A model generated the notes under the pieces. It was not told where the DNA came from. It saw only the letters and a program-made list of their open reading frames with translations, and did not search any database. Positions 1 to 64,000 of a stretch of DNA of 64,000 nt are shown piece after piece. Numbering within the stretch: the stretch's first letter is position 1; every line of letters starts with the position of its first letter. A program made the translations under genes and the position numbers. The DNA comes from Clostridia bacterium (GTDB taxonomy: Bacteria; Bacillota; Clostridia; Christensenellales; Aristaeellaceae), in assembly GCA_017431005.1 (NCBI GenBank), contig JAFRLY010000029.1, positions 1 to 64,000 on the forward strand, written 5' to 3'.

Positions 1-55
1 TATTGTGACTTTTACTTTCCCCATACTTGTCGCGTGGGCGGTTTAGTCCAACGGC

Positions 56-127
56 AATTAAACGCACTCCGCCGGGTTCAGCAGGTCTCGTACCTGCTGC
101 TTTTTTGTCGGCGGAGTACGTTTAATT
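56..127. repeat. 19-bp inverted repeat enclosing a terminator-like hairpin
   Basis: Two 19-bp arms (56-74 and 109-127) are inverted copies with one mismatch; the left arm reads AATTAAACGCACTCCGCCG. Nested inside is a perfect 8-bp stem (79-86 with 92-99, loop 87-91) followed on the + strand by a run of six T. The inner part could terminate rightward transcription entering from outside the window. The outer arms are longer than a terminator needs, so this could also be a small palindromic element. A separate 7-bp hairpin (131-137/141-147) directly follows the stop codon of the minus-strand gene at 149. Confidence 0.55.
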
Positions 128-148
128 CTCGAACCGGTTTCCGGTTCA

Positions 149-358
149 TTAGCTTTTTCTTAATTTTGAGGGATCTTCCACACGAAGATTTTCAATTCTT
201 CCGCATTGTATACAGGCATCACAAATCACGCCTGTTTTTATTTTTTTTATCTTCGTCAGTTCTTCCGACGGTGTATAGATTACCGAATGAAAACTCAGAT
301 CATCCAGCAAAGCACCTTCAATAAGTTTCCCGCCGCATTTACTGCATTTTTTATCCAT
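149..358 (-). CDS. Small zinc-ribbon protein (69 aa)
   Basis: A short protein with two cysteine pairs: CSKC near the N-terminus (residues 5-8) and a CDAC/CIQC cluster around residues 46-52, as expected for a structural zinc ribbon. No enzymatic domain is visible. A good ribosome-binding site (AGGAGAAG) lies just upstream of the ATG. A hairpin follows the stop codon. Proteins of this kind are common, mostly uncharacterised small genes in Clostridia. The zinc-binding fold is inferred from cysteine spacing alone; no function is proposed. Confidence 0.7.
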   Translation of the reverse strand: MDKKCSKCGGKLIEGALLDDLSFHSVIYTPSEELTKIKKIKTGVICDACIQCGRIENLRVEDPSKLRKS

Positions 359-436
359 ATTTTCTTCTCCTGAATACGTTCAATTGAGAGTTATTCTCCC
401 GGCAAATCATTTATCGTTGGTTCATTAACTTCAAAT

Positions 437-976
437 TCAATAATCCTGTTGAATGACTTTCTCAAACCTGAACATGCCTTCCGGGAATTGTTCATCCGTC
501 TGTTCCGCCATATCCGGATCATTCGGATCGGGATGATGGCTGTTAAAGAACTCCACAATATGGAATCCGCAGCGGTTCACATAAAAATGGATATTCCGTT
601 TCTCGAAATACGGTGTAACTGTTTCCCAGACCTTTACTTCGGGGTGCAGTTTTTCCACTGCGCACCAGGCAGCATAGCCGATCCCTTTACTGTGGACTTT
701 CGGAGAAACAAACAGGATATCCAGCTCCCCGTGACTGCCTTCCGCTTTGATAATGACGCCGCCGACCGGTTTGCTGTTCAGCATGATCCGGTAGGCTTCT
801 CCTCCGTCAATGGATTTTTCAATTGTTTCCCGGGAAATAATCTCGCCCGGTTCTTCAAAATGATCGTCCCGAAGCCCGAATTCTGTCATAGCCCCGTAGT
901 TGAAGGCTTCCTGATTATCCAGAATGAATTGATTTCTGTCTGAGGCTTCCAGCGGAAGCAACTCGATGCCAGCCAT
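437..976 (-). CDS. GNAT family N-acetyltransferase
   Basis: A 179-residue single-domain protein with the GNAT fold. The acetyl-CoA pyrophosphate-binding motif A is seen as VSPKVHSKGIGYAAW in the middle of the protein, after the beta4-like stretch GELDILFV. The C-terminal part (HFYVNRCGFHIVEF) matches the final GNAT strands, where a tyrosine/asparagine helix leads into the 'GF' turn. The start has an AGGGGCGG Shine-Dalgarno sequence. It stands alone between the zinc-ribbon gene and tRNA-Thr. The substrate cannot be told from the sequence. Confidence 0.85.
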   Translation of the reverse strand: MAGIELLPLEASDRNQFILDNQEAFNYGAMTEFGLRDDHFEEPGEIISRETIEKSIDGGEAYRIMLNSKPVGGVIIKAEGSHGELDILFVSPKVHSKGIGYAAWCAVEKLHPEVKVWETVTPYFEKRNIHFYVNRCGFHIVEFFNSHHPDPNDPDMAEQTDEQFPEGMFRFEKVIQQDY

Positions 977-1265
977 ATCTTTTCCGCCCCTTCTGTGTTT
1001 GTCCCGCTGAATTACAGCACGGCCTGCTCTCGTTGTACTTCACTACATCTTACCGATGTCTTTCGCTTTTTGCAATCTTTTCCGGTTTTTTCCGGATTCT
1101 CTTACCCATAACACCCCCGACCGGCGCAAGGATAGCGGAGCAAAAAACATCCCCGCCCGAAATAAAAAAAGGTTGCCTTGTCCGGCAAACTTTTAACCTC
1201 CCCTCCCGGATTTGGTCCCGGTTTCGGCAAAAAAGCTTATAAAAAAAGAATGTTCTGAAGCAAAT
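977..1265. other. Intergenic region, no gene seen
   Basis: About 290 bases between the GNAT start and the tRNA-Thr terminator. A short open frame on the + strand here (1033-1242) is low in complexity, lacks a Shine-Dalgarno sequence and resembles no family. The region presumably carries the GNAT promoter, but no clear -35/-10 pair was found. Confidence 0.5.
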
Positions 1266-1305
1266 GAAAAACCCCCGGACTCATTGATATCAACGGCCCA
1301 GGGGC
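1266..1305 (-). terminator. Rho-independent terminator of tRNA-Thr
   Basis: On the minus strand a GC-rich outer stem (GCCCCTGGG pairing with the GTCCGGGGG side) and an inner stem around the TTGATATCAA palindrome are followed by five T. It lies directly 3' of the tRNA CCA end. Confidence 0.8.
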
Positions 1306-1307
1306 TT

Positions 1308-1383
<76 letters not shown>

Positions 1384-1407
1384 ACGTTGTCTCGCGACAA
1401 CGGCAAT

Positions 1408-1436
1408 ATATTAGCATACGGGACTTCAAAATGCAA
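1408..1436 (-). promoter_or_regulatory. Promoter of tRNA-Thr
   Basis: The minus strand carries TTGCAT (1431-1436), a 17-base spacer and TAATAT (1408-1413). Transcription would start near 1401, inside a perfect 7-bp hairpin (1385-1391/1396-1402) that would form a short 5' leader on the tRNA precursor. Confidence 0.65.
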
Positions 1437-1502
1437 GAACATTTTTTCGCTTTGGGCTGATTTTTTCTGACAGTTTGCCGTCTTTCGCGGCTGCCGTTTC
1501 AT

Positions 1503-1943
1503 TTACAGATTCATCAGCAGTGCGATGACAATTCCCAGAGCAGCGCCTGCAACCACCTGCCGGTGCGTATGCCCGACCAGCTCCTTCAGGGTTTCCTCCG
1601 GCGTCAGCTTGCCCTGCCCCATGGATTCAAACAGTTCCAGAATGTCGTTGATTACCCGCGCCTGCTTGCCTGTTTCCTGCCGTACGCCGCGGGCGTCATG
1701 CATCACGATCAGTGCCAGGATGACTGCCACCGCGAAAACCGGTGAATTCCATCCGGCAATCAGCCCTGTGGACACCGCCACCGCGCTCACGGTCGCCGAG
1801 TGGCTGCTGGGCATGCCGCCGTCGCCTGCCAGTCTTTCCCAGACGAAGCGTTTGTTGATAATCAGATGGATGATGGTTTTGATCACCTGTGAAACTGCCC
1901 AGGCAACAAGCCCTGTCAGCAGGATCCGATTCTCATAAATCAT
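1503..1943 (-). CDS. Divergent PAP2 (DUF212) family membrane protein
   Basis: A 146-residue integral membrane protein of the DUF212 family, distantly related to PAP2 phosphatases (YuiD of B. subtilis belongs here). Its diagnostic motifs are all present: GGMPSSHSA (residues 42-50), MHDARGVR (81-88) followed by KQARVIND, and GHTHRQV (124-130) before the last membrane segment. A phosphatase-like role on a lipid or isoprenoid phosphate is often assumed, but the family lacks a firm assignment. It is the last gene of a same-strand cluster with the AraC regulator, a small membrane protein and the EamA transporter, 70 bases after the latter. Confidence 0.88.
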   Translation of the reverse strand: MIYENRILLTGLVAWAVSQVIKTIIHLIINKRFVWERLAGDGGMPSSHSATVSAVAVSTGLIAGWNSPVFAVAVILALIVMHDARGVRQETGKQARVINDILELFESMGQGKLTPEETLKELVGHTHRQVVAGAALGIVIALLMNL

Positions 1944-2013
1944 TTTTCGTTTTCCCCCTCATGTGCGGAGCCGGGATCTTCCATGAATATTATACACACT
2001 GTGCTTCACAAAT

Positions 2014-2895
2014 TCATCTGTTTTTTGCCGGATTTTCCGTTTGCCGGCCGGTTTTTTTGTTCATGAGAACGTTGTAAATAACGATTGCGCCCACGACAAT
2101 CACTGATCCGACTGCCGACAGGGAGGACAGCGTCTCTCCGTAGAAGATCGCCACCCAGAGCGGGTTCATGATCGGCTCCAGGCCGGTAATCAGGCTGGCG
2201 GTCACCGCCGGAGTATTTTTGATGCCTTCTGAAAACAAAATATAGGCGCCGCCCACCTGGATCACGCCCAGCGCGGCAACTGCGGCCAGCGTAGGCGCTG
2301 TGAAGTCCGTTTCGCCCGCGCACAGCGGCGTCAGGATGACGCCTGCCGCCAGCTGTCCCAGAAAGCAGGAGCTCAGCGCATCCGCCCGCTCGCCTGTGTT
2401 CATCATGAATACGCCGGCGTAGCAGATGCCGGAAACAACCGCCGCCAGATTTCCCAGCCAGTTTCCTGCCCGGATGCCGTCCAGAAAGAACAGGCAGACG
2501 CCCAGAAGGACGGCCGCGCAGGTCACGACATCCAGCTTTCCGGGATGCACATGATACAGAACGGCCATCAGGAGAATGACAAACACCGGCGCCGTGAACT
2601 GCAGCACAATGGCGTTGGCGGCTGTCGTCAGCTTGTTGGCAACCGCAAACAGCGTTGTTACCCCGATCATGGAAAGCGCGCCGGTCAGCACCTGCCGGCT
2701 GATGATAATTCTGTGCTTCCTGATGATCAGATAGATGCCGATGACCAGCGCGCCGATCAGATTCCTGGCCCCGTTCAGCGCCAGGGCTGACCAGGGCACC
2801 AGTTTAATGAACAGGCCTCCTGTACTGAAGGCCACTGACGCCAGAAATACACAAAGAATGGATTGCCAGCGTGTTTCCCGCATCCGCTCCGTCAT
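2014..2895 (-). CDS. EamA/DMT-family transporter
   Basis: A 293-residue membrane protein with about ten hydrophobic segments arranged as two EamA repeats (about residues 10-140 and 150-285). This is the drug/metabolite transporter architecture. The conserved family features NGARNLIGALVIG in the first half and ITGLEPIMNPLWVAIF at the second-repeat EPI signature are visible. DMT proteins export or import metabolites such as amino acids; the substrate is unknown. The preceding AraC-type regulator and small membrane protein run in the same direction with short gaps, so this may be the regulated transporter of that cluster. Confidence 0.88.
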   Translation of the reverse strand: MTERMRETRWQSILCVFLASVAFSTGGLFIKLVPWSALALNGARNLIGALVIGIYLIIRKHRIIISRQVLTGALSMIGVTTLFAVANKLTTAANAIVLQFTAPVFVILLMAVLYHVHPGKLDVVTCAAVLLGVCLFFLDGIRAGNWLGNLAAVVSGICYAGVFMMNTGERADALSSCFLGQLAAGVILTPLCAGETDFTAPTLAAVAALGVIQVGGAYILFSEGIKNTPAVTASLITGLEPIMNPLWVAIFYGETLSSLSAVGSVIVVGAIVIYNVLMNKKTGRQTENPAKNR

Positions 2896-2919
2896 GATCC
2901 GATCCGCCTTCTTCTTGTC

Positions 2920-3108
2920 TTATTTTCCCTGATTCCGGCGTTTCCTGAACCAGACGACGCCCATGATTCCCAGCCCGCCCAGGAAGGCGATATTTCCGCA
3001 CACGGACAGCACTGTCCCGATGGTTCCGGTCAGATTGAGCCCGATGATGGCCGCAGCCAGCCCGGCAATCCACAGAACGCTTCCGATAACCGTCAGTTTC
3101 CGGTTCAT
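2920..3108 (-). CDS. Small two-segment membrane protein (62 aa)
   Basis: A short hydrophobic protein with two predicted membrane helices (about residues 6-24 and 32-52) and a basic tail FRKRRNQGK. An AGAGGA ribosome-binding site sits six bases before the ATG. It lies 16 bases after the AraC-type gene and 24 bases before the EamA gene, so co-transcription is likely. No family was recognised. Confidence 0.65.
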   Translation of the reverse strand: MNRKLTVIGSVLWIAGLAAAIIGLNLTGTIGTVLSVCGNIAFLGGLGIMGVVWFRKRRNQGK

Positions 3109-3124
3109 TCAGATTCCTCTTTTC

Positions 3125-3961
3125 TCAGCTGATTTTACGGTAATTCCGCGGTGTGACACCGTATTTGTTTTTGAAGGAGTCCTTGAAGTAATTGCTGTCG
3201 GAGAACCCGCACCGCAGGGCGATGGTGGTGATCGAATCCTCTGTGGAAACCAGCTCCTGCGCAGCGTGATGAAGCCTGACAAATACCAGGTACTCATGCA
3301 GGCCGATTCCGGCTGCCTGTCTGAACTTCTTGCTCAGATAATTCGGGCTGAAGCCCACGGCACGGGCCACGTCGGCCGTAGTGACGGGATGCATGTAATG
3401 CTCGCTGATATACCGCGCCGCCTTCAGCACCTGCTGATCTGTGGTGTGAATATCTACCGGCGGATCAGAGAAAAAGATGCAGTTTCTGCCGCAAAGCAGC
3501 AGCAGGCATTGCAGGTACAGCCTGCGGAGCAGGGCGGACTGGCTGTCCCTGATCCGTTCCTCCGCCGTCATCTGTTTCAGATAAGCCACGATCTGGGCGC
3601 GGTAGGCTGTGGGCACCTGGAAGACGGTGGTTTCCTGAAGCATTCTTTCCCCCTGGGGGATCTCCCTTCGGACCTCGTCCAGAATATCCTCCGCCCGGAA
3701 AAGAATGACGGTCCGCCGGCAGGGGCCGGAGACATAGCGGGTATAATGCAGCGCCATAGGCGGTACCAGGATAAAGTCTCCCACCTGCAGATCAAAAATA
3801 TTATCCTCTATCAGGAACCGGCAGCTTCCGCTTTCCACATAAAAAAGCTCATAGCAGCTGTGGCAGTGGTGGCCTTTCATGACAAAACTCGGCTCACGGG
3901 TTTTAGTCTCTGCATGGACACCGTCCGTACCCGCAGTCGGCTTCACTTTCTTGTCCTGCAT
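3125..3961 (-). CDS. AraC-family regulator with N-terminal cupin
   Basis: A 278-residue transcription factor. Residues 25-110 form a cupin-like sensor (HCHSCYELFYVESG, then VGDFILVPPMALHY), typical of AraC proteins that bind sugars or similar small molecules. Residues 175-278 are the double helix-turn-helix; the second helix pair is seen in IALRCGFSDSNYFKDSFKNK and ends in YGVTPRNYR. GGAGG precedes the start, and a promoter (4003-4031) lies upstream. It probably controls the downstream EamA transporter and perhaps the divergent ABC exporter. The ligand is not known. Confidence 0.9.
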   Translation of the reverse strand: MQDKKVKPTAGTDGVHAETKTREPSFVMKGHHCHSCYELFYVESGSCRFLIEDNIFDLQVGDFILVPPMALHYTRYVSGPCRRTVILFRAEDILDEVRREIPQGERMLQETTVFQVPTAYRAQIVAYLKQMTAEERIRDSQSALLRRLYLQCLLLLCGRNCIFFSDPPVDIHTTDQQVLKAARYISEHYMHPVTTADVARAVGFSPNYLSKKFRQAAGIGLHEYLVFVRLHHAAQELVSTEDSITTIALRCGFSDSNYFKDSFKNKYGVTPRNYRKIS

Positions 3962-4002
3962 TGTATTCCTCCGTATTGTTGATAAATCGGTAATTTAAAG
4001 AA

Positions 4003-4031
4003 AGTATAGGTTTTTTTCAGCAGAAAATCAA
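4003..4031 (-). promoter_or_regulatory. Promoter of the AraC-family gene cluster
   Basis: Minus strand: TTGATT (4026-4031), 17-base spacer, TATACT (4003-4008), about 40 bases upstream of the start codon at 3961. Confidence 0.65.
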
Positions 4032-4090
4032 GAAAAAGAATTGTACAATGGCGCCCGGTAAGGAACTTTTGTCTGTTCAGGAGGCGCTTC

Positions 4091-5833
4091 ATGCGGAAAC
4101 AGATACATTGGCTTTGGTCTCATATGGATCCGCCCTACCGGCGCCGGCATATTCTCGCGCTGGCCATCTGCGTGTTCAGCTGTATGCTTCTGCTGGTAAA
4201 CCCGGCGCTTTCCCGGCGCCTGATCGATGACGTCATTGTCGCGCAGAATCCGGATCCTCTGCTGTCCATCCTGGCCGTCATGCTGGTGGTCAAGCTCGGG
4301 CGCGAGGGGCTTCGCTACCTGATGGTCATCACGCTGGAGACGGATTCTCAGAACGTGATCTTCAATCTTCGCCGTCATCTCTTTGCAAAGCTGCAGTACA
4401 GTGATCTGCGTTTTTATGATATGCACCGCACAGGCGACCTGATGACCCGCATGAGCGCGGACCTGGACTGGTGCCGTCATTTTCTCGCCTTCATCTGTTA
4501 CCGGATCATCGATGCCTCCTGCACGTTTCTCTTTGCCACGGTTTATCTGCTGCTGGTGAACTGGAAGCTGACCATGCTGCTGATCGTCATCACGCCGATC
4601 CTGCTGCTGATCACAAAAACCTTATCCCGGCATATCCGCCCACGCTTCGTATTTATGCGGGAAAAGCTCAGTGAAATGAACACGGCAGCCCAGGAGAACA
4701 TCGCCGGAAACCGTGTCATCAAAGCCTTTGCCCGGGAAGAATACGAAAAGGATCGCTTTGAGGAAAAGAATCACGCGTTCATGAACAGCCATCTGCGCAT
4801 CAACAAGCTGTGGCTCACCTTCTTCCCGATGATTGAGCTGCTTGTCAATGCCATTCAGCTGGTAACCGTTTTCGTCGGCGGCCTGTTCATCATCCGGGGC
4901 GAGCTGACGCCGGGCGAGCTGGCCATCTTCACCGGTCTCTCCTGGGCTGTCTCCAATCCCATGCGGGAGCTTGGCAACCTGATCAACGACCTGCAGCGCT
5001 TCTCAACCTCCGTGACCAAGGTAATGGAGCTTTCCTTCAATCAGCCGGAAATTGTTGACGAGCCGGATGCCGTGCCTCATGAGCATATGCAGGGCAAGGT
5101 GGAGTTCCGGGACGTGTCCTTCCAGATTGATCAGAAAACCATCCTGGAGGACGTCAGCTTTACCGTTGAGCCCGGGCAGACAGTGGCGGTCATGGGGCCC
5201 ACGGGCGGAGGTAAAACCTCCATGATCCATCTGCTTGCCCGTTTCTATGACACCTCCTCCGGCAGCGTGCTGGTGGACGACTGCGATGTCCGCCGCTGGA
5301 AGCTGCAGGAGCTGCGGAGCGGAATCGGCACGGCAACCCAGGACGTTTTCCTTTTCTCCGATACCGTGGAAGGCAATATCGCCTTCGGCGATCAGGAGCT
5401 GACGCTCGATGAGGTGAAGGATTTCGCCCGCCGGGCGGATGCGGCGGAATTTGTGGATCAGCTTCCGGACGGCTACGACACCATCATCGGTGAGCGCGGC
5501 GTCGGCCTGTCCGGCGGCCAGCGGCAGCGCATCGCCCTGGCTCGTGCCATGGCCGTGCGCCCCAGTATTCTGGTAATGGATGACACGACCTCCGCGGTGG
5601 ACAGCGAAACGGAGCAGTACATTCAGGCGCAGCTTCGCACCCTTCCCTTCAGCTGCACCAAATTCATCATCGCCCAGCGCATTTCCTCCATGCGGGACGC
5701 CGACCTGATTCTGGTTCTGCAGGACGGAAAAATCACGGAAAGAGGCACTCATCAGGAGCTTCTGGCCAGGCGCGGCTATTACTGGCAGACGTATTGCCTG
5801 CAGTATGGTATTCCCATGCAGGAGGCGGTGTAA
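4091..5833 (+). CDS. Heterodimeric ABC exporter, degenerate-site half (BmrC/TM287-like)
   Basis: A 580-residue ABC half-transporter: six membrane helices (about residues 20-310) then an ATPase domain. Walker A is GPTGGGKT (369-376) and the signature is LSGGQ (473-477). Walker B ends MDD, so Asp498 stands where the catalytic Glu should be. In known heterodimeric exporters (TM287/288, BmrCD) one subunit has this same Glu-to-Asp change, which makes one ATP site inactive. CAGGAGG precedes the ATG. The stop codon is followed one base later by the partner's start, and the partner's ribosome-binding site lies inside this gene. The substrate (drug, lipid or peptide) is unknown. Confidence 0.92.
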   Translation: MRKQIHWLWSHMDPPYRRRHILALAICVFSCMLLLVNPALSRRLIDDVIVAQNPDPLLSILAVMLVVKLGREGLRYLMVITLETDSQNVIFNLRRHLFAKLQYSDLRFYDMHRTGDLMTRMSADLDWCRHFLAFICYRIIDASCTFLFATVYLLLVNWKLTMLLIVITPILLLITKTLSRHIRPRFVFMREKLSEMNTAAQENIAGNRVIKAFAREEYEKDRFEEKNHAFMNSHLRINKLWLTFFPMIELLVNAIQLVTVFVGGLFIIRGELTPGELAIFTGLSWAVSNPMRELGNLINDLQRFSTSVTKVMELSFNQPEIVDEPDAVPHEHMQGKVEFRDVSFQIDQKTILEDVSFTVEPGQTVAVMGPTGGGKTSMIHLLARFYDTSSGSVLVDDCDVRRWKLQELRSGIGTATQDVFLFSDTVEGNIAFGDQELTLDEVKDFARRADAAEFVDQLPDGYDTIIGERGVGLSGGQRQRIALARAMAVRPSILVMDDTTSAVDSETEQYIQAQLRTLPFSCTKFIIAQRISSMRDADLILVLQDGKITERGTHQELLARRGYYWQTYCLQYGIPMQEAV

Positions 5834-5834
5834 A

Positions 5835-7637
5835 ATGGCACGGAATAAATTTGATGTGGATGAGCGGCTGGAATCGCCGTTTCAGCTGAAGCATCTGAAG
5901 CGGGCCGGAAAATACATTGCCCGGCATCGCTGGAAAATGATCGCGGCCCTGATTCTCAGCGCCCTGGCCAGTATTGCCGCTCTCTTCATCCCCAAAATCA
6001 CCCAGTGGGTGCTGGACGAAGCCGTTCCGGCCGGGGATACGGCTATGATCGGCCGCATGGCAGCCCTGTTTGTGGGCATTATCGCTCTTTCCATCGTGTT
6101 CACAACCATCCGGTCCCGGATGATGGCCCATGTTTCCCAGCGGATCATCTACGATATCCGTCAGGATCTGTTCGCCCATCTGCAGAAGCTGCCCTTCAGC
6201 TATTATGACAGCCGTCCGGCGGGCAAGATTCTGGTGCGGGTGATCAACTATGTCAACTCCGTGTCGGATATACTCTCCAACAGCATCATCAACATGATTC
6301 TGGAAATCATCAATCTGGTTTTCATTATCATCTTCATGTACTCCACCAACGCGACGCTGGCCACGGTGATCATCTCGGGACTGCCCTTCTTCATCGGCAT
6401 TATCCTGCTGATCAAGCCCCGCCAGCGGAGAGCCTGGCAGAATCAGAGCAACAAGAACAGCAACTACAATGCTTATCTGGCGGAATCCATTGACGGCGTC
6501 CGGGTCTCCCAGCTGTTTGACCGTCAGGAGGTTAACTGCGGCATTCTGGAGAAGCTGGCCGCTGCCTGCCGCCAGGCCTGGCTGCGGGCTGTCAGGATCA
6601 GCAATACCGTCTGGCTTTCCAGTGAAACCATGACCCAGCTGGTGCTGACCTTCCTGTATATTGCCGGCGTGTACTGGATGGGCGGAGGAAAGATGGTTTC
6701 CTTCGGCGTCATCCTGGCCATGGGTCAGTACGTCAGCCGTTTCTGGCAGCCCATCACCAATCTGGCCAATATCTATAACTCTTTTGTCAATAACATTGCC
6801 TACCTGGAGCGCATTTTCGAAACCATGGATGAACCGGTCGTGGTGGATGACGCACCGGACGCGGAGGAGCTGCCGCCCATCAGCGGGCAGGTGGATTTTG
6901 AGAATGTATCCTTCGCCTATGAGGAAGGTGTTCCAGTGCTGGAGCATATGACGCTGCATGTGAAAGCCGGGGAAAGCATTGCCCTGGTGGGTCCCACCGG
7001 CGCCGGAAAAAGCACAGTTATCAATCTGCTCTGCCGTTTCTACAATCTGAACGGCGGCAGGATCCTGCTCCATGACAAACAGGGCGGCACCCACGACATC
7101 AGCAAGGTCACGCTGCACAGCCTGCGTTCCCAGCTGGGTATTATGCTGCAGGACAGCTTCATTTTCTCCGGCACGCTGGAGGACAACATCCGTTACGGGC
7201 GTCTGGACGCCACCGACGCGGAAATCCGGGAGGCTTCCCGCCGTGTCCGCGCGGATGACTTTATCCGCCGCATGCCCATGGGCTACAGGACGGAGATCCG
7301 GGAACGGGGCAGCAACCTGTCCCAGGGGGAGAAGCAGCTGGTTGCGCTGGCCCGGACGCTGCTTTCCGACCCGGCCATCCTGATTCTGGACGAAGCCACC
7401 TCCTCCATCGACACGCAAACGGAGAAACTGCTCCAGGAAGGTATTCAGGAGCTGCTTCGGAACCGGACCAGCATCATTGTCGCCCACCGGCTGAGCACGA
7501 TCAAGAACTGCGACCGCATCCTGTATATCGGCAACAAGGGAATTGCGGAGATGGGCAGCCACGACGAGCTGATGGCCCGCCGCGGTCTGTATTATCAGCT
7601 GTACACTGCTCAGGTAACGGAAGAAGCCGCCTCGTAA
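5835..7637 (+). CDS. Heterodimeric ABC exporter, catalytic half (BmrD/TM288-like)
   Basis: A 600-residue ABC half-transporter, partner of the preceding gene. Walker A is GPTGAGKS (386-393). Walker B is canonical with DE (Asp519, Glu520). The signature is altered to LSQGE (495-499). The altered signature would face the degenerate site of the partner, while this subunit's Walker A/B pairs with the partner's intact LSGGQ, giving one consensus and one degenerate site. The ATG at 5835 was preferred over an earlier in-frame ATG because GGAGGCGG stands just before it and translation is then coupled to the upstream stop. A terminator hairpin overlaps the stop codon. Confidence 0.92.
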   Translation: MARNKFDVDERLESPFQLKHLKRAGKYIARHRWKMIAALILSALASIAALFIPKITQWVLDEAVPAGDTAMIGRMAALFVGIIALSIVFTTIRSRMMAHVSQRIIYDIRQDLFAHLQKLPFSYYDSRPAGKILVRVINYVNSVSDILSNSIINMILEIINLVFIIIFMYSTNATLATVIISGLPFFIGIILLIKPRQRRAWQNQSNKNSNYNAYLAESIDGVRVSQLFDRQEVNCGILEKLAAACRQAWLRAVRISNTVWLSSETMTQLVLTFLYIAGVYWMGGGKMVSFGVILAMGQYVSRFWQPITNLANIYNSFVNNIAYLERIFETMDEPVVVDDAPDAEELPPISGQVDFENVSFAYEEGVPVLEHMTLHVKAGESIALVGPTGAGKSTVINLLCRFYNLNGGRILLHDKQGGTHDISKVTLHSLRSQLGIMLQDSFIFSGTLEDNIRYGRLDATDAEIREASRRVRADDFIRRMPMGYRTEIRERGSNLSQGEKQLVALARTLLSDPAILILDEATSSIDTQTEKLLQEGIQELLRNRTSIIVAHRLSTIKNCDRILYIGNKGIAEMGSHDELMARRGLYYQLYTAQVTEEAAS

Positions 7638-7650
7638 GGCGGCTTCTTTT
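7623..7650 (+). terminator. Terminator overlapping the exporter stop codon
   Basis: A perfect 9-bp stem GAAGCCGCC/GGCGGCTTC (7623-7631, 7638-7646) is followed by TTTT. The loop contains the TAA stop, so the last four codons form the 5' arm. Confidence 0.85.
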
Positions 7651-7669
7651 AATATATCGCATGGATTAC

Positions 7670-9235
7670 TCAGGCGCTTTCCCCTTCGCCGGTTTCCGCC
7701 GGCAGAGTTTCCTCCGCGGGAGCATCGGTTTCCGCGGCATTTTCTTCTGCCTGTTCACCGGTCTCCGCAGCCGGTTCCTGTGTCTCTTCGCTCTCCGGCG
7801 CTGTTACTGTCCCTTCTGTCTCCGTTCCTTCCGCTTCCGGCGCTTCGGCCTCCGCGGCGGATTCCTCCGTCGCTTCCTCAGCGGCTTCCGTCTCTGCTTC
7901 TGAAGCTTCCTCTTCCGGCACTGTCTCCGCCGGTTTCTCCGTCACCGGCGCAAGCCGGTAGCCGAATTCAATTTCTATGCTCTGAATGTCCCTGAAGTCC
8001 GCCCTGTTTACCCAGACTGCCGCGGCGTCCGACAGATCGCCCTTCATGATCCGCGCGTTTTCCGGCACCTCATCCACGCCTTCGTTGCAGATATACATGC
8101 GGGTTTCCGTCTGATCATCCGACGCGGTATAGCCTCTGAGGCCCTCCAGGGGCTGGATTTTTTCGCCGTTGACCCAGATCCTGGTCACGGTCAGCGCATA
8201 GCCCGGGAAGGTGATTTCTCCCCGCCGGACCGCCAGGGCCAGCATGGACATATCCTTCACGGGCTCCGCAAAGGTCAGGCTGGTCCGGTAGCCGCTGCCT
8301 TCCCCGCGGATTTCCGCCGGCCCGGCCTGAACCCGGCCGTCCGTGCTGCCTTCCGGACTCCAGTTCTGGATGCTGCCGTCACTGTTGGAGAAAAGGATAT
8401 ACGCACAGTCTGCCGGCGCGGTCAGCACGCTGAAATCCACCTCAATACTGCTGACCGAAGCAAAGGCCTCCCTGTCCACGATAACAGCGGACGCTTCCGC
8501 AGTGTTGCCGTCCCAGCACCGCGCCGTTTCGTCGAAATCGCCGCTCCATTCCCTGTACAGATACATCCTGGTCGTCTTCCCGTCGTCGGATACGGTATAT
8601 CCGTTTCCGAAGGGGATGGACTGTCCGTTGACCCGTACCGCGTTCAGGCGGATAAAGCAGCCCGGCCAGGCTGTTTCCCCGTCGGTAATACTGACGGCGC
8701 CGAAGGCCAGTCCGGCCGCCGGCTCGGAGAACTCAAGACCTACAGTATATTCCCCCTCGCCGTTCACTGTGGCAGGGGTTACCTTAACGAGACCGTTCTC
8801 GCTGTCCGCTGTGTTCCAGTTCTGCACGGTCCAGTCGCTGCTGGCATAGATCAGGCAGGCGTTGCTCCTGGCAGCCGTCAGCGCGCGCTCTGTTTTCTGC
8901 AGCCTGACGGTTGTTGCAGCCAGTTCTGCTCTGACGCCGGCAAGCTCCTTCTCCGCGCTTGCGGCGTTATCCGCAAGCTGCTGCTCCAGCTCCGTCACTC
9001 TGCCCTCAAGCTCCGTCCGCAGGTTTTCCAGGGTTTCCCCGTTGGCCACGGCATCCGCCAGCTGCTGTTCCAGTTCCGTCCGGGAGCTTTCCGCCGCTTC
9101 CGTCACGTCCGCCAGCTGCTGCTTCAGATCCTCCGCAGTTTTTTCAAGATTGATCTTCTGCGCGCCGAAAACGCAGCTTACGATAAGCGCCGCCACTGCC
9201 GCAACAGCCAGTACAATCGTTACGGGCTTCCTCAT
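7670..9235 (-). CDS. Membrane-anchored coiled-coil protein with two tandem repeat domains
   Basis: A 521-residue protein starting MRKPVTIV; the ATG at 9235 has AAAGGAGG before it. An N-terminal hydrophobic segment (about 5-24) ending IVSC could be a lipobox or a simple anchor. Residues 25-105 are a heptad-rich coiled coil (repeated LEQQLAD). Two homologous domains of about 140 residues follow: each begins with a YASSDWTVQNW- or LFSNSDGSIQNW-type strand, continues to a VNG turn and ends in an SIEVDF/SIEIEF strand. The C-terminal 100 residues are Glu/Ala/Thr-rich. The paired domains look like beta-sandwich binding modules, possibly carbohydrate-binding, but no family was recognised. It has its own promoter (9326-9354). 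Confidence 0.8.
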   Translation of the reverse strand: MRKPVTIVLAVAAVAALIVSCVFGAQKINLEKTAEDLKQQLADVTEAAESSRTELEQQLADAVANGETLENLRTELEGRVTELEQQLADNAASAEKELAGVRAELAATTVRLQKTERALTAARSNACLIYASSDWTVQNWNTADSENGLVKVTPATVNGEGEYTVGLEFSEPAAGLAFGAVSITDGETAWPGCFIRLNAVRVNGQSIPFGNGYTVSDDGKTTRMYLYREWSGDFDETARCWDGNTAEASAVIVDREAFASVSSIEVDFSVLTAPADCAYILFSNSDGSIQNWSPEGSTDGRVQAGPAEIRGEGSGYRTSLTFAEPVKDMSMLALAVRRGEITFPGYALTVTRIWVNGEKIQPLEGLRGYTASDDQTETRMYICNEGVDEVPENARIMKGDLSDAAAVWVNRADFRDIQSIEIEFGYRLAPVTEKPAETVPEEEASEAETEAAEEATEESAAEAEAPEAEGTETEGTVTAPESEETQEPAAETGEQAEENAAETDAPAEETLPAETGEGESA

Positions 9236-9325
9236 TCTGTTTCCTCCTTTGTTTTCAGAAACCGCTGCCACACCTGACGGGGTCCGTCCCGGACCCGCTG
9301 TTTTTCTGTTCTTTCTGTCTGTCTT

Positions 9326-9354
9326 TTTATATCATATCCGCTGCATTTTGTCAT
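9326..9354 (-). promoter_or_regulatory. Promoter of the coiled-coil repeat protein
   Basis: Minus strand: ATGACA (9349-9354), 17-base spacer, TATAAA (9326-9331), about 90 bases upstream of the start at 9235. Confidence 0.55.
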
Positions 9355-9378
9355 CTTTTTTGTCCCCTGTGTAATAAG

Positions 9379-9405
9379 AAACGGCCGTGTTTATGCGGCC
9401 GTTTT
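9379..9405 (-). terminator. Terminator of the MacAB-like operon
   Basis: The 9-bp stem AAACGGCCG/CGGCCGTTT with an 8-base loop lies 33 bases after the adaptor gene's stop. The minus strand continues TTTCTTATT. Confidence 0.75.
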
Positions 9406-9437
9406 CTTCCTGTGGATTTGTCTGATCCGCGCGTGCT

Positions 9438-10520
9438 TCACTTCGCCCCCGCGCTGTCTGCCTCCGGTTCGGTTGTCATCACAATGACCTTCATTCCCAG
9501 CGCAATCTCTCCGTCCGGAATAAATTCAACCTGTACCCGGTAGGTTACGTCCTCCTCTTCCTTCTCCTCCGGCAGTGCGGAAACAAAGCTGACAGTTCCT
9601 TCAAAGACTTTGCTTTCATCCGATTCCAGCTCGATGATCACCGGATCGCCGGCCCGGATGTTCTTCAGTTCATCCGCATCCACGCTGGTTTCCACCCGCA
9701 GGCTCTCCGTCGGAATCAGCTGAAAGAGCGCTGCCCCTTTTTCCACCGTGCTGCCCGCCTCGGCGTTCACCGTGCTGACGACCGCGCTCTGCGGAGCGTT
9801 TACCTGTGTGCCGGTCATCACATAGGCGTCGTACCGGCCGCTCAGGGTTTCAAGCAGCAGGTCGCCCTTCCGGACTGTATCTCCGTCCTTCACTGCGATC
9901 CGGACGATCGCGCCGGCTGCCGTGACGGCTTCCGGGCTGACCCGGCTGATGCTTCCCCGGCCGATTCTGCCCTTATCCGTTCTCGTCTCCTCCCTGTAAA
10001 TATCCACCGAGTCCCCCGGCAGAAACTCCCCGGAGGTTACCAGCACGGTATAGTTTGATCCGTCAACGGCGGTGATGATCCCGTTTCCGTTCCGGGCGGA
10101 TATGGTGCGGCACTGCAGATAAACCTTTTCTCCGGGATGCACAATCATGGTTTCCACGGAGCTGTAGGCCTTGGATACGGAGGCGCTCACGGAATACAGG
10201 TGCTCTCCCTCCAGATACATTACCGCGCCGTACGTGGCCGCGACGGTTTCAGCATCCTCTCCTTCCGCGCCGAAGACACCCCGGATGACTCCGTCCTGCG
10301 CGGCGTATACCTTCTCTGTCCGGAACCGCAGCAGCTCCTGCCCCGCCGTTACCTTTTCACCGGCCTCCGCCTCAACGCTCTCCACGGTTCCTCCGATCGG
10401 GGCATATACGGTAAGAATATCCCCGGCTTCCACCGTGCCGTTCATCGTCACAGGCTCCGCGCCTGCAGTTCCTGCCAGCAGCATTGCCACGCACAGGATA
10501 CCGAGCATCCTTTTTCTCAT
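9438..10520 (-). CDS. Secreted adaptor-like protein (HlyD/RND adaptor family), second of the operon
   Basis: About 360 residues with a signal peptide (MRKRMLGILCVAMLLAGTAGA) and no lipobox cysteine. The mature part starts with a lipoyl-like barrel (TVYAPIGGTVESVEAEAGEK), has a second half-barrel near residue 250 (VNAPQSAVVSTVNAEAGSTV), and ends with a beta-barrel region typical of membrane-fusion adaptors (VIIELESDESKVFEGTVSFV). No long helical hairpin is present. A longer start at 10547 also has a plausible ribosome-binding site. It is the last gene of an operon with a MacB-type permease, ATPase and another adaptor, so two adaptors flank one pump. It probably docks on the permease outside the cell membrane. 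Confidence 0.8.
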   Translation of the reverse strand: MRKRMLGILCVAMLLAGTAGAEPVTMNGTVEAGDILTVYAPIGGTVESVEAEAGEKVTAGQELLRFRTEKVYAAQDGVIRGVFGAEGEDAETVAATYGAVMYLEGEHLYSVSASVSKAYSSVETMIVHPGEKVYLQCRTISARNGNGIITAVDGSNYTVLVTSGEFLPGDSVDIYREETRTDKGRIGRGSISRVSPEAVTAAGAIVRIAVKDGDTVRKGDLLLETLSGRYDAYVMTGTQVNAPQSAVVSTVNAEAGSTVEKGAALFQLIPTESLRVETSVDADELKNIRAGDPVIIELESDESKVFEGTVSFVSALPEEKEEEDVTYRVQVEFIPDGEIALGMKVIVMTTEPEADSAGAK

Positions 10521-10605
10521 ATTTCTTTCATCCTTTCCTGCTTTCATGGCTGGTCTCCCTTCTGTATCTGTATGATTTCAGGCATACTTGCCTGGCCTGT
10601 CCGGA

Positions 10606-11817
10606 TCAGACTGCCCGCAGGGCGTCTATCGGGTTCAGCCGGCTGGCCTTCCGTGCCGGCGCCCAGCCGAAGATAATGCCGACAGCCGCCGAGAACCCGA
10701 CGCCCAGTGCAATGGCGCCGCCGTTCAGCACAAAGGTGGTTCCGAGCACATTGCACAGCGTGTAGCTCAGCGTCAGTCCCAGCAGAACGCCCAGTATGCC
10801 TCCGAACACGGACAGCAGGAAGCTTTCCAGCAGGAACTGGAACTGGATTTGCCAGGGAATCGCGCCGAGGGCCTTCTTCAGCCCGATCTCCGTTGTGCGC
10901 TCCGTCACCGTCGTCAGCATCATATTCATGATGCCGATCCCTCCCACCAGCAGGGCAATGGAGGCTATGCCGGCCAGCAGCGTGCTCATCATGCCCATCA
11001 TCGTGTTCATGGTCTCCTCAATGGTTTCCATGGACGCGATCGTGTAGCAGTCCTCCTCGAAGTCAAACAGGGCGTCCATCGCGTCGGAAATTTCCGTCTC
11101 CGCGGCCGCAGAGTCAGCGTCTTCCTTCAGATAAACCGTGAAGCTGTTTACCTCGTTGGTATTGTTGATCTTCAGCCCGGTGGTATAGGGAATCAGGATG
11201 TCCGGGGAGCCGGTGAAAATCGCGGCGATGCCCCCGCCGCTGTATTCCTCATAGCGGCCCACCACCGTAAAGGGCAAGCCGGAAACATACAGCGTCTCAC
11301 CCACGGGATTGATCCCGAAGAAAAAGGTATCCACAATGTCCTGGCTGATCACGCACACGTAGGAGTGATTGTTGTCGTCAATAAAGTTCAGCGCCCTGCC
11401 CTGAACGATCATATCTTCATTCAGCTGAAAATAATACGCGTTCTTGCCGGAGACCGACTTTCCCGTCTGCACGTTTTTTCCGTAGGAGACCCTGCCGTTC
11501 AGGCTGACCGTCGGAACGACGCCGTCCACCGTGTCCAGTGCAGAGATAACCGCCAGATCCTCCGGCATCATACCGGTTTTCAGATCGCTTCCCGTAACCG
11601 TTACGGTCATCGTGCCGACGCCCATATCGGAAAACGTCGCCGCGATGGAACCGGATACACCCGAAACCGTGGAGATCAGGGCGATAACCGCCATCACGCC
11701 GATCATGATACCCAGCAGGGTCAGGAAGGACCGTATCTTGTTGCCCCGGATATTGTCCAGCGCCATGGAGACGCTTTCCCGGACCATGACCAGGAAGCTT
11801 CGCATCCGCTTAAGCAT
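10606..11817 (-). CDS. MacB-type ABC transporter permease
   Basis: A 403-residue membrane protein with MacB/FtsX topology: one N-terminal helix (about 30-55), a large extracellular domain (about 56-285), then three helices (about 287-313, 335-362, 368-390). Family signatures are LDNIRGNKIRSFLTLLGIMI at the first helix, TERTTEIGLKKALGA in the cytoplasmic loop, and the C-terminal ARKASRLNPIDALRAV. It starts inside the last codons of the ATPase gene (8-base overlap), showing translational coupling. MacB-type pumps use ATP to drive conformational change across the membrane rather than transporting through it. The substrate is unknown. Confidence 0.92.
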   Translation of the reverse strand: MLKRMRSFLVMVRESVSMALDNIRGNKIRSFLTLLGIMIGVMAVIALISTVSGVSGSIAATFSDMGVGTMTVTVTGSDLKTGMMPEDLAVISALDTVDGVVPTVSLNGRVSYGKNVQTGKSVSGKNAYYFQLNEDMIVQGRALNFIDDNNHSYVCVISQDIVDTFFFGINPVGETLYVSGLPFTVVGRYEEYSGGGIAAIFTGSPDILIPYTTGLKINNTNEVNSFTVYLKEDADSAAAETEISDAMDALFDFEEDCYTIASMETIEETMNTMMGMMSTLLAGIASIALLVGGIGIMNMMLTTVTERTTEIGLKKALGAIPWQIQFQFLLESFLLSVFGGILGVLLGLTLSYTLCNVLGTTFVLNGGAIALGVGFSAAVGIIFGWAPARKASRLNPIDALRAV

Positions 11818-12508
11818 GGCCGGCCACCGTCCCTTCGGATATCATTCCGTCAATGATATGCACGACCCGCCGGGCATGAGCCGCGATGTTCATGTCGTGC
11901 GTGATCATGATCACCGTCCGTTTCTCCTCATTCAGCTCCTGAAACAGCGCCATGATCTGCGCGCCGGTCTTCTGATCCAGCGCGCCTGTCGGCTCGTCCG
12001 CCAGCAGGATGGAGGGATTGCCCACCAGGGCCCGCGCGATGGCGACCCGCTGCTGCTGTCCGCCGGAAAGCTGGGTGGGAAGATGATCCATCCGGTCCGC
12101 CAGCCCGACCCGCTCCAGCATTGCCTCAGCGCGTCTCCTGCGCTCCCGCGGTCCGATTCCGGCATAGATCAGCGGAAGCTCCACATTTTTCAGGGCATTC
12201 AGCCGCGGCAGCAGCTGGGAGTTCTGGAAAACAAAGCCGATCTCCCGGTTGCGCAGTTCCGCCAGCTCCTGCTCATCCAGCTCGCCCACGGATCTGCCCC
12301 GGAGCATATAGCTGCCCGCGGTCGGAATATCCAGGCAGCCGATGATGTTCATCAGCGTGGTTTTGCCGCTGCCGGAGGGGCCGAGGACGGACAGGTATTC
12401 GCCTTCCTCCATCCGGAGGGAGACCTTTTTCAGCGCGTGAACGCTTTCCCCGGCCAGATAATAATCCTTGTCGATGTCCCGCATCTCAAAGAAGACCTCT
12501 TCAGCCAT
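11810..12508 (-). CDS. MacB/LolD-type ABC transporter ATPase
   Basis: A 232-residue ATPase. Walker A is GPSGSGKT, the signature is LSGGQQQR, Walker B is [12 protein letters not shown], and the switch histidine lies in MITHDMN. This is the usual ATPase of MacB/LolCDE-type systems. The ATG at 12508 was chosen over an upstream GTG because it follows the adaptor's TGA by one base and has GGGGGA ahead. It powers the permease that overlaps its 3' end. Confidence 0.93.
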
Positions 12509-12509
12509 A

Positions 12510-13643
12510 TCAGTTCCCCCGTCCACCGCCGGAAGGCGCGCCGCTGTTCCCGCCGCCCCCGGGAGGTGTTCCGTTCTGGCTGTCCCGGTTCCAGTTTCTT
12601 TCCCGGTTGCTTCCGGGTGTGCTGCCGGGTCTGTTCACCTGCTGCCGGCTGAACATGCTGCTGAACAGCCCGGCCAGTCCGGTCGCCTGTTCCTCCTGCG
12701 CCGCAACCGCGTATACCGTCTCGCCGGCGGCAACGCCTTCCCGGATCTCCACATAGTTGCCGTTGGACACGCCGACCGTCACCGGAACCCGTTCCATGGT
12801 TCCGTCGGCAGCCTCTTTGTAGACAAAGGCGGTATTGTCCCTGGCTGTGCTCAGTGCTTCCATTTTCAGCACGGTCACATTGTTGGCTTCCTCCAGGGGC
12901 ACGGTCACCGTGGCCTGCATGCCGGGATAGATGTTCTGCGTCCCGCTGGTATCCACATCCACGGTGGTTGTGTAATAGGCCACATTGTTGCCCGTGTAGG
13001 CCACATAGTCGATTTTGCTGATTGTGCTGTCGTAGACCGCCCCCGCGGAGGAGACCGTCACCCTGCAGGGCTGGCCCGCGGATACGGACGCGATATCACT
13101 CTCTCCCACGCGGACCGATACCTGCATATGGTCAAAATCCGCCACTGCGGCCAGCGTGTCGCCGGCTTTGACCTCGCTCCCCTTCTCAACCTCCAGCGCG
13201 GTCACGGTGCCGTCAAACTCCGCCTTCACCGTTTCCCCGTTGGCAAGCCGCAGCAGCTTCTCACCGTCCTTTACGGCATCGCCGGAGGAAACATATACCT
13301 CACGGACCTTCGTATCCGCCCCGGCTGTATACGTCGCGCTGTCCACCAGCTGCATGGCTCCGGTAAAGGACAGCGAATTGGAGATGCTGCCGGTGGTGGC
13401 TGTGTAGGGATTGTAGGTCACGGTATACTCGGCCCGCAGGCTGCTGAACGTGCTCCAGCCCCACAGACCCGCGGCGCACAGAAGTATAAGGGTGATGATC
13501 AGCCGCCGGATCCGCATGCGCTTTTTACGGGGCTTCTGAATTTTCTCCGTTTTCTTTCCGACGCTTTCCTCGTTCAATCTGATATCCTCCTCTGCCGGAG
13601 CGCGCTTGCTGCTGTCCGCCTGCGCATCCTTCTCTGATGCCAT
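12510..13643 (-). CDS. MacA-like efflux adaptor with N-terminal anchor
   Basis: A 377-residue adaptor. Residues 1-45 are charged and cytoplasmic, 46-65 form one membrane helix (LIITLILLCAAGLWGW), and the rest is extracytoplasmic. A lipoyl-like barrel is formed by two adjacent halves (VREVYVSSGDAVKDGEKLL and VTALEVEKGSEVKAGDTLA) without a long coiled-coil hairpin, as expected in Gram-positive adaptors with no TolC partner. Beta-barrel and membrane-proximal domains follow. The last 40 residues are Gly/Pro/Asn-rich and disordered. First gene of the operon, one base from the ATPase start. Confidence 0.9.
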   Translation of the reverse strand: MASEKDAQADSSKRAPAEEDIRLNEESVGKKTEKIQKPRKKRMRIRRLIITLILLCAAGLWGWSTFSSLRAEYTVTYNPYTATTGSISNSLSFTGAMQLVDSATYTAGADTKVREVYVSSGDAVKDGEKLLRLANGETVKAEFDGTVTALEVEKGSEVKAGDTLAAVADFDHMQVSVRVGESDIASVSAGQPCRVTVSSAGAVYDSTISKIDYVAYTGNNVAYYTTTVDVDTSGTQNIYPGMQATVTVPLEEANNVTVLKMEALSTARDNTAFVYKEAADGTMERVPVTVGVSNGNYVEIREGVAAGETVYAVAAQEEQATGLAGLFSSMFSRQQVNRPGSTPGSNRERNWNRDSQNGTPPGGGGNSGAPSGGGRGN

Positions 13644-13700
13644 CCTATCCGGGAAATCTGTTTTTTATCACTGTTTTGGATGAACATCCTGTGAAAACCG

Positions 13701-13742
13701 GAAAAAAACAAAAGGGAGAGCCTGCTGCCTGCAGGCTCTCCC
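13701..13742 (-). terminator. Terminator of the amino-acid ABC operon
   Basis: A perfect 12-bp stem (13714-13725/13731-13742) with a 5-base loop is followed on the minus strand by TTTTGTTTTTTT. Confidence 0.9.
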
Positions 13743-13770
13743 GTATTTCCCCGGGTCTGTATTCACTTTC

Positions 13771-14514
13771 TTACAGGACTTTATTCAGGAAATCCCGGGT
13801 ACGCTGCTCCTGCGGATGGGAGAAAATCTCCTCAGGCGTGCCCTCCTCGACAATCCTTCCTTCGTCGATAAACAGCACCCTGTCCGCCACTTCCCGCGCG
13901 AAGCCCATCTCATGGGTCACACACACCATTGTCATGCCGCTGCGGGCCAGGTCCTTCATTACGTCCAGCACCTCGCCCACCATTTCCGGATCCAGGGCGG
14001 AGGTCGGTTCGTCGAAAAGCATTACGTCGGGATTCATGCACAGAGCGCGGACAATGGCGATCCGCTGCTTCTGGCCGCCGCTCAGCTGATTGGGATAGGC
14101 GCCGGCCCGCTCCAGCAGGTTCACCCGTTCCAGCAGCGCCTTCGCTTCCTTCTCCGCTGTCGCCGGATCCTTCTTCAGCAGTTTGACCGGCGCAATCGTC
14201 ATGTTCCGCAGCACCGTCATGTGCGGAAAGAGGTTGAAATGCTGAAACACCATGCCGATTTTCCGCCGGTGCAGGTTGATATCCACAGTGGGATCTGTGA
14301 TGTCCGTTCCTTCGAAGGTGATGGTACCGGCTGTAGGCAGCTCCATCAGGTTCAGGCAGCGCAGGAAGGTGCTCTTTCCGCTGCCGGACGGTCCGATGAC
14401 GCAGACAACCTCACCCCGCCGGATATCCGTCGAAATCCCCTGCAGAGCCTTCAGCCTGCCTTCATAAAAATGCTTCTCCAGATTCCGGACGCTCAGAATA
14501 ATATCACCGTTCAC
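13771..14514 (-). CDS. Polar amino-acid ABC transporter ATPase (GlnQ/ArtP-like)
   Basis: A 247-residue ATPase of the PAAT family. Walker A is GPSGSGKST, the Q-loop region reads [15 protein letters not shown], the signature is LSGGQKQR, Walker B is [14 protein letters not shown], and the H-loop reads [27 protein letters not shown] is characteristic of polar amino-acid importers. The GTG at 14514 has AAAGGAGG ten bases upstream and was preferred over an upstream TTG. It overlaps the 3' end of the permease by 11 bases. It energises uptake with the permease and binding protein upstream. Confidence 0.93.
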
Positions 14515-15304
14515 TGTTCCGCAGCCTCCTTTCAAGCTTTCCGATCAGCTTGGTGAGCACCAGGGTGGTGATCAGGTACAGCAGGCCGGAAATAATATAG
14601 GGGGTGAACGCGGAATAGGTTCTGGACCGGATATAGTCGCCGGCCTTGGTCAGCTCTGTCAGCGCAATATAGCTCAGGATGGATGTTTCCTTGATCAGGG
14701 CAATGAACTCGTTGCACAGGCTGGGCAGCGCGGATTTAACGGCCTGCGGCAGAATGATGTACAGCATGGTGCCCGGGCCGGAGAAGCCCAGGGAGCGGCC
14801 GGCTTCCGTCTGCCCCCGGTCAACACTCAGAATGCCGCCCCGGATAATCTCCGCCACGTAGGCGGCGCTGTTCAGTCCGCAGGCAATCACACCGATAATG
14901 ATCTTGCTGATCCGCACGGATCCGAAAATGCCGTAATAGATAATCAGCACCTGCAGCAGCATGGGTGTGCCGCGGACGATATCAATGTAAATCTTCGCGA
15001 ACCAGCTGAGGAAGCGCAGCACTGCGGATCCGAGCTTTTTGATCGGGGCCTTTCCCCGGTAACGGTATTCCGTCACGTCCGGCAGGCGCAGCACTGCCAG
15101 GATCGCGCCCAGCAGCGTACCGGCCAGGATCGCGAAAAAGCTGACCTGCAGCGTCACCCAGAGGCCGTTCAGATACTGAGACCACCGGGCGTCCCGGATC
15201 AGGTTCATGTAGAGTTCCTTGTAGATGGACTGCAGGATGCTCAAAGGCTCCTTGTTGGCAATCATCGCCTCAATCGGCAGCCACCACTGCTCAAAAACGG
15301 ACAT
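14504..15304 (-). CDS. Polar amino-acid ABC transporter permease
   Basis: A 266-residue permease of the HisMQ type with about five membrane helices. The coupling-loop signature [20 protein letters not shown] and the earlier [15 protein letters not shown] are both present. The ATG at 15304 (MSVFEQWW) has GGGAG upstream; the earlier in-frame ATG at 15331 lies inside a hairpin and lacks a ribosome-binding site. Only one permease gene is present, so it probably forms a homodimer. Confidence 0.92.
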
Positions 15305-15328
15305 ACAATGTTTCTCCCTCTGCAAATA

Positions 15329-15358
15329 CATGCCGTAGGGAAAATTCCCTACGGCATG
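15329..15358 (-). promoter_or_regulatory. Intercistronic stem-loop between binding protein and permease
   Basis: A perfect 12-bp inverted repeat (CATGCCGTAGGG and its complement) with loop AAAATT sits in the 80-base gap after the binding-protein gene. No U-run follows on the minus strand, so it more likely stabilises the upstream mRNA or partly attenuates than acts as a full terminator. Such hairpins commonly let binding proteins be made in excess over the membrane subunits. Confidence 0.7.
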
Positions 15359-15384
15359 GTATGAATCCGCAAGCTTGCACTGCT

Positions 15385-16131
15385 TTATTCAGCCGCTTCC
15401 TCTTCACTGCTGAAATACTTCACGGCCAGCTCCTCATAGAAGCCTTCCGCCTCCAGCTCCTTCAGCGCGTTGTTGATCTTCTCCAGCAGCTCGGGATTCT
15501 CCTTGTTAACCTCGATGCCGTACCAGTCCGCCTGCAGGCCCATATCCACGATCACCAGGCTGTCGTCGCCCAGGCCGGCCAGCAGCGCCATACCGACGGG
15601 CTTATCCACGATCACGGCATCCAGACGGCCGTTCTGCAGATCACGGATGGCATCCAGGAAGGTCTTGTAGGTTTCGGTATTATCCCGGCCGGTAATCTCC
15701 TCAGCGGAGAAGTCAGAGGTCGTGCCCAGCTGCGCGCCGATCTTCTTGCCCTTCAGATCATCCAGCACGGCGTAGCCGCTGTCGTCCTTGACAACGACGA
15801 TCAGGCCGGCGTTGATGTAGCCCTCGGAGAAATCCACGTTGATTTTCCGTTCATCGGTAATGCTGATGCCGGATACGCCGATGGTGTCGGGATTCGCCAC
15901 GACCGCGTTGATAACCGCGTCAAAGTTCATGGCCTCAAACTCCACCTCAAAGCCGGCCTTCGCGGCGATGGCGTTGATCAGATCCACGTCATAGCCCACA
16001 AACTGTTCGTCCTCCACATACTCAAAGGGCGGATATTCCGGGTTGAACGCCACCGTAACCGTTTCGGCGCCCGCCGCCGCCAGGGACAGCACCATCATCA
16101 GAGCAACCAGCAGAGCTGCAAACTTCTTCAT
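15385..16131 (-). CDS. Amino-acid ABC transporter substrate-binding protein
   Basis: A 248-residue SBP_bac_3 family protein. The signal peptide (MKKFAALLVALMMVLSLAAAGA) has Ala where the lipobox Cys of Gram-positive binding proteins would be (LSLAAAG rather than LSLAACG). The protein would therefore be cleaved by signal peptidase I, not lipid-anchored. Mature motifs are NPEYPPFEYVED, the hinge segment GVSGISITDERK, and the second-lobe LKGKKIGAQLGTTSD. These fit binding of a polar or basic amino acid. GGAGG lies upstream. The promoter region has ArgR-like boxes, so arginine or a related amino acid is a reasonable guess. Confidence 0.9.
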   Translation of the reverse strand: MKKFAALLVALMMVLSLAAAGAETVTVAFNPEYPPFEYVEDEQFVGYDVDLINAIAAKAGFEVEFEAMNFDAVINAVVANPDTIGVSGISITDERKINVDFSEGYINAGLIVVVKDDSGYAVLDDLKGKKIGAQLGTTSDFSAEEITGRDNTETYKTFLDAIRDLQNGRLDAVIVDKPVGMALLAGLGDDSLVIVDMGLQADWYGIEVNKENPELLEKINNALKELEAEGFYEELAVKYFSSEEEAAE

Positions 16132-16218
16132 CGTTCAGATCCTCCATCCTGTTCGGTTCTTTCTTTCTGTTGCACCGTCGGCCGCAGGTCTCCTGCCTGC
16201 TCCGCGGGAACAGGAGGA

Positions 16219-16247
16219 AGTATATCATGCAGCCTGTCTGCTGTCAA
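16219..16247 (-). promoter_or_regulatory. Promoter of the amino-acid ABC operon
   Basis: Minus strand: consensus TTGACA (16242-16247), exactly 17 bases, TATACT (16219-16224). Transcription should start near 16212, leaving an 80-base leader to the ATG at 16131. Confidence 0.85.
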
Positions 16248-16253
16248 CAAATA

Positions 16254-16355
16254 TTGCATTTTTATGCATTGTTTTTTCCTTGTATTTGGTTATTTATGCA
16301 TATTTAATCCCTGTATTTGTGAATATATTCATTTTATGGATGTATTTCATTCATT
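16254..16355 (-). promoter_or_regulatory. ArgR/AhrC-like box cluster upstream of the amino-acid ABC promoter
   Basis: An AT-rich 100 bases carries repeated ARG-box-like sites. The best (16254-16269, minus strand ATGCATAAAAATGCAA) differs at one position from ATGAATAAAAATGCAA of the B. subtilis AhrC consensus. Weaker sites are at 16291-16308, 16320-16331 (the palindrome TGAATATATTCA) and 16334-16355. The best box lies just upstream of the -35. Binding by ArgR is inferred. Confidence 0.5.
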
Positions 16356-17102
16356 TCTCCGGTCCAGATCCTTATTCAGCCACAGCAGCGCGGCCTGCCG
16401 CACGCCGGGTGTCAGCCGGTAGCGGGTGGGGTCGAAATCCGGTTCCGGTCCCCGTTTCCGGAAAATGCCGCCCTTGATCGGCACCCCCAGATCCAGGTAT
16501 TTCCGCTCATGCTCGGATATGTAATTCGGGTAGAACCCGTCCCGGTGGAGATCATGCGTCAGATAAACGGCTTCGAAGCCGCAGAGGTCGAAATAAACCA
16601 GGGAATCCTCAAACAGGGTGTCGTCATCCGTCTTGAACCAGATCTCACCGTTTTCCGCCAGGAAGGACCGGTACTGCAGCAGCTGCCGGGGATGTGTCAG
16701 TCTTTTCTTCGCCTGCTTCGGCCGCTCAGTCCATGGATTGCAGAAGTGAATGTAAATGCGCTCCGGCAGATCCTCCTTCCCGAACACCCGTTCGATAAAG
16801 CAGATGTCCGTTTCCAGGATCTGAACATTCCGGACCTCCTCCCCGCAGGTCTGCACCAGGTTGCGCCGGGCATCCCCCAGCACGTCCGCGCTCAGATCCG
16901 CGATCACGTAATTGATCTCCGGATTGGCCGCCGCCATCAGCGCGGTGCTGACGCCTTTCCCGCAGCCCAGCTCCAGATGCAGCGGACGCGAAGGATCAGG
17001 GAACTGTTCGCGCCAGTGGTTCTTCCTTTGTTCTCCTTCTTCCGTAAAAAAAGGGCATGCCGCCAGTTCCGGCCGGGCCCATTTCTTTTTCCGCATGTGC
17101 AT
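16347..17102 (-). CDS. trmB: tRNA (guanine-N7)-methyltransferase
   Basis: A 251-residue class I SAM-dependent methyltransferase that makes m7G46 in tRNA. The SAM-binding motif is LHLELGCGKGVSTALM (residues 41-56) and the acidic loop follows as VIADLSADVL. The TrmB signatures IHFCNPWTERPKQAKKRLTH and WFKTDDDTLFEDSL, used for catalysis and tRNA binding, are both there. An extension beyond the catalytic core (about 215-251) is rich in charged residues. GGAGG lies eight bases before the first ATG. The gene is compact and apparently monocistronic. Confidence 0.95.
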   Translation of the reverse strand: MHMRKKKWARPELAACPFFTEEGEQRKNHWREQFPDPSRPLHLELGCGKGVSTALMAAANPEINYVIADLSADVLGDARRNLVQTCGEEVRNVQILETDICFIERVFGKEDLPERIYIHFCNPWTERPKQAKKRLTHPRQLLQYRSFLAENGEIWFKTDDDTLFEDSLVYFDLCGFEAVYLTHDLHRDGFYPNYISEHERKYLDLGVPIKGGIFRKRGPEPDFDPTRYRLTPGVRQAALLWLNKDLDRRNE

Positions 17103-17162
17103 GCCGTGTTCCTCCGCCTCCGATTGAATGCCTTCCTGATTTTATCCGGGTTTCGGTTTTTG

Positions 17163-18275
17163 TCAATCGTTCCTTTGGGAAGCGGTTTCCGGAAGCTCCG
17201 TCCGGAATTTCCGCCGGACCCGGTTGATATGCCGCTCAAATTCCCCGCTGTCCAGCAACCGCCGGATGACGTACTGCTCGAAGGTCGGCACGGTGCAGGA
17301 ATAGAAACCGGCTTTCTCCGCGTACCGGGCAACCAGCCGCTCCGGCAGCACCATATAGCCGGCTCTCACGGAAGGGGATATCGTTCTCGAAAAGGTGTTC
17401 AGATAAATGATATTCTGCCGGTCAGCGCGGGCAAACAGAGTGTCCTCAGGCTTCCGGAGCAGGGAGAATTCGGATTCAAAATCGTCCTCCACCACATACC
17501 GGTCCTCCCGGGAAGCCCACAGCAGGTATTCCGTCCTTCTTGAAGCGCTGGCGGTGATGCCGGTCGGATAGCTGCGGAACGGTGAGATATGCAGCACCGA
17601 TGCCCCGGTCCGCCAGAGCGCCTCCGACCGGATACCCTCCTGATCCATCGGCAGATAATCACAGGCTGCCTGCCGGGCCTGATATACCTGCCGGATTTTC
17701 TGGTATCCGGGATCCTCTATACCGTATATTCTGTCATTTCCAAGCATTTCCACCACCAGGCCGTACAGATACTCCGCCCCGGAGCCGATCACAATCTGCC
17801 CGGCGGATACGTGGATTCCCCGGTTTCTGGCCAGATAGCGGCTGATGGACTCCCGCAGCTCCTGCAGCCCGTTGTTTGGAGATTTTTCAAGAATCCGCTC
17901 ACCGTATTCGGACATCACCCACCGCATCGCCCTGGCCATTGCCGGGAAGGAGAAGGTCTGTTCCGGCCGTCTGATCGTCTCCTCAGAATACTCCGGATCC
18001 TTTTTCCCGGCGGAATCCTCCCGGCTTTCAGCCGGTCTGGCAAACCCGTCTGACTCCCGGTAGATGACATAGACGCCGCTCCTGGCCCGGGCTTCCGCGT
18101 ATCCCTCCAGGCAGAGCAGCTCCAGGCTGTGCTCCACCGTCATGCCGCTGAGCCCGTACTCCTGGGCAAGCTGTCTCCGGGAAGGCAGCCGGTCCCCGGT
18201 TCTCAGGCTCCCCTTCAGAATTTCCTCCCGCAGCGTCTCATAGAGCTTCATATATGCCTTCTGTCCTCTCTCCAT
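17163..18275 (-). CDS. MocR/PdxR-like regulator, C-terminally short and lacking the PLP lysine
   Basis: A 370-residue protein: GntR winged helix (about 1-75; GDRLPSRRQLAQEYGLSGMT) joined to a fold-type I aminotransferase-like domain (from about 105). Full MocR proteins are about 450-500 residues. This one stops soon after the helix HINRVRRKFR, losing most of the small C-terminal domain. The Schiff-base lysine motif FSKT reads FSRT, so Arg297 (AGA codon) replaces the PLP-binding Lys. It may be a PLP-independent repressor, a PLP-blind remnant or an early pseudogene; the frame is otherwise intact. It is divergent from an ECF S component, with repeated ATCTGGC sites between them. A start at 18251 is also possible. 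Confidence 0.85.
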   Translation of the reverse strand: MERGQKAYMKLYETLREEILKGSLRTGDRLPSRRQLAQEYGLSGMTVEHSLELLCLEGYAEARARSGVYVIYRESDGFARPAESREDSAGKKDPEYSEETIRRPEQTFSFPAMARAMRWVMSEYGERILEKSPNNGLQELRESISRYLARNRGIHVSAGQIVIGSGAEYLYGLVVEMLGNDRIYGIEDPGYQKIRQVYQARQAACDYLPMDQEGIRSEALWRTGASVLHISPFRSYPTGITASASRRTEYLLWASREDRYVVEDDFESEFSLLRKPEDTLFARADRQNIIYLNTFSRTISPSVRAGYMVLPERLVARYAEKAGFYSCTVPTFEQYVIRRLLDSGEFERHINRVRRKFRTELPETASQRND

Positions 18276-18288
18276 CCTTTTTCACTCC

Positions 18289-18338
18289 ATCTGGCCTGAT
18301 AATTATTTTATTATCTGGCACTTTTTATCATACCAGAT
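18289..18338. promoter_or_regulatory. Repeated ATCTGGC sites, candidate MocR operator
   Basis: Two direct copies of ATCTGGC (18289-18295 and 18313-18319, 24 bases apart) and one inverted ATCTGG (18333-18338) lie between the divergent regulator and S-component genes. Direct repeats plus an inverted half-site are typical of MocR/PdxR operators. The rightward promoter has a good -10 (TATACT, 18345-18350) but a poor -35 (TTTTTA, 18322-18327) overlapping the sites, as expected for an activated promoter. Confidence 0.55.
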
Positions 18339-18390
18339 CAAGCATATACTCTTGGGCAATCCAAAGTCAAGCATGAAGGGAATGATTTTG

Positions 18391-18957
18391 ATGAACAAAC
18401 AACAGGCAACGCTGATCCGCGTCGTCTTCGGCGCTCTGCTGGCAGCCATGGTTTTTATCGTGACGCTGTTCCGTTTCCCGCTCCTGGGTTCCCAGGTGCA
18501 CTTCGCCAATGCGGTCTGCCTGCTCAGCGGCATCCTGCTGGGACCGGTCTGGGGCGGAATGGCCGCCGGGCTTGGTTCTGCCCTGTATGATCTGAGCTTT
18601 TACAACACAGGGATTATCAACCTGCTGATCACCTTCGTATCCAAGTTTGCCATGGCCTGGGTCTGCGGCATGATCGTTTCCGGCACGGAGGAAAAAGCGC
18701 CTGCCCTGCCCCGCCTGATCCTCGCCTGCGTCGCCGGCGCGCTGACCTACGTCGCACTGTATATGATCAAATCCGGCGTCTACAGTGTACTGGAAACCGG
18801 CAACGTCTGGACGCAGATCATCACCAAGTTCCCGGCCTCCATCATCAACGCGGCCGCTGCAGTGATTGCCACTCCGATTTTCTATCACGCGCTGCGCCCG
18901 GCACTGAAGTCCTCCGGCGTCCTGGCAAAGCTTCGCCGGACGCGGGCTGCGTCCTGA
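18391..18957 (+). CDS. ECF transporter S component (possible vitamin B6 uptake)
   Basis: A 188-residue protein with about six membrane helices and the small-protein architecture of ECF-type vitamin transporter S components. The segment VHFANAVCLLSGILLGPVWG, with its conserved AN and GP residues, resembles the group of S proteins that include pyridoxine and hydroxymethylpyrimidine carriers. The shared energising module is not in this window. The ATG at 18391 has GAAGGGAA about ten bases upstream; two earlier in-frame ATGs lack a site. Adjacency to a MocR/PdxR-like regulator suggests a vitamin B6 compound as substrate; this is inference from context only. Confidence 0.8.
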   Translation: MNKQQATLIRVVFGALLAAMVFIVTLFRFPLLGSQVHFANAVCLLSGILLGPVWGGMAAGLGSALYDLSFYNTGIINLLITFVSKFAMAWVCGMIVSGTEEKAPALPRLILACVAGALTYVALYMIKSGVYSVLETGNVWTQIITKFPASIINAAAAVIATPIFYHALRPALKSSGVLAKLRRTRAAS

Positions 18958-18972
18958 CATCCAAAAAGCAGT

Positions 18973-19002
18973 CCGGCGGGTCATACGACCCGCCGGTTTT
19001 TT
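18973..19002. terminator. Bidirectional terminator
   Basis: A perfect 10-bp stem CCGGCGGGTC/GACCCGCCGG with loop ATAC is followed by T6 on the + strand. The minus strand reads CTGCTTTTTGG beyond it. It lies between convergent genes. Confidence 0.9.
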
Positions 19003-19008
19003 ATTTCC

Positions 19009-20661
19009 TTAAATCTTCAGAACAGCGTGCTTCTCAGCCTGCCTGAAAAGAAGCGGCAGGCTGACCGCAGCTTCAGCCAGGGCAACGGCGCCGACACCGG
19101 CCAGCGTGACCGCGCCGCCGTACTTCCAGAGCAGCACGGCCGGAATCACGCACAGAGCAACCAGGATCACCCATACCATCATACCGAAAACCTGATTGAA
19201 GTTCTTCTTGATCGCTTCCATCTCGGAGCTCCAGCTCAGCTGCGGACGGATCGCGTCCACCCACAGGGAGAAAGCTCCGGCCGCCAGACTGATCAGCCAG
19301 GAAACCAGCAGCGCGCCAAGGAGCCAGAGCGGAGAAATCCGGACAAGCACCCAGGCCACGATGGCCAGCTCCGCGGAGCAGAAGGCGTTGATTTCCACAC
19401 CCACCAGCAGCTTGGCCAGGAACCGGGTTTTCTGCTGCACCGGCAGCGTCAGCGCAAAGGGCCACCGGCCGCCTTCCCTGGAAATCGCGGTGGAAACCGC
19501 CGGGTTTACCATGCTGCCGAACATCAGGACACCGGCCGTCACCACGGCCGCGTATCCCTGGTCCACGCCGGCAATCAGCTGACGGAAGCCCTCCAGACCG
19601 GAGGAATCCGCGTTGGAAATACCGGTAAGCATACCGATGGTAATCATCAGCGGGAACATGACCACGCCTGCCAGCGCGTTGTATGCCCAGGCCGGCGTTC
19701 TCAGCAGTTCCTTCCATTCCAGGCCGTGCAGCGCTGCCAGGGCGCTGTGGCGGTTCCAGCTGTATTCACCCTTACCCTGCTTCGCCCGTACAACGGTTTT
19801 TTCCGTGCTGCTCAGCGCCTGGTTCAGGTAGCCGGGGCCGGCCAGACCCAGAACCACCGCCACGCAGGCCGCGGATACGGCCGCCAGAAGCAGCAGCATA
19901 CCCCAGTTGCCCGTCAGACCCTTCATAGCCCACTCAACAGGCGGGAAGAAGCCGGTCAGCCGGTGCATCAGCGCCTCCCGGCTCAGCAGCATCACAATCA
20001 TATCCTGCGTGGAATTCGAGGAACCGCTGGTCATGGTCACACCCACGGAATAGGCGACCGCCAGCGCCATGCTCAGCGCCATCACAATCGTTTCGCGGTG
20101 GCGGGCAAAGGCGCTGATCCGCATCAGCAGCGACGCCAGCAGCGCCACAATGCTCAGCGGAATGAGCGGCAGCAGGAGCAGCACCGGAAGTCCCGTCAGC
20201 GCCACCGGCCACGCGGAGCCCAGGCTGACCGCATACAGTACAAAGGCCGGAATGCAGATCACCGCATTGACCTCGCACTCTGTCAGATACAGCGTTGTCA
20301 GCCGGGCGGCGAAAATCTGCCTGGAGGTCAGCGGCAGCACCGCGAGGAACGGCGCGTCCTTCCCCTGAAACAGCTCGCTGAGTCCCTGAAAGAGGCCCAG
20401 CACCAGGGTCAGCACCATGGAAACCATGATGGCCAGACCCGGCAGCAGCTCCTTCATCCGGATCTTTTCCAGCCCGGTGAAAATCAGATATTCCAGATAA
20501 ACCACCGAGGCCAGCGCGCCCAGTGAAATCAGCAGCAGCGCAACGGTCTTCAGGATGGCTCTGCTCTTTTTCTGCTTCGTCTCATAGATGGAAGCGAAGG
20601 GGTTCAGCGAAGAAAGCATGTTCTTCAGCATGACCCGCGTCAGAATCCAATAATTCTTCAT
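19009..20661 (-). CDS. ABC-2-like exporter permease (large membrane subunit)
   Basis: A 550-residue integral membrane protein with about twelve hydrophobic segments and no extracellular domain. It carries a motif often seen in ABC permeases of this size class: GKDAPFLAVLPLTSRQIFAARL in the first half and WKELLRTPAWAYNAL around residue 330. Its gene begins six bases after the stop of a DrrA/CcmA-type ATPase, so the pair forms one exporter. GGAGGCG precedes the ATG. No substrate can be assigned. Confidence 0.8.
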   Translation of the reverse strand: MKNYWILTRVMLKNMLSSLNPFASIYETKQKKSRAILKTVALLLISLGALASVVYLEYLIFTGLEKIRMKELLPGLAIMVSMVLTLVLGLFQGLSELFQGKDAPFLAVLPLTSRQIFAARLTTLYLTECEVNAVICIPAFVLYAVSLGSAWPVALTGLPVLLLLPLIPLSIVALLASLLMRISAFARHRETIVMALSMALAVAYSVGVTMTSGSSNSTQDMIVMLLSREALMHRLTGFFPPVEWAMKGLTGNWGMLLLLAAVSAACVAVVLGLAGPGYLNQALSSTEKTVVRAKQGKGEYSWNRHSALAALHGLEWKELLRTPAWAYNALAGVVMFPLMITIGMLTGISNADSSGLEGFRQLIAGVDQGYAAVVTAGVLMFGSMVNPAVSTAISREGGRWPFALTLPVQQKTRFLAKLLVGVEINAFCSAELAIVAWVLVRISPLWLLGALLVSWLISLAAGAFSLWVDAIRPQLSWSSEMEAIKKNFNQVFGMMVWVILVALCVIPAVLLWKYGGAVTLAGVGAVALAEAAVSLPLLFRQAEKHAVLKI

Positions 20662-20667
20662 GTCTGA

Positions 20668-21408
20668 TTACGCCTCCGCCGCCGTGTCCGTCCCGGTCAT
20701 TTCCAGGAACACTTCCTCCAGCGAGGCATCGCCGGTCTTCTGCTGCAGTTCCTCCGGCGTGCCTTCGGTCAGCAGCTTGCCCTTATTGATGATGCCCACC
20801 CGGTCGCACAGCTTTTCGGCCACCTCCAGCACATGGGTGGAGAAGAACACGGTCGCGCCTTCCTTCGCGCGGTTTGTCATCTCTTCCTTCAGCAGGAAGG
20901 CCGCCCGGGGATCCAGGCCGACCATGGGCTCGTCCAGCACCCAGACAGGCGGGTTGTGGATCAGCGCGCCGATGGAGGCGATTTTCTGCTTCATGCCGCG
21001 GGAGTAGCTGGAAATCCGGCTGCCTGCGGCCTCCGCCATTTCAAACTTTTCCAGATACTTCTTGCCGCGCCGGATGCGGTCCTCCCGGCTGACGCCGTAC
21101 AGATCCGCCATGAAGTTCAGATACTCCCAGCCGGTCAGCTTGTCGTACATTTCCTGGCTGTCCGGCACGAAGCCGATCAGCTTCTTGGCCCGCACGGGTT
21201 CCTTGCCCACGTCGATCCCGTTTACCAGAACCTGTCCCTCCGTGGCGCGCAGCGCTCCGGTCAGCAGGCGGATAGCCGTGGTTTTTCCGGCGCCGTTCGG
21301 CCCCAGGAAACCGTATACGCAGCCGTCGCCGACCTTCAGGTTCAGATGGTCCAGCGCAGCCCTGTCGCTCCGTCCGTAGACTTTGGTGGTCTGAATAAAC
21401 TCAATCAT
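20668..21408 (-). CDS. ABC transporter ATPase (DrrA/CcmA type)
   Basis: A 246-residue ATPase. Walker A is GPNGAGKTT, the signature region reads ISSYSRGMKQK (YSRGM in place of LSGGQ, common in this subfamily), Walker B is VWVLDEPMVGLDPR, and the switch is FFSTHVLEVAE. The C-terminus contains SLEEVFLEMTG, the regulatory tail of the DrrA/YhaQ group. It drives the adjacent 550-residue permease. Confidence 0.92.
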   Translation of the reverse strand: MIEFIQTTKVYGRSDRAALDHLNLKVGDGCVYGFLGPNGAGKTTAIRLLTGALRATEGQVLVNGIDVGKEPVRAKKLIGFVPDSQEMYDKLTGWEYLNFMADLYGVSREDRIRRGKKYLEKFEMAEAAGSRISSYSRGMKQKIASIGALIHNPPVWVLDEPMVGLDPRAAFLLKEEMTNRAKEGATVFFSTHVLEVAEKLCDRVGIINKGKLLTEGTPEELQQKTGDASLEEVFLEMTGTDTAAEA

Positions 21409-21538
21409 GATGTTTCTCCCTTTCTTCCGGCGGTTTCGTTGCAGAGCCTCCGGTGTTTTGCCTTATTATCGTTGATCCTCCCAGCCGGTTCCATATCCGC
21501 TGCGGAGGATTAGCCGGGATTATTGCGCCGCTTTCAGC

Positions 21539-21563
21539 AAAAAACCCGGCGGAATGCCGGGTT
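21539..21563 (-). terminator. Terminator after the RidA gene
   Basis: Minus strand: the stem ACCCGGC/GCCGGGT with a 5-base loop is followed by TTTTTTGC, about 45 bases after the RidA stop. Confidence 0.85.
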
Positions 21564-21604
21564 TCATTATACACAGTTTTACGTAATTTGTACAGACAAT
21601 CCGC

Positions 21605-21979
21605 TTATGCATCCGTTTCCGCAATCGCTTCAATCTCGCACAGCACACCCTTCGGCAGCTCCCGGACTGCCACGCAGCTGCGGGCAGGCCTGGAAACAAA
21701 GTACCGGGCATACACCGCGTTGAACGCGGCAAAATCCTGCATGTCCGCCAGGAAGCAGGTGGTTTTGATCACCCTGTTGAAGCCGGTGCCCGCCGCCTCC
21801 AGAATTGCGCCGACGTTCCTGCAGCTCTGCTCCGCCTGCGCTTCAATCCCATCCGGGACCGCGCCTGTTTCAGGGTTCACCGGAATCTGCCCGGAGGCAT
21901 ATACGATGCCGTGTGAAACCCAGGCCTGGGAATACGGTCCGATGGCTCCCGGCGCTTTGGTTGTCTCTATTTTTCTCAT
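21605..21979 (-). CDS. RidA family enamine/imine deaminase
   Basis: A 124-residue RidA (YjgF/YER057c/UK114) protein. These trimeric enzymes hydrolyse reactive 2-aminoacrylate-type enamines released by PLP enzymes such as serine/threonine dehydratase. Conserved features are the N-terminal APGAIGPYSQA, VYASGQIPVNPETG, and the catalytic arginine region RPARSCVAVRELPKG followed by CEIEAIA. The ATG at 21979 was preferred to an upstream GTG because GAGAGGAA is well spaced only for the ATG. Probably the last gene of the SurE/CDF operon. Confidence 0.93.
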   Translation of the reverse strand: MRKIETTKAPGAIGPYSQAWVSHGIVYASGQIPVNPETGAVPDGIEAQAEQSCRNVGAILEAAGTGFNRVIKTTCFLADMQDFAAFNAVYARYFVSRPARSCVAVRELPKGVLCEIEAIAETDA

Positions 21980-22011
21980 CGTCACAGTTCCTCTCTTTCC
22001 GGATCCCTCCG

Positions 22012-23148
22012 TCAGTCGGATATATCCCTGTCCGGCGTAATCTGGATCTGATAATCCGGATACATCTGCTCGGTCTCCTCATACAGCGCCTTGAGGCATT
22101 CCTTCTGATTGACGTCAAAGCTCATCACCGCGTCAAAGCGGATCTCCTTCTTTTCCGTATCCACGTGGAAGCCGTGAACCTGCAGCACGCCATCATGCTC
22201 CATCATTTTTTCCTGCACGGCGTTGCGGATATGGGCCGCCTCATCATCCTTGGTATTGTAGGCGTATACGCCGATCCCGGTCAGAATCACGCCGGTCTCA
22301 CAGTACACACGCGTTTCCACCCGGCGGGTCAGCTCGTCCACTTCCTCCACCGTCATGGTATCCGGCAGCTCCAGATGCACGGATCCGTAGTCCTTGTCCG
22401 GCCCGTAGTTGTGCAGGAACAGGTCGTAAGCACCGCGGACAGCCGGCTCCTCATTCAGAATCCGTTTGATCTCCCGGCTGACATTTTCGTCCGCCCGGCG
22501 TCCCAGAATATCGCTCAGCGTGTCGCTCAGCATTTCGATACCGGCCTTGATGATAAACCCGGAAATGATCACACCCACCCAGGCCTCCAGGCTGATGCCG
22601 GTCAGCAGGAAGAAAATGGCCGACGCCAGCACGGAGGAGCTCAGGATCGCGTCAAACAGCGCGTCGGAACCCGATGCGGACAGGGATGCCGAATGGGTTT
22701 CCTCCCCCTTTTTCTTCACATAGCGCCCCAGCACCAGCTTGGCCGCGATGGCCACCGCCAGAATGATCAGGGAAACAGCGCTGTAATCCGCCGCCTCGGG
22801 ATGGATAATCTTCTTGACGGATTCAATCAGTGAGGTGACGCCGGCATACAGCACGATAAACGATACGGCCAGCGCCGTCAGATATTCGATCCGTCCGTGC
22901 CCCAGGGGATGCTTCCGGTCCGGGCTCCGTCCGGCCAGCTTCGTACCGGCTATGGTTATGACGGAGCTCAGCGCGTCGCTCAGGTTGTTCACCGCGTCCA
23001 GCACCACGGCGATGGAGTTGGAAATCAGTCCGATCGCCGCCTTGAAACCTGCCAGAAAAACATTGGTAATGATTCCGATGATACTGGTCCGGACAATCAC
23101 CTGATTCCGGTCCAGCTGTTCCTTTTCCATCGTTTTCGCCTCGCTCAT
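22012..23148 (-). CDS. Cation diffusion facilitator (CDF) transporter
   Basis: A 378-residue CDF metal exporter with six membrane helices (to about residue 215) and a cytoplasmic domain. The metal-site segments AVVLDAVNNLSDALSSVI (HxxxD-like site in helix 2; here NxxxD) and GSDALFDAILSS in helix 5 are visible, as is GRRSPDRKHPLGHGR-type sequence (AGRSPDRKHPLGHGRIEYL). A carboxy-terminal extension beyond residue 300 includes a ferredoxin-like domain. The start at 23148 lies in a 32-bp tandem duplication and overlaps the stop of an 11-codon ORF (ATGA). The metal (Mn, Fe or Zn) is not determined. Confidence 0.9.
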   Translation of the reverse strand: MSEAKTMEKEQLDRNQVIVRTSIIGIITNVFLAGFKAAIGLISNSIAVVLDAVNNLSDALSSVITIAGTKLAGRSPDRKHPLGHGRIEYLTALAVSFIVLYAGVTSLIESVKKIIHPEAADYSAVSLIILAVAIAAKLVLGRYVKKKGEETHSASLSASGSDALFDAILSSSVLASAIFFLLTGISLEAWVGVIISGFIIKAGIEMLSDTLSDILGRRADENVSREIKRILNEEPAVRGAYDLFLHNYGPDKDYGSVHLELPDTMTVEEVDELTRRVETRVYCETGVILTGIGVYAYNTKDDEAAHIRNAVQEKMMEHDGVLQVHGFHVDTEKKEIRFDAVMSFDVNQKECLKALYEETEQMYPDYQIQITPDRDISD

Positions 23149-23191
23149 TCTTCTGCCCACATCGTTTTCGCCTCGCTCATTCTTCTGCCCA
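23128..23191. repeat. Perfect 32-bp tandem duplication at the surE/CDF junction
   Basis: Bases 23128-23159 and 23160-23191 are identical. Each copy holds the end of surE (codons W-A-E-E-TGA) overlapping a start ATG (ATGA) and the first seven codons of the CDF gene. The original junction would have been a simple four-base overlap. After duplication, an 11-codon ORF lies between surE and the CDF gene. Confidence 0.95.
23147..23180 (-). CDS. 11-codon ORF (MSEAKTMWAEE) created by the duplication
   Basis: From the ATG at 23180, overlapping the surE stop as ATGA, the frame reads MSEAKTMWAEE and stops at a TGA that itself overlaps the CDF start at 23148. Ribosomes finishing surE could re-initiate here and then on the CDF gene. 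It is probably a passive relay with no peptide function. Confidence 0.5.
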
Positions 23192-23929
23192 GTCTCCCGC
23201 CTGCAGCCAGTCCGGTTCATCCCTGAAGCCGGTTACAATGGACAGGGTGGGATAACCGTCCGCCAGCAGCGCCAGATCTGTTCCGGGACGATGAGGCTCC
23301 ATCTTCTGTCCGCCCTCCAGCCAGAAATAGACCTGGCCCCGGGGACTCTCCCGCCGCTCATACCCGTCCTGATAGAACGCGTCGCTCAGCGGTGCGGGCA
23401 TCACTTTTTTCAGTTTATCCGGCGGCAGCGCAGGAACGTTCAGGTTCAGCACCGCGGCCTTCGGAAAGGGCCGGTTCACCAGCCGCTCCGCCAGCCTGAC
23501 CGCCTGTTCTCCCAGAGCCTCCAGCATTTCACCGGTTGCGCCGACGTCGATGGAAACCGCCATGGCCCGGCAGTGCGCCATTGCCGCTTCCCGCGCCGCG
23601 GAAAAGGTGCCGCTGTAATAGACCGCCGAGCCGGCATTCAGTCCGTTATTGATGCCGCTCAGCACAAAGTCCGCCGGTTCCTCCGCCAGCTGCAGACCGA
23701 TCCTCACGCAGTCCGCCGGGGTACCCTCCAGGGCCCAGGCGTCTGCGCCTTCCCAGACATACCGGTGTGCCAGCAGCGGCCTGTCAATGGTCAGATGCTG
23801 GCTGGCGGCGCTCTGCTGCGCCGCCGGAGCACAAACCGTCAGCCGGTGTCCCCGGCGAAGCACCGCTTCACCGAGCGCCTTCAGACCGGGAGCGCTGATC
23901 CCGTCGTCGTTTGTAATCAGGAAATGCAT
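23177..23929 (-). CDS. surE: 5'/3'-nucleotidase SurE
   Basis: A 250-residue SurE phosphatase that hydrolyses nucleoside monophosphates using a divalent metal. The metal-binding NDDG (residues 7-10) follows the first strand, Ser40 of AAQQSAAS is in the second motif, and the third motif is SGINNGLNAGSAVYYSGTFSA with the conserved Asn. EGTPADCV is also present. The gene starts one base after glgB stops, and its stop overlaps the next ATG. Linkage to a CDF transporter and RidA suggests a general housekeeping operon. Confidence 0.95.
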   Translation of the reverse strand: MHFLITNDDGISAPGLKALGEAVLRRGHRLTVCAPAAQQSAASQHLTIDRPLLAHRYVWEGADAWALEGTPADCVRIGLQLAEEPADFVLSGINNGLNAGSAVYYSGTFSAAREAAMAHCRAMAVSIDVGATGEMLEALGEQAVRLAERLVNRPFPKAAVLNLNVPALPPDKLKKVMPAPLSDAFYQDGYERRESPRGQVYFWLEGGQKMEPHRPGTDLALLADGYPTLSIVTGFRDEPDWLQAGDWAEE

Positions 23930-23930
23930 A

Positions 23931-25958
23931 TCATCCCTGTACTTTCTTCAGCACCATGGCGGTTCTGCAGGGGCTGTAAATGCTGAATCCCAGTCCCTGA
24001 CCCTGCCGGTATTCGGTATGATACACATACTGGTGGTCGACCGTTCCGTTTCCGCCGAACCGGACCTCGTCCGTGCTCAGCACCACCTGGTACGCGCCTT
24101 CGCCCACCGTATGCGCGTGCAGGAAGAAATTGGTTTCGCTGTAGCTGTTGTGGAAATTGAACAGGAACAGCAGCCCGCCGCGGCTGAACGTAATGATTTT
24201 CCGCTCCTGGTCAATCCACAGGCTGACCGCCTGCGGATCCTCCAGCACCTTGTTTTCCCGCGCCAGGGTAATCATCGCCTGATCAAAATCGTTCAGCCAC
24301 TCATACTTCAGCAGGCCGTTGTCCGCCAGGGACCATTGCCGGCGGCAGTATTTGTAGCTCCAGCCGTTCCCCTCTCTCGGGAAATCGATCCATTCCGGAT
24401 GTCCGAATTCATTGCCCATGAAATTCAGGTAACCGTTGCCGCCCAGCGTCAGGCTGATCAGCCGGATGATCTTGTGCAGCTCGATCGCGCGGTCCAGGGT
24501 GGGGCTGTGGTAGTCCTTGTTCATCCCTGTGTACATTTCCGCGTCGGCCATCCGGAAAATAATCGTTTTGTCCCCGACCAGCGCCTGGTCATGGCTTTCG
24601 CAGTATCCGATCACCTTTTCCTGCGGACGCCGGGTGGTCATTTCGTACCAGAGCCCGTGCATATTCCAGTCTTCGTCCCGCACGTCCTTCAGCAGCTTGA
24701 TCCAGTAATCCGGCTCACCCATGGCCAGCCGGTAATCGAAGCCGATGCCGCCCTGCTCAATCGGCAGGCACATGCCGGGCATGCCGCTCATGTCCTCGGC
24801 GACCGTCAGCGCCTCGCTGTTCTCCTCATGGATCAGCTCATTGGCCAGCTGCAGGTAGTTCAGCGCATCCAGATCCGCGTTCATGTTGAAGTACATGCCG
24901 TAGTTGGTGAAAGCGGAACCCAGGCCGTGATCCCGGTAGATCATGCTGGTCACGCCGTCAAACCGGAAGCCGTCGAAGTGGTACTCCTCCATCCAGTATT
25001 TCAGGTTGCTCAGCAGGAAATGCAGCACCTCCGGCTTCGCATAGTCAAACAGCTGGGTTCCCCAGGCGGGATGCCAGCCCTCTCCGCCCGCGTGGAAGTA
25101 CTGGTAGTCTGTTCCGTCCTGCTCCCGCAGGCCTTCGCCCAGGTTCGGGCAGGCATGGCTGTGCACCACATCCAGCAGCACCCGGATTCCCATTTCATGC
25201 GCGGTATTGATCAGGTATTTCAGATCCTCCGGCACGCCGTACCAGTGAGCGGCCGCGAAAAAGTTGGTCACCTGGTAGCCGAAGCTGCCGTAATAAGGAT
25301 GCTCCTGAATGGCCATCAGCTGCACGGTATTGTAGCCCAGCTTCCGGATCCGGGGCAGCACATTGTCGGCGAACTCCCGGTAGGTTCCGATGCCTTCCTT
25401 GTCCTGGGCCATACCCACGTGCGCCTCGTAAATCAGGGGCGCTTCTTCCTTCGCCATCCGGAAATGCTGGTCCGTCCAGGCAAAGGGCTCTTCCGGATCC
25501 CACACCTGGGAGCAGAGCTTCATCAGCCGGCTGTCCATGCTGACCTTTGTCGCGTAAGCCGGAATCCGCTCAAAGGCGTTCCCGGCGTGCTTAACCCACA
25601 GCTTGATAAACTGTCCGTGCTTCAACGCGTCCCGGCCCTCAAGCTGAATCTCCCAGACGCCGTTATCCTTCCGCTCCATGGGGTGGCTTTCATGATCCCA
25701 TTCGTTGAAATCTCCGATCAGGCAGACACCGTCCGCCCCGGGCAGCCATTCCCGGACCACCCATCCGGTGTCTGTCCGGTGGATGCCGTAATACATGGCG
25801 CCGTTCGCGAAGTCCCGCAGCGTTTCCGCCCGGCCGACCAGCTGACCGCGCTTTCCGCGGAACCGGTCCATCCGCAGCTCAATCTCACCGCTGAAGGGTT
25901 CCAGGTAAGGGTCGATGGTTGTAATCGCGTATGGGGGCTGAAGTTTCCGGATATCCAT
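23931..25958 (-). CDS. glgB: 1,4-alpha-glucan branching enzyme (GH13_8, GBE1-like)
   Basis: A 675-residue glycogen branching enzyme. It has an N-terminal CBM48 (YGIHRTDTGWVVREWLPGA) and the GH13 barrel with nucleophile Asp334 (GFRFDGV), acid/base Glu388 (VAEDMSGM) and Asp457 (ESHDQALVGDK). The sequence follows the eukaryotic/bacteroidal GH13_8 type (NFMGNEFGHPEWIDFP) rather than the GH13_9 GlgB of enterics. It forms alpha-1,6 branches in glycogen. No glgA, glgC or glgP is in this window, so it is unlinked to the usual glycogen operon. It precedes surE by one base. Confidence 0.95.
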   Translation of the reverse strand: MDIRKLQPPYAITTIDPYLEPFSGEIELRMDRFRGKRGQLVGRAETLRDFANGAMYYGIHRTDTGWVVREWLPGADGVCLIGDFNEWDHESHPMERKDNGVWEIQLEGRDALKHGQFIKLWVKHAGNAFERIPAYATKVSMDSRLMKLCSQVWDPEEPFAWTDQHFRMAKEEAPLIYEAHVGMAQDKEGIGTYREFADNVLPRIRKLGYNTVQLMAIQEHPYYGSFGYQVTNFFAAAHWYGVPEDLKYLINTAHEMGIRVLLDVVHSHACPNLGEGLREQDGTDYQYFHAGGEGWHPAWGTQLFDYAKPEVLHFLLSNLKYWMEEYHFDGFRFDGVTSMIYRDHGLGSAFTNYGMYFNMNADLDALNYLQLANELIHEENSEALTVAEDMSGMPGMCLPIEQGGIGFDYRLAMGEPDYWIKLLKDVRDEDWNMHGLWYEMTTRRPQEKVIGYCESHDQALVGDKTIIFRMADAEMYTGMNKDYHSPTLDRAIELHKIIRLISLTLGGNGYLNFMGNEFGHPEWIDFPREGNGWSYKYCRRQWSLADNGLLKYEWLNDFDQAMITLARENKVLEDPQAVSLWIDQERKIITFSRGGLLFLFNFHNSYSETNFFLHAHTVGEGAYQVVLSTDEVRFGGNGTVDHQYVYHTEYRQGQGLGFSIYSPCRTAMVLKKVQG

Positions 25959-25979
25959 CTGTCTGTCCTCCGTTCCGGT

Positions 25980-27185
25980 TTACTGAATCTGTATGCCGTC
26001 CGTGTCGTAATGCAGTTCCTCTGTGATCTGCCCTGCCTCATCGTACTGGTACCGGATCTCGGCGTAACCCTCCGCCCGGTTCGCTTTCCGGCCGTCCCGG
26101 TTCAGGAATTCCCGCCGGATCAGCCGTCCCGTTTCATCCAGCGTATCCTGGTAGCCGGCGTACCCTTCCATCCGTTCCGCCGGCTTGCCGTTCAGATCCT
26201 CGTACTGAACCCGGATCACCCGGTTATCCCCGTCGTAGCCGTAGCTGATGCCGCCGATGCCGTCCCGGTTCAGAATCCGCTGGCCGTCAGCATTCAGGAA
26301 GGTTTCCCGGATCACCCGCTCGTCCTTCCATTCCTGCTGCAGGGTGGTATACCCGCCCTCCGTTTCCAGCTTCTGTCCCTCCAGGCTGTACCGGGTTACC
26401 TGTGTGATATTTCTGCCGGTATACAGCGTTTCCTCCCAGGCATATCCGGCGCCGCGGTCCGTCAGCAGGCCGTCAGCGGTGTAGTACTTTGTGCAGACCT
26501 CCCGCCCGCTGCTGTCCAGCGTCTTCTCGCAGCTGGACCATCCGTCCGCGCAGGTCGCCGGGCTGCCGTCCGCATGCTCAAAGGAAATTCCCAGTATCTG
26601 GTTCTTTTTGTTGATTCTGAACACCTGTGCAGCGTATCCTGCCGCGCCGTCAATCGGTTTTTCCCGCTCATCCAGGAAGGTGCGGCGGGTCATGGTTTTC
26701 CCCCGGAATTCCGCCTTGATTCCGGCGTAGCCCAGGGACGGAACAATGACCGGGCTTCTTTCACCGTAGTACATCAGGAACTTCACCTCGCCGAAGGAGG
26801 TATAGTCCATGCGGATCCGGGCATAGCCCCAGTCGTTCAGCGCCCGCTTTCCCTGTGCGTCCAGATAGGTGATCCCGGTGATCTGCCGTTTTCCGTCCCG
26901 GGTAAGGACCCGGCCGTAATATCCGCCGGGCATCCGGAAAGGCTCACCTTTTTCGTCAAAATATTTTTCCGTCGTTTCGTTCTTATCGTAACTGTAGGTA
27001 ATTGTGGCATAGCCCTGGGGCCCCGGCAGCACGGTGCCGTCGCTATCCGTCCAGGTTTCCTGCGTCACCTTTCCGTATTTCACGGTCTGCTGCCAGGACG
27101 CGTCCGCGGTCACGGCCGGAGCCTGAATCAGCACCAGCAGCAGCGCCGCCGCTGTGCAAAGTCCCCGTTTCAAGTTTTTCATCAT
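25980..27185 (-). CDS. Secreted tandem-repeat protein (YD/WG-like repeats)
   Basis: About 400 residues with an N-terminal signal peptide (LCTAAALLLVLIQAPAVTADA) and then about eight imperfect repeats of 45-50 residues. Each repeat has a GYA turn followed by aromatic beta-strand residues and an 'FLD/FLNADG' type element (for example YAEIRYQYDEAG, FLNADGQRIL, YLDAQGKRAL). This resembles YD/RHS-like or WG-like repeats that form beta-solenoids or barrels, but the family was not recognised. The ATG at 27185 follows CAGGGGA by six bases. It heads the operon with glgB, with a good promoter at 27223-27251. Function unknown; a cell-surface or carbohydrate-binding role is possible. Confidence 0.8.
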   Translation of the reverse strand: MMKNLKRGLCTAAALLLVLIQAPAVTADASWQQTVKYGKVTQETWTDSDGTVLPGPQGYATITYSYDKNETTEKYFDEKGEPFRMPGGYYGRVLTRDGKRQITGITYLDAQGKRALNDWGYARIRMDYTSFGEVKFLMYYGERSPVIVPSLGYAGIKAEFRGKTMTRRTFLDEREKPIDGAAGYAAQVFRINKKNQILGISFEHADGSPATCADGWSSCEKTLDSSGREVCTKYYTADGLLTDRGAGYAWEETLYTGRNITQVTRYSLEGQKLETEGGYTTLQQEWKDERVIRETFLNADGQRILNRDGIGGISYGYDGDNRVIRVQYEDLNGKPAERMEGYAGYQDTLDETGRLIRREFLNRDGRKANRAEGYAEIRYQYDEAGQITEELHYDTDGIQIQ

Positions 27186-27222
27186 GCTCATTCCCCTGTT
27201 TTTCCGGCTTTTTTCTGCTTCG

Positions 27223-27251
27223 AGTATATCAAAATCCCCTGTTGTTTACAA
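27223..27251 (-). promoter_or_regulatory. Promoter of the repeat-protein/glgB/surE/CDF/RidA operon
   Basis: Minus strand: TTGTAA (27246-27251), 17-base spacer, TATACT (27223-27228). Confidence 0.7.
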
Positions 27252-27260
27252 GGAAGACTT

Positions 27261-29675
27261 TCATTTTGTCAGGCCGGCTTTCCGGGATAGAATTTTCCGG
27301 ATCCCGCTTTTCATGAACGGCTGCCTGATCAGCCAGTCCGTCCCGAAAAGGATGCCGGCGCCCAGCGCGCTCAGCGTGATCCAGGCGATCCACGCGTTGC
27401 CGGACATGCGTTCCAGATAAAACAGCTTCGGCAGCGTCAGCACTGCGATCACAGCCGCTGCGGCGATGCCGGCCAGCAGCGCGATCCGCTTCCCGTTCAG
27501 CGGCAGGCTGTTCCGCAGCAGCACCAGATAGCAGAGAAAGCCGGCAGTCAGCGTGGCAACCGTGCTGCAGACGGTATGCGGCCATCCGAAGGCTTCCAGG
27601 CTTGCCGCCATCACCGCGCAGACGGCCACCGCGGTTCCGCCCGGCAGCGCACGCCTCAGAATCGTCCGCAGGAAGCTGCCCGTAACGCGCTCCCGGCTGG
27701 GCTCCATGGCCAGGAAGAATCCCGGAATACCGATCGTCAGGCTGGAGATCAGGGTCAGCTGAATCGGCTGGAAGGGATAATGCCCCGGTGTAAACAGCAC
27801 AAGCACGCTCAGCAGGAAGCTGAAGATCGTTTTGGTCAGAAACAGCGTGGCGGTCCGGGTAATATTGTTGATCACCCTTCTGCCCTCCAGTACGATTTCC
27901 GGCATCACACTGAAGTTTGAATCCAGCAGGGTGATCTGCGCCGCGTGCCGTGCCGCGTCCGTACCGCCCGCCATGGCGATGGAGCAGTCCGCCGCCTTCA
28001 TGGCCGGAATATCGTTGATACCGTCCCCGGTCATGCCCACATTGTATCCGTGGTACCGCAGCGCCAGCACCAGATCCCGCTTCTGCTCAGGCCTGACCCT
28101 GCCGAATACCGTATATTTTTCGCAGGCCTCAGCCAGCGCTTCCCTGTCCTTCAGCTCCCCGGCGTTGACCCAGCTGTCCCAGTTCTCCACTCCGGCTTCC
28201 CGGGCGACGCAGGCCACCGTTTCCGGGTCGTCTCCGCTGATGATTTTGATGCCGACCCCCTGTTCCCGGAAATACCTCAGGGTTTCCGCCGCGTCCGGCC
28301 GGATCTCCTCCCGCAGAATCAGGAATCCCAGCGGGCGGGTCACCTCCGGAAAGCCCCCGTCTTCCCGGGCCTGCCCTTCGGCGAGCAGCAGCACACGGCG
28401 TCCCCGGGCCGTCCACTGCTCCGCCTTCCGGCGGAGACCGTGCCGGAATTCCTCTCCCAGCACATACTCCGGCGCGCCGAGAATCAGCGCCTTTCCTTCC
28501 CGGAAAACTGCCGCGGATTTCTTGCTCTCCGAGGTAAAGGGAAACAGCGTTTCCGCTTTTTCCTCCCCGGGCTCAGCACTCTGCCGCAGCGCGTCCAGCG
28601 TTCCGTTACGGTCCTCGGCAGCCCCCAGGTACCGGTTCAGTGCGTCCGCGGTCTCCTTCGCGCTTCCCTGCAGAGGTTCCGTTTTTTCCAGCGTCATCCG
28701 GCCTGTCGTGATCGTTCCGGTCTTGTCCAGGCACAGAACGTTCACCCGAGCCAGCGTTTCAATGCCCGCCAGCTCCTGGATCAGCGCTTTCTTCCGGCCC
28801 AGCTTCACCACGCCCGCGGCCATCGCAATGCTGGTCAGCAGGATCAGCCCCTCCGGAATCATTCCGATCATGGCCGCCACGGTCGGCGGCACCGCCGTGT
28901 TCCAGGCTCTGCCGCTGATCAGCACCTGCTCCAGAAACAGCAGGATGCCGATCGGAATCAGCGCCGCGGAAACTCCTCTGATCAGTTTCTTTAGTTCAAG
29001 CATCAGCCGGGATTCCGGCCGGGTAATCTGCTGTGCTTCCCTTGTCAGCCGGCTGACGTAGCTTTCCTCCGCCACATAGACCAGCTGCGCCGTCAGTTTT
29101 CCTTCGGAAATGTAGGATCCGGAGTACAGCCAGCTTCCGGGGGCTTTGGGCACCGCGTCCTTCTCCCCGGTCAGCATCGCCTCCATGGCCGCCCCCTGTC
29201 CTTCCGTCACCAGGGCGTCCGCGATCACCTGGTCTCCGGCTCTGAGAACCACCAGATCTCCCCGTACCGTCTCCTCCGGGCTGCAGACGGTCTCCTGTCC
29301 CTCCCGCAGCACGGTTGCTTTCGGTGCATTCAGCAGCTTGAGGTTCCGGATCGTCCGCTGCGCGCGGACCTCCTGTATGGTCCCGATCAGGATGTTGGAA
29401 ACCACGACGCCCATGAACAGCATGTTCCGGTAGCTGCCGGCCAGGATCAGCAGCAGCGCCAGCCCGGCGTTCAGCAGGTTGAACAGCGTGAATGTATGGT
29501 CCCGCAGGATTTCAGCGACCGGCTTCTCCCTGTTCTCAGGCAGCCGGTTGCCGTCCCCGTTTTCCCTCCGCCGCCGGACTTCCGGCTCAGTGAGTCCGGC
29601 GGAAGCAGTATATGTAAAGCCCTCCGGCAGTTCGGAAGGCAGGTGCAAACGCTCGCTCAACTCCGGGTCCTCCAT
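27261..29675 (-). CDS. P-type cation ATPase (CtpE-like)
   Basis: An 804-residue P-type ATPase with about eight to ten membrane helices. Phosphorylated Asp317 is in LCLDKTGTI, the TGE actuator motif is in AMLTGEKDAV, KSAAVF in the N-domain is present, and the hinge is TGDGINDIPAMK. The membrane motif in helix 4 is GMIPEGLILLTS, and AADCSIAMAGGTDAARHAAQ follows the hinge. These features resemble the CtpE group of calcium-type pumps rather than heavy-metal CPx-ATPases, since no CPC motif exists. It most likely exports Ca2+ or a related divalent cation. A promoter lies at 29715-29743. Confidence 0.9.
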   Translation of the reverse strand: MEDPELSERLHLPSELPEGFTYTASAGLTEPEVRRRRENGDGNRLPENREKPVAEILRDHTFTLFNLLNAGLALLLILAGSYRNMLFMGVVVSNILIGTIQEVRAQRTIRNLKLLNAPKATVLREGQETVCSPEETVRGDLVVLRAGDQVIADALVTEGQGAAMEAMLTGEKDAVPKAPGSWLYSGSYISEGKLTAQLVYVAEESYVSRLTREAQQITRPESRLMLELKKLIRGVSAALIPIGILLFLEQVLISGRAWNTAVPPTVAAMIGMIPEGLILLTSIAMAAGVVKLGRKKALIQELAGIETLARVNVLCLDKTGTITTGRMTLEKTEPLQGSAKETADALNRYLGAAEDRNGTLDALRQSAEPGEEKAETLFPFTSESKKSAAVFREGKALILGAPEYVLGEEFRHGLRRKAEQWTARGRRVLLLAEGQAREDGGFPEVTRPLGFLILREEIRPDAAETLRYFREQGVGIKIISGDDPETVACVAREAGVENWDSWVNAGELKDREALAEACEKYTVFGRVRPEQKRDLVLALRYHGYNVGMTGDGINDIPAMKAADCSIAMAGGTDAARHAAQITLLDSNFSVMPEIVLEGRRVINNITRTATLFLTKTIFSFLLSVLVLFTPGHYPFQPIQLTLISSLTIGIPGFFLAMEPSRERVTGSFLRTILRRALPGGTAVAVCAVMAASLEAFGWPHTVCSTVATLTAGFLCYLVLLRNSLPLNGKRIALLAGIAAAAVIAVLTLPKLFYLERMSGNAWIAWITLSALGAGILFGTDWLIRQPFMKSGIRKILSRKAGLTK

Positions 29676-29714
29676 CTCAGCTTCGCGGTCCCTCCGCCGC
29701 TTTTTCTTCCGGAT

Positions 29715-29743
29715 ATTTTATCATACGCGCCTTTTCTTTTCAA
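29715..29743 (-). promoter_or_regulatory. Promoter of the P-type ATPase gene
   Basis: Minus strand: TTGAAA (29738-29743), 17-base spacer, TAAAAT (29715-29720), 40 bases before the ATG. Confidence 0.7.
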
Positions 29744-29790
29744 GGAAACGCCCTTCCGGAGCCCGTGCCCCGCAGCCTTTCCGGGCAGGG

Positions 29791-29819
29791 AAAAGGCGGC
29801 GAAGCAGGCTCCGCCGCCG
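29791..29819 (-). terminator. Terminator after the URO-D-like gene
   Basis: Minus strand: the stem GGCGGCG/CGCCGCC with a loop of about ten bases is followed by TTTTCCC, about 35 bases after the stop codon. Confidence 0.75.
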
Positions 29820-29851
29820 GGAACAGGAGGAATATCCTGTGAAGACATTTT

Positions 29852-30808
29852 TCAGATCTGCCGTGCCGCCTCCACGACCCAGCGGATTTTTTCCACAGGC
29901 AGCTCGTTATGGATGCTGCAGTCAGAGCCCAGGATGTAGCCCTTCTTTCCGCCCTGCGCAATCAGGCTGGCGACTTCCTTTTCGATTTCGTCCCGGCCCG
30001 CGGTGTACAGGAAGGTGCCCGGACGGTTGTCAAACCCGCCCCAGACGGTGGCGCCGAAGTGCTTCTTCGCTTCCTGGATATCCATGATGTCAAAGTATCT
30101 GGACCAGCTGATGACCGGCGCCTTGTAATCCTCCCAGACGGCCAGCCGGTTCGGCTCCTCCTCCCATGCGCAGAAATGGATCGCATTCATATCGCTCAGG
30201 GAATTGATGCAGTCCAGCACTTCCTTGTCGCCGGGCGTAACCCAGTCCCTGTACTCCTCATAGGTGAAGCGGCTGACCTCGCCGTTCTGCACACTGTAAA
30301 AGATGCCGTCCACGCCCGATTCCTGAATCAGTCCCTGTACCATCAGCTTCAGGTCGTCCGCGACAATTTTGCAGGCATACTTCATCGCTTCCGGGTTTTC
30401 CCGGATCAGCTTCATCATCATCGGGTAGCCGATCGTCAGCCGGATGCAGGAGAGCGGAACAAACGTCAGGTAAAGAGCCGGGCAGGCACCGTCCAGCGCC
30501 TTCACGACCTTTTTGGTGCGTTCGATCTGTCCGGCGATAAAGGGATGGTTCGGACCCAGATGACGGATTTTGAACAGATCCTCCGCCTTCTCAATGCCCT
30601 GAAGCACCGGGGAAGGCCATCCGAAGAACTTATCCCCGCTCAGCTTCATGAAGTCCACGTCCGCGTCCTCCAGGAATTTTGCCTGAACCGCCGCGAATTT
30701 GTCGTCGTCTCCCCAGTATTCCTGCGGCACATGCTGCCACATGCATACCGGCACATGATCCGTTTCCAGTCCTTTGAATGCCGCGGTGACCCGTTCTCTC
30801 TTGTTCAT
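29852..30808 (-). CDS. URO-D/MtaA-family protein
   Basis: A 318-residue member of the uroporphyrinogen decarboxylase superfamily. It begins NKRERVTAAFKGLETDHVPV as expected and has the barrel strands IFYSVQNGE, NAIHFCAWEE and ATVWGGFDNRP followed by GYILGSDCSIHNELPVEKI. The last stretch resembles the zinc-binding region of cobamide methyltransferases (MtaA/CmuA group) more than true UroD of heme synthesis. No heme or corrinoid genes are nearby, so the substrate is unknown. Its ATG lies just after the pseudogene fragments, with only a weak AGAAAGAAG ribosome-binding site. Confidence 0.85.
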   Translation of the reverse strand: MNKRERVTAAFKGLETDHVPVCMWQHVPQEYWGDDDKFAAVQAKFLEDADVDFMKLSGDKFFGWPSPVLQGIEKAEDLFKIRHLGPNHPFIAGQIERTKKVVKALDGACPALYLTFVPLSCIRLTIGYPMMMKLIRENPEAMKYACKIVADDLKLMVQGLIQESGVDGIFYSVQNGEVSRFTYEEYRDWVTPGDKEVLDCINSLSDMNAIHFCAWEEEPNRLAVWEDYKAPVISWSRYFDIMDIQEAKKHFGATVWGGFDNRPGTFLYTAGRDEIEKEVASLIAQGGKKGYILGSDCSIHNELPVEKIRWVVEAARQI

Positions 30809-30830
30809 GGCAGTCTTCTTCTTTCTGTTT

Positions 30831-31143
30831 ATATTTTATTTCCACAATGGTCTTCTCCGTCTCCGTCATGCCGGGAGAAGCAATCAGACCGATGTTCCGC
30901 ATGGTCTCCTCCGGTGTCCGGCCGTTGATGCCGTGCACGGGATCAACCCCTGCGCCGGCCATGGCCAGGGAGGCCGCTGCAAAGGCCATGTCACAGGCCG
31001 CTGTTCATGGCAACCGTCAGGCGCTGCAGCGTGCCGCCGATCAGGGTTTTCACCTTTGCGGATGCAAAGGCAATCGCGCCGGGCTCTGTCACGCCCAGCG
31101 CCGGAACCATATCCTTCCGGATTATCTCTGTCAGAATATGCAT
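30831..31143 (-). pseudogene. Internally deleted UPF0597/CyuA-like gene remnant
   Basis: On the minus strand a frame starts at an ATG at 31143 with a good GGAGG and encodes 50 residues (MHILTEIIRKDMVPALGVTE...) ending at a TGA at 30991. These match the N-terminus of the intact UPF0597 protein encoded divergently at 31367 (VPAMGCTEP). A second frame, open from about 31001, encodes DMAFAAASLAMAGAGV and GRTPEETMRNIGLIASPGM, matching that family's C-terminus (VGRLGREGMRDTNREII). The central 300-plus codons are missing, and the two halves are in different frames. It is a deletion remnant of a former paralogue. Confidence 0.8.
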
Positions 31144-31366
31144 ACCGTCCTCCGTTTGATTCCAGCTATGCTGCTGTCAGATAAAGGAATTCCCTTACAG
31201 ATTCTGTCCATAGCTTCATCTTTCTTATAGCAGAGGTTTGCATTGCTGTAAATGGAAGATTTACCTGTCATTTTCTTTTTTTATCTCCTTTTTCTTCCCG
31301 CTGTGTTATGATATATGCAGTGTGTATTCGAAGCAACGACACAAAGCAAAAACCGGAGGGAACAAA

Positions 31367-32674
31367 ATGCTGAAGGAAGATCCCCGCTACGCGGCTTATG
31401 TCTCCATTCTGCGGGAGGAACTGGTTCCGGCCATGGGCTGTACGGAGCCCATTTCCGTAGCATATGCCGCCGCCAAAGCCCGCGACGTGCTGGGCTGCAT
31501 TCCTGACAGGATTGTCATCGGATGCAGCGGCAGCATCATTAAGAACGTCAAGAGCGTAATCGTGCCCAACACCGGCGGGCTGAAGGGGCTGGAGGCTGCT
31601 GCCGCCGCGGGTGTCATCGCCGGTGACGCTGCACAGAGTCTTGAGGTGATCGCGGGAACGACGCCGGACCAGCTTCAGGAAATCCGGGACTATCTGGACC
31701 GGTCGGAAATATCCGTTGAGCATCTCACAGGAGACCGGGTTTTTGAAATCCGCATGAAGGTCAGCCGCGGGGAGGAATCCGCCACGGTCCGCATCACCGA
31801 TACGCATACCAACATCACTCTGATTGAAAAAAACGGCAGAATTCTGACCCGGCACGAGGCCGGTATGGCCGGACATGAGATTTCTCCGGAACGTCGGCTG
31901 CTGAACGTCGCGGACATCTATGATTTTGCCGGAACGCTGGATCCGGCAGATGTGGAGGAGGTTCTCTCCCGCCAGATTGCCTTCAATATGGCCATCGCTG
32001 AGGAAGGAATGCGGAACGACTACGGCGCAAACATCGGTAAAACGCTTCTCCGTTTCCATGGCGGCGAAAACGCTTCCACGGAGATGAAAGCCCGGGCCTG
32101 GGCTGCGGCCGGGTCCGATGCCAGGATGCACGGCTGCAGTCTTCCGGTTGTGATCAACTCCGGCAGCGGAAACCAGGGGCTCACCGTATCCGTTCCGGTC
32201 GTCATCTATGCCAGGGATCTCGGAGTTTCCCATGAAGCGCTCCTGCGCGCACTGGCCCTGTCCAATCTGATCGCGATTCAGCAGAAAACCTATATCGGCA
32301 CGCTTTCCGCCTTCTGCGGGGCGGTCTGTGCAGGAGTCGGCGCCGGAGCCGGTATCGCTTATCTCCACGGAGCCGACCTGAAAACGGTGGCCCACACGGT
32401 CGCCAACGCCCTGGCGATTCTGCCGGGTATGGTCTGCGACGGTGCGAAGCCCTCCTGCGCGGCGAAAATATCCCAGTCCGTCGAGGCCGGCATCTTCGGC
32501 TGGCAGATGTATCAGAACGGCCAGCAGTTCTACGCGGGCGACGGTCTTGTCGTCAAGGGTGTGGACGCCAACGTGGAAAATGTCGGACGCCTCGGCCGCG
32601 AGGGAATGCGCGATACCAACCGGGAGATCATCGAAATAATGCTGGGCCGTTTCTCTGACGGCAGGACAGACTGA
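31367..32674 (+). CDS. UPF0597 serine dehydratase alpha-family protein (CyuA/YhaM-like L-cysteine desulfidase)
   Basis: A 435-residue protein of the UPF0597 family, related to L-serine dehydratase alpha chains. A homologue, CyuA/YhaM, is an Fe-S-dependent L-cysteine desulfidase that releases sulfide, pyruvate and ammonia. Visible features include VPAMGCTEP near the N-terminus, a central IGKTLLRFHGGENASTE, and MVCDGAKPSCAAK, whose cysteines fit Fe-S binding together with Cys of GCTEP. CCGGAGGG precedes the ATG at 31367; an open stretch upstream in frame lacks a start site. A terminator follows. A divergent truncated paralogue is upstream. The substrate (cysteine or another amino acid) needs testing. 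Confidence 0.88.
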   Translation: MLKEDPRYAAYVSILREELVPAMGCTEPISVAYAAAKARDVLGCIPDRIVIGCSGSIIKNVKSVIVPNTGGLKGLEAAAAAGVIAGDAAQSLEVIAGTTPDQLQEIRDYLDRSEISVEHLTGDRVFEIRMKVSRGEESATVRITDTHTNITLIEKNGRILTRHEAGMAGHEISPERRLLNVADIYDFAGTLDPADVEEVLSRQIAFNMAIAEEGMRNDYGANIGKTLLRFHGGENASTEMKARAWAAAGSDARMHGCSLPVVINSGSGNQGLTVSVPVVIYARDLGVSHEALLRALALSNLIAIQQKTYIGTLSAFCGAVCAGVGAGAGIAYLHGADLKTVAHTVANALAILPGMVCDGAKPSCAAKISQSVEAGIFGWQMYQNGQQFYAGDGLVVKGVDANVENVGRLGREGMRDTNREIIEIMLGRFSDGRTD

Positions 32675-32703
32675 ATTCAGAACAGGCAGGGTTATCCGTT
32701 CAC

Positions 32704-32738
32704 GGACCCGCGTTCCTCCCGGAAGCGGGTCCTTTTTT
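32704..32738 (+). terminator. Terminator after the UPF0597 gene
   Basis: An 8-bp stem GGACCCGC/GCGGGTCC with a 13-base loop is followed by TTTTTT. Confidence 0.9.
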
Positions 32739-32803
32739 GTATACTTTCCTGTCGTAAACGATACTATTTTGTATATGTAACATGTATCATATGGTGTAAC
32801 TCC

Positions 32804-32833
32804 TTGCCATTTTTATCTCTTGCGTGCTATAAG
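32804..32833 (+). promoter_or_regulatory. Promoter of the L,D-transpeptidase gene
   Basis: TTGCCA (32804-32809), 18-base spacer, extended -10 TGCTATAAG (TATAAG at 32828-32833). About 90 bases of leader follow to the ATG. Confidence 0.55.
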
Positions 32834-32924
32834 TGTAATGGATCTGTATCTTTCAGGACCGTGCGGGAGCTGATCAGCCAGATCAGAGAAGAACAGGCAT
32901 CCCGCAAAAGCAAGGTGAGGTTCC

Positions 32925-34121
32925 ATGCGCAAACTGATGATTTTTCTGCTGCTGGCCGGGCTTTTCCTGCCCGTATCCGGCCTTTCCGAGGAGGACTTCC
33001 TGCTGGGCGTCCGGCCCGTGTCCTCCCCCATTACACCCGCGTACAGAAGCACGTACCATCCGGATCACGAAAACTGTTACTGGTGCACCCCCATGAACCT
33101 GGAAAATGAAGCTGCTGTCTGGGGCATGCTGACCGCGCCGGTTACGGTGGTGCAGCTGAACAAGGATCCGCTGAAAAGCCAGATGAAGCAGACGGTTCTT
33201 TATGAAGCGCCGGATGACAGCAGCAAAAAGATCGGGATGGTCACCGGGGAAAGCCAGGCCGTCCATGTTCTGGAAACCCGGGAGGACGGATGGTCCCTGG
33301 TGGAAACATATTCCACCAGTTTTTTCAACAGCAAGGTCAAAAACTACAACGCCTTTGTCACCGGCTACATTCAGTCCGGGAAGCTGAAAACCGTTGAGGT
33401 GAATCAGCATTACGGCATCATCATCGATAAGCTGACCCAGCGGCTCTATCTCTTTGTCGACGGTCATCTGGAAACCTCCCTGGCGGTTTCCACCGGATTA
33501 TACAACCCGAAGCAGCCTTACAACGAAACCCGGTCCGGGGAATATCTGCTGCTGTATTACCGGAAGGGAGACCTGCCGGACGGGAATATGCACTGTTACT
33601 GTCCGATCCGTTTCAACGCTGCGGATTATCTTCACGAGGTCCCCTGCATCGTTCCTGCCGGAGGCAAACGCAGCAGCGCAAACTATAAACCCTTTGAAAC
33701 CGTTCTCGGGCAGCGGGCCAGCCATGGCTGCATCCGGGTACAGCGGCGGACCAATGCCAAAGGATATAAAATGTCCTCCCTGTTCCAGCTGCTGAAGGAA
33801 CGGGAGGACACACGGTTTCCCAAGCTCGTCATCTGGGAGGATTACCAGTCCCGCCAGGTTGTCATTCCCCCGGACAGCACGCCGCTGTACTACAATCCTG
33901 ACGGCGGCAGCATGTATCACGCCGTCGCCGATTGTCCCGGGGTCAAATCCAAATTCTGGCCTCTCACGGCCTTTACCTACGGGGAACTGGAGTCGGAACC
34001 CTTTGCGGGGCTGACACTCTGTCCGAACTGCCAGCCTTCACCCCGGAAAGCCGTTCTGGAGGAGATCAACCAGGTTCACCGGGATACCTCTCCCGGAGAA
34101 GTGATGTCATACTGGCCCTGA
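32925..34121 (+). CDS. Secreted L,D-transpeptidase (YkuD) with SH3-like domain
   Basis: A 398-residue secreted protein. After a signal peptide (MRKLMIFLLLAGLFLPVSG), residues 60-150 include an SH3-like stretch (VLYEAPDDSSKKIG, GWSLVETYS). Residues 160-310 form the YkuD domain, starting with IIIDKLTQRLYLFVDGHLE; the catalytic motif is SHGCIRV with Cys269 and His267. The C-terminal 80 residues have a Cys-containing, SH3-like end (YHAVADCPGVK, LCPNCQPS). L,D-transpeptidases make 3-3 peptidoglycan crosslinks or modify the wall. AGGTGAGG lies before the ATG. Confidence 0.92.
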   Translation: MRKLMIFLLLAGLFLPVSGLSEEDFLLGVRPVSSPITPAYRSTYHPDHENCYWCTPMNLENEAAVWGMLTAPVTVVQLNKDPLKSQMKQTVLYEAPDDSSKKIGMVTGESQAVHVLETREDGWSLVETYSTSFFNSKVKNYNAFVTGYIQSGKLKTVEVNQHYGIIIDKLTQRLYLFVDGHLETSLAVSTGLYNPKQPYNETRSGEYLLLYYRKGDLPDGNMHCYCPIRFNAADYLHEVPCIVPAGGKRSSANYKPFETVLGQRASHGCIRVQRRTNAKGYKMSSLFQLLKEREDTRFPKLVIWEDYQSRQVVIPPDSTPLYYNPDGGSMYHAVADCPGVKSKFWPLTAFTYGELESEPFAGLTLCPNCQPSPRKAVLEEINQVHRDTSPGEVMSYWP

Positions 34122-34135
34122 TCCGCCGTCCCCGC

Positions 34136-34600
34136 TCATTCGGCCGGCGCGGCTGTCGCCCCGGCAGGTGCGGAATTCTCCTGGCTCAGCAGGTTCAGCT
34201 GCTTTCCCAGTTCCTCGGGATCCACGCCTTTTTCCCCGGCGCTCCGGAGGAACCCCGTCAGACCCAGATACGGGTAATCGGCGCACTGCACCACCAGCGG
34301 GGCATTTCCTTTCTTCACCGCCTCCTGTTTGATGGTGCCGATGATGCTGACTGCGCTCATCGTCATCATGACGGCTGTCATCACCGCAATGATTCCGGTG
34401 ATGATTGCTCCCATACCCCTGCCTGCTTTCCGGGCATTGAAGCCCAGAATCACAGCCAGTACGCCGAGCAGCAGCGCAGCTCCGCAGGCGATGACCCCGG
34501 TCACGAGCCCCATCAGCAGCGCAGTCACGATACCGAAGACGCCGAGCACAATTCCCAGAACCGGATGGCCGCCCTTTGCGGATTTTTCTGAAATATTCAT
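34136..34600 (-). CDS. Small DUF4190-like membrane protein
   Basis: A 154-residue protein with three hydrophobic segments (about 15-37, 43-62, 72-95), Ala/Gly-rich, and a charged C-terminal tail. It resembles the short DUF4190-type proteins found widely in Gram-positive bacteria, which have no defined role. The start at 34600 was taken from AAAGGGAAAGCAAGG upstream. It is convergent with the L,D-transpeptidase gene and not obviously linked to its neighbours. Only the membrane nature is certain. Confidence 0.7.
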   Translation of the reverse strand: MNISEKSAKGGHPVLGIVLGVFGIVTALLMGLVTGVIACGAALLLGVLAVILGFNARKAGRGMGAIITGIIAVMTAVMMTMSAVSIIGTIKQEAVKKGNAPLVVQCADYPYLGLTGFLRSAGEKGVDPEELGKQLNLLSQENSAPAGATAAPAE

Positions 34601-34675
34601 AGCCTTGCTTTCCCTTTCTGTCGGTTTTTTCCTTCTGCGGTGCATGCTTGTTGTGCGCCGTTTTTTTGTCAGTTT

Positions 34676-37066
34676 TTATCTTCTTCCGCGTTTTCCCCGG
34701 TATCCCGCTTGCCCGTGATAACAGCTGTCGCACAGCCGGAAGGGCCAGTTCCACGGCAGATTCCTGCCGCAGCTCCGGCAGGTGCGCTGCTGCAGCTTCT
34801 GTGTGGACAGGATATGCACGATTCCCTGGGAGATCAGTTCCTTCCGCCGCTGAATCTCGTCCAGAACCGGATCGGGATTTTCAATGAACAGACGCACATA
34901 ATTATAATACAGGTCGCAGCGGCGGTAATCCGCTTCCAGGGTATCCAGCACCTGGATCGTGCATTCCTCCGGATCCCGGATTTCGGGCATCTCCGCCATG
35001 GCATCAATATGCTCTCCGGCGCTCTCCGCCTGATACAGCAGCTTCCAGCGGTTCAACAGATCGGGCTCCGTCTCGTCGAACGGAATGCACAGAAAGCGAT
35101 ACAGCAGCATCTTGTCCGTATGGCGCGTCTCCATCATGCCTGCCAGAAACGCCATCCTCACCGCCGACGCCTTGCTGAAGTATTCCCGGTCCTTCATGTT
35201 CAGCCATTGGTTGATGATCTGGGTCAGCGGCAGCGGAATGCCCAGCAGGGACTCGGGAAACCGGATGACCGCCTGCGTCAGGGGAAGCAGCGGCCTGGCA
35301 AGCGCCTGACCGACGACGCTCTTGAAGCCGTAGGCATTTACATACCCGATATCATACTGCCCGTAGCGCCCGGCCCTGCCGGCGATCTGCTTGATTTCCG
35401 CGTCCGTCAGCATCCGGGTGATATCCCCGTCGTACTTTTCCGATTCCAGGAACACGATCCGCTCAATCGGCAAGTTCATTCCCATGGCAATGGCGTCTGT
35501 CGATACGACGACCTCCGTTTCGCCCCGGCGAAAACGTTCCGCCTGGTTTCGCCGCACGTCCGGCGGCAGCGCGCCGTAAATCAGGGAAACCCGGTATCCG
35601 CGGCTGCGCAGCTCCGCGGCCACCGCATGCACCCGTGCCTTGGAAAAAACGATCAGCGCGTCCCCGGCCCTGACGCCCGAAGGAAACTGAAAGCCGGATT
35701 TTTCCAGTTCCAGCGGGGTCATCCGCTCATGCCGCGTAATGGAAATCGTATCGCCGCAGTCCAGGATGATCCGTGTCAGGAGACTCTCCGCGTCCGGAGA
35801 CGCGCACAGGTGCATTTCCTCTGCCTGCAGTCCGAGAATCGCCGCTGTCCACGCGCCGCCCCGGTCCCGGTCGCCGATCATCTGGCATTCGTCAATCACG
35901 GCAACGTCATACCGTTTCCCAAGGTCCGCCATTTCCACCGTGGAGGACTGCACCCGGCTGTCCGGCACCCGGATCTGCTCCTCACCCGTCACGAGGCTGC
36001 AGGGAATGTCCGCCATATTCAGCACTTCAAACTGCTCCGCGGCAAGCAGCCGCAGGGGACCCAGATAAATCCCCTGCCGGGCGCCCTTCAGCCGCTCAAC
36101 GCTTTCATGGGTTTTCCCGGAGTTGGTCGGGCCGATATGCAGGATGACCCTGCGCTGCATGGCCCGCGCCAGAGGATACAGATCCCGGAAGTTCCCGGGA
36201 ATTGCGTCCAGCAGGGCGGACCGGATTTTCCGTTCCTTTTCAAAGGCGGCATCCGCCTTCTTCTGTATTTTTTTCAGATGAGGATTTTCAGACAGGAGCG
36301 ACCGGATTCTGTCCTGCGGAAACTGATGCTTCAGTTTCTGGAACAGCACGTCCTTCTCACGGTGCAACTCGTTCCGAAGCAGTTCTCCGATGGTTGTGCC
36401 GTCCGGGTCTGCAATCCGGGCGCAGGCCCCGATATCCGGATACAGCCGGCGGATTTCCTCCCGCAGGTACCCGGTCAGTCCCGCCGGAGCCATCGCGAGA
36501 TTGACAGCGTTCATTGTAAGGCCGCCGGTAAAGACCGTACGCATCATGTGGGGCAGCACCGTCTCAACCCGCTCGTCCGGCCGGTAAAGCCGCGTGATCT
36601 CTCCTTTTGACAGAAATTTCACCACGCGCTTCTCAGCATTCGCCAGGTGCTCCGCCCGTCTTTCCGCCAGCGCCTTCCTCGGCGCGTTGTTTTCAAACAG
36701 TGCCAGTACGCTTTGCGCCTTCTCAAGGGAAACCTTGCTCCGTTCCACCGTCCGCAGGAAGGGCAGGCTGACCGGCCGCCCGGCTGCAAGCTCCTTTTCG
36801 ATCAGCGGCGCCAGCCGGTCAAACTCCGCGGCCTGGGCCGTCTGCACGAGCTCTCCGCGGAGCAGTCCCTGATAGATGCGGTCCCTGCGCTGAATCTGAC
36901 GCAGCACGTTGGCAAACGCTTCGCTGGCCAGATATGCCTTTTTTTCCTCCGGCGTCATACTCCGGATGATCACCCGGGCTTTGTTCAGCGCGTGCTGATA
37001 CAGATACGCCTCCCGGTCCCGGGCCATTTCCGCCGCGTAAACCGCCAGCGCGCGCTGTCCGTCCAT
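34676..37066 (-). CDS. SUV3-like DExH helicase with C-terminal zinc ribbon
   Basis: A 796-residue helicase of the mitochondrial Suv3 group. Residues 1-300 are a helical N-terminal region. The core has motif I GPTNSGKT (312-319), motif II DECQ (392-395) followed by MIGDRDRGGAWTAAILGL, and C-terminal helicase motifs (SLIYGALPPDVRRNQA, TDAIAMGMNLPIERIVFLE, IKQIAGRAGRYG). A Suv3-type C-terminal domain follows. The protein ends in CRSCGRNLPWNWPFRLCDSC, a CxxC-CxxC zinc ribbon not typical of Suv3. The ATG at 37066 was chosen for its GGGAGG site five bases upstream. Suv3 works in RNA degradation; a similar RNA role is inferred here. Confidence 0.9.
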   Translation of the reverse strand: MDGQRALAVYAAEMARDREAYLYQHALNKARVIIRSMTPEEKKAYLASEAFANVLRQIQRRDRIYQGLLRGELVQTAQAAEFDRLAPLIEKELAAGRPVSLPFLRTVERSKVSLEKAQSVLALFENNAPRKALAERRAEHLANAEKRVVKFLSKGEITRLYRPDERVETVLPHMMRTVFTGGLTMNAVNLAMAPAGLTGYLREEIRRLYPDIGACARIADPDGTTIGELLRNELHREKDVLFQKLKHQFPQDRIRSLLSENPHLKKIQKKADAAFEKERKIRSALLDAIPGNFRDLYPLARAMQRRVILHIGPTNSGKTHESVERLKGARQGIYLGPLRLLAAEQFEVLNMADIPCSLVTGEEQIRVPDSRVQSSTVEMADLGKRYDVAVIDECQMIGDRDRGGAWTAAILGLQAEEMHLCASPDAESLLTRIILDCGDTISITRHERMTPLELEKSGFQFPSGVRAGDALIVFSKARVHAVAAELRSRGYRVSLIYGALPPDVRRNQAERFRRGETEVVVSTDAIAMGMNLPIERIVFLESEKYDGDITRMLTDAEIKQIAGRAGRYGQYDIGYVNAYGFKSVVGQALARPLLPLTQAVIRFPESLLGIPLPLTQIINQWLNMKDREYFSKASAVRMAFLAGMMETRHTDKMLLYRFLCIPFDETEPDLLNRWKLLYQAESAGEHIDAMAEMPEIRDPEECTIQVLDTLEADYRRCDLYYNYVRLFIENPDPVLDEIQRRKELISQGIVHILSTQKLQQRTCRSCGRNLPWNWPFRLCDSCYHGQAGYRGKRGRR

Positions 37067-37168
37067 AACTGCCTCCCGTATCATCCGTTTCCACGCTCTG
37101 TATACTACCATAGTTTCCTGTTTTTTTCCACTTTCCCCCGCAGCCCGGAAAAGAAGCGGCAAAAGGCA

Positions 37169-37197
37169 TGGACAGTCCTCCCGGCCTGTGGTATGAT
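37169..37197 (+). promoter_or_regulatory. Promoter of the beta-mannosidase gene
   Basis: TGGACA (37169-37174), 17-base spacer, TATGAT (37192-37197), about 35 bases before the start. Confidence 0.75.
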
Positions 37198-37232
37198 GCA
37201 CGCAAACCGGATACAGTCGGAGGAAAGCGAAT

Positions 37233-39623
37233 ATGATGAAACAAAATCTGGGCGGCTCCTGGATCCTGACAACTGAGGACGGCCGCTCTCTGGACACCCG
37301 TGTGCCCGGCACGCTGCTGCAGACCCTGCTGGAGCACCGGCTGATCCCTGATCCCTTTGACGGCATGAACGAATATGCGGTCTGTGAGCAGACCCGTCAG
37401 ACCTTTTCCATGGAGCGCGCCTTCACCGTTTCGGAGGAGGAGCTGCGCTGCGCCTGCGCGGACCTGGTTTTTGAGGGAGTGGATACGGAAGCCGTCCTCT
37501 TTGTCAACGGTCAGCAGGCAGCCGTCTTCAGCAACATGCACCGGACCTGGCGGATCCCCGTCCGCGGCCTGCTGCATGCCGGGGAAAACAGCCTCCGGGT
37601 CGTTTTCACGTCCGCCCTGGAGGCTGTGGCCCGGGACGCCGCGGAGAACCCGGATATCACCTACGACGGCGGCAGCGAACTGGTCTGGACCGGCGGCATC
37701 CGCAAGGCCCACTATATGTTCGGATGGGACTGGGGTCCCAGGCTGCCCGACGCCGGTCTCTGGCGCCCCGTGTATCTGGAATGCTATGATCTGCGGATTG
37801 AAAACCTCCGGGTGCATCAGGAGCACAGCGGCAGCAGCGTCACGCTGCAGGTCACGGCGGACACCCCGGCGGAACAGCTGCGGATCACGCTGCTGTCTCC
37901 TGAGGGAGACCGCCTGGAGATATGCACCGTCCCGGCAGGAAAGCCTGCCGCCGTCCCGGTGCGCGGGCCGCGGCTCTGGTGGCCCAACGGTCTGGGGGAT
38001 CAGCCCCTGTACACGCTCTGCGTTGAAGCCCTGTCCGGCGGAACCGTTCACGACCGGAAGTCCCTGCGGCTCGGTCTGCGCACGCTGACCGTCTCCACGC
38101 AGCCGGATGCCTGGGGGAAGGAATTCGCCTTCTGCTGCAATGGCGTGAAATTCTTCGCGATGGGCGCGGACTATATTCCGGAGGATAATCTCCTGGCCCG
38201 CTGCAGCCGCGCCAGGACAGACAGGCTGCTGCAGGACTGCAGAGACGCCAACTTCAACTGCGTTCGGGTCTGGGGCGGCGGTGTCTATCCGGACGATGAT
38301 TTCTTTGATCTGTGCGATGAGAAAGGCCTCGTTGTCTGGATGGACCTGATGTTCGCCTGCAATGTTTACCGGCTTACCGGCGCTTTCCGGGACAATATTG
38401 CCCGGGAGGCCCGGGACAATCTGCGCCGGGTGCGTCATCATGCCTCCCTCGGCCTGGTCTGCGGCAACAATGAAATGGAAACCGCCTGGCTCAGCTGGGA
38501 CGGTGTGATGAAGCAGCCGGAATCCCTGAAGCGGGATTATCTGGAGCAGTTTGAAGTGCTGCTGAAGAATATCGCCCATGAGGAAGCGCCGGATACCTTC
38601 TACTGGCCCTCCTCCCCCTCCTCCGGCGGCGGCTTTGACGATCCCAACAGCCTGGACCGCGGCGACGTGCACGACTGGTCGGTCTGGCACGGACGCCGGC
38701 CCTTCTCGGATTTCACGGAGCGTTATCCCCGTTTCTGCTCCGAGTTCGGTTTTGAGTCCTTCCCCGCCATGAAGACGCTACGGTCCTTCATTCATGACGA
38801 GCGGGACATGAATCCCTTTTCCAGGGTCATGGAATCCCATCAGAAGTGTCACAGCGGCAACGCCACCATGCTGCATTACCTGGCTCAGAGTCTTCCCTAT
38901 CCCTATTCCATGGAGCAGCTTGTCCATGCCACGCAATACCTGCAGGCGGAAGCTGTCCGGGCCGGCGTGGAGCACTGGCGGAGGAACCGGGGAAGGTGCA
39001 TGGGTGCTATCTACTGGCAGATCAACGACTGCTGGCCGGTAGCCTCCTGGGCAAGTATCGACAGCTTCGGCCGCTGGAAGGCCCTGCAGTATGAGGCGAA
39101 GCGGTTCTTCGCTCCGCTGCTGGTCAGCCTGAAAAAGGAGACGGACGGTTATTCGGTCTTCGTATCCAATGAGCGCCGGGAAGCCTTCTCCGGTACAGTG
39201 CGGTGCTCCGTGCATGATCCGGAAGGACATATCCTGCGTTCCGAAACCTTCCCGGTTGCCTGCCCCGGGCTGGCCACGGTGTGCGCCGGCCGCATAACTG
39301 CCGCCGCGGGCGAAACCCTGAACCTGGTCCGGTGCGTGCTCCTGGACGCCGAAGGAAACCGTGTCAGCGAGAACGAGGCCTTTGCGGATCCGCCCAAATA
39401 TCTCCGGCTTTCCCGGCCGGTTCTGAAGACTGCCGTCAGCGGAACCCGGGTCTCGCTGACCGCTGATACCCTGTGCCTTGCCGTCGCGCTGGAGGCGGAA
39501 GACGCCCTCTTCTCCGATAACTGGTTCACCCTCTACCCGGGCGAAACCCGGACCGTCACGGCGGACCGGCTGATCCGCCCTGAAAGCCTGCGCGTACGCT
39601 GGCTCTCAGACGGACAGGCATAA
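37233..39623 (+). CDS. Beta-mannosidase (GH2)
   Basis: A 796-residue intracellular GH2 enzyme without a signal peptide, releasing mannose from the non-reducing ends of beta-mannosides. The N-terminal jelly-roll includes VFEGVDTEAVLFVNG and the MFGWDWGPRLPDAGLWRPV signature of beta-mannosidases. The barrel holds acid/base Glu414 (CGNNEME) and nucleophile Glu504 (CSEFGFES). Terminal Ig-like domains follow, ending near residue 796. GGAGG stands before tandem ATGs; either could be used. It is monocistronic with a strong promoter and a hairpin after the stop, and its neighbour is a Gfo/Idh/MocA oxidoreductase on the other strand. Role: breakdown of mannan-derived oligosaccharides. Confidence 0.95.
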   Translation: MMKQNLGGSWILTTEDGRSLDTRVPGTLLQTLLEHRLIPDPFDGMNEYAVCEQTRQTFSMERAFTVSEEELRCACADLVFEGVDTEAVLFVNGQQAAVFSNMHRTWRIPVRGLLHAGENSLRVVFTSALEAVARDAAENPDITYDGGSELVWTGGIRKAHYMFGWDWGPRLPDAGLWRPVYLECYDLRIENLRVHQEHSGSSVTLQVTADTPAEQLRITLLSPEGDRLEICTVPAGKPAAVPVRGPRLWWPNGLGDQPLYTLCVEALSGGTVHDRKSLRLGLRTLTVSTQPDAWGKEFAFCCNGVKFFAMGADYIPEDNLLARCSRARTDRLLQDCRDANFNCVRVWGGGVYPDDDFFDLCDEKGLVVWMDLMFACNVYRLTGAFRDNIAREARDNLRRVRHHASLGLVCGNNEMETAWLSWDGVMKQPESLKRDYLEQFEVLLKNIAHEEAPDTFYWPSSPSSGGGFDDPNSLDRGDVHDWSVWHGRRPFSDFTERYPRFCSEFGFESFPAMKTLRSFIHDERDMNPFSRVMESHQKCHSGNATMLHYLAQSLPYPYSMEQLVHATQYLQAEAVRAGVEHWRRNRGRCMGAIYWQINDCWPVASWASIDSFGRWKALQYEAKRFFAPLLVSLKKETDGYSVFVSNERREAFSGTVRCSVHDPEGHILRSETFPVACPGLATVCAGRITAAAGETLNLVRCVLLDAEGNRVSENEAFADPPKYLRLSRPVLKTAVSGTRVSLTADTLCLAVALEAEDALFSDNWFTLYPGETRTVTADRLIRPESLRVRWLSDGQA

Positions 39624-39627
39624 TGAT

Positions 39628-39655
39628 AACGCCGGCAGCATTTGCTGCCGGCGTT
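39628..39655. terminator. Terminator hairpin between convergent genes
   Basis: A perfect 12-bp stem AACGCCGGCAGC/GCTGCCGGCGTT with a 4-base loop. The U-run is weak on both strands (GGTTTATCTTTG, and ATCATTATG), so termination may be partial. Confidence 0.7.
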
Positions 39656-39680
39656 GGTTTATCTTTGATTGAATCCGGAA

Positions 39681-40835
39681 TCAGTAGCTTCCTTCCGTGG
39701 AAATTGTGACGTCCGCTTCTTCCTTGTGACGGGACGTTTTGCATCTTTCCATCAGCATGTTTTTGAACAGTTCCTCGTCGATCGGCAGCGTAACCTCTCT
39801 CCCGAGCCACGCGGACAGATGCATGGCATTGGAAAGCATCAGCCCCCGGATGCCCTCCCTGCCGTCCGCGATCAGCGGCTCGCCCCGGAGGATGTGTCCC
39901 GCGAACGCGTTCAGCACTGCCGGATGCTGAGGATTCCGGCCGTCCGTTTCCACGGTGATCTTTTCCGCCTCGGGTTTTTTGAAGCCTTCCTTGCAGGTTA
40001 CGCACCATTCCCGCTCATCCGTCTTATTGCGCCAGAAGGTCACCGTATCTCCTTCGCAGACGGCCTTCCCGCGGCTGCCGGTAATCTCCAGGCGGTTGGT
40101 GCCGGGCGCGTCTCCCGTCGTGGTGACGAACACACCGGTCGCGCCGTTCTCAAACTCCAGGTAGGCCGTCACGTCGTCCTCAACCTCAATATTATGCCAC
40201 TTGCCCTCATGGCAGTGAGCATGCACCTTCACCGGCAGTCCGCACAGCCACTGCAGCAGATCCAGCTGATGCGGGCACTGGTTCAGCAGCACGCCCCCGC
40301 CCTCACCGGCCCAGGTTGCGCGCCACGCGCCGGAATCATAATAGAACTGCGTCCGGTACCAGTCGGTGATCAGCCAGCTCATCCGTTTGATCTGCCCCAG
40401 CTCTCCGCCGTCGATCATTTCCTTCATCTTGCGGTATACACAGTTGGTCCGCTGATTGAACATCATGCCGAAGGTCAGCTCCGGATGTCTGTCCGCAGCG
40501 GCCATCATATCCCGGACCTGCAGGGTGTAGACGCCCGCCGGCTTCTCGCACATGACATGAAGCCCGTGCTCAAAGGCCGAGATTGCAAGTGTGGGATGCT
40601 GATAATGGGGTACGGCGATCAGCACCGCGTCCGCCTTGCCGGATGCGATCAGTTCCTCACCCTCGCTGAAGACGGCTGCCTCCGGCAGATGCTCCGCCGC
40701 CCATTCCCTGCGGGAAGCCCGCCGGTCCGCAACCGCTGAAATCACGATTTCCGGACAGGCGCCTGCCAGAATGTTCATCGCGTGACCGGTTCCCATATTG
40801 CCGATGCCGATAATGCCAAGCCTGACCTTATCCAT
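39681..40835 (-). CDS. Gfo/Idh/MocA family oxidoreductase
   Basis: A 384-residue NAD(P)-dependent dehydrogenase. The Rossmann motif is GIIGIGNMGTGHA (residues 7-19) and the diagnostic EKPAG follows the third strand. The substrate-binding half contains GGGVLLNQCPHQLDLLQWL, with the lysine/histidine-type catalytic neighbourhood common to inositol or sugar dehydrogenases. Next to a beta-mannosidase, it probably oxidises a sugar or sugar derivative, but the exact substrate cannot be read from sequence. AGGAGGGAAAGG lies upstream of the ATG. Confidence 0.9.
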   Translation of the reverse strand: MDKVRLGIIGIGNMGTGHAMNILAGACPEIVISAVADRRASRREWAAEHLPEAAVFSEGEELIASGKADAVLIAVPHYQHPTLAISAFEHGLHVMCEKPAGVYTLQVRDMMAAADRHPELTFGMMFNQRTNCVYRKMKEMIDGGELGQIKRMSWLITDWYRTQFYYDSGAWRATWAGEGGGVLLNQCPHQLDLLQWLCGLPVKVHAHCHEGKWHNIEVEDDVTAYLEFENGATGVFVTTTGDAPGTNRLEITGSRGKAVCEGDTVTFWRNKTDEREWCVTCKEGFKKPEAEKITVETDGRNPQHPAVLNAFAGHILRGEPLIADGREGIRGLMLSNAMHLSAWLGREVTLPIDEELFKNMLMERCKTSRHKEEADVTISTEGSY

Positions 40836-40933
40836 TTTCCTTTCCCTCCTCTGTGCTGTTCTGGTTGTATGATATCACAATCACGTTCCCATAGGAAGTG
40901 AAGCTTCCGCCCGTCTGCGTCTTCAGTCCGGAA

Positions 40934-42397
40934 TCAGTTGTCCGAAAGCCTGAAGCCGTTTTTCATCTGCGCGCTGGCTTCCGCCAGTACCTTGTTCAGG
41001 GTTTTGGTCGTTTCCTCCTTCGCCATCGCGCTCAGTTTTTCATTCGCTTCCTCGAAAAGGGCAGTGTCCCCGTTCTTCTCCGCTTTCCGGTCATACTCCA
41101 GCAGAATCTGCCGGCCGCGGGTGGCGACAGCCTCCTGATACCGGTCAATCTGCTGGATGGAGGCGGCATAGGCTGCATCCGTCAGAGCGCCGATCAGCCG
41201 GCTCCCCCAGTAGTAGTTCTCTGTGGAGGCGTCCGTCGTAACCCTGCTCAGATAATCCGGCATGCGGGTCACATGGGTGTAGACAGGCAGGAACGCGCCG
41301 AAGGTTGTCGAGCCGAAGCAGATCCACTCCACCCCCTTGGCAGCCTCCGGCACATCGCTCCTGATCTGGCAGATGCTGGTCACGCCCGTCCGGTTGATGC
41401 CGATGGAGCGGTAGGCGCCTTTTTTCCCTGTGTTCTGGCTGGTATAGGGATTATACGGCGTTCCCTGGTAGTGGGAGGACAGCATATAGGCGATATCCTC
41501 CGCCGCCACCTTGCGGTCCGGCACCAGGCTCCAGGGGATGTTGTCGCTCTCCGGCCTGAATTCTGCCTGGTCCCCGTCCCAGGTATGGCTGTAGGGTGCC
41601 AGATAACGCCCCATGAACCAGGCGCGCGGCGTATTGTAGATGTGGTCCATATCCCGGCGGGAGCCGAAGATGTCCCGGGGATTGAATGCGCCGCCCTGGT
41701 TCAGGTCCAGATGATTCTCCGCGATGAATTCCCGCAGGTCGCGGGAGCACAGATGCTCCTTCTGCGCGCCGAAGGCGTCAGCCAGGTCAAAGCTGTCCAT
41801 CCCGAACTGATTGGGATGAATCACCACCCGGTCGTCGGGCACCCGCCGGGCCATCCAGTGATGTCCGCCGATGGTTTCCATCCACCAGACCTCGTTCTCG
41901 TCGTTGAAGGCAATACCGTTCGATTCATAGGTGCCGTATTTTTCCAGCAGCTCAGCCAGCCGCAGCACGCCTTCCCGGGCGGTGCGGATATACGGAAGCA
42001 CGAGGACCACGATATCCTCCTCGCCGATGCCGCCCGGTACGTCCTTCTCCTTTCTGGAGGCCGCCTTTTTGTATACAACCTTCGGATCCGCCGCAAGCAC
42101 CCGGGGGTTGGAGGTGATGGTTTCTGTCGCGGTCATGCCGACATTGGCCTCGTTGATGCCTGTGGCAGCCCAGATGCCGTCCTTCGGATCCACGCTCGGG
42201 CAGGCGGTATAACGCATCGGATTGTCCGGCAGCTCAATTTCCAGATGGGATATCACGCTTTTATAATGTCGCGGCTGCTTTTTAGGATCAACACTCACGA
42301 GTTTTTTGACGTCAAAGTGTCCGTCGTCCGTCCGGGCAATCATGGTGGAATGATCGTTGGTGGCGTTTTTCCCCGCCAGGATAGTTGTGCACGGCAT
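40934..42397 (-). CDS. C69-family dipeptidase (PepD-like)
   Basis: A 487-residue N-terminal nucleophile hydrolase of peptidase family C69. It begins MPCTTILAGKNATNDHSTMIARTDD, where Cys3 becomes the nucleophile on removal of the first residues, and the STMIAR segment is conserved. The Ntn strand pairs and DHIYNTPRAWFM are visible later. It lacks a signal peptide, so it cleaves dipeptides in the cytoplasm. The ATG at 42397 follows AAAGGAAGA; an ATG at 42418 overlaps the glycosylase stop and is a weaker alternative. It trails the uracil-DNA glycosylase gene by about 20 bases. Confidence 0.93.
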   Translation of the reverse strand: MPCTTILAGKNATNDHSTMIARTDDGHFDVKKLVSVDPKKQPRHYKSVISHLEIELPDNPMRYTACPSVDPKDGIWAATGINEANVGMTATETITSNPRVLAADPKVVYKKAASRKEKDVPGGIGEEDIVVLVLPYIRTAREGVLRLAELLEKYGTYESNGIAFNDENEVWWMETIGGHHWMARRVPDDRVVIHPNQFGMDSFDLADAFGAQKEHLCSRDLREFIAENHLDLNQGGAFNPRDIFGSRRDMDHIYNTPRAWFMGRYLAPYSHTWDGDQAEFRPESDNIPWSLVPDRKVAAEDIAYMLSSHYQGTPYNPYTSQNTGKKGAYRSIGINRTGVTSICQIRSDVPEAAKGVEWICFGSTTFGAFLPVYTHVTRMPDYLSRVTTDASTENYYWGSRLIGALTDAAYAASIQQIDRYQEAVATRGRQILLEYDRKAEKNGDTALFEEANEKLSAMAKEETTKTLNKVLAEASAQMKNGFRLSDN

Positions 42398-42414
42398 GGT
42401 TTGTATTCTTCCTT

Positions 42415-43005
42415 TCATTCTTCCTTCAGCAGATCGGTATACAGTCCCAGCTCCGTCAGTTTCCGCCGGACCTGTTTCAGATCCTCCCAGGCTTCCGATT
42501 TCTTGGCCGGGTCCCGCAGCAGGGCGGAGGGATGGTAGGTCGGCATGATCCATACGCCCTTCCGTTCTGTCCAGATCCCGCGGTCCCGGGTAATCCGGAC
42601 CTGGTCTCCCAGCACGCCCTTCGCGGCGGTCGCCCCCAGCAGCAGAATCACGCGGGGGCGGACCAGGTAGGTTTGCATCCGCAGATGAATTTTGCAGGCC
42701 TCCGCCTCCTCCGGCGTGGGAATGCGGTTATGCGGCGGACGGCACTTCACAATGTTGCAGATATAGACCCGTTCCCGCGGCAGCTGAATCGCCGCCAGCA
42801 TCTTTGTTAGCAGCTGGCCCGCCGGTCCGACAAAGGCGAGCCCCTGCTCATCCTCGACCTGCCCCGGGCCCTCCCCGATCAGCATAAGCGGCGCATTCCT
42901 GTCCCCCTGTCCGGGAACCTTGTGCAGGATATGCTGACACAGCGGGCACAGATTGCAGGCCGCCACCTGCCGTTCAAAAAGCTCCCATGTGATCTGATCG
43001 TTCAT
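42415..43005 (-). CDS. Family 4/5 uracil-DNA glycosylase
   Basis: A 196-residue Fe-S cluster UDG that removes uracil from DNA. Four cysteines are visible: CNLC near the N-terminus, then Cys of VKCRPPHNR and, 16 residues later, Cys of EAEAC, fitting the C-x2-C-xn-C-x16-C pattern of thermophile-type UDGs. GEGPGQVEDEQG is the water-activating motif A, and MPTYHPSALLRDP is motif B. Base-excision repair follows. It is unusual next to nucleotide-related genes, 69 bases after the ADA-like gene. The start has a weak ribosome-binding site. Confidence 0.93.
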   Translation of the reverse strand: MNDQITWELFERQVAACNLCPLCQHILHKVPGQGDRNAPLMLIGEGPGQVEDEQGLAFVGPAGQLLTKMLAAIQLPRERVYICNIVKCRPPHNRIPTPEEAEACKIHLRMQTYLVRPRVILLLGATAAKGVLGDQVRITRDRGIWTERKGVWIMPTYHPSALLRDPAKKSEAWEDLKQVRRKLTELGLYTDLLKEE

Positions 43006-43074
43006 CGCTTATCCCGGTCTTTCTGTATGCATTATGCCGGTCGGGCCGGCGCTTATTGCTTCCTGCGTTCCATT

Positions 43075-45525
43075 TTATTCCTCTGCTTCCTGAAACGCAA
43101 TTGCCTCCAGCACGGAGGATACGTCCCGCAGCGGCTGCACATAGCCCTCCAGCAGCTTGGCCTTGGCCTTCAGCCCGGCGGATCTCGGATTGATCAGAAT
43201 CCGGCTTTTCTCCCGGCCGTTCCTGGCCTCCTGAATCAGGTTCAGCGCGGCGGAATTGCCGTCGAAAGCCAGCACTACGGAAGGCATGCGCCTGAAAATC
43301 TCATAGGCAAAGCTCTTGTACAGTCCCATTCCGGAGCTCTCGATGGAGATCAGAATGCCGGTTCCCGCCTCCAGCAGCCGGTTCAGCTCGGCGCGGCTCA
43401 GCCGGTTGGGAACGATTGAGAAAACCCGGAACCGCCCCGCAGCGCGGCTGACCAGATATCCCTCCTGTCCGGAAAGCGTATGTCCGGTTACAAAGAAGAT
43501 CCTGTCCGGATCCGCTGCTGCCAGCAGCCGGTCGATCAGCTCCCGGTCCTCCTTCCGCACCGCCGTGCGCCGCCGGTCACTGTTGAAGCTGCCGCCGCAG
43601 ACCACAACCGGCAGCATATTCTCCGGCAGCTCCTGCATCCGGTCCTTCAGATATTCCTCCGCGCTGAGGCGGCTGCTGTCCCGCCACAGGTCCAGGCTGA
43701 CGTGTTCCGTGGCTTCCAGCCTGCGGTTATAGAAAATCTCCGCGTCGCCCCCCGCGCAGTCCTTCAGGAACTGTTCCCGACGCTGTTCGAAGGTTTTCAG
43801 GCTTTCCGAGAGGATGGCGTCCTCCGCCCGCCGCATTTCCCGCAGCTCCTCCAGCGACAGGCCCAGCAGCTTTTCCAGGCTCAGCTCCTCGTCAATGGAA
43901 TTCGTCCCGTACAGCGCGCCGCCGTCCGTTCCCTGCACACAGCGGATGCCGGAGCGCAGGTACTGCCGCAGCGGATGCCGGTTCAGACGGCTCAGGTTGT
44001 TCAGCCTGACGTTGGAGGTGATCTGGAATTCCAGCGTGACCCCGTATTTCCGCATATCCTCCAGCAGCGTTTCCCCTTTTGCGCTGCGCAGATCGCAGGT
44101 GTAAAGGCCGTGCCCGATCCGCAGCGGCGGTACCGGCAGCCCGGGATCCAGCGCCTCGGCGACGCAGCGGATGCTGTTGGCCACATTATCCCGCAGACTG
44201 TCGTTTTCACCGGCGTGAATCCGGATGACGAATCCGGGATGCGCCTGGGCGATCTGCGTCAGCTCCCGGATGACGCCCCGCAGTTCCAGAATGTCGTTGA
44301 TTTCCTCTCCGATGATATCGCTGCCGGCTACATAGGGATCGTCCGCGATCGCACGCAGGCATCTCAGGTTTTCCGCCAGATAGTCGTTCGGGGTCACCTG
44401 ATCCCGGATGATCGTCAGCGGGATCCGGCGGATTCCGGCCAGGAAGCGCAGCAGCACGCCGGTTTCCCGCTGCACGGAAGGCAGAATCTCATGAATCTGC
44501 CGCAGCTTGGCGGGAAACTCCGCCCGGTTCAGCAGGCCGGTATCGGATATCTCCGCGTAAACGATGCCCCGGTTCCGGTATTCCCGGGCAATCCACAGCA
44601 GCAGATCCTGGTACAGCGTGTTGGCGCGGTACCTGTCCTCATGGTCCTGCTGGATGCGCACGGCGTAGGCATGGACCTCTCGGTCCGGGATGCCGGCCAG
44701 GTTCAGGCCGGCAAACGCGTCATCGGATGGAACGCCCTTCGTAAACACGTACCGGTACAGGTAAACCTTCTCCAGATCCGCGAACACCGCCTGACCGTCC
44801 TTGGGAATCGTCAGGCTGTTCCGGATTTTCTCGATGTTGGCGGCCGCGGCCTTCGGGTTTCCGAGAATCAGGTCGGCAAAATTGATGAAGGTCAGGTCGT
44901 CAATCCGCCGCTCCCGGTAGCGGCCCGACAGGGCGCTGTCCTCCAGCTGCTTTTCTGTTTCCGCCCGCGCCTGCTTCAGGCAGGCTTCCTGCTCCGGTGT
45001 GCAGGCCAGCTTCAGCTTTCTGATATAGTACAGGGGATACCTGATCTGATGAACGATGCCCAGCGCGATCAGGATGTCCGGCGCCAGGTTGCCGTTCATA
45101 TGGGTATGCAGATCCGTCCGGAATTTGCACTCGCTTCGGATATAGGTCTTGACGATGGTCTTCTCAATTCCCAGCCGGTAATCCTTTGTCTGGCTCATCA
45201 GGGTTTTGGAGATCGCGGGGATGGATGCTTTCAGCTCCACCTGCCCGTCCGGGAAAATGTTGGCGATCTTCGTGTTGCCCAGGCGCAGAATGTACATCCG
45301 GCGGTTATCACCGTCATAATAGCAGGGAACCTCGCCGCGGATCACCTTGAGCCCCGTTTCGTCGAATGTGGTTTCCAGACCGCAGAGGCGGGCCAGATTT
45401 GTAATCAGGTTGCCCGTATGATGGTTCGGCGTCCGGATCACATGAAGCATCCGTTCCCCGTCCATATACAGGTCCACAGCAATATCCTTTTCCCTGTCCA
45501 GATAAAAGCGCTGGAAGAAAACCAT
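43075..45525 (-). CDS. Adenosine-deaminase-like/SLOG-like fusion protein
   Basis: An 816-residue protein of three parts. Residues 1-130 are an unassigned beta-rich N-terminus. Residues 135-585 are an adenosine/AMP deaminase-like metal hydrolase with HTH (His140, His142), HAGE (His437-Glu440), GHG (His472) and TDG (Asp534). In ADA the last motif is TDD; here the second Asp is Gly, which may change base recognition. Residues 636-800 form a Rossmann-like domain (VVVCGGSF, GTGILISIESSGM) with the look of SLOG/LOG/DprA nucleotide-binding folds. The fusion suggests a nucleotide-processing sensor. The gene follows an LSm-like/GNAT gene by 36 bases. It is not the RADAR RdrB, because no RdrA ATPase is near. 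GGGAGGT precedes the ATG. Confidence 0.8.
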   Translation of the reverse strand: MVFFQRFYLDREKDIAVDLYMDGERMLHVIRTPNHHTGNLITNLARLCGLETTFDETGLKVIRGEVPCYYDGDNRRMYILRLGNTKIANIFPDGQVELKASIPAISKTLMSQTKDYRLGIEKTIVKTYIRSECKFRTDLHTHMNGNLAPDILIALGIVHQIRYPLYYIRKLKLACTPEQEACLKQARAETEKQLEDSALSGRYRERRIDDLTFINFADLILGNPKAAAANIEKIRNSLTIPKDGQAVFADLEKVYLYRYVFTKGVPSDDAFAGLNLAGIPDREVHAYAVRIQQDHEDRYRANTLYQDLLLWIAREYRNRGIVYAEISDTGLLNRAEFPAKLRQIHEILPSVQRETGVLLRFLAGIRRIPLTIIRDQVTPNDYLAENLRCLRAIADDPYVAGSDIIGEEINDILELRGVIRELTQIAQAHPGFVIRIHAGENDSLRDNVANSIRCVAEALDPGLPVPPLRIGHGLYTCDLRSAKGETLLEDMRKYGVTLEFQITSNVRLNNLSRLNRHPLRQYLRSGIRCVQGTDGGALYGTNSIDEELSLEKLLGLSLEELREMRRAEDAILSESLKTFEQRREQFLKDCAGGDAEIFYNRRLEATEHVSLDLWRDSSRLSAEEYLKDRMQELPENMLPVVVCGGSFNSDRRRTAVRKEDRELIDRLLAAADPDRIFFVTGHTLSGQEGYLVSRAAGRFRVFSIVPNRLSRAELNRLLEAGTGILISIESSGMGLYKSFAYEIFRRMPSVVLAFDGNSAALNLIQEARNGREKSRILINPRSAGLKAKAKLLEGYVQPLRDVSSVLEAIAFQEAEE

Positions 45526-45561
45526 TTCCCGTACCTCCCGCGTTTTTCGTCCTGTTTCCGT

Positions 45562-46185
45562 TCAGCCGATATCCTTTTCCATCCTGATGCAGCGGAATGT
45601 ATCCCCCTGTACCGGTTCGCCGCTGATCTCATATCCGAGCTGTTCGTAAAAGGCGGTTTTATTGTCCCTGCTCTCCAGCACTGCCCGGGTAAAACCCAGC
45701 TCAGCCGCCCACTGCTCACATTCCAGCACGGTCATACTCCCGATGCCCTGCCGGCGGTATTCCGGCAGCACGACCACTCTGCCGATCATCACGCTGCTGC
45801 CGTCCAGCGGATACATCCTTGCCGTGCTGACCGGAAAATCCCTGTCCGTCACAACAATGTACCTTGTATCAGGCCGGTCATGCTCGTCGAACTCCTGCCG
45901 CAGGGAAATATGATGCTTCCTTGCCATCGCCTGAATGCGGACATAGTAGGCGCCTGCCTGCTGCCAGGTTTCCGCCGCCCGGAGGACGCGCAGATCCGGC
46001 AGTGTTTCAATCCGGGCCGCGTCGCTCTCAAAGATCTGATACACACCGATCCTGATGCTTTCCTCCTCCCGGCCGAACTCGTGCAGGCCGAAGCCGGAAG
46101 GATAAACATCCGCCCTGCCGGTAAACATCCGGCCCTGCCGGTCGGTAATCCGGACCATCTGCCGGTCATATACAGAAAGCTCCAT
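45562..46185 (-). CDS. LSm-like/GNAT acetyltransferase
   Basis: A 207-residue protein. Residues 1-55 look like a short LSm/Sm-type beta barrel (MVRITDRQGRMFTGRADVYP). Residues 75-205 are a GNAT acetyltransferase with the CoA-binding motif RVVVLPEYRRQGIGSMTV and a C-terminal ESRDNKTAFYEQLGYE. It starts the operon with the ADA-like/SLOG-like gene, 36 bases upstream. The Sm-like barrel could guide it to RNA or to a nucleotide, but this is speculative. A GGGAG lies about ten bases before the ATG, and an extended -10 (TGCTATACT) is upstream. Confidence 0.78.
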   Translation of the reverse strand: MELSVYDRQMVRITDRQGRMFTGRADVYPSGFGLHEFGREEESIRIGVYQIFESDAARIETLPDLRVLRAAETWQQAGAYYVRIQAMARKHHISLRQEFDEHDRPDTRYIVVTDRDFPVSTARMYPLDGSSVMIGRVVVLPEYRRQGIGSMTVLECEQWAAELGFTRAVLESRDNKTAFYEQLGYEISGEPVQGDTFRCIRMEKDIG

Positions 46186-46236
46186 CCTGAAACGGCTCCC
46201 CCAGCTTACGTTATTTGTGTGATTGCTGTCCTGCTC

Positions 46237-46242
46237 AGTATA
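46237..46242 (-). promoter_or_regulatory. Extended -10 of the GNAT/ADA-like operon
   Basis: Minus strand TGC-TATACT (TATACT at 46237-46242), about 50 bases before the GNAT start. The -35 position holds only TTTCGC. Confidence 0.5.
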
Positions 46243-46365
46243 GCATAACCGGTATCAAAGCGAAAGCCGGAAAGCAGCAGGAAAACAGCCCGCCGATCCA
46301 GAAAAAGAATATATCGGAATTTGGTAATTTCATAGGAAATGGGTATCCGGAAAGGAGATATATCC

Positions 46366-48933
46366 ATGAAACGCAGACCTGTTGCTTTTTTTCTGGCGCT
46401 GTCCCTGCTGGTCTCCGTCTTTCCCCTGCAGGCCGGCCTGGCGGCGGAAACCCGTACGGTAACCTTTTTCTGGCAGGCGGACGGGATGGATTATTCCGCC
46501 TGCGATATGTGGATCTGGTTCCCCGGAAAGGACGGGCACGGCTATCTGTTTGAGCCCTGCGATTATGGCGCGAAGGTTTCCCTGGAGGTGCCGGCGGATG
46601 TGGACCGGGTCGGTTTTATCGTCCGCAGGGCCTGCAGCGATCCCGGCGGAGCGTCCTGGGGATCGGCTGAAAAGGATTTTGACGGGGACCGCTACGCTGA
46701 GCTCACGGGCCCTGTGACTGAGGTCTGGCTGAAGGAGGGGGACGGTACGCAGTATCTGAGCAACGACGGCGGCAAAACCCTTTTCCAGGAAAGGAAAATG
46801 ACCATGGCCGGCATTGTCGCCATGAATCAGATTCAGTATTTCCTGGCTCCGGCGGTGCGGATCGAATCACTGGACCAGGTGCATGTAAAGTCGGGGGACG
46901 CGGAGGTGCAGATCCTGGAGCTCAGCAGTCTGAACAATCAGGTGGTGACCGGTGTCATCACCCTGGCGCAGGATCTGGATCTTTCTCAGTCCTATACGGT
47001 GCAGATTGACGGATATGACGCGGTCACCGCGGTTCCCACGAAGGTCTTTGACACACCGGAATTCGCGGAGCAGCTGACCTACACCGGCGATGATCTCGGC
47101 GCAACGCTGACGGAAGCCGGCACACAGTTCAGGGTCTGGGCGCCCACAGCCGGCCGGGTACGGGTGAACCTGTTCGAAGCCGGGGACGGGGGCGAGGCTT
47201 ACGAAACCCTGGATATGGTCCGCGGGGAAAAGGGAGTCTGGAGCGTAACCGCTTCCTGCGGTGCGGGGACCTATTATACCTATTCCGTCACAACGGCCCT
47301 CGGGGAGCAGGAAGCCGTCGACCCCTACGCCCGCGCCGCCGGCGTGAACGGGGACCGGGGCATGGTTGTCAGCCTCCCGGAAACGGATCCGGAGGGTTTC
47401 AGCGCCGATACGTTCTGTTCCTCCGTGAATGCCTATAACGAGGCTGTCATCTGGGAGGTACATGTGCGTGACTTCTCGAACATGCTTGCATCCTCCCGTT
47501 ATCCGGGCAAGTATCTGGCCTTCACTGAAAGCGGGCTCACGAACAGCAGCGGCGAACCGGCCGGCCTGGATTACCTGACGGATCTGGGAATCACCCATGT
47601 GCATCTGCAGCCGGTGTACGATTACGCCACCGTGGATGAAGCCTCGGATGCCCCGCAGTTCAACTGGGGCTACGATCCGAAGAACTACAATGTGCCGGAA
47701 GGCAGCTACTCCACGGATCCATGGCACGGCGACGTCCGGATCCGGGAATTCAAGCAGATGGTGCAGGCGCTGCACAGCAAAGGTCTCGGCGTTGTCATGG
47801 ACGTGGTGTACAACCATACCTACGCCGTGGATTCCTGTCTCAACCGCATTGTCCCCTATTACTATTACCGCCTCGCAGCCGACGGCACCTGGTCCAACGG
47901 CTCCGGCTGCGGCAACGAAACCGCCAGCGACCGCGTCATGTTCCGGAAATACATGGTGGATTCCGTCTCCTACTGGGCGGAGGAATACCATGTGGACGGT
48001 TTCCGGTTTGACCTGATGGCCCTGCATGATGTGGAAACCATGCAGGAAATCGAAAAAGCTGTCCATGCCGTCAATCCGCACGCGCTCCTGTACGGTGAGG
48101 GCTGGACCGGCGGCACCACGCCGCTGCGCGAGAGCCTGCGCGCGACCCAGGCCAATATCCGGAAGATCGAAGCCTCCGAAGGCGCCGCCGGCGGTGTGGC
48201 TGTCTTCAATGACGCGACCCGGGACGGCCTGAAGGGCAGCGTATTCAACGTGAAGGAGCAGGGCTATATCAGCGGAAACGCCAGCGCGGCCAACGCACAG
48301 AACGTCGTCTTCGGCCTGACGGGCGGAGAAAAAAACAAGCTGATTTCCTGGTACGTCAAGCGCCATGAAGTCGTCAATTACATGGCCTGCCACGACAACC
48401 ACACCCTGTTTGACCGGCTGCTGGCCTCTGCCGGAGAGAGCAGTCCCGAAAGCCGTCTGCAGATGAACAGATTCGGCACCGGCATTATCATGATCAGCCA
48501 GGGCATCCCCTTCTTCCTGGCCGGCGAAGAGCTGCTCCGCACCAAGAACGGCGACGGAAACAGCTATGCCTCCAGCGATGAGGTCAACAATATCCGCTGG
48601 GATGTACTGGTCCCCGGCAGCGGGGAAATGGCGATGCGGGATTACTACCGCGCGCTGATCAGCCTGCGGAAAAAGAATGATTTTATCTGTCACGGAGAGG
48701 TGACCTGCGAGGTCCTGGATGACAACAGGATTCTGGTGCAGTATACGCAGAACGGCAGCCTGGCCGCCCTGGCCCTGATCAACCCGAATCCCGGACCCGC
48801 AAAGCTGGAGCTGCCGGAGGGTGAATGGCAGCTGCTGATGCACGCGGAAAAAGTCGACGCCGATGGGGCTGAAACCGTCACCGGCGCCGTGGAAACCCCC
48901 GGCCGGACGGTCACGCTCGTCCGCCGGAAGTAA
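46366..48933 (+). CDS. Secreted type I pullulanase
   Basis: An 855-residue enzyme with a signal peptide (MKRRPVAFFLALSLLVSVFPLQAGLA). Residues 30-135 look like a PUD/CBM41 starch-binding module (TFFWQADGMDYSACDMWIWFPGKD-type pattern split over that region). Residues 245-350 contain a CBM48. The GH13_14 catalytic region has the pullulanase motif FNWGYDPKNY with nucleophile Asp549 (FRFDLMALHD), acid/base Glu578 (YGEGW) and Asp677 (CHDNHTL). It hydrolyses alpha-1,6 bonds in pullulan and starch outside the cell. AAAGGAG precedes the ATG at 46366. It is a single-gene unit between convergent and divergent neighbours. Confidence 0.95.
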   Translation: MKRRPVAFFLALSLLVSVFPLQAGLAAETRTVTFFWQADGMDYSACDMWIWFPGKDGHGYLFEPCDYGAKVSLEVPADVDRVGFIVRRACSDPGGASWGSAEKDFDGDRYAELTGPVTEVWLKEGDGTQYLSNDGGKTLFQERKMTMAGIVAMNQIQYFLAPAVRIESLDQVHVKSGDAEVQILELSSLNNQVVTGVITLAQDLDLSQSYTVQIDGYDAVTAVPTKVFDTPEFAEQLTYTGDDLGATLTEAGTQFRVWAPTAGRVRVNLFEAGDGGEAYETLDMVRGEKGVWSVTASCGAGTYYTYSVTTALGEQEAVDPYARAAGVNGDRGMVVSLPETDPEGFSADTFCSSVNAYNEAVIWEVHVRDFSNMLASSRYPGKYLAFTESGLTNSSGEPAGLDYLTDLGITHVHLQPVYDYATVDEASDAPQFNWGYDPKNYNVPEGSYSTDPWHGDVRIREFKQMVQALHSKGLGVVMDVVYNHTYAVDSCLNRIVPYYYYRLAADGTWSNGSGCGNETASDRVMFRKYMVDSVSYWAEEYHVDGFRFDLMALHDVETMQEIEKAVHAVNPHALLYGEGWTGGTTPLRESLRATQANIRKIEASEGAAGGVAVFNDATRDGLKGSVFNVKEQGYISGNASAANAQNVVFGLTGGEKNKLISWYVKRHEVVNYMACHDNHTLFDRLLASAGESSPESRLQMNRFGTGIIMISQGIPFFLAGEELLRTKNGDGNSYASSDEVNNIRWDVLVPGSGEMAMRDYYRALISLRKKNDFICHGEVTCEVLDDNRILVQYTQNGSLAALALINPNPGPAKLELPEGEWQLLMHAEKVDADGAETVTGAVETPGRTVTLVRRK

Positions 48934-48959
48934 ACCTTAGCCTATTGATTTTTCTGATA

Positions 48960-50504
48960 TCAGAATGTCTGAGACCGGTCGGGAATGAGACCGCCTGCGG
49001 TCAGCTCAAGCACTCTTCCCGGCCACCTGTCGATCAGCAGCCGGTCATGCGTCACGCAGATCACCGCGCCCGGAAAACCGCGGATCATGTCGCGCATGAC
49101 CGGCGCCGAAAGCGGGGAAAGATTCCGGGTCGGTTCATCCATCAGCAGTACGTCGGGATGCCGCAGCATCATTCCCAGCAGAAGGACCTTTGCCTTCTGC
49201 CCGCCCGACAGCGCCGCGATTGGATGCTCCAGCTCATCCCGTGAAAACTTCATCGCGATCAGGGCGGCGCGGATCTGCGTCGCCTGTTCCTTTGTCCCGT
49301 CTGTGTTTAAAAAATCCACAGGGGTTTTCGCCCTGTCCAGCCCCTCGTCATAGTGCTGGGGCATCATGGCCGTACGCAGGCTTGTATCTTCCTCCAGCAT
49401 GCCGGCGATGAGCTTCAGGAGCGTCGTTTTTCCGCAGCCGTTCTTCCCGATGATCAGGATCTTCTCCGAGCCGCGGATCTGCAGGCGGACGGGAGCGGCC
49501 AGCACCTTTCCTTCCGCCGTCAGCCGGTCCAGCTGCAGATTCAGCACACCTTTCCCCGAGGGAACCGGGGTCACGTTCTGAAACATGGCATACATGGACA
49601 GCTCCTCCGCCGGACGCTCAACAGCATTCTCCTGTTCCCTTTCGAACCGGTGCTCCAGGCTTTTCACTGCCTTCATCTTCTTTTTCAGCAGGCGGCCCCC
49701 GTGCGGATCCCGCCTGGAAATATTCGCCTGCGCATGCTCCACGGCATTTTCAATCCGCTGCAGCTTTTCATCCTGGATCCGTCTTTCCCGCTGATCCGCC
49801 TTCCAGAGCGATTCCTGACGGTCCAGCTGCCTGCGCCGGTTGTCCACGTACATGGCGTACGGCTCCCTGGCCCATGTCCACCGGGGCTCCGCCCTTCCAT
49901 GCAGGGATTCCAGGTGCAGCACCTGCGTTGCCGTCGCCCGCAGCAGCTTCTCGTCATGGCTCACGTACAGCACCGGCAGCCGGCATTCCAGCAGATATTT
50001 TTCCAGTGAAAGAATCGCGTCAATGTCCAGATCGTTGCCCGGTTCATCCAGCAGCAGCAGTGTCGGCTTCCCGCACAGCATCAGCAGCATCCGCAGCCGG
50101 ACCTTCTCCCCGCCGGACAGGGAACCGAACGGCGTTTCCGCCCAGCACAGCTCCGGATCCATGGACAGGCTCCTGCAGAGGGCAGCCAGCTCGCCGGTGT
50201 CGGTATCCTGAAAATCCGGGTTTGCCAGGCAGACCGCGTAGGCCGGCATCTCATTCCAGGCCTGCGGCGATTCCTGCGCCAGATAGCCGATACGCTCTCC
50301 GGGACAGGCGATCCGACCCGTCACATCCGCCCAGGTCTGCAGCAGTTCCGGATGAACGACGGCCTTCAGCAGCGCTGACTTGCCGTTCCCCTCCTCGCCG
50401 ATCACCGCCAGGCGTTCCGTTCCCGCCAGCGTAAAGGACAGGTCATTGATCAGCGGACGTAAATCCTTGTTGTTCAGAATGGATAAATGCTGAACTGTCA
50501 GCAT
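48960..50504 (-). CDS. ABC-F family ATPase (putative ribosome-protection type)
   Basis: A 514-residue protein with two ABC domains and no membrane part, an ABC-F protein that works on the ribosome. The first Walker A is GEEGNGKSA, its signature LSGGEKVR and Walker B LLLLDEPGNDLDI. The second has GKNGCGKTT, LSGGQKAK and LLMDEPTRNLSPL. A charged linker (about 215-310, with RDPHGGRLLKKKMKAVK) corresponds to the P-site tRNA-interaction motif. GGGAGG lies before the ATG at 50504. A strong promoter and terminator-like leader lie upstream, as in antibiotic-resistance ABC-F genes. Resistance is therefore possible but unproven. Confidence 0.88.
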   Translation of the reverse strand: MLTVQHLSILNNKDLRPLINDLSFTLAGTERLAVIGEEGNGKSALLKAVVHPELLQTWADVTGRIACPGERIGYLAQESPQAWNEMPAYAVCLANPDFQDTDTGELAALCRSLSMDPELCWAETPFGSLSGGEKVRLRMLLMLCGKPTLLLLDEPGNDLDIDAILSLEKYLLECRLPVLYVSHDEKLLRATATQVLHLESLHGRAEPRWTWAREPYAMYVDNRRRQLDRQESLWKADQRERRIQDEKLQRIENAVEHAQANISRRDPHGGRLLKKKMKAVKSLEHRFEREQENAVERPAEELSMYAMFQNVTPVPSGKGVLNLQLDRLTAEGKVLAAPVRLQIRGSEKILIIGKNGCGKTTLLKLIAGMLEEDTSLRTAMMPQHYDEGLDRAKTPVDFLNTDGTKEQATQIRAALIAMKFSRDELEHPIAALSGGQKAKVLLLGMMLRHPDVLLMDEPTRNLSPLSAPVMRDMIRGFPGAVICVTHDRLLIDRWPGRVLELTAGGLIPDRSQTF

Positions 50505-50523
50505 AAACACACCTCCCGTCTGA

Positions 50524-50649
50524 GGCGTCAGTCCCGGAGGCAAAGATGGCGCAAAAAAAGAGCCGGAAACTGCGCTCCGGAATTTTGACGCCAGAAAACA
50601 GCCGCCCTTCCGCGGCTCATTCCAACATCAAAATCCGTTATTTGCGCAT
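50524..50649 (-). promoter_or_regulatory. Attenuator-like leader of the ABC-F gene
   Basis: Downstream of a strong promoter, the minus-strand leader has two mini-ORFs: ATG-CGC-AAA-TAA (50638-50649, after a GGGAAG) and ATG-TTG-GAA-TGA (50617-50628). Then a stem GCCGC/GCGGC, and a short terminator hairpin (CCGGA/TCCGG) with seven T (50553-50580). Outer arms GGCGTCA/TGACGCC (50524-50530, 50586-50592) could form a competing structure. This is the layout expected for ribosome-mediated attenuation. Confidence 0.55.
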
Positions 50650-50680
50650 CTTCCCGCCCCTTCCGTTTTTCGTTGTAAAA

Positions 50681-50709
50681 ATCATAGCATGACAGCCCGT
50701 GCCTGTCAA
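50681..50709 (-). promoter_or_regulatory. Promoter of the ABC-F gene
   Basis: Minus strand: TTGACA (50704-50709), 17-base spacer, TATGAT (50681-50686). The leader to the start codon at 50504 is about 170 bases. Confidence 0.88.
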
Positions 50710-50725
50710 CAGGGATTCCCCCCGC

Positions 50726-52954
50726 TCAGTAGACAGCGCAGCCGCAGTGCCGCACCTGTTTCATGCGGCGAAGGGCTGTGTCGGCATCCTGAAAAATATC
50801 CCCTTCCGGCCGCTGCCGGTCTGAGAAGGCCACGCCGACGCTGAGAGATACCGGCACCAGAGGTTCCTCCATTGCGGCAAGCGTCTCATTGACCTGTTCA
50901 ACCTTGTCAAAGACCAGGGCCTGCATGGCGCTGCTCATTCTGTTCATGATGATGACAAACTCATCCTCTTTCAGCCGGTAAATATGATCCGCGGACCGGA
51001 AGCTGTCCTTCAGCACCTGGGCAACGTGTTTCACAACCCGATCCGTGCATGCCGCGCCTTTGCTGCCCTTGATTTCATCGTAGCCGTCCAGGTTCGCGAT
51101 CAGAACGGCAATATGATCCTTATCCGAATCATGGAACAGGATTTCAAAAGCCGTATGGTTGTATAACCCGGTCAGCGGATCATGCAGCGCTTCGTAGGTG
51201 AACCAGTCACGCCTCACGCCGTGTTCTTTTTTCTGTTCCGGCGGAACGGATTCAGCCTGTCCCTTCTCGACGGCAAAATGCTCAAATTCATCGGCAGGCA
51301 GCGGCCGGGAGAAATAGTATCCCTGCACGATGTCACAGCCCATGCCCTTCAGGGCCAGCAGCTGTTCAGCCGTCTCCACTCCCTCGGCAATCGTCGGCAG
51401 CTCCATCGTTTTGGCCAGCTGAATCACAGCCTCCAGCAGTCTTGTATCCTTGCGTTCCTTGAATGCTGTGCGGATAAACTGCATATCCAGCTTCAGGGCA
51501 TCGATCGGCAGTTCAGAAATCATATTCAGAGAAGAGTACCCGGATCCGAAATCATCCATTTCAATCCGGAAGCCATGCCCGCGAAGCTTTTTAACCTTCT
51601 CAACAATCTGCTCGGCATCTCCGGTATAGGCGGATTCCGTAACCTCCAGAAGCAGTTCGCTGAAGGAAAGACCGTTCTGCTCCACCAGCTCCACAAGCTT
51701 CTCCACCAGCAGCGGATCATAAAGATCAATTCTGGAAACATTGATTGAAACCGGTACGGAAACGTTCAGGCGCTCCTTCCAGTCCCTGATCTGTCCCGCC
51801 GCTTCCTGCCATACATAATGGTCCAGATCCTGTATCAGGCCGTTCTGCTCGAACAGGGGGATGAAAACGCCCGGACTCACCATGCCCAGTCTGGGATGTT
51901 TCCAGCGCACAAGCGCTTCCGCGCTGCTCAGCACAGGCGTTTCATGCTGGATGTTGAACTTGGGCTGATAATATACCAGGAACTGTTTTTCCTCCAGCGC
52001 GGTATGGAAATCTTCAATCAGCTGCTCAGCGAACACCTCAGATTCCCGCAGTGAGTCGTCATAGATGCCGATCGCTTTTGTAAAGGTATTCCGGACCGTA
52101 TCGGCCGCAAGCTTTGCCCGGTCAAAACGGCGTTCGATATCGATCGTTTTGTCCACATTGGCATAGACGCCCATGCGCAGTCGGACCCGGGTTTCATTTC
52201 TGCCGCCGCTGTCGAGGATAACCGCCGCCGAATCCAGAATGTCGTTGTAGCAGCTGCGGTGCGGGCAGTAAACCAAAAACGTGTCCGCTTCCCTGCGGCA
52301 CACAAAACCGCCCTCATCCTGCACGGAATCGCGGATCCGTTCTCCGACCCGTTTGAGCAGTTCATCCCCGAAGCTTTTGCCGTAGCGGTCGTTGATCATA
52401 TGGAAATGATTGATATCGATCACAATGGCGTCCGTGGGCTGCTCCTTATGATATACGTCAAACTGTCCGGCGTAGCGGTAGAAATATTCCCGGTTATACA
52501 GTCCGGTCAGCTGATCGCGCTCAGTCCAGCGAATCGTGTCCCGGTCCTCGGAAAGCTCAATGGTGCGCATTACGCGGGCATGAATGACTTTAGGCTGCGG
52601 ATAAGGCTTTGGTATGAAATCAATCGCGCCGAGCGAAAGGCTCTCCACCTCAGCTTCCTTGTCCGCCGTCATGACAATCACAGGCACCCTTGTGTAGCGT
52701 CCGTCCGCCTTCAGCCAGCGCAGCACATCCAGCCCGTGCATATCGGGAAGATTCAGATCCAGCAGAATCAGGCTGAGGATATCATAGTGTTCCCGGACCT
52801 CAGCAAAAGCCTCTTCACCGGTGCCGGCAATCACCACATCGTAGGTGTCGCCCAGGATAAGCCTGAGCATTTCCTGATTGATGATTTCGTCCTCTATCAC
52901 CAGAATGCGGCGCTTGCCGTTCGATGAATGGAATTTCAGTTCCCTTTCCGTCAT
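50726..52954 (-). CDS. Response regulator with REC, GGDEF, EAL and GGDEF domains
   Basis: A 742-residue output protein. REC is at 15-135 with phosphate-accepting Asp66 (LLDLNLPDMHG). The first GGDEF (about 140-300) is degenerate: the active motif reads READTF. The EAL domain (about 305-555) is intact with SAEALVRW, EMDDFGSGYSSL and AEGVETAEQL, so it should hydrolyse c-di-GMP. A second GGDEF-like domain (585-742) reads KEDEF. It probably acts mainly as a phosphodiesterase gated by phosphorylation. AGGAGGTT precedes the ATG at 52954. It follows the HPt gene in a three-gene phosphorelay. Confidence 0.92.
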   Translation of the reverse strand: MTERELKFHSSNGKRRILVIEDEIINQEMLRLILGDTYDVVIAGTGEEAFAEVREHYDILSLILLDLNLPDMHGLDVLRWLKADGRYTRVPVIVMTADKEAEVESLSLGAIDFIPKPYPQPKVIHARVMRTIELSEDRDTIRWTERDQLTGLYNREYFYRYAGQFDVYHKEQPTDAIVIDINHFHMINDRYGKSFGDELLKRVGERIRDSVQDEGGFVCRREADTFLVYCPHRSCYNDILDSAAVILDSGGRNETRVRLRMGVYANVDKTIDIERRFDRAKLAADTVRNTFTKAIGIYDDSLRESEVFAEQLIEDFHTALEEKQFLVYYQPKFNIQHETPVLSSAEALVRWKHPRLGMVSPGVFIPLFEQNGLIQDLDHYVWQEAAGQIRDWKERLNVSVPVSINVSRIDLYDPLLVEKLVELVEQNGLSFSELLLEVTESAYTGDAEQIVEKVKKLRGHGFRIEMDDFGSGYSSLNMISELPIDALKLDMQFIRTAFKERKDTRLLEAVIQLAKTMELPTIAEGVETAEQLLALKGMGCDIVQGYYFSRPLPADEFEHFAVEKGQAESVPPEQKKEHGVRRDWFTYEALHDPLTGLYNHTAFEILFHDSDKDHIAVLIANLDGYDEIKGSKGAACTDRVVKHVAQVLKDSFRSADHIYRLKEDEFVIIMNRMSSAMQALVFDKVEQVNETLAAMEEPLVPVSLSVGVAFSDRQRPEGDIFQDADTALRRMKQVRHCGCAVY

Positions 52955-53025
52955 GACCATAACCTCCTGCCAATTTCCCGCCATGCCCCGGGCTTCGTGC
53001 CGTCATCCATCCTGTTCTGTGCGTT

Positions 53026-53370
53026 TCATGCTTCAAGCGCGCGGGCTTTCTCCAGCTGTTCCGAAACCTGATGCATCAGTTCGGATACTTCCGGCATTTC
53101 TTCCTTCCCGCGGAACTTCTCTGTCATTTCACTGACGGGGTCCAGCAGGGGCGTCAGCGCCAGGTTGCCCAGCACGCCCTTCAGCGCATGCGCAGCCTCG
53201 AAAGCATCCTTCACATTGCCGGAGGCAACCGCGTTCTGCAGCTTGTCAAAATTCACGTCCTTCAGTCCCATGCCCACCAGTCTCAGGTAAAAAGCCTCGT
53301 TGTTCATGCAGCGGGCCAGCCCCTCCGCCGTATTGGCCCCATAGCTCTTCAGTGTCTCAATCGTCAGCAT
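53026..53370 (-). CDS. Histidine phosphotransfer (HPt) protein
   Basis: A 114-residue HPt domain protein. His61 lies in the conserved AHALKGVLGNL helix. The rest is helical and acidic, as in other free-standing HPt proteins. AAGGAGG is in place before the ATG. It lies between the hybrid kinase and the REC-EAL protein, so it would carry phosphate from the second receiver of the kinase to Asp66 of the regulator. Confidence 0.9.
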   Translation of the reverse strand: MLTIETLKSYGANTAEGLARCMNNEAFYLRLVGMGLKDVNFDKLQNAVASGNVKDAFEAAHALKGVLGNLALTPLLDPVSEMTEKFRGKEEMPEVSELMHQVSEQLEKARALEA

Positions 53371-53460
53371 GTTTCCTGTCCTCCTTGCACCTTTGTCCGT
53401 TCTTTGGCATCCCGCTCCGCAGTGAAGCGCATCCGCTTTTCAGGCTTGTCCCCTACAGGG

Positions 53461-56400
53461 TTATTTCAGCAGTTTTTCCAGGGTGTCCATCATTTTCGGA
53501 ATGTCATAGGGTTTCGCCAGATGACCGTTCATGCCGGCCGCCAGAGCAATATTCCGGTCCTCCTCAAAGGCGTTGGCCGTCACAGCCACAATCGGAATCC
53601 CTGCCTTTGCGGGATCCGGCAGCTCCCTGATCCGTTTTGCCGCTTCATAGCCGTCCATCCTGGGCATCTGAATATCCATCAGAATGATGTCATAGTAGCC
53701 GGGAGGCGCCGCTTTCATTTTTTCAACGGCAACCTCGCCGTCTCCTGCTATCTCCACCGTAAAACCCGCCTCTGTCAGAATCGCCTCCGCGATCATCTGG
53801 TTCATTTCATTGTCCTCTGTCAGAAGCACGCGTCTGCCGGAGAAATCCTTTTTTTCAGTCTTTTTTTCCTCCTCTTTTTCCTTGCAGAACGGCTCTGCCA
53901 TCACGTTCCTCAGTTCAGACAGGAAGACCGGCTTGGAGCAGAAAGCCGTTACTCCGGCCTCTCTGGCCTCTTTTTCAATATCCGCCCAGTCATACGCTGT
54001 CAGGATGATGATCGGTGCCAGATCCCCGATCACTTTGCGGATTCTGCGCACTGTCTCGATACCGTTCAGATCCGGCATCTGCCAGTCAATGATGTAGGCC
54101 CTGAACTCATCCCCGTGGTCCATCGCCTCCTTGGCTCTGACCACAGCCTCCTTCCCGTAATTCGTCCAGTCCGGCCGCATACCGATTTTCCTGAGCATTG
54201 AACAGACTGACAGGCATGTGTCCGTATCATCATCCGCAACCAGCGCGCGCAGTCCTTCCAGTTCAGGAATGGCTTCGAATGCCGCCGGACAGCTCCCCAG
54301 CCTGCATGGCAGGTTCACGACAAATTCAGTTCCTTTTCCCTCTTCTGACCGGACGGTGATCCTGCCGCCCATCATATCCACAATATTCTTCGTTATAGCC
54401 ATGCCCAGCCCTGTTCCCTGGATTCCGCTGACCGTGCTGGACTTCTCGCGGGTGAACGCCTCAAAGATCGTCTGCTGGAATTCCCGGCTCATACCGATAC
54501 CGGTATCCCTGATCCTGAAAACATAGTTCGCCGTATCGGGAGACTGTGCTTCCTCCTCGGTGACATGGAAGCTGATTTTCCCGCCGCTTGGTGTGAATTT
54601 TATGGCATTGGACAGGATATTCAGCAGCACCTGGTTCAGCCGCAGCTTGTCGGCGATGATATCCTCGTGCACCACGTTCTGTGTGTCAACAAACAGCTCC
54701 AGCTGCTTGGCGCTGATGTTTGTCTGAATAATCGTCCGCAGATCATGGATCAGGTCCGGCAAATGCACTTCCTTTTCTTCAAGCGTCATTTTGCCGCTTT
54801 CAATCCGGCTCATATCCAGCACATCATTGATCAGACTCAGCAGATGCTGGCTGGATACCGAGATCTTACCCAGATAGTCTGTCACCTGCTCCCTGTTGTC
54901 GATGTGGGATGCCGCCAGCGCGGTGAATCCGACAATGGCGTTCATGGGTGTACGGATATCATGGGACATATTGTTCAGAAAAGTCGTTTTTGCTCTGTTG
55001 GCATGTTCAGCCGCCGCCAGGGCGTTCTGCAGGGTTTCCTTCTGCGTCTGTTCCTCCCGCACGATATCTGTCACATCGCTGTGATAGCCTCTCAGCAGCT
55101 GGCGGTGCGATTCATTGACCTGCGCCGTTCCTCCGCACCGGACGTACATGACGCCTTTTTCCGGATGCTCCCAGCGATAGATGTTCTCCGTGAGCCTGCC
55201 CTCGAGCATTTCACTGACGCTTTTCTGAACGGAGGCCACATCCTCGGGAAGTATTCTGGAATACCAGGCGTTATACACTTCCTCCTCTGTCAGCGATTGC
55301 ACCGGGATCCCCAGCAGCTCCATCATCTTGGCGTTGCCGCGCATTCTGGGCGGCTTGCCCTCCTCAAGAATAATGTGCCAGGTGCCAAATCCCGCGTCCG
55401 AGATGATATCATCGGTCTCCGCCAGCTCCTTCTGGCTTGCTTCCAGCTCTCTGTTTTTCTTCTCCAGAGCCGCCCCGGCGGCTTCCTTCTCCGCCATCTG
55501 CTTCTTCGTGCGTTTTTGATCGCGGACCAGAAAGAAAATAACCATAAGACCGACCGCCAGCAGCAGGGAACCGAACAGGGCCATGTGCTCGCGCACCATA
55601 TCCAGCAGGCTGTAGGAATACAGGGCGTGAGTATACCGGTAGGATATATTCTGGGCGTAATCTCCCCCGACCATGTTTATTCCGCGGTTCAGCAGCTTCA
55701 GAAGGCCTTCGTTGCCGATTTCCACACCGAAGCAGCGGTCATCCTTCCGCAGCAGCTGATACATGGCCAGATCCTTGTACCGGGCGTTTTTCAGGATATC
55801 GTTCGCGCGCAGGCCGTTCAGTGTCGTACAGTTTACCCTGCCGCTCAGCACCGCTTCCAGGCATGCGTCGATGGAAGGATACAGTGTGATCTGCGAATCC
55901 GGGAAATTCGTCCGGACAAAGTAATACTGCATCCGGTTATTCTCATTCACGGCAAAATGCTGTGTTGTCGCATCGGAGTATTCGCCCTTATACACCAGCT
56001 CCGTTGAGGCGGATGCCACAGGCGCGGACTGGTATATCCCGTTCTCCTCTGAAAAATACAGACCCCCGCCGACCGGGAAAGCCGCGTCGATCGTCATGGC
56101 CGACATGTCGGCGATCATTCTGTCATAGCTTTCATAGCCGGTGTAGGAAACGGAAATATTCGCAACGCCGAGGCTTCTCAGAATTTCCGGAATAATATCA
56201 GTGACAATTCCGGTGGCCTGCCCCTGTTCATCCGTCCCGCTGTACGGCATGTAGTTTTCAAGATACCCGATCCGAAGCGCATCATGCGTCCTGATCCATT
56301 CCTTTTCGGCTGCGGAAAAGGCACGTGCGGAGATGCTGACCGGGTAATACTTGGTGCTCAGGGAGTGGAGATAATTCGGTTCCTCCGCTGTCAGCGCCGC

Positions 56401-57117
56401 CTGCGCGTCATTCAGCTCCGCCAGCAGGTCCGGGCGGTCTATGCTTACGCACAGGAAATAATCCGACGCTCCGAAGGGCGTAAGCACTTCGGCGTTGTCC
56501 CGCCCGTAGGCGCCGTCTCCCTCGGCGGCGATGATATCCAGCAGTCCGGCGTCAAAGGCGGCAAACAGGGCAGTATAGCTCGTATAGACCTTCACGGCCG
56601 CTGTCACGTGGTTTCTGTCGAGATAGGCATTCAGCGCGTCCACCATTGCGCTCTCCAGCACGCCGATCGTTTTGCCGGAAAAAGTCGAGGGATTCGTGGT
56701 GATGTTACCCGCTGTGCTGTGCTTGACAAGGCTGTATGTTTCATTGCCCATGGGCAGTGATGGATAGCCGATCAGCCCTGCGCGCTCTTCCTTCCATGCG
56801 AGTCCGGCCAGAAGGTCGATCCGGCCGTCCAGCAGCATCTGGTACAGATCACTGTAATCGCCGTAAACATATTCGTACTTCCAGCCGGTGTACTCGGATA
56901 TTTTCCGGTAATACTCATAGGCATATCCGGTTTTGATGGCGCCTTCTTCAGCGCCTTCCTGAAAAACCTCATTCTCATAGTAACCGACTTTAACAATGCT
57001 CTCCGGGAGCTCAGCCAGGGCAATATGCGGCGCAGCTGCAAGAAAAATAGCAAATACACATAAAACTGCAAGCAGCCTTCGTCCGGTAACGCTGGCTCTG
57101 CTGAATCCAGGCGGCAT
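53461..57117 (-). CDS. Hybrid sensor kinase with two periplasmic-binding-like domains
   Basis: A 1218-residue BvgS-like hybrid kinase. A signal anchor (about 13-35) is followed by two SBP_bac_3-like domains (about 40-270 and 275-500), a membrane helix (about 510-535), a coiled coil, a PAS domain (580-700), HisKA with NNMSHDIRTPMNAIVG (phosphorylated His), HATPase (NAIKFTPSGG, GTGLGMAITKN) and two receivers (DWQMPDLNG and MDIQMPRMDG). GGAGGT is seven bases before the ATG at 57117. The sensor part likely binds amino-acid-like or similar small ligands. A promoter with an 18-base spacer (TTGCCT/TAAAAT, 57253-57282) is upstream. Confidence 0.92.
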   Translation of the reverse strand: MPPGFSRASVTGRRLLAVLCVFAIFLAAAPHIALAELPESIVKVGYYENEVFQEGAEEGAIKTGYAYEYYRKISEYTGWKYEYVYGDYSDLYQMLLDGRIDLLAGLAWKEERAGLIGYPSLPMGNETYSLVKHSTAGNITTNPSTFSGKTIGVLESAMVDALNAYLDRNHVTAAVKVYTSYTALFAAFDAGLLDIIAAEGDGAYGRDNAEVLTPFGASDYFLCVSIDRPDLLAELNDAQAALTAEEPNYLHSLSTKYYPVSISARAFSAAEKEWIRTHDALRIGYLENYMPYSGTDEQGQATGIVTDIIPEILRSLGVANISVSYTGYESYDRMIADMSAMTIDAAFPVGGGLYFSEENGIYQSAPVASASTELVYKGEYSDATTQHFAVNENNRMQYYFVRTNFPDSQITLYPSIDACLEAVLSGRVNCTTLNGLRANDILKNARYKDLAMYQLLRKDDRCFGVEIGNEGLLKLLNRGINMVGGDYAQNISYRYTHALYSYSLLDMVREHMALFGSLLLAVGLMVIFFLVRDQKRTKKQMAEKEAAGAALEKKNRELEASQKELAETDDIISDAGFGTWHIILEEGKPPRMRGNAKMMELLGIPVQSLTEEEVYNAWYSRILPEDVASVQKSVSEMLEGRLTENIYRWEHPEKGVMYVRCGGTAQVNESHRQLLRGYHSDVTDIVREEQTQKETLQNALAAAEHANRAKTTFLNNMSHDIRTPMNAIVGFTALAASHIDNREQVTDYLGKISVSSQHLLSLINDVLDMSRIESGKMTLEEKEVHLPDLIHDLRTIIQTNISAKQLELFVDTQNVVHEDIIADKLRLNQVLLNILSNAIKFTPSGGKISFHVTEEEAQSPDTANYVFRIRDTGIGMSREFQQTIFEAFTREKSSTVSGIQGTGLGMAITKNIVDMMGGRITVRSEEGKGTEFVVNLPCRLGSCPAAFEAIPELEGLRALVADDDTDTCLSVCSMLRKIGMRPDWTNYGKEAVVRAKEAMDHGDEFRAYIIDWQMPDLNGIETVRRIRKVIGDLAPIIILTAYDWADIEKEAREAGVTAFCSKPVFLSELRNVMAEPFCKEKEEEKKTEKKDFSGRRVLLTEDNEMNQMIAEAILTEAGFTVEIAGDGEVAVEKMKAAPPGYYDIILMDIQMPRMDGYEAAKRIRELPDPAKAGIPIVAVTANAFEEDRNIALAAGMNGHLAKPYDIPKMMDTLEKLLK

Positions 57118-57252
57118 AATCCGCACCTCCAATGTTCATCCGGCTTGCCTTCAGAAGCCTGCTCCTCCGGCGGTTCCTGAAGGCAGGCCGGTTCCGATGT
57201 CTGATTCTTACGCTGTCGTCCTGATATTTCTGAATCTGTAAAATACTTATTT

Positions 57253-57282
57253 ATTTTATCATGGATGCACCTGATTAGGCAA
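57253..57282 (-). promoter_or_regulatory. Promoter of the phosphorelay operon
   Basis: Minus strand: TTGCCT (57277-57282), 18-base spacer, TAAAAT (57253-57258). Confidence 0.5.
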
Positions 57283-57333
57283 ATATTCCGCATGAAGAAA
57301 GCCGGACCGGGACACCCGGGGCAGACAGTCATT

Positions 57334-58227
57334 TCAGAACAGGTCCAGCGAGCTGTCCAGATAGATTTCTTCCCTCACCCTCAGCTGATATGCAGGTTTG
57401 GTCATGTATGACAGCAGAAACTCCAGTACGACCGCGCTGCCAAGGCCTCTTCCTTCAATCTTGAAATGGGAGAAGCCCTTCGGCAGATAGGTTTTCAGGA
57501 TATCCTCCGTCCCGATAAAGCCCGGATTCATCATCGCATCCGAAAAGCGGTAGCCTCTTTCGGCCCAGGGCGATACACAGACGTGATCCTCCCTGTCCTC
57601 CCCCAGGTTTTTCAGACTGACGTTCTCGTAGCAAGCCTTCCGGTCCGGACAGTCAAACCAGCAGCATTCGTTGCAGAGGAATTCCGTCTTCCGCTTCAGT
57701 TCCTCCGGCAGGGTGTCCAGCCGGTCAAAAGCTTTGTTCAGCCGGAAATCAGGCACCACATACCGGAATTCCTCCCGTTCCAGCTCCTCCCGGAGCTGCG
57801 GGAATTCCCTCAGCACCTTTGTGGTGGAAGAGACAAAGTAGAAGCCAGGATAGTGCTTTCGTAAATAGTTCAGCAGCAGGTCTGAGCTGATGATCACGCC
57901 GTTCTCCGCTGTCCCGCTGTGTTCAAAGAGAGCGCACAGTGCGTTGCACCGGGTATCGGAAAGATGCTCCTCCCGCAGCAGGGAGTTGCTGAAGGTGAGC
58001 CGTGCTGAAATGCCGTATTCCCGCATCAGCGCCGCAACGTCTTCCGGCCGTTCCTCCCCGGAGCCCACGCGTCCTCCGCCCCAGAGGCAGCCGGCAGGCG
58101 CGCCGTAGACGGAACCGATCTCACACCAGTCGTAAAAGTATTCCCGGCGGCTGCGGAACAGCGGCAGAAAAACTTCATACAGCCTGTAAAACTCAAACAG
58201 GCCGGGAAGGTGGTAGTATGCTTTCAT
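57334..58227 (-). CDS. Peptidase U32-like protein with cysteine cluster
   Basis: A 297-residue cytosolic protein. It resembles the U32/TIM-barrel group in FGVIISSDLL-type strand segments (NGVIISSDLLLNYLRKHYPG, YFVSSTTKVL), with a central CNECCWFDCPDRKACYE in which five cysteines could bind a metal or Fe-S cluster. The region VSPWAERGYRFSDAMMNPGFIG follows. Such proteins occur in gut Clostridia without known function, and the U32 match is tentative. The ATG at 58227 follows GGGGGA. It is divergent from the SLC13-like gene and ends about 215 bases after the kinase start on the same strand. Confidence 0.65.
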   Translation of the reverse strand: MKAYYHLPGLFEFYRLYEVFLPLFRSRREYFYDWCEIGSVYGAPAGCLWGGGRVGSGEERPEDVAALMREYGISARLTFSNSLLREEHLSDTRCNALCALFEHSGTAENGVIISSDLLLNYLRKHYPGFYFVSSTTKVLREFPQLREELEREEFRYVVPDFRLNKAFDRLDTLPEELKRKTEFLCNECCWFDCPDRKACYENVSLKNLGEDREDHVCVSPWAERGYRFSDAMMNPGFIGTEDILKTYLPKGFSHFKIEGRGLGSAVVLEFLLSYMTKPAYQLRVREEIYLDSSLDLF

Positions 58228-58343
58228 CTGTTTTTCCCCCGTCAATCATCCGGTGTAAAAAAGCTGCGGAGCCTTGCCTTTTCATTCGTTGTGGGGTATA
58301 CTTCCCCGGGTTTTCCCGATTCCGGCTGAAAGGACTCCTGGAA

Positions 58344-59483
58344 ATGAAAAAAGTGCTTCTGTTTCTGAAAAAGGAACTCATGCTGACCCTGTCCGTTCTG
58401 GCAGCCGTCATCGCCCTGATCATCACGCCGCCGTCCGCCCGGCTTCTGCAGGATATCGACTGGCGGACGCTCGGCACGCTGCTCATGATGCTTTGCGTGC
58501 TGGAGGGCTTCAAGCGTGAGAATGTCCTGAAGCCGGTGATCCGTCTGGCGTCCCGCCTGAAGCATATGACGACACTGTCGCTTTTCCTGGTTTTCGGCGT
58601 GTTCTTCACGTCCATGTTCGTCACCAACGATGTTTCCCTGATTATTTTTGTGCCGCTGACCATTCTGCTTTTCCGGAGCGGACACAAGGAACATTATATA
58701 CTTCCCGTTGTCTCCATGGAAAACATTGCCGCGATCCGCGGTTCCATGCTGATGCCCTTCGGCAGTCCTCAGAATCTGTTTCTGTACGGCCGGGCTGACG
58801 TGACGGCCTGGCATTTCATGGCGCATATGCTTCCGCTGAGTGCCTTCTCCGCGCTTCTGCTGGTCGTCTTTATCTTTTTCCTTTACCGGAAAAACCCGAA
58901 GGAGGAAATAGCCGCGGAAAACGAGGATGCCCCCTGGCCGGAATCCGGAAAAGCACGGCGCATCGGCTATCTGCTGCTGTTTGCGGTCATCATCGCTGTG
59001 ATCGTTACCCGGACCTCCCTCTGGCCTTTCGCGGTCATTCTGGTGCTGGCAGTCATCGCTGTTTTGGACCGCAGGCTCCTGTTCCAGGTGGATTATGTGC
59101 TGATCGTCACCTTTTTCTGCTTCTTCGTCTTTTCCTCCTCCATTGCAGGCAACAGTCATATCGCCGCCATGCTGAAAAAAGCCGTTGCGGGGAACGAATA
59201 CTGGTGGGCTATCGGGCTGAGCCAGATCATTTCAAACGTTCCCGCGACGATTGTCCTCTACCCGTTTACGGAAAACTTCGCGGGGCTGATTTACGGGGCG
59301 GATACCGCGGGACTCTGCTCCCTGATCGGATCGCTGGCTTCCGTAATCAATTACCGCATTTATGTGCGCGAGTATCCGCAGAACGGCGGAAAATTCATCA
59401 GGGTTTTCACCCTGGTCAGCTGGGCCTTTTTTCTGATTGTGGTCATCCCCGGATTCCTGCTCAGCCGCTGGCGCTTTTTCTGA
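58344..59483 (+). CDS. SLC13/ArsB-like transporter
   Basis: A 379-residue membrane protein with about ten hydrophobic segments. The conserved TNDVSLIIFVPLTILLF and NIAAIRGSMLMPFGSPQNL (GxPQN) are typical of the CitMHS/ArsB/SLC13-like anion transporter superfamily. NVPATIVLYPF in the second half repeats the first NDVSL unit, consistent with an inverted-repeat architecture. Substrate could be a di-/tricarboxylate or arsenite-type anion; none is supported by context. AAAGGA lies 12 bases before the ATG. No terminator was found. Confidence 0.85.
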   Translation: MKKVLLFLKKELMLTLSVLAAVIALIITPPSARLLQDIDWRTLGTLLMMLCVLEGFKRENVLKPVIRLASRLKHMTTLSLFLVFGVFFTSMFVTNDVSLIIFVPLTILLFRSGHKEHYILPVVSMENIAAIRGSMLMPFGSPQNLFLYGRADVTAWHFMAHMLPLSAFSALLLVVFIFFLYRKNPKEEIAAENEDAPWPESGKARRIGYLLLFAVIIAVIVTRTSLWPFAVILVLAVIAVLDRRLLFQVDYVLIVTFFCFFVFSSSIAGNSHIAAMLKKAVAGNEYWWAIGLSQIISNVPATIVLYPFTENFAGLIYGADTAGLCSLIGSLASVINYRIYVREYPQNGGKFIRVFTLVSWAFFLIVVIPGFLLSRWRFF

Positions 59484-59651
59484 GTTCCTTCGGCGTTTCA
59501 GGCCTGTTCGCTGCGCGGAAAAGTATATCACATCCGCATCAGCTTTTCACCGTACCCTTTCAGGGAGCAGCATTTCTGTTCATAACATATGATAACTGAC
59601 ACAGGATGTAACCTGCAGAACAAAAAAACGGCTTCTGCGGGCATGAGGCAA

Positions 59652-59680
59652 TTGAAATATAAGTTTTTTTTTGCTAAAGT
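59652..59680 (+). promoter_or_regulatory. Candidate promoter of the PP2C phosphatase gene
   Basis: TTGAAA (59652-59657), 17-base spacer rich in T, TAAAGT (59675-59680). TATCAT right after it is an alternative -10. No riboswitch was recognised in the 217 bases between genes. Confidence 0.5.
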
Positions 59681-59700
59681 TATCATTGAGGTGATATGTA

Positions 59701-61884
59701 TTGAGGAAGTTTAGGAACCTGGTGATCGGCGGTATTGAGAACAAAGTCGTAAACCTGATTCTGATCACGATACTCCTGGTGGCGGGGGTCTTTCTGGCGT
59801 CCATGCTGACCCAGAACAATATGCTTGTATCGCTGACCGCTGAGACCAATGAACGGCAGCTTTCCGCCATGACCGGAACCACCGAAAAAGTCATCGACTC
59901 GGTGATTGTGGAAAACATGGACCGTATCACCGACCTGGAAGCCAGGCTGACCGATGAAATGTTCAGGGCGCTGGCTGTCCGCGTACAGATGGTGGGCGAC
60001 TATGCCGGAAAGCTGCTGAGCAATCCGGATGACGCGCCGCGTGTACCCTGGCAGAGGCCGGACGCCTCCCATGACGGCGAGCTGTTTGTGAAAGCCCTTT
60101 TTGCGGACGGGCTCGAAGAGGAAACAGTAAATGAAAAACTGGAAATCCTCGCCAATATGACGGACCTGATGATCTCCCTCTGCTCAGCCTACGGAACGGA
60201 CAATATCTGGTTTACCCTGCCGGAAGGCGCAACCCTGATGGCCGATACGGTGCCGGGCAACTGGATCAATGAGGACGGCACCTACGTAACATATGACGCC
60301 TGCAGCCGCTACTGGTACACCCAGGCGGCGGAAACCGGAAAGCTCATTTTTTCCGACGTGGAGTATGATCACCGCACCGGGGAGCTCTGCGTCACCTGCG
60401 CGCTGCCGGTATACGGCCCTGAGGGGAGCCTGCTGGGCGTTGCCGGATCGGACCTGTTCCTGGATCAGATGCAGGAGGGCATCCGGAAGGCGACGGAAAA
60501 CGGCGGCTTTCAGGGTGTAGTCAATCAGAACGGCCATCTGATTATCGCCCCGGATGATCAGCGCTACTTCGAGGTGGTGAATTCAGCCAAAGCCGTTGAT
60601 CTGCGCAACTCAGAGTATGAAGAAATTGCTGCCCTGGTCCGGGATGCCATGCAGGGAAAAACCGATGTCCGCATCGTGCACTTCAGGGATGAGGCTTATT
60701 ACGCGATCGGCGTTCCCATGGAAACGGTGGGCTGGACGATGCTCGCGGCTTACAGCGAGGCGGAAGCGGGAACCCCTGTCCGCCAGCTTGAAAATGATTA
60801 TCAGGCGATTCAGCAGGAAGCTGTAGGCACTTATAACAGCAAGATCACGCAGGGCAGACATTGGATGTGGGCTCTCCTGGCCGGCTTGCTGATCCTGATG
60901 CTCTGGGGAGCCATAAGGCAGGGCCGGAAGATCGTAAAGCCCCTGAACACCATCACCCAGCGTATTGCGGAGCTGAGCGAAACGAATCTGGAATTCAGAA
61001 TGGAGGATGCCTACCGTACCGGGGACGAGGTGGAAGCGCTGGCCGAGTCCTTTGCTGCTGTCTCACATAAAACCGTGGAATACCTGGATACCGTGAAGCG
61101 GGTCACCGCTGAGAAGGAGCGTATCAGTACGGAACTGACCCTGGCCACCCAGATTCAGGGAACCATGCTCCCCCACATTGTCCCGGCTTTCCCGGACCGC
61201 AGGGATTTTGATATTATCGGCAGCATGAACCCCGCCAAGGCGGTCGGCGGCGACTTCTATGATTATTTCCTGGTTGATGACGACCATCTGTGCATGGTCA
61301 TTGCGGACGTGTCCGGCAAGGGCGTACCCGCCGCGCTGTTTATGATGGCCAGCAAGATCATCCTGCAGAGCGTGGCCATGCTGGGCGGATCGCCGGCTGA
61401 AATACTGTCCAAAACGAACCAGGCCATCTGCTCCAATAACGAGGCGGAGATGTTCGTCACCGTGTGGGTCGGTATGCTGGAGCTGTCCACCGGAAAGCTG
61501 ACCTGTGCAAACGCGGGGCATGAATACCCGGCGTTCAGGCGGCCCGGCGGAAGCTTTGAGCTGTTCCGGGACCGTCACGGCTTCGTGCTCGGCGGCATGG
61601 ACGGTGCAAAATATAAGGAGTATGAGCTGACGCTGGAGCCCGGTTCGAAGCTGTTTGTCTATACCGACGGTGTGCCGGAGGCAAACAATGCCGGCCAGGA
61701 GCTGTTCGGCACAACGCGTATGCTGGAAGCCCTGAACCGGAATCCCGATGCGGATCCCGCCGGCGTGCTGCAGAATGTCAGAAATGCCGTGGACGATTTT
61801 GTTCTGGACGCGGAGCAGTTTGACGATCTGACCATGCTCTGCATGGAATATAAAGGTCCGCAGGCCGCCGATCAGGAAGGATAA
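59701..61884 (+). CDS. dCache-HAMP-PP2C (SpoIIE-like) phosphatase
   Basis: A 727-residue transmembrane phosphatase. A membrane helix (about 15-37), an extracellular dCache-like sensor (about 40-370), a second helix (about 383-402), a HAMP (403-455) and a SpoIIE-type PP2C domain (480-720) are in order. Phosphatase motifs are VGGDFYDYF, VIADVSGKGVPAALFM, NAGHEYPAF, YTDGVPEAN and QFDDLTMLCM. Enzymes of this type dephosphorylate anti-sigma antagonists in stress or sporulation pathways. It starts with TTG, with GAGGTGAT before it. No anti-sigma genes are adjacent, so the target is unknown. Confidence 0.93.
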   Translation: MRKFRNLVIGGIENKVVNLILITILLVAGVFLASMLTQNNMLVSLTAETNERQLSAMTGTTEKVIDSVIVENMDRITDLEARLTDEMFRALAVRVQMVGDYAGKLLSNPDDAPRVPWQRPDASHDGELFVKALFADGLEEETVNEKLEILANMTDLMISLCSAYGTDNIWFTLPEGATLMADTVPGNWINEDGTYVTYDACSRYWYTQAAETGKLIFSDVEYDHRTGELCVTCALPVYGPEGSLLGVAGSDLFLDQMQEGIRKATENGGFQGVVNQNGHLIIAPDDQRYFEVVNSAKAVDLRNSEYEEIAALVRDAMQGKTDVRIVHFRDEAYYAIGVPMETVGWTMLAAYSEAEAGTPVRQLENDYQAIQQEAVGTYNSKITQGRHWMWALLAGLLILMLWGAIRQGRKIVKPLNTITQRIAELSETNLEFRMEDAYRTGDEVEALAESFAAVSHKTVEYLDTVKRVTAEKERISTELTLATQIQGTMLPHIVPAFPDRRDFDIIGSMNPAKAVGGDFYDYFLVDDDHLCMVIADVSGKGVPAALFMMASKIILQSVAMLGGSPAEILSKTNQAICSNNEAEMFVTVWVGMLELSTGKLTCANAGHEYPAFRRPGGSFELFRDRHGFVLGGMDGAKYKEYELTLEPGSKLFVYTDGVPEANNAGQELFGTTRMLEALNRNPDADPAGVLQNVRNAVDDFVLDAEQFDDLTMLCMEYKGPQAADQEG

Positions 61885-61900
61885 TCCTTTTGATACGCTT

Positions 61901-61933
61901 ACAGCGCCGGGAAGCTTCGCTTCCCGGCGCTGT
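61901..61933. terminator. Bidirectional terminator hairpin
   Basis: A perfect 15-bp stem (61901-61915/61919-61933, beginning ACAGCGCCGGGAAGC) with a TTC loop lies between the phosphatase and the convergent MerR gene. The U-tract is modest (CGTTATT). Confidence 0.85.
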
Positions 61934-61935
61934 CG

Positions 61936-62661
61936 TTATTTGCAGTATCCGGCAATCGCCTCCGCCGCAAAGGCTGCTGTCCCTGTCCCGGCATGCTGAT
62001 CAATATTCTCCGTCATTTCTCCCCCGGCTCCGTACAGTTGTCCCAGGCCTTTCAGGATTTCCGGAGTGCAGGTGTAATAATGCGCTGTAATATAGTTCTG
62101 AAGCTCTTCCACAGTCTTTTTAACCTCCGGAGCGTCTGTCGGAAGGTTCTTCAGTCTGCCGAATGATGCGAAAATCTGCATCAGGCCCTCCGCCAGCAGA
62201 TCATTGTCCTTTTTCTGCCGTCCTCTGCTTTTTTCCTCGTATTCCCTGTAGGCTTCCGTATTGCCCCATGTCCGCTTTGCCTGTTCGGCATAGGCGTCGA
62301 TCTTATCTGTGCTGAAGGCTTCAAACTGCATGGTATTCACTCCTTTTTCCTGAATGTCACGGGCCATTGCAAGCAGACGGTCCAGATGTTCTCTGCGCAG
62401 CTCCAGCAGCATGATTTGCTGCTCCAGGGCACGCCCGCGGTCAAAGTTCGGGCTGTCCAGAATGGCGGCAATGTCCTTCAGCGGAAATTCAAGCTCTCTG
62501 AACAGCAGAATCTGCTGCAGCCGCTCCAGCGCCGCGTCGTCATACAGCCTGTACCCCGCTTCCGAAACCGCAGCCGGGCACAGCAGCCCGATGCTGTCAT
62601 AATGATGGAGCGCACGGATACTCACGCCCGTTTTCTGACTGACCTCATGAACCGTCATCAT
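61936..62661 (-). CDS. MerR-TipAS family transcriptional regulator
   Basis: A 241-residue regulator. Residues 1-70 are the MerR winged helix (TVHEVSQKTGVSIRALHHYD, and LYDDAALERLQQILLF), then a dimerisation coil. Residues 110-241 match the TipAS ligand domain that binds thiopeptide and other drugs (TWGNTEAYREYE, MQIFASFG, YYTCTPEILKGLG, YGAGGEMTENID). The ATG at 62661 has AGGAGGTG before it; an upstream GTG lies within that site. The promoter has a 19-base spacer containing a perfect palindrome, so it is likely autoregulated. Confidence 0.9.
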   Translation of the reverse strand: MMTVHEVSQKTGVSIRALHHYDSIGLLCPAAVSEAGYRLYDDAALERLQQILLFRELEFPLKDIAAILDSPNFDRGRALEQQIMLLELRREHLDRLLAMARDIQEKGVNTMQFEAFSTDKIDAYAEQAKRTWGNTEAYREYEEKSRGRQKKDNDLLAEGLMQIFASFGRLKNLPTDAPEVKKTVEELQNYITAHYYTCTPEILKGLGQLYGAGGEMTENIDQHAGTGTAAFAAEAIAGYCK

Positions 62662-62687
62662 GCCGCTCACCTCCTCTGCGCAGGAGT

Positions 62688-62718
62688 ATCATATACTATG
62701 ACGTTACGTCAGGGTCAA
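62688..62718 (-). promoter_or_regulatory. MerR-type promoter with operator in a 19-bp spacer
   Basis: Minus strand: TTGACC (62713-62718), 19-base spacer, TATGAT (62688-62693). The palindrome TGACGTTACGTCA (62699-62711) fills the spacer. MerR proteins act on exactly such over-long spacers by twisting DNA. Confidence 0.85.
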
Positions 62719-62784
62719 GGCTTTTTTCAGCATCCGTTTTTCACAGAACCGCCGGTGCCGGCAGGCAGTCTCCGAAAACCGCTG

Positions 62785-62813
62785 TTGTCTGTGCGGCATT
62801 TTTTGGTTATAAT
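62785..62813 (+). promoter_or_regulatory. Promoter of the TauE-kinase fusion gene
   Basis: TTGTCT (62785-62790), 17-base spacer, consensus TATAAT (62808-62813), about 40 bases before the ATG at 62854. Confidence 0.75.
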
Positions 62814-62853
62814 TGGAACAAGGGAATGTCATATTGCCAAGGATGGTGAAACA

Positions 62854-64000
62854 ATGGAATATGTCTGGTATGTGATCGCCGCACTCAGTGCGGGTGTCGG
62901 TACCGGGCTGGCCGGTCTGTCGGCCGCCACTGTTATGGTGCCGATCCTGATCGTTCTCTGTCCCTCCTTCTCCGGCGAAACCGGTGCCTATCAGGCGACG
63001 GCAATCGCCCTGGCCTCAGATATTCTCGGTTCAGCCGTAACTGCCTGGACCTACGCGAAAAGCAAAAAAATAGATCTGAAACGCAGCCGGATCATGCTGA
63101 TCTGCATCCTGGCGATGTGCACCGTCGGAAGCTATGTTGCTTTCATTGTCGGAAACGTTGTGCTGGGCAGCTTTACGCTGTTCCTGACCTTCTGCATCGG
63201 CATCCGCTTCCTGATCAGTCCGGATACCGGGCACCGGAATCCGGCAGAAAAGGGAAAAAAGCTCGGTGCGGCAGCCATCGCCTGGTCCCTGTTCTGGGGC
63301 CTGTCCATCGGCTTCGGCACGGGCTTTGTCGGGACGGGCGGCGGCATGATGATGCTGATCGTATTCACGGTATTCCTAGGAATGGAACTGAAGACTGCCG
63401 TCGGCACCAGCACGTTTATCATGACCTTTACCGCGTTGATCGCCTCCGTCAGCCATATCCTGATTCATCCCGCCATTGTGCTGGAGAAGTGGGATGTGAT
63501 GCTGATCTGCATCGTTGTTGCGACGGCGGCCAGTCTGATCTCCGCGCGGTTTGCCAACCGGGTGAAAAACCGTACGGTCGGCCTGGTGACAGGCGCTGTG
63601 CTGACCGTGCTCGGCGCGGCGATGCTGATACTGAACTACTGGAATTTTCTTTCGCAATATGAATTAATTGTGCAGACATTCTCCTGCTTCGGCATCTTCC
63701 TGGCCTATGTGATCCCCGCTCTCGTCATTCTTTTCCCGATCCGCCTTCTGACAAGGATCCCGTCCTTTGTTTTCCGGAAGCTGCTTCACATCCTGGCCTT
63801 TACGTTTTCCGCGCTGATGATACTCGCGTCGCAAAGCTGGCAGGCAACGGCGCTGGCCTGCGTGATCGCCATGGGAATCATTTTCCCGGTGCTGACCATC
63901 TGCGAAAAGGAAAAATGGTATGCAGGCCTGCTTGTGCAGAAAAGCCCCGGCGAAGTCAGGCGCAGCATGATTATGATCTTTTCCGCTGTAGCCGCTATCG
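62854..64000 (+). CDS. TauE/SafE-like permease fused to a dolichol/phytol-kinase-like domain (partial)
   Basis: The gene is open from an ATG at 62854 (AAGGATGGTG upstream) to the window end, at least 382 codons, so the C-terminus is missing. Residues 1-270 form a TauE/SafE (TSUP) permease: GLAGLSAATVMVPILIV and later GFGTGFVGTGGGMMMLIVFT, with SAVGTS-like AVGTSTFIMTFTALIASV. From about 285 a second membrane domain begins with FRKLLHILAF (Arg308-Lys309 to His312), the RK-x-x-H signature of dolichol kinase/phytol kinase (VTE5) proteins, and continues with EKEKWYAGLLVQKSPGEVRRS. The joined gene suggests export and lipid-alcohol phosphorylation in one membrane protein. It is divergent from the MerR-TipAS gene. 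Confidence 0.8.
   Translation, partial: MEYVWYVIAALSAGVGTGLAGLSAATVMVPILIVLCPSFSGETGAYQATAIALASDILGSAVTAWTYAKSKKIDLKRSRIMLICILAMCTVGSYVAFIVGNVVLGSFTLFLTFCIGIRFLISPDTGHRNPAEKGKKLGAAAIAWSLFWGLSIGFGTGFVGTGGGMMMLIVFTVFLGMELKTAVGTSTFIMTFTALIASVSHILIHPAIVLEKWDVMLICIVVATAASLISARFANRVKNRTVGLVTGAVLTVLGAAMLILNYWNFLSQYELIVQTFSCFGIFLAYVIPALVILFPIRLLTRIPSFVFRKLLHILAFTFSALMILASQSWQATALACVIAMGIIFPVLTICEKEKWYAGLLVQKSPGEVRRSMIMIFSAVAAI

Follow-up and report, generated by a model that had tools for sequence, protein, structure and literature searches.

An adenosine-deaminase-like protein with a probable SLOG-like C-terminal domain, near-core in two genera of Clostridia

The window analysed here, a 64,000-nucleotide stretch of a Clostridia contig, encodes a large adenosine deaminase (ADA)-like protein, and the question raised by this locus is whether the protein belongs to a nucleotide-based conflict system or to the ordinary physiology of its carriers. 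The original prediction described a fusion of an ADA-like domain with a C-terminal SLOG-like domain, flanked by a gene for an LSm-like/GNAT protein and by a uracil-DNA glycosylase (UDG) gene. The predicted 816-residue reading frame is present and intact, and both neighboring genes lie where they had been placed (Table 1).

Table 1. Features of the ADA-SLOG locus, with positions numbered along the window
Feature	Coordinates	Strand	Remarks
ADA-SLOG protein, whole gene	43075..45525	-	Intact open reading frame, 816 aa
N-terminal domain, residues 1-136	45118..45525	-	Best conserved part
ADA-like deaminase core, residues 137-580	43786..45117	-	HTH 140-142, HAGE 437-440, GHG 471-473, TDG 533-535
Linker, residues 581-635	43621..43785	-	Weak conservation, 43%
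Probable C-terminal SLOG/LSDAT-like domain, residues 636-816	43078..43620	-	Family HMM to L117; L117 to LSDAT; alignment
GNAT acetyltransferase gene	45562..46185	-	36 bases upstream of ADA-SLOG gene; neighbor without conserved association
Family-4 UDG gene	42415..43005	-	69 bases downstream of ADA-SLOG gene; neighbor without conserved association

The Pfam A_deaminase profile matches residues 317-566 of the protein well above its curated cut-off (E = 2.2e-14; 53.7 bits against 27), and all 50 of the family's proteins that were scanned also match it (E up to 5). This match and the full HxH, HAGE, GHG and Asp set place the protein in the ADA superfamily. The HTH, HAGE, GHG and TDG motifs reported by the original prediction were confirmed at motif residues 140, 437, 472 and 534, and in a family alignment whose 128 rows represent 125 distinct proteins, with four rows from one locus, D138, H140, H142, H437, E440, H472, D534 and G535 are invariant. 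The predicted Gly in place of the second TDD Asp is fixed in the aligned family (G535 in 128 of 128 rows); the matching residue is D or N, never G, in all 60 non-family ADA-like rows from fetched loci (53 rows and seven later additions, with 15 further fetched loci outside the count). The family thus carries TDG throughout, in place of the TDD/TDN motif of adenosine deaminase proper, and the protein falls far short of every NCBIfam adenosine-deaminase equivalog cut-off listed (best 45 bits against 216.55, for TIGR01430). The second Asp of TDD contacts the purine in mouse ADA, and its loss suggests that the purine pocket is changed, so that the altered substrate pocket read from this substitution holds as a reading of the sequence; Gly at this position might instead point to a function that is not deamination. 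HxH and HAGE are spaced 297 residues apart in this protein; the spacing is 181-185 residues in the four ordinary ADAs compared and 216 in L117, a divergent relative, so that the extra segment inside the barrel is probably an insertion. When compared with adenosine deaminase (A_deaminase, TIGR01430), the protein thus shares HxH, HAGE, GHG and the metal Asp, but differs in its added N- and C-terminal domains, its 112-116 extra barrel residues and its TDG motif.

Conservation extends beyond the deaminase core. Mean majority-residue conservation is 76% over the N-terminal 135 residues, 72-74% in the ADA parts, 43% in the linker and 65% over residues 636-800. Neither Pfam, without any match, nor the PDB, without a convincing one, yielded a known family for the N-terminal domain; a family HMM of this domain misses L117, yet the aligned starts of the family and L117 look alike. 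A weak Radical_SAM match of the 816-aa protein in Pfam (E = 0.0093) was absent from the other 49 members scanned and was discarded.

The identity of the C-terminal domain was approached through L117 (also L186; genome G344), a 783-aa relative at 24% identity with a clearer SLOG/LSDAT tail. The C-terminus of the 816-aa protein itself matched nothing in Pfam, and the corresponding family profile gave nothing convincing against the PDB, where the top match, at E = 0.18, was an unrelated chain. A C-terminal HMM built from 124 family proteins, with L117 left out, nevertheless found L117 at E = 1e-7 among 1,830 targets (best stretch i-E 1.1e-5), and none of 200 shuffled copies matched in the control. 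Searched alone against Pfam, the L117 C-terminus matched LSDAT_prok (E = 7.7e-4; 19.2 bits against a cut-off of 25.4), COG2_C (E = 0.049) and LSDAT_euk (E = 0.12, likewise below its Pfam cut-off), with COG2_C ranking between the two SLOG/LSDAT matches. A curated SLOG/LSDAT cut-off was therefore reached neither by the 816-aa protein, which had no match, nor by L117, the only one of 50 members scanned with a SLOG match of any kind. In the alignment, the family stretches GGS, VxGHxxxG and DGNSAAxN fall on GSS, VTGGTxxG and GGGPIVSD of L117. Based on this two-step link, from the family HMM to L117 and from L117 to LSDAT through one divergent protein, residues 636-816 are probably SLOG/LSDAT-like. 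The ADA half of the predicted fusion thus stands on direct profile and motif evidence, and the SLOG half on the two-step link. LSDAT comprises the SLOG domain of TRPM channels and its prokaryotic relatives; the resemblance lies in the L117 matches to LSDAT_prok and LSDAT_euk and in the aligned glycine motifs, whereas the sub-threshold match and the fusion to a deaminase set the family apart. In zebrafish TRPM2, ADP-ribose binding is reported for the LSDAT region (PMC13143021).

Outside the family, the C-terminal profile gave four weak matches (E of 0.004 or more) in 184 genomes, and the two examined were judged to be chance matches. L263, L281 and L282, candidate SLOG relatives, were likewise dismissed as chance matches, being by eye an aminotransferase, a prephenate dehydrogenase and MurF. 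L117 was also seen to lack most of the barrel insertion and any obvious partner gene. Its form is possibly nearer to the ancestral state.

Ordinary ADAs, defined as proteins with an A_deaminase match over 200 bits, are scarce in the genera carrying the gene, with three of 41 genomes in the set for the window's genus and seven of 61 in the presumed Butyrivibrio genus. The ADA-SLOG gene is the sole A_deaminase match (E up to 0.001) in genomes G022 and G035, and in G933 and G951; the window's own genome, G002 and others encode an additional, smaller ADA-like protein. Replacement of a housekeeping ADA by ADA-SLOG was considered and not adopted; the gene is absent from five of the 10 genomes with an ordinary ADA and from 21 of the 92 without one, a comparison across incomplete genomes that is at most suggestive. 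Two further groups of ADA-like proteins were observed in these genomes. One is a small family of about 320 aa, with HVGE for HAGE and an SDD motif, that occurs in both genera (L243, on contig C46 of the window's genome, and L258-L262). The other, in the window's genus, consists of open reading frames of 488 aa (L245) and 463 aa (L246) in which, by eye, a GNAT-like start is in frame with a different small ADA-like protein of the TINTDD type; relatives of these proteins in L242 and L244 have shorter frames.

Enzymes of consecutive steps are often fused, and a two-step salvage route, unlikely in our estimate, is the alternative that survives best. The ADA half would here deaminate an adenine nucleotide, possibly N6-modified, and a LOG-like SLOG half would split the base from the ribose phosphate. 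The four genomes in which ADA-SLOG is the only A_deaminase match fit this proposal, as does the cleavage of AMP-type N-glycosidic bonds described for LOG-like SLOG domains (PMC9503650), but the tail resembles LSDAT, the TRPM-type clade, rather than LOG. The second glycine motif, DGNSAAxN, is also unlike the LOG catalytic motif.

The second alternative, which we consider doubtful, is that the tail is some other Rossmann-like or scaffold domain, and the protein a housekeeping purine deaminase that forms oligomers and lacks ligand control. It would account for the lack of a direct Pfam match or a convincing PDB match for the C-terminus and for the restriction of SLOG matches to L117, but the link through L117 holds at both steps, with the same glycine motifs aligned, and scores so far under the adenosine-deaminase cut-offs do not fit a housekeeping enzyme.

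The GNAT gene, proposed as a partner, is not supported as a conserved one: in a tblastn search of 120 other loci, independent of gene calling, the GNAT protein had one weak match (in L086, at 25% identity and a distance of about 5 kb from the ADA-SLOG gene) and the UDG none. Unrelated GNATs escape this query, and because some loci lie on short contigs with little flank, absence is weaker evidence there. On this lack of recurrence GNAT and UDG were rejected as conserved partners. The LSm-like label given to the start of the GNAT protein is also unsupported, as residues 1-86 have no Pfam match (E up to 1) and a sole PHROG match, of unknown function, at E = 0.1. Among 86 loci having both neighbors, the commonest neighbor cluster is present in eight, mostly from one tree clade, and at 31 loci, largely from other lineages, the neighbors vary, with small clusters common to a few loci. 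The other neighbors in the window are sugar and signaling genes, Rfam identified only a tRNA in the window, and a gene for a Suv3-like helicase (34676-37366, minus strand; Pfam DEXQc_Suv3, 1.5e-60) was observed near the ADA-SLOG gene in this bacterium.

No specific defense gene was recognized among the ten window genes scanned with PADLOC, where helicase, ATPase, glycosidase and amylase matches were taken as superfamily matches. The same reading was given to mad3 (123.7 bits, E = 3.1e-36) on an ABC-F-like protein (48960-50543), on which plain ABC_tran gives 122.6 bits, and to a CARF/beta-galactosidase match (1.9e-19) on a GH2 enzyme. The statement that RdrA and Thoeris partners are missing holds among these ten genes, and for the relatives it is matched by neighbors that show no wide recurrence. 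The absence of conserved context weakens the conflict-system idea, and an undescribed nucleotide-based multi-gene system, as originally proposed, is not upheld, since no neighbor recurs widely and the gene has a near-core distribution in two genera, if a patchy one in a third family. The original prediction had named plain housekeeping homologs lacking conserved context as the outcome that would count against it; the context is indeed lacking, but the homologs are not plain housekeeping ADAs.

To establish the distribution of the gene, a genome collection holding one genome per species (84,980 species) was scanned, revealing 416 stretches that encode relatives at E up to 1e-3. The best 80 of these 416 are all labeled as Clostridia or subgroups thereof, many of them from ruminants. 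In the window's genus the gene is at or near full length in 27 of 37 genomes (26 whole and one across two contigs) and in nine of the 10 genomes at least 90% complete, G011 being without it; the same draw included 24 genomes belonging to the order's other families, none of which carries the gene. The presumed Butyrivibrio genus has the gene in 45 of 61 genomes, some in pieces, and in 31 of 35 high-quality genomes (absent from G929, G934, G943 and G944). It is patchy in a third family (eight of 59 genomes), appears at full length in 11 of 391 genomes of a class-wide sample, which also includes the divergent form L117, and is present in two of 299 genomes of a phylum-wide sample; one further member was found in G835. 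The gene is thus near-core in two Clostridia genera, and it is not essential, because good genomes such as G011 and the four above lack it. In the plasmid, phage and viral-contig collections no copy of the ADA-SLOG gene was found; a Novosphingobium plasmid match proved to be an ADA-like protein of 400 aa that has no SLOG-sized tail. Genome G004, from the window's genus, contains a 64-aa stretch of the gene (L028; 86% identity) that includes a stop and may reflect either decay of the copy or an error in assembly.

The ADA-SLOG gene is under purifying selection, with dN/dS of 0.03-0.20 in 11 of 12 selected pairs (three of them with dS over 1) and saturation in the remaining pair. A quick gene tree places all 22 rows from the presumed Butyrivibrio family in a single clade with support 100, which, from the gene tree alone, indicates vertical descent for these rows only. 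The third family's 10 rows group together with a low support value of 39. For the window's genus, the 15 rows are split, requiring six changes, and are intermixed with collection rows of loose taxonomy, some labeled Lachnospiraceae; as these 15 rows do not group together, gene transfer may have occurred among them.

Among known systems, RdrB of RADAR is comparable as a large ADA-superfamily protein with insertions, but neither the 816-aa protein nor L117 matches the RdrB models (E up to 10), and RdrA is lacking among the ten window genes. A closer parallel in design is Cad1, the CARF-ADA effector of type III CRISPR, for which conversion of ATP to ITP and a CARF nucleotide-gated switch have been described (PMC11645235). 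Both proteins fuse an ADA effector to a probable Rossmann-type nucleotide-binding domain; ADA-SLOG differs in lacking a CARF match and in its reverse domain order, and no Cas gene was recognized among the ten window genes scanned. The PADLOC CARF_ADA model gave 20.7 bits on the 816-aa protein, over model positions 339-561 only, and 59.8 bits on L117, but this cannot be taken as CRISPR kinship, since scores of 59.7-198.7 bits are reached by eight other members of the ADA superfamily. ThsA of type I Thoeris, in which SLOG fused to an NADase acts as a nucleotide-gated switch (PMC11204291), likewise places an enzyme domain before a SLOG-like domain; in ADA-SLOG the effector is ADA-like with no SIR2 match, the ten window genes include no Thoeris match, and the gene is near-core in two genera. 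No description of the ADA-SLOG architecture was found in the literature searched, with an earlier mention possible in the SLOG survey that Burroughs et al. published in 2015, and two conflict-system papers cover SLOG without the term 'adenosine deaminase' (PMC7159879, PMC9503650).

Single-gene abortive infection, with the SLOG-like domain sensing an infection nucleotide (e.g. a derivative of ADP-ribose) and the ADA half spoiling the ATP/dATP pool as in RADAR and Cad1, is the least probable reading: it would bring together, in one architecture, a sensor like that of ThsA and an effector like that of Cad1, it has precedent in RdrB and Cad1, ADA-superfamily proteins described as defense effectors (PMC12948488, PMC11645235), and it suits the patchiness in the third family and the absence from most of the class sample, but it is opposed by near-core occurrence in two genera, a top immediate-neighbor cluster of just 8/86 loci, the lack of specific defense genes among those scanned and of copies in the mobile-element collections, and the non-specific CARF-ADA match.

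We tentatively favor, as plausible though short of probable, a stand-alone, SLOG-controlled purine nucleotide deaminase that serves normal physiology in rumen and gut Clostridia, in homeostasis or a stress response, and rank it over salvage, the unregulated deaminase with a non-SLOG tail and the immune effector, in that order. Ordinary physiology is favored because the occurrence of the gene is near-core, partnerless and chromosomal. The ADA-like barrel, with its metal and catalytic set complete and its pocket altered by the Asp to Gly change, would deaminate not plain adenosine but an adenine nucleotide or a modified adenine compound, and the C-terminal SLOG-like domain would bind a nucleotide and tune this activity, a form of ligand control modeled on SLOG and SIR2 in ThsA and on CARF and ADA in Cad1. 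We infer on these grounds deamination, a nucleotide-level substrate, ligand control and a physiological role: the enzyme would act in nucleotide homeostasis or stress signaling without need of a linked partner gene, and would resemble ThsA and Cad1 in working mode while being a member of neither. In a bolder and rather improbable version, the TRPM-type SLOG would read an ADP-ribose-like or adenine-dinucleotide signal and switch an ADA barrel remodeled for bulky ATP/dATP, NAD or ADP-ribose, making the protein a one-gene hybrid of ThsA and Cad1 fixed in rumen Clostridia for stress control or innate immunity.

If the favored reading is true, deaminases under Rossmann-type nucleotide sensors would extend beyond CRISPR defense to stand-alone, near-core enzymes of the rumen, whose carriers apparently include Butyrivibrio proteoclasticus B316, and the family would offer a possible cousin of defense effectors in a protein amenable to test.
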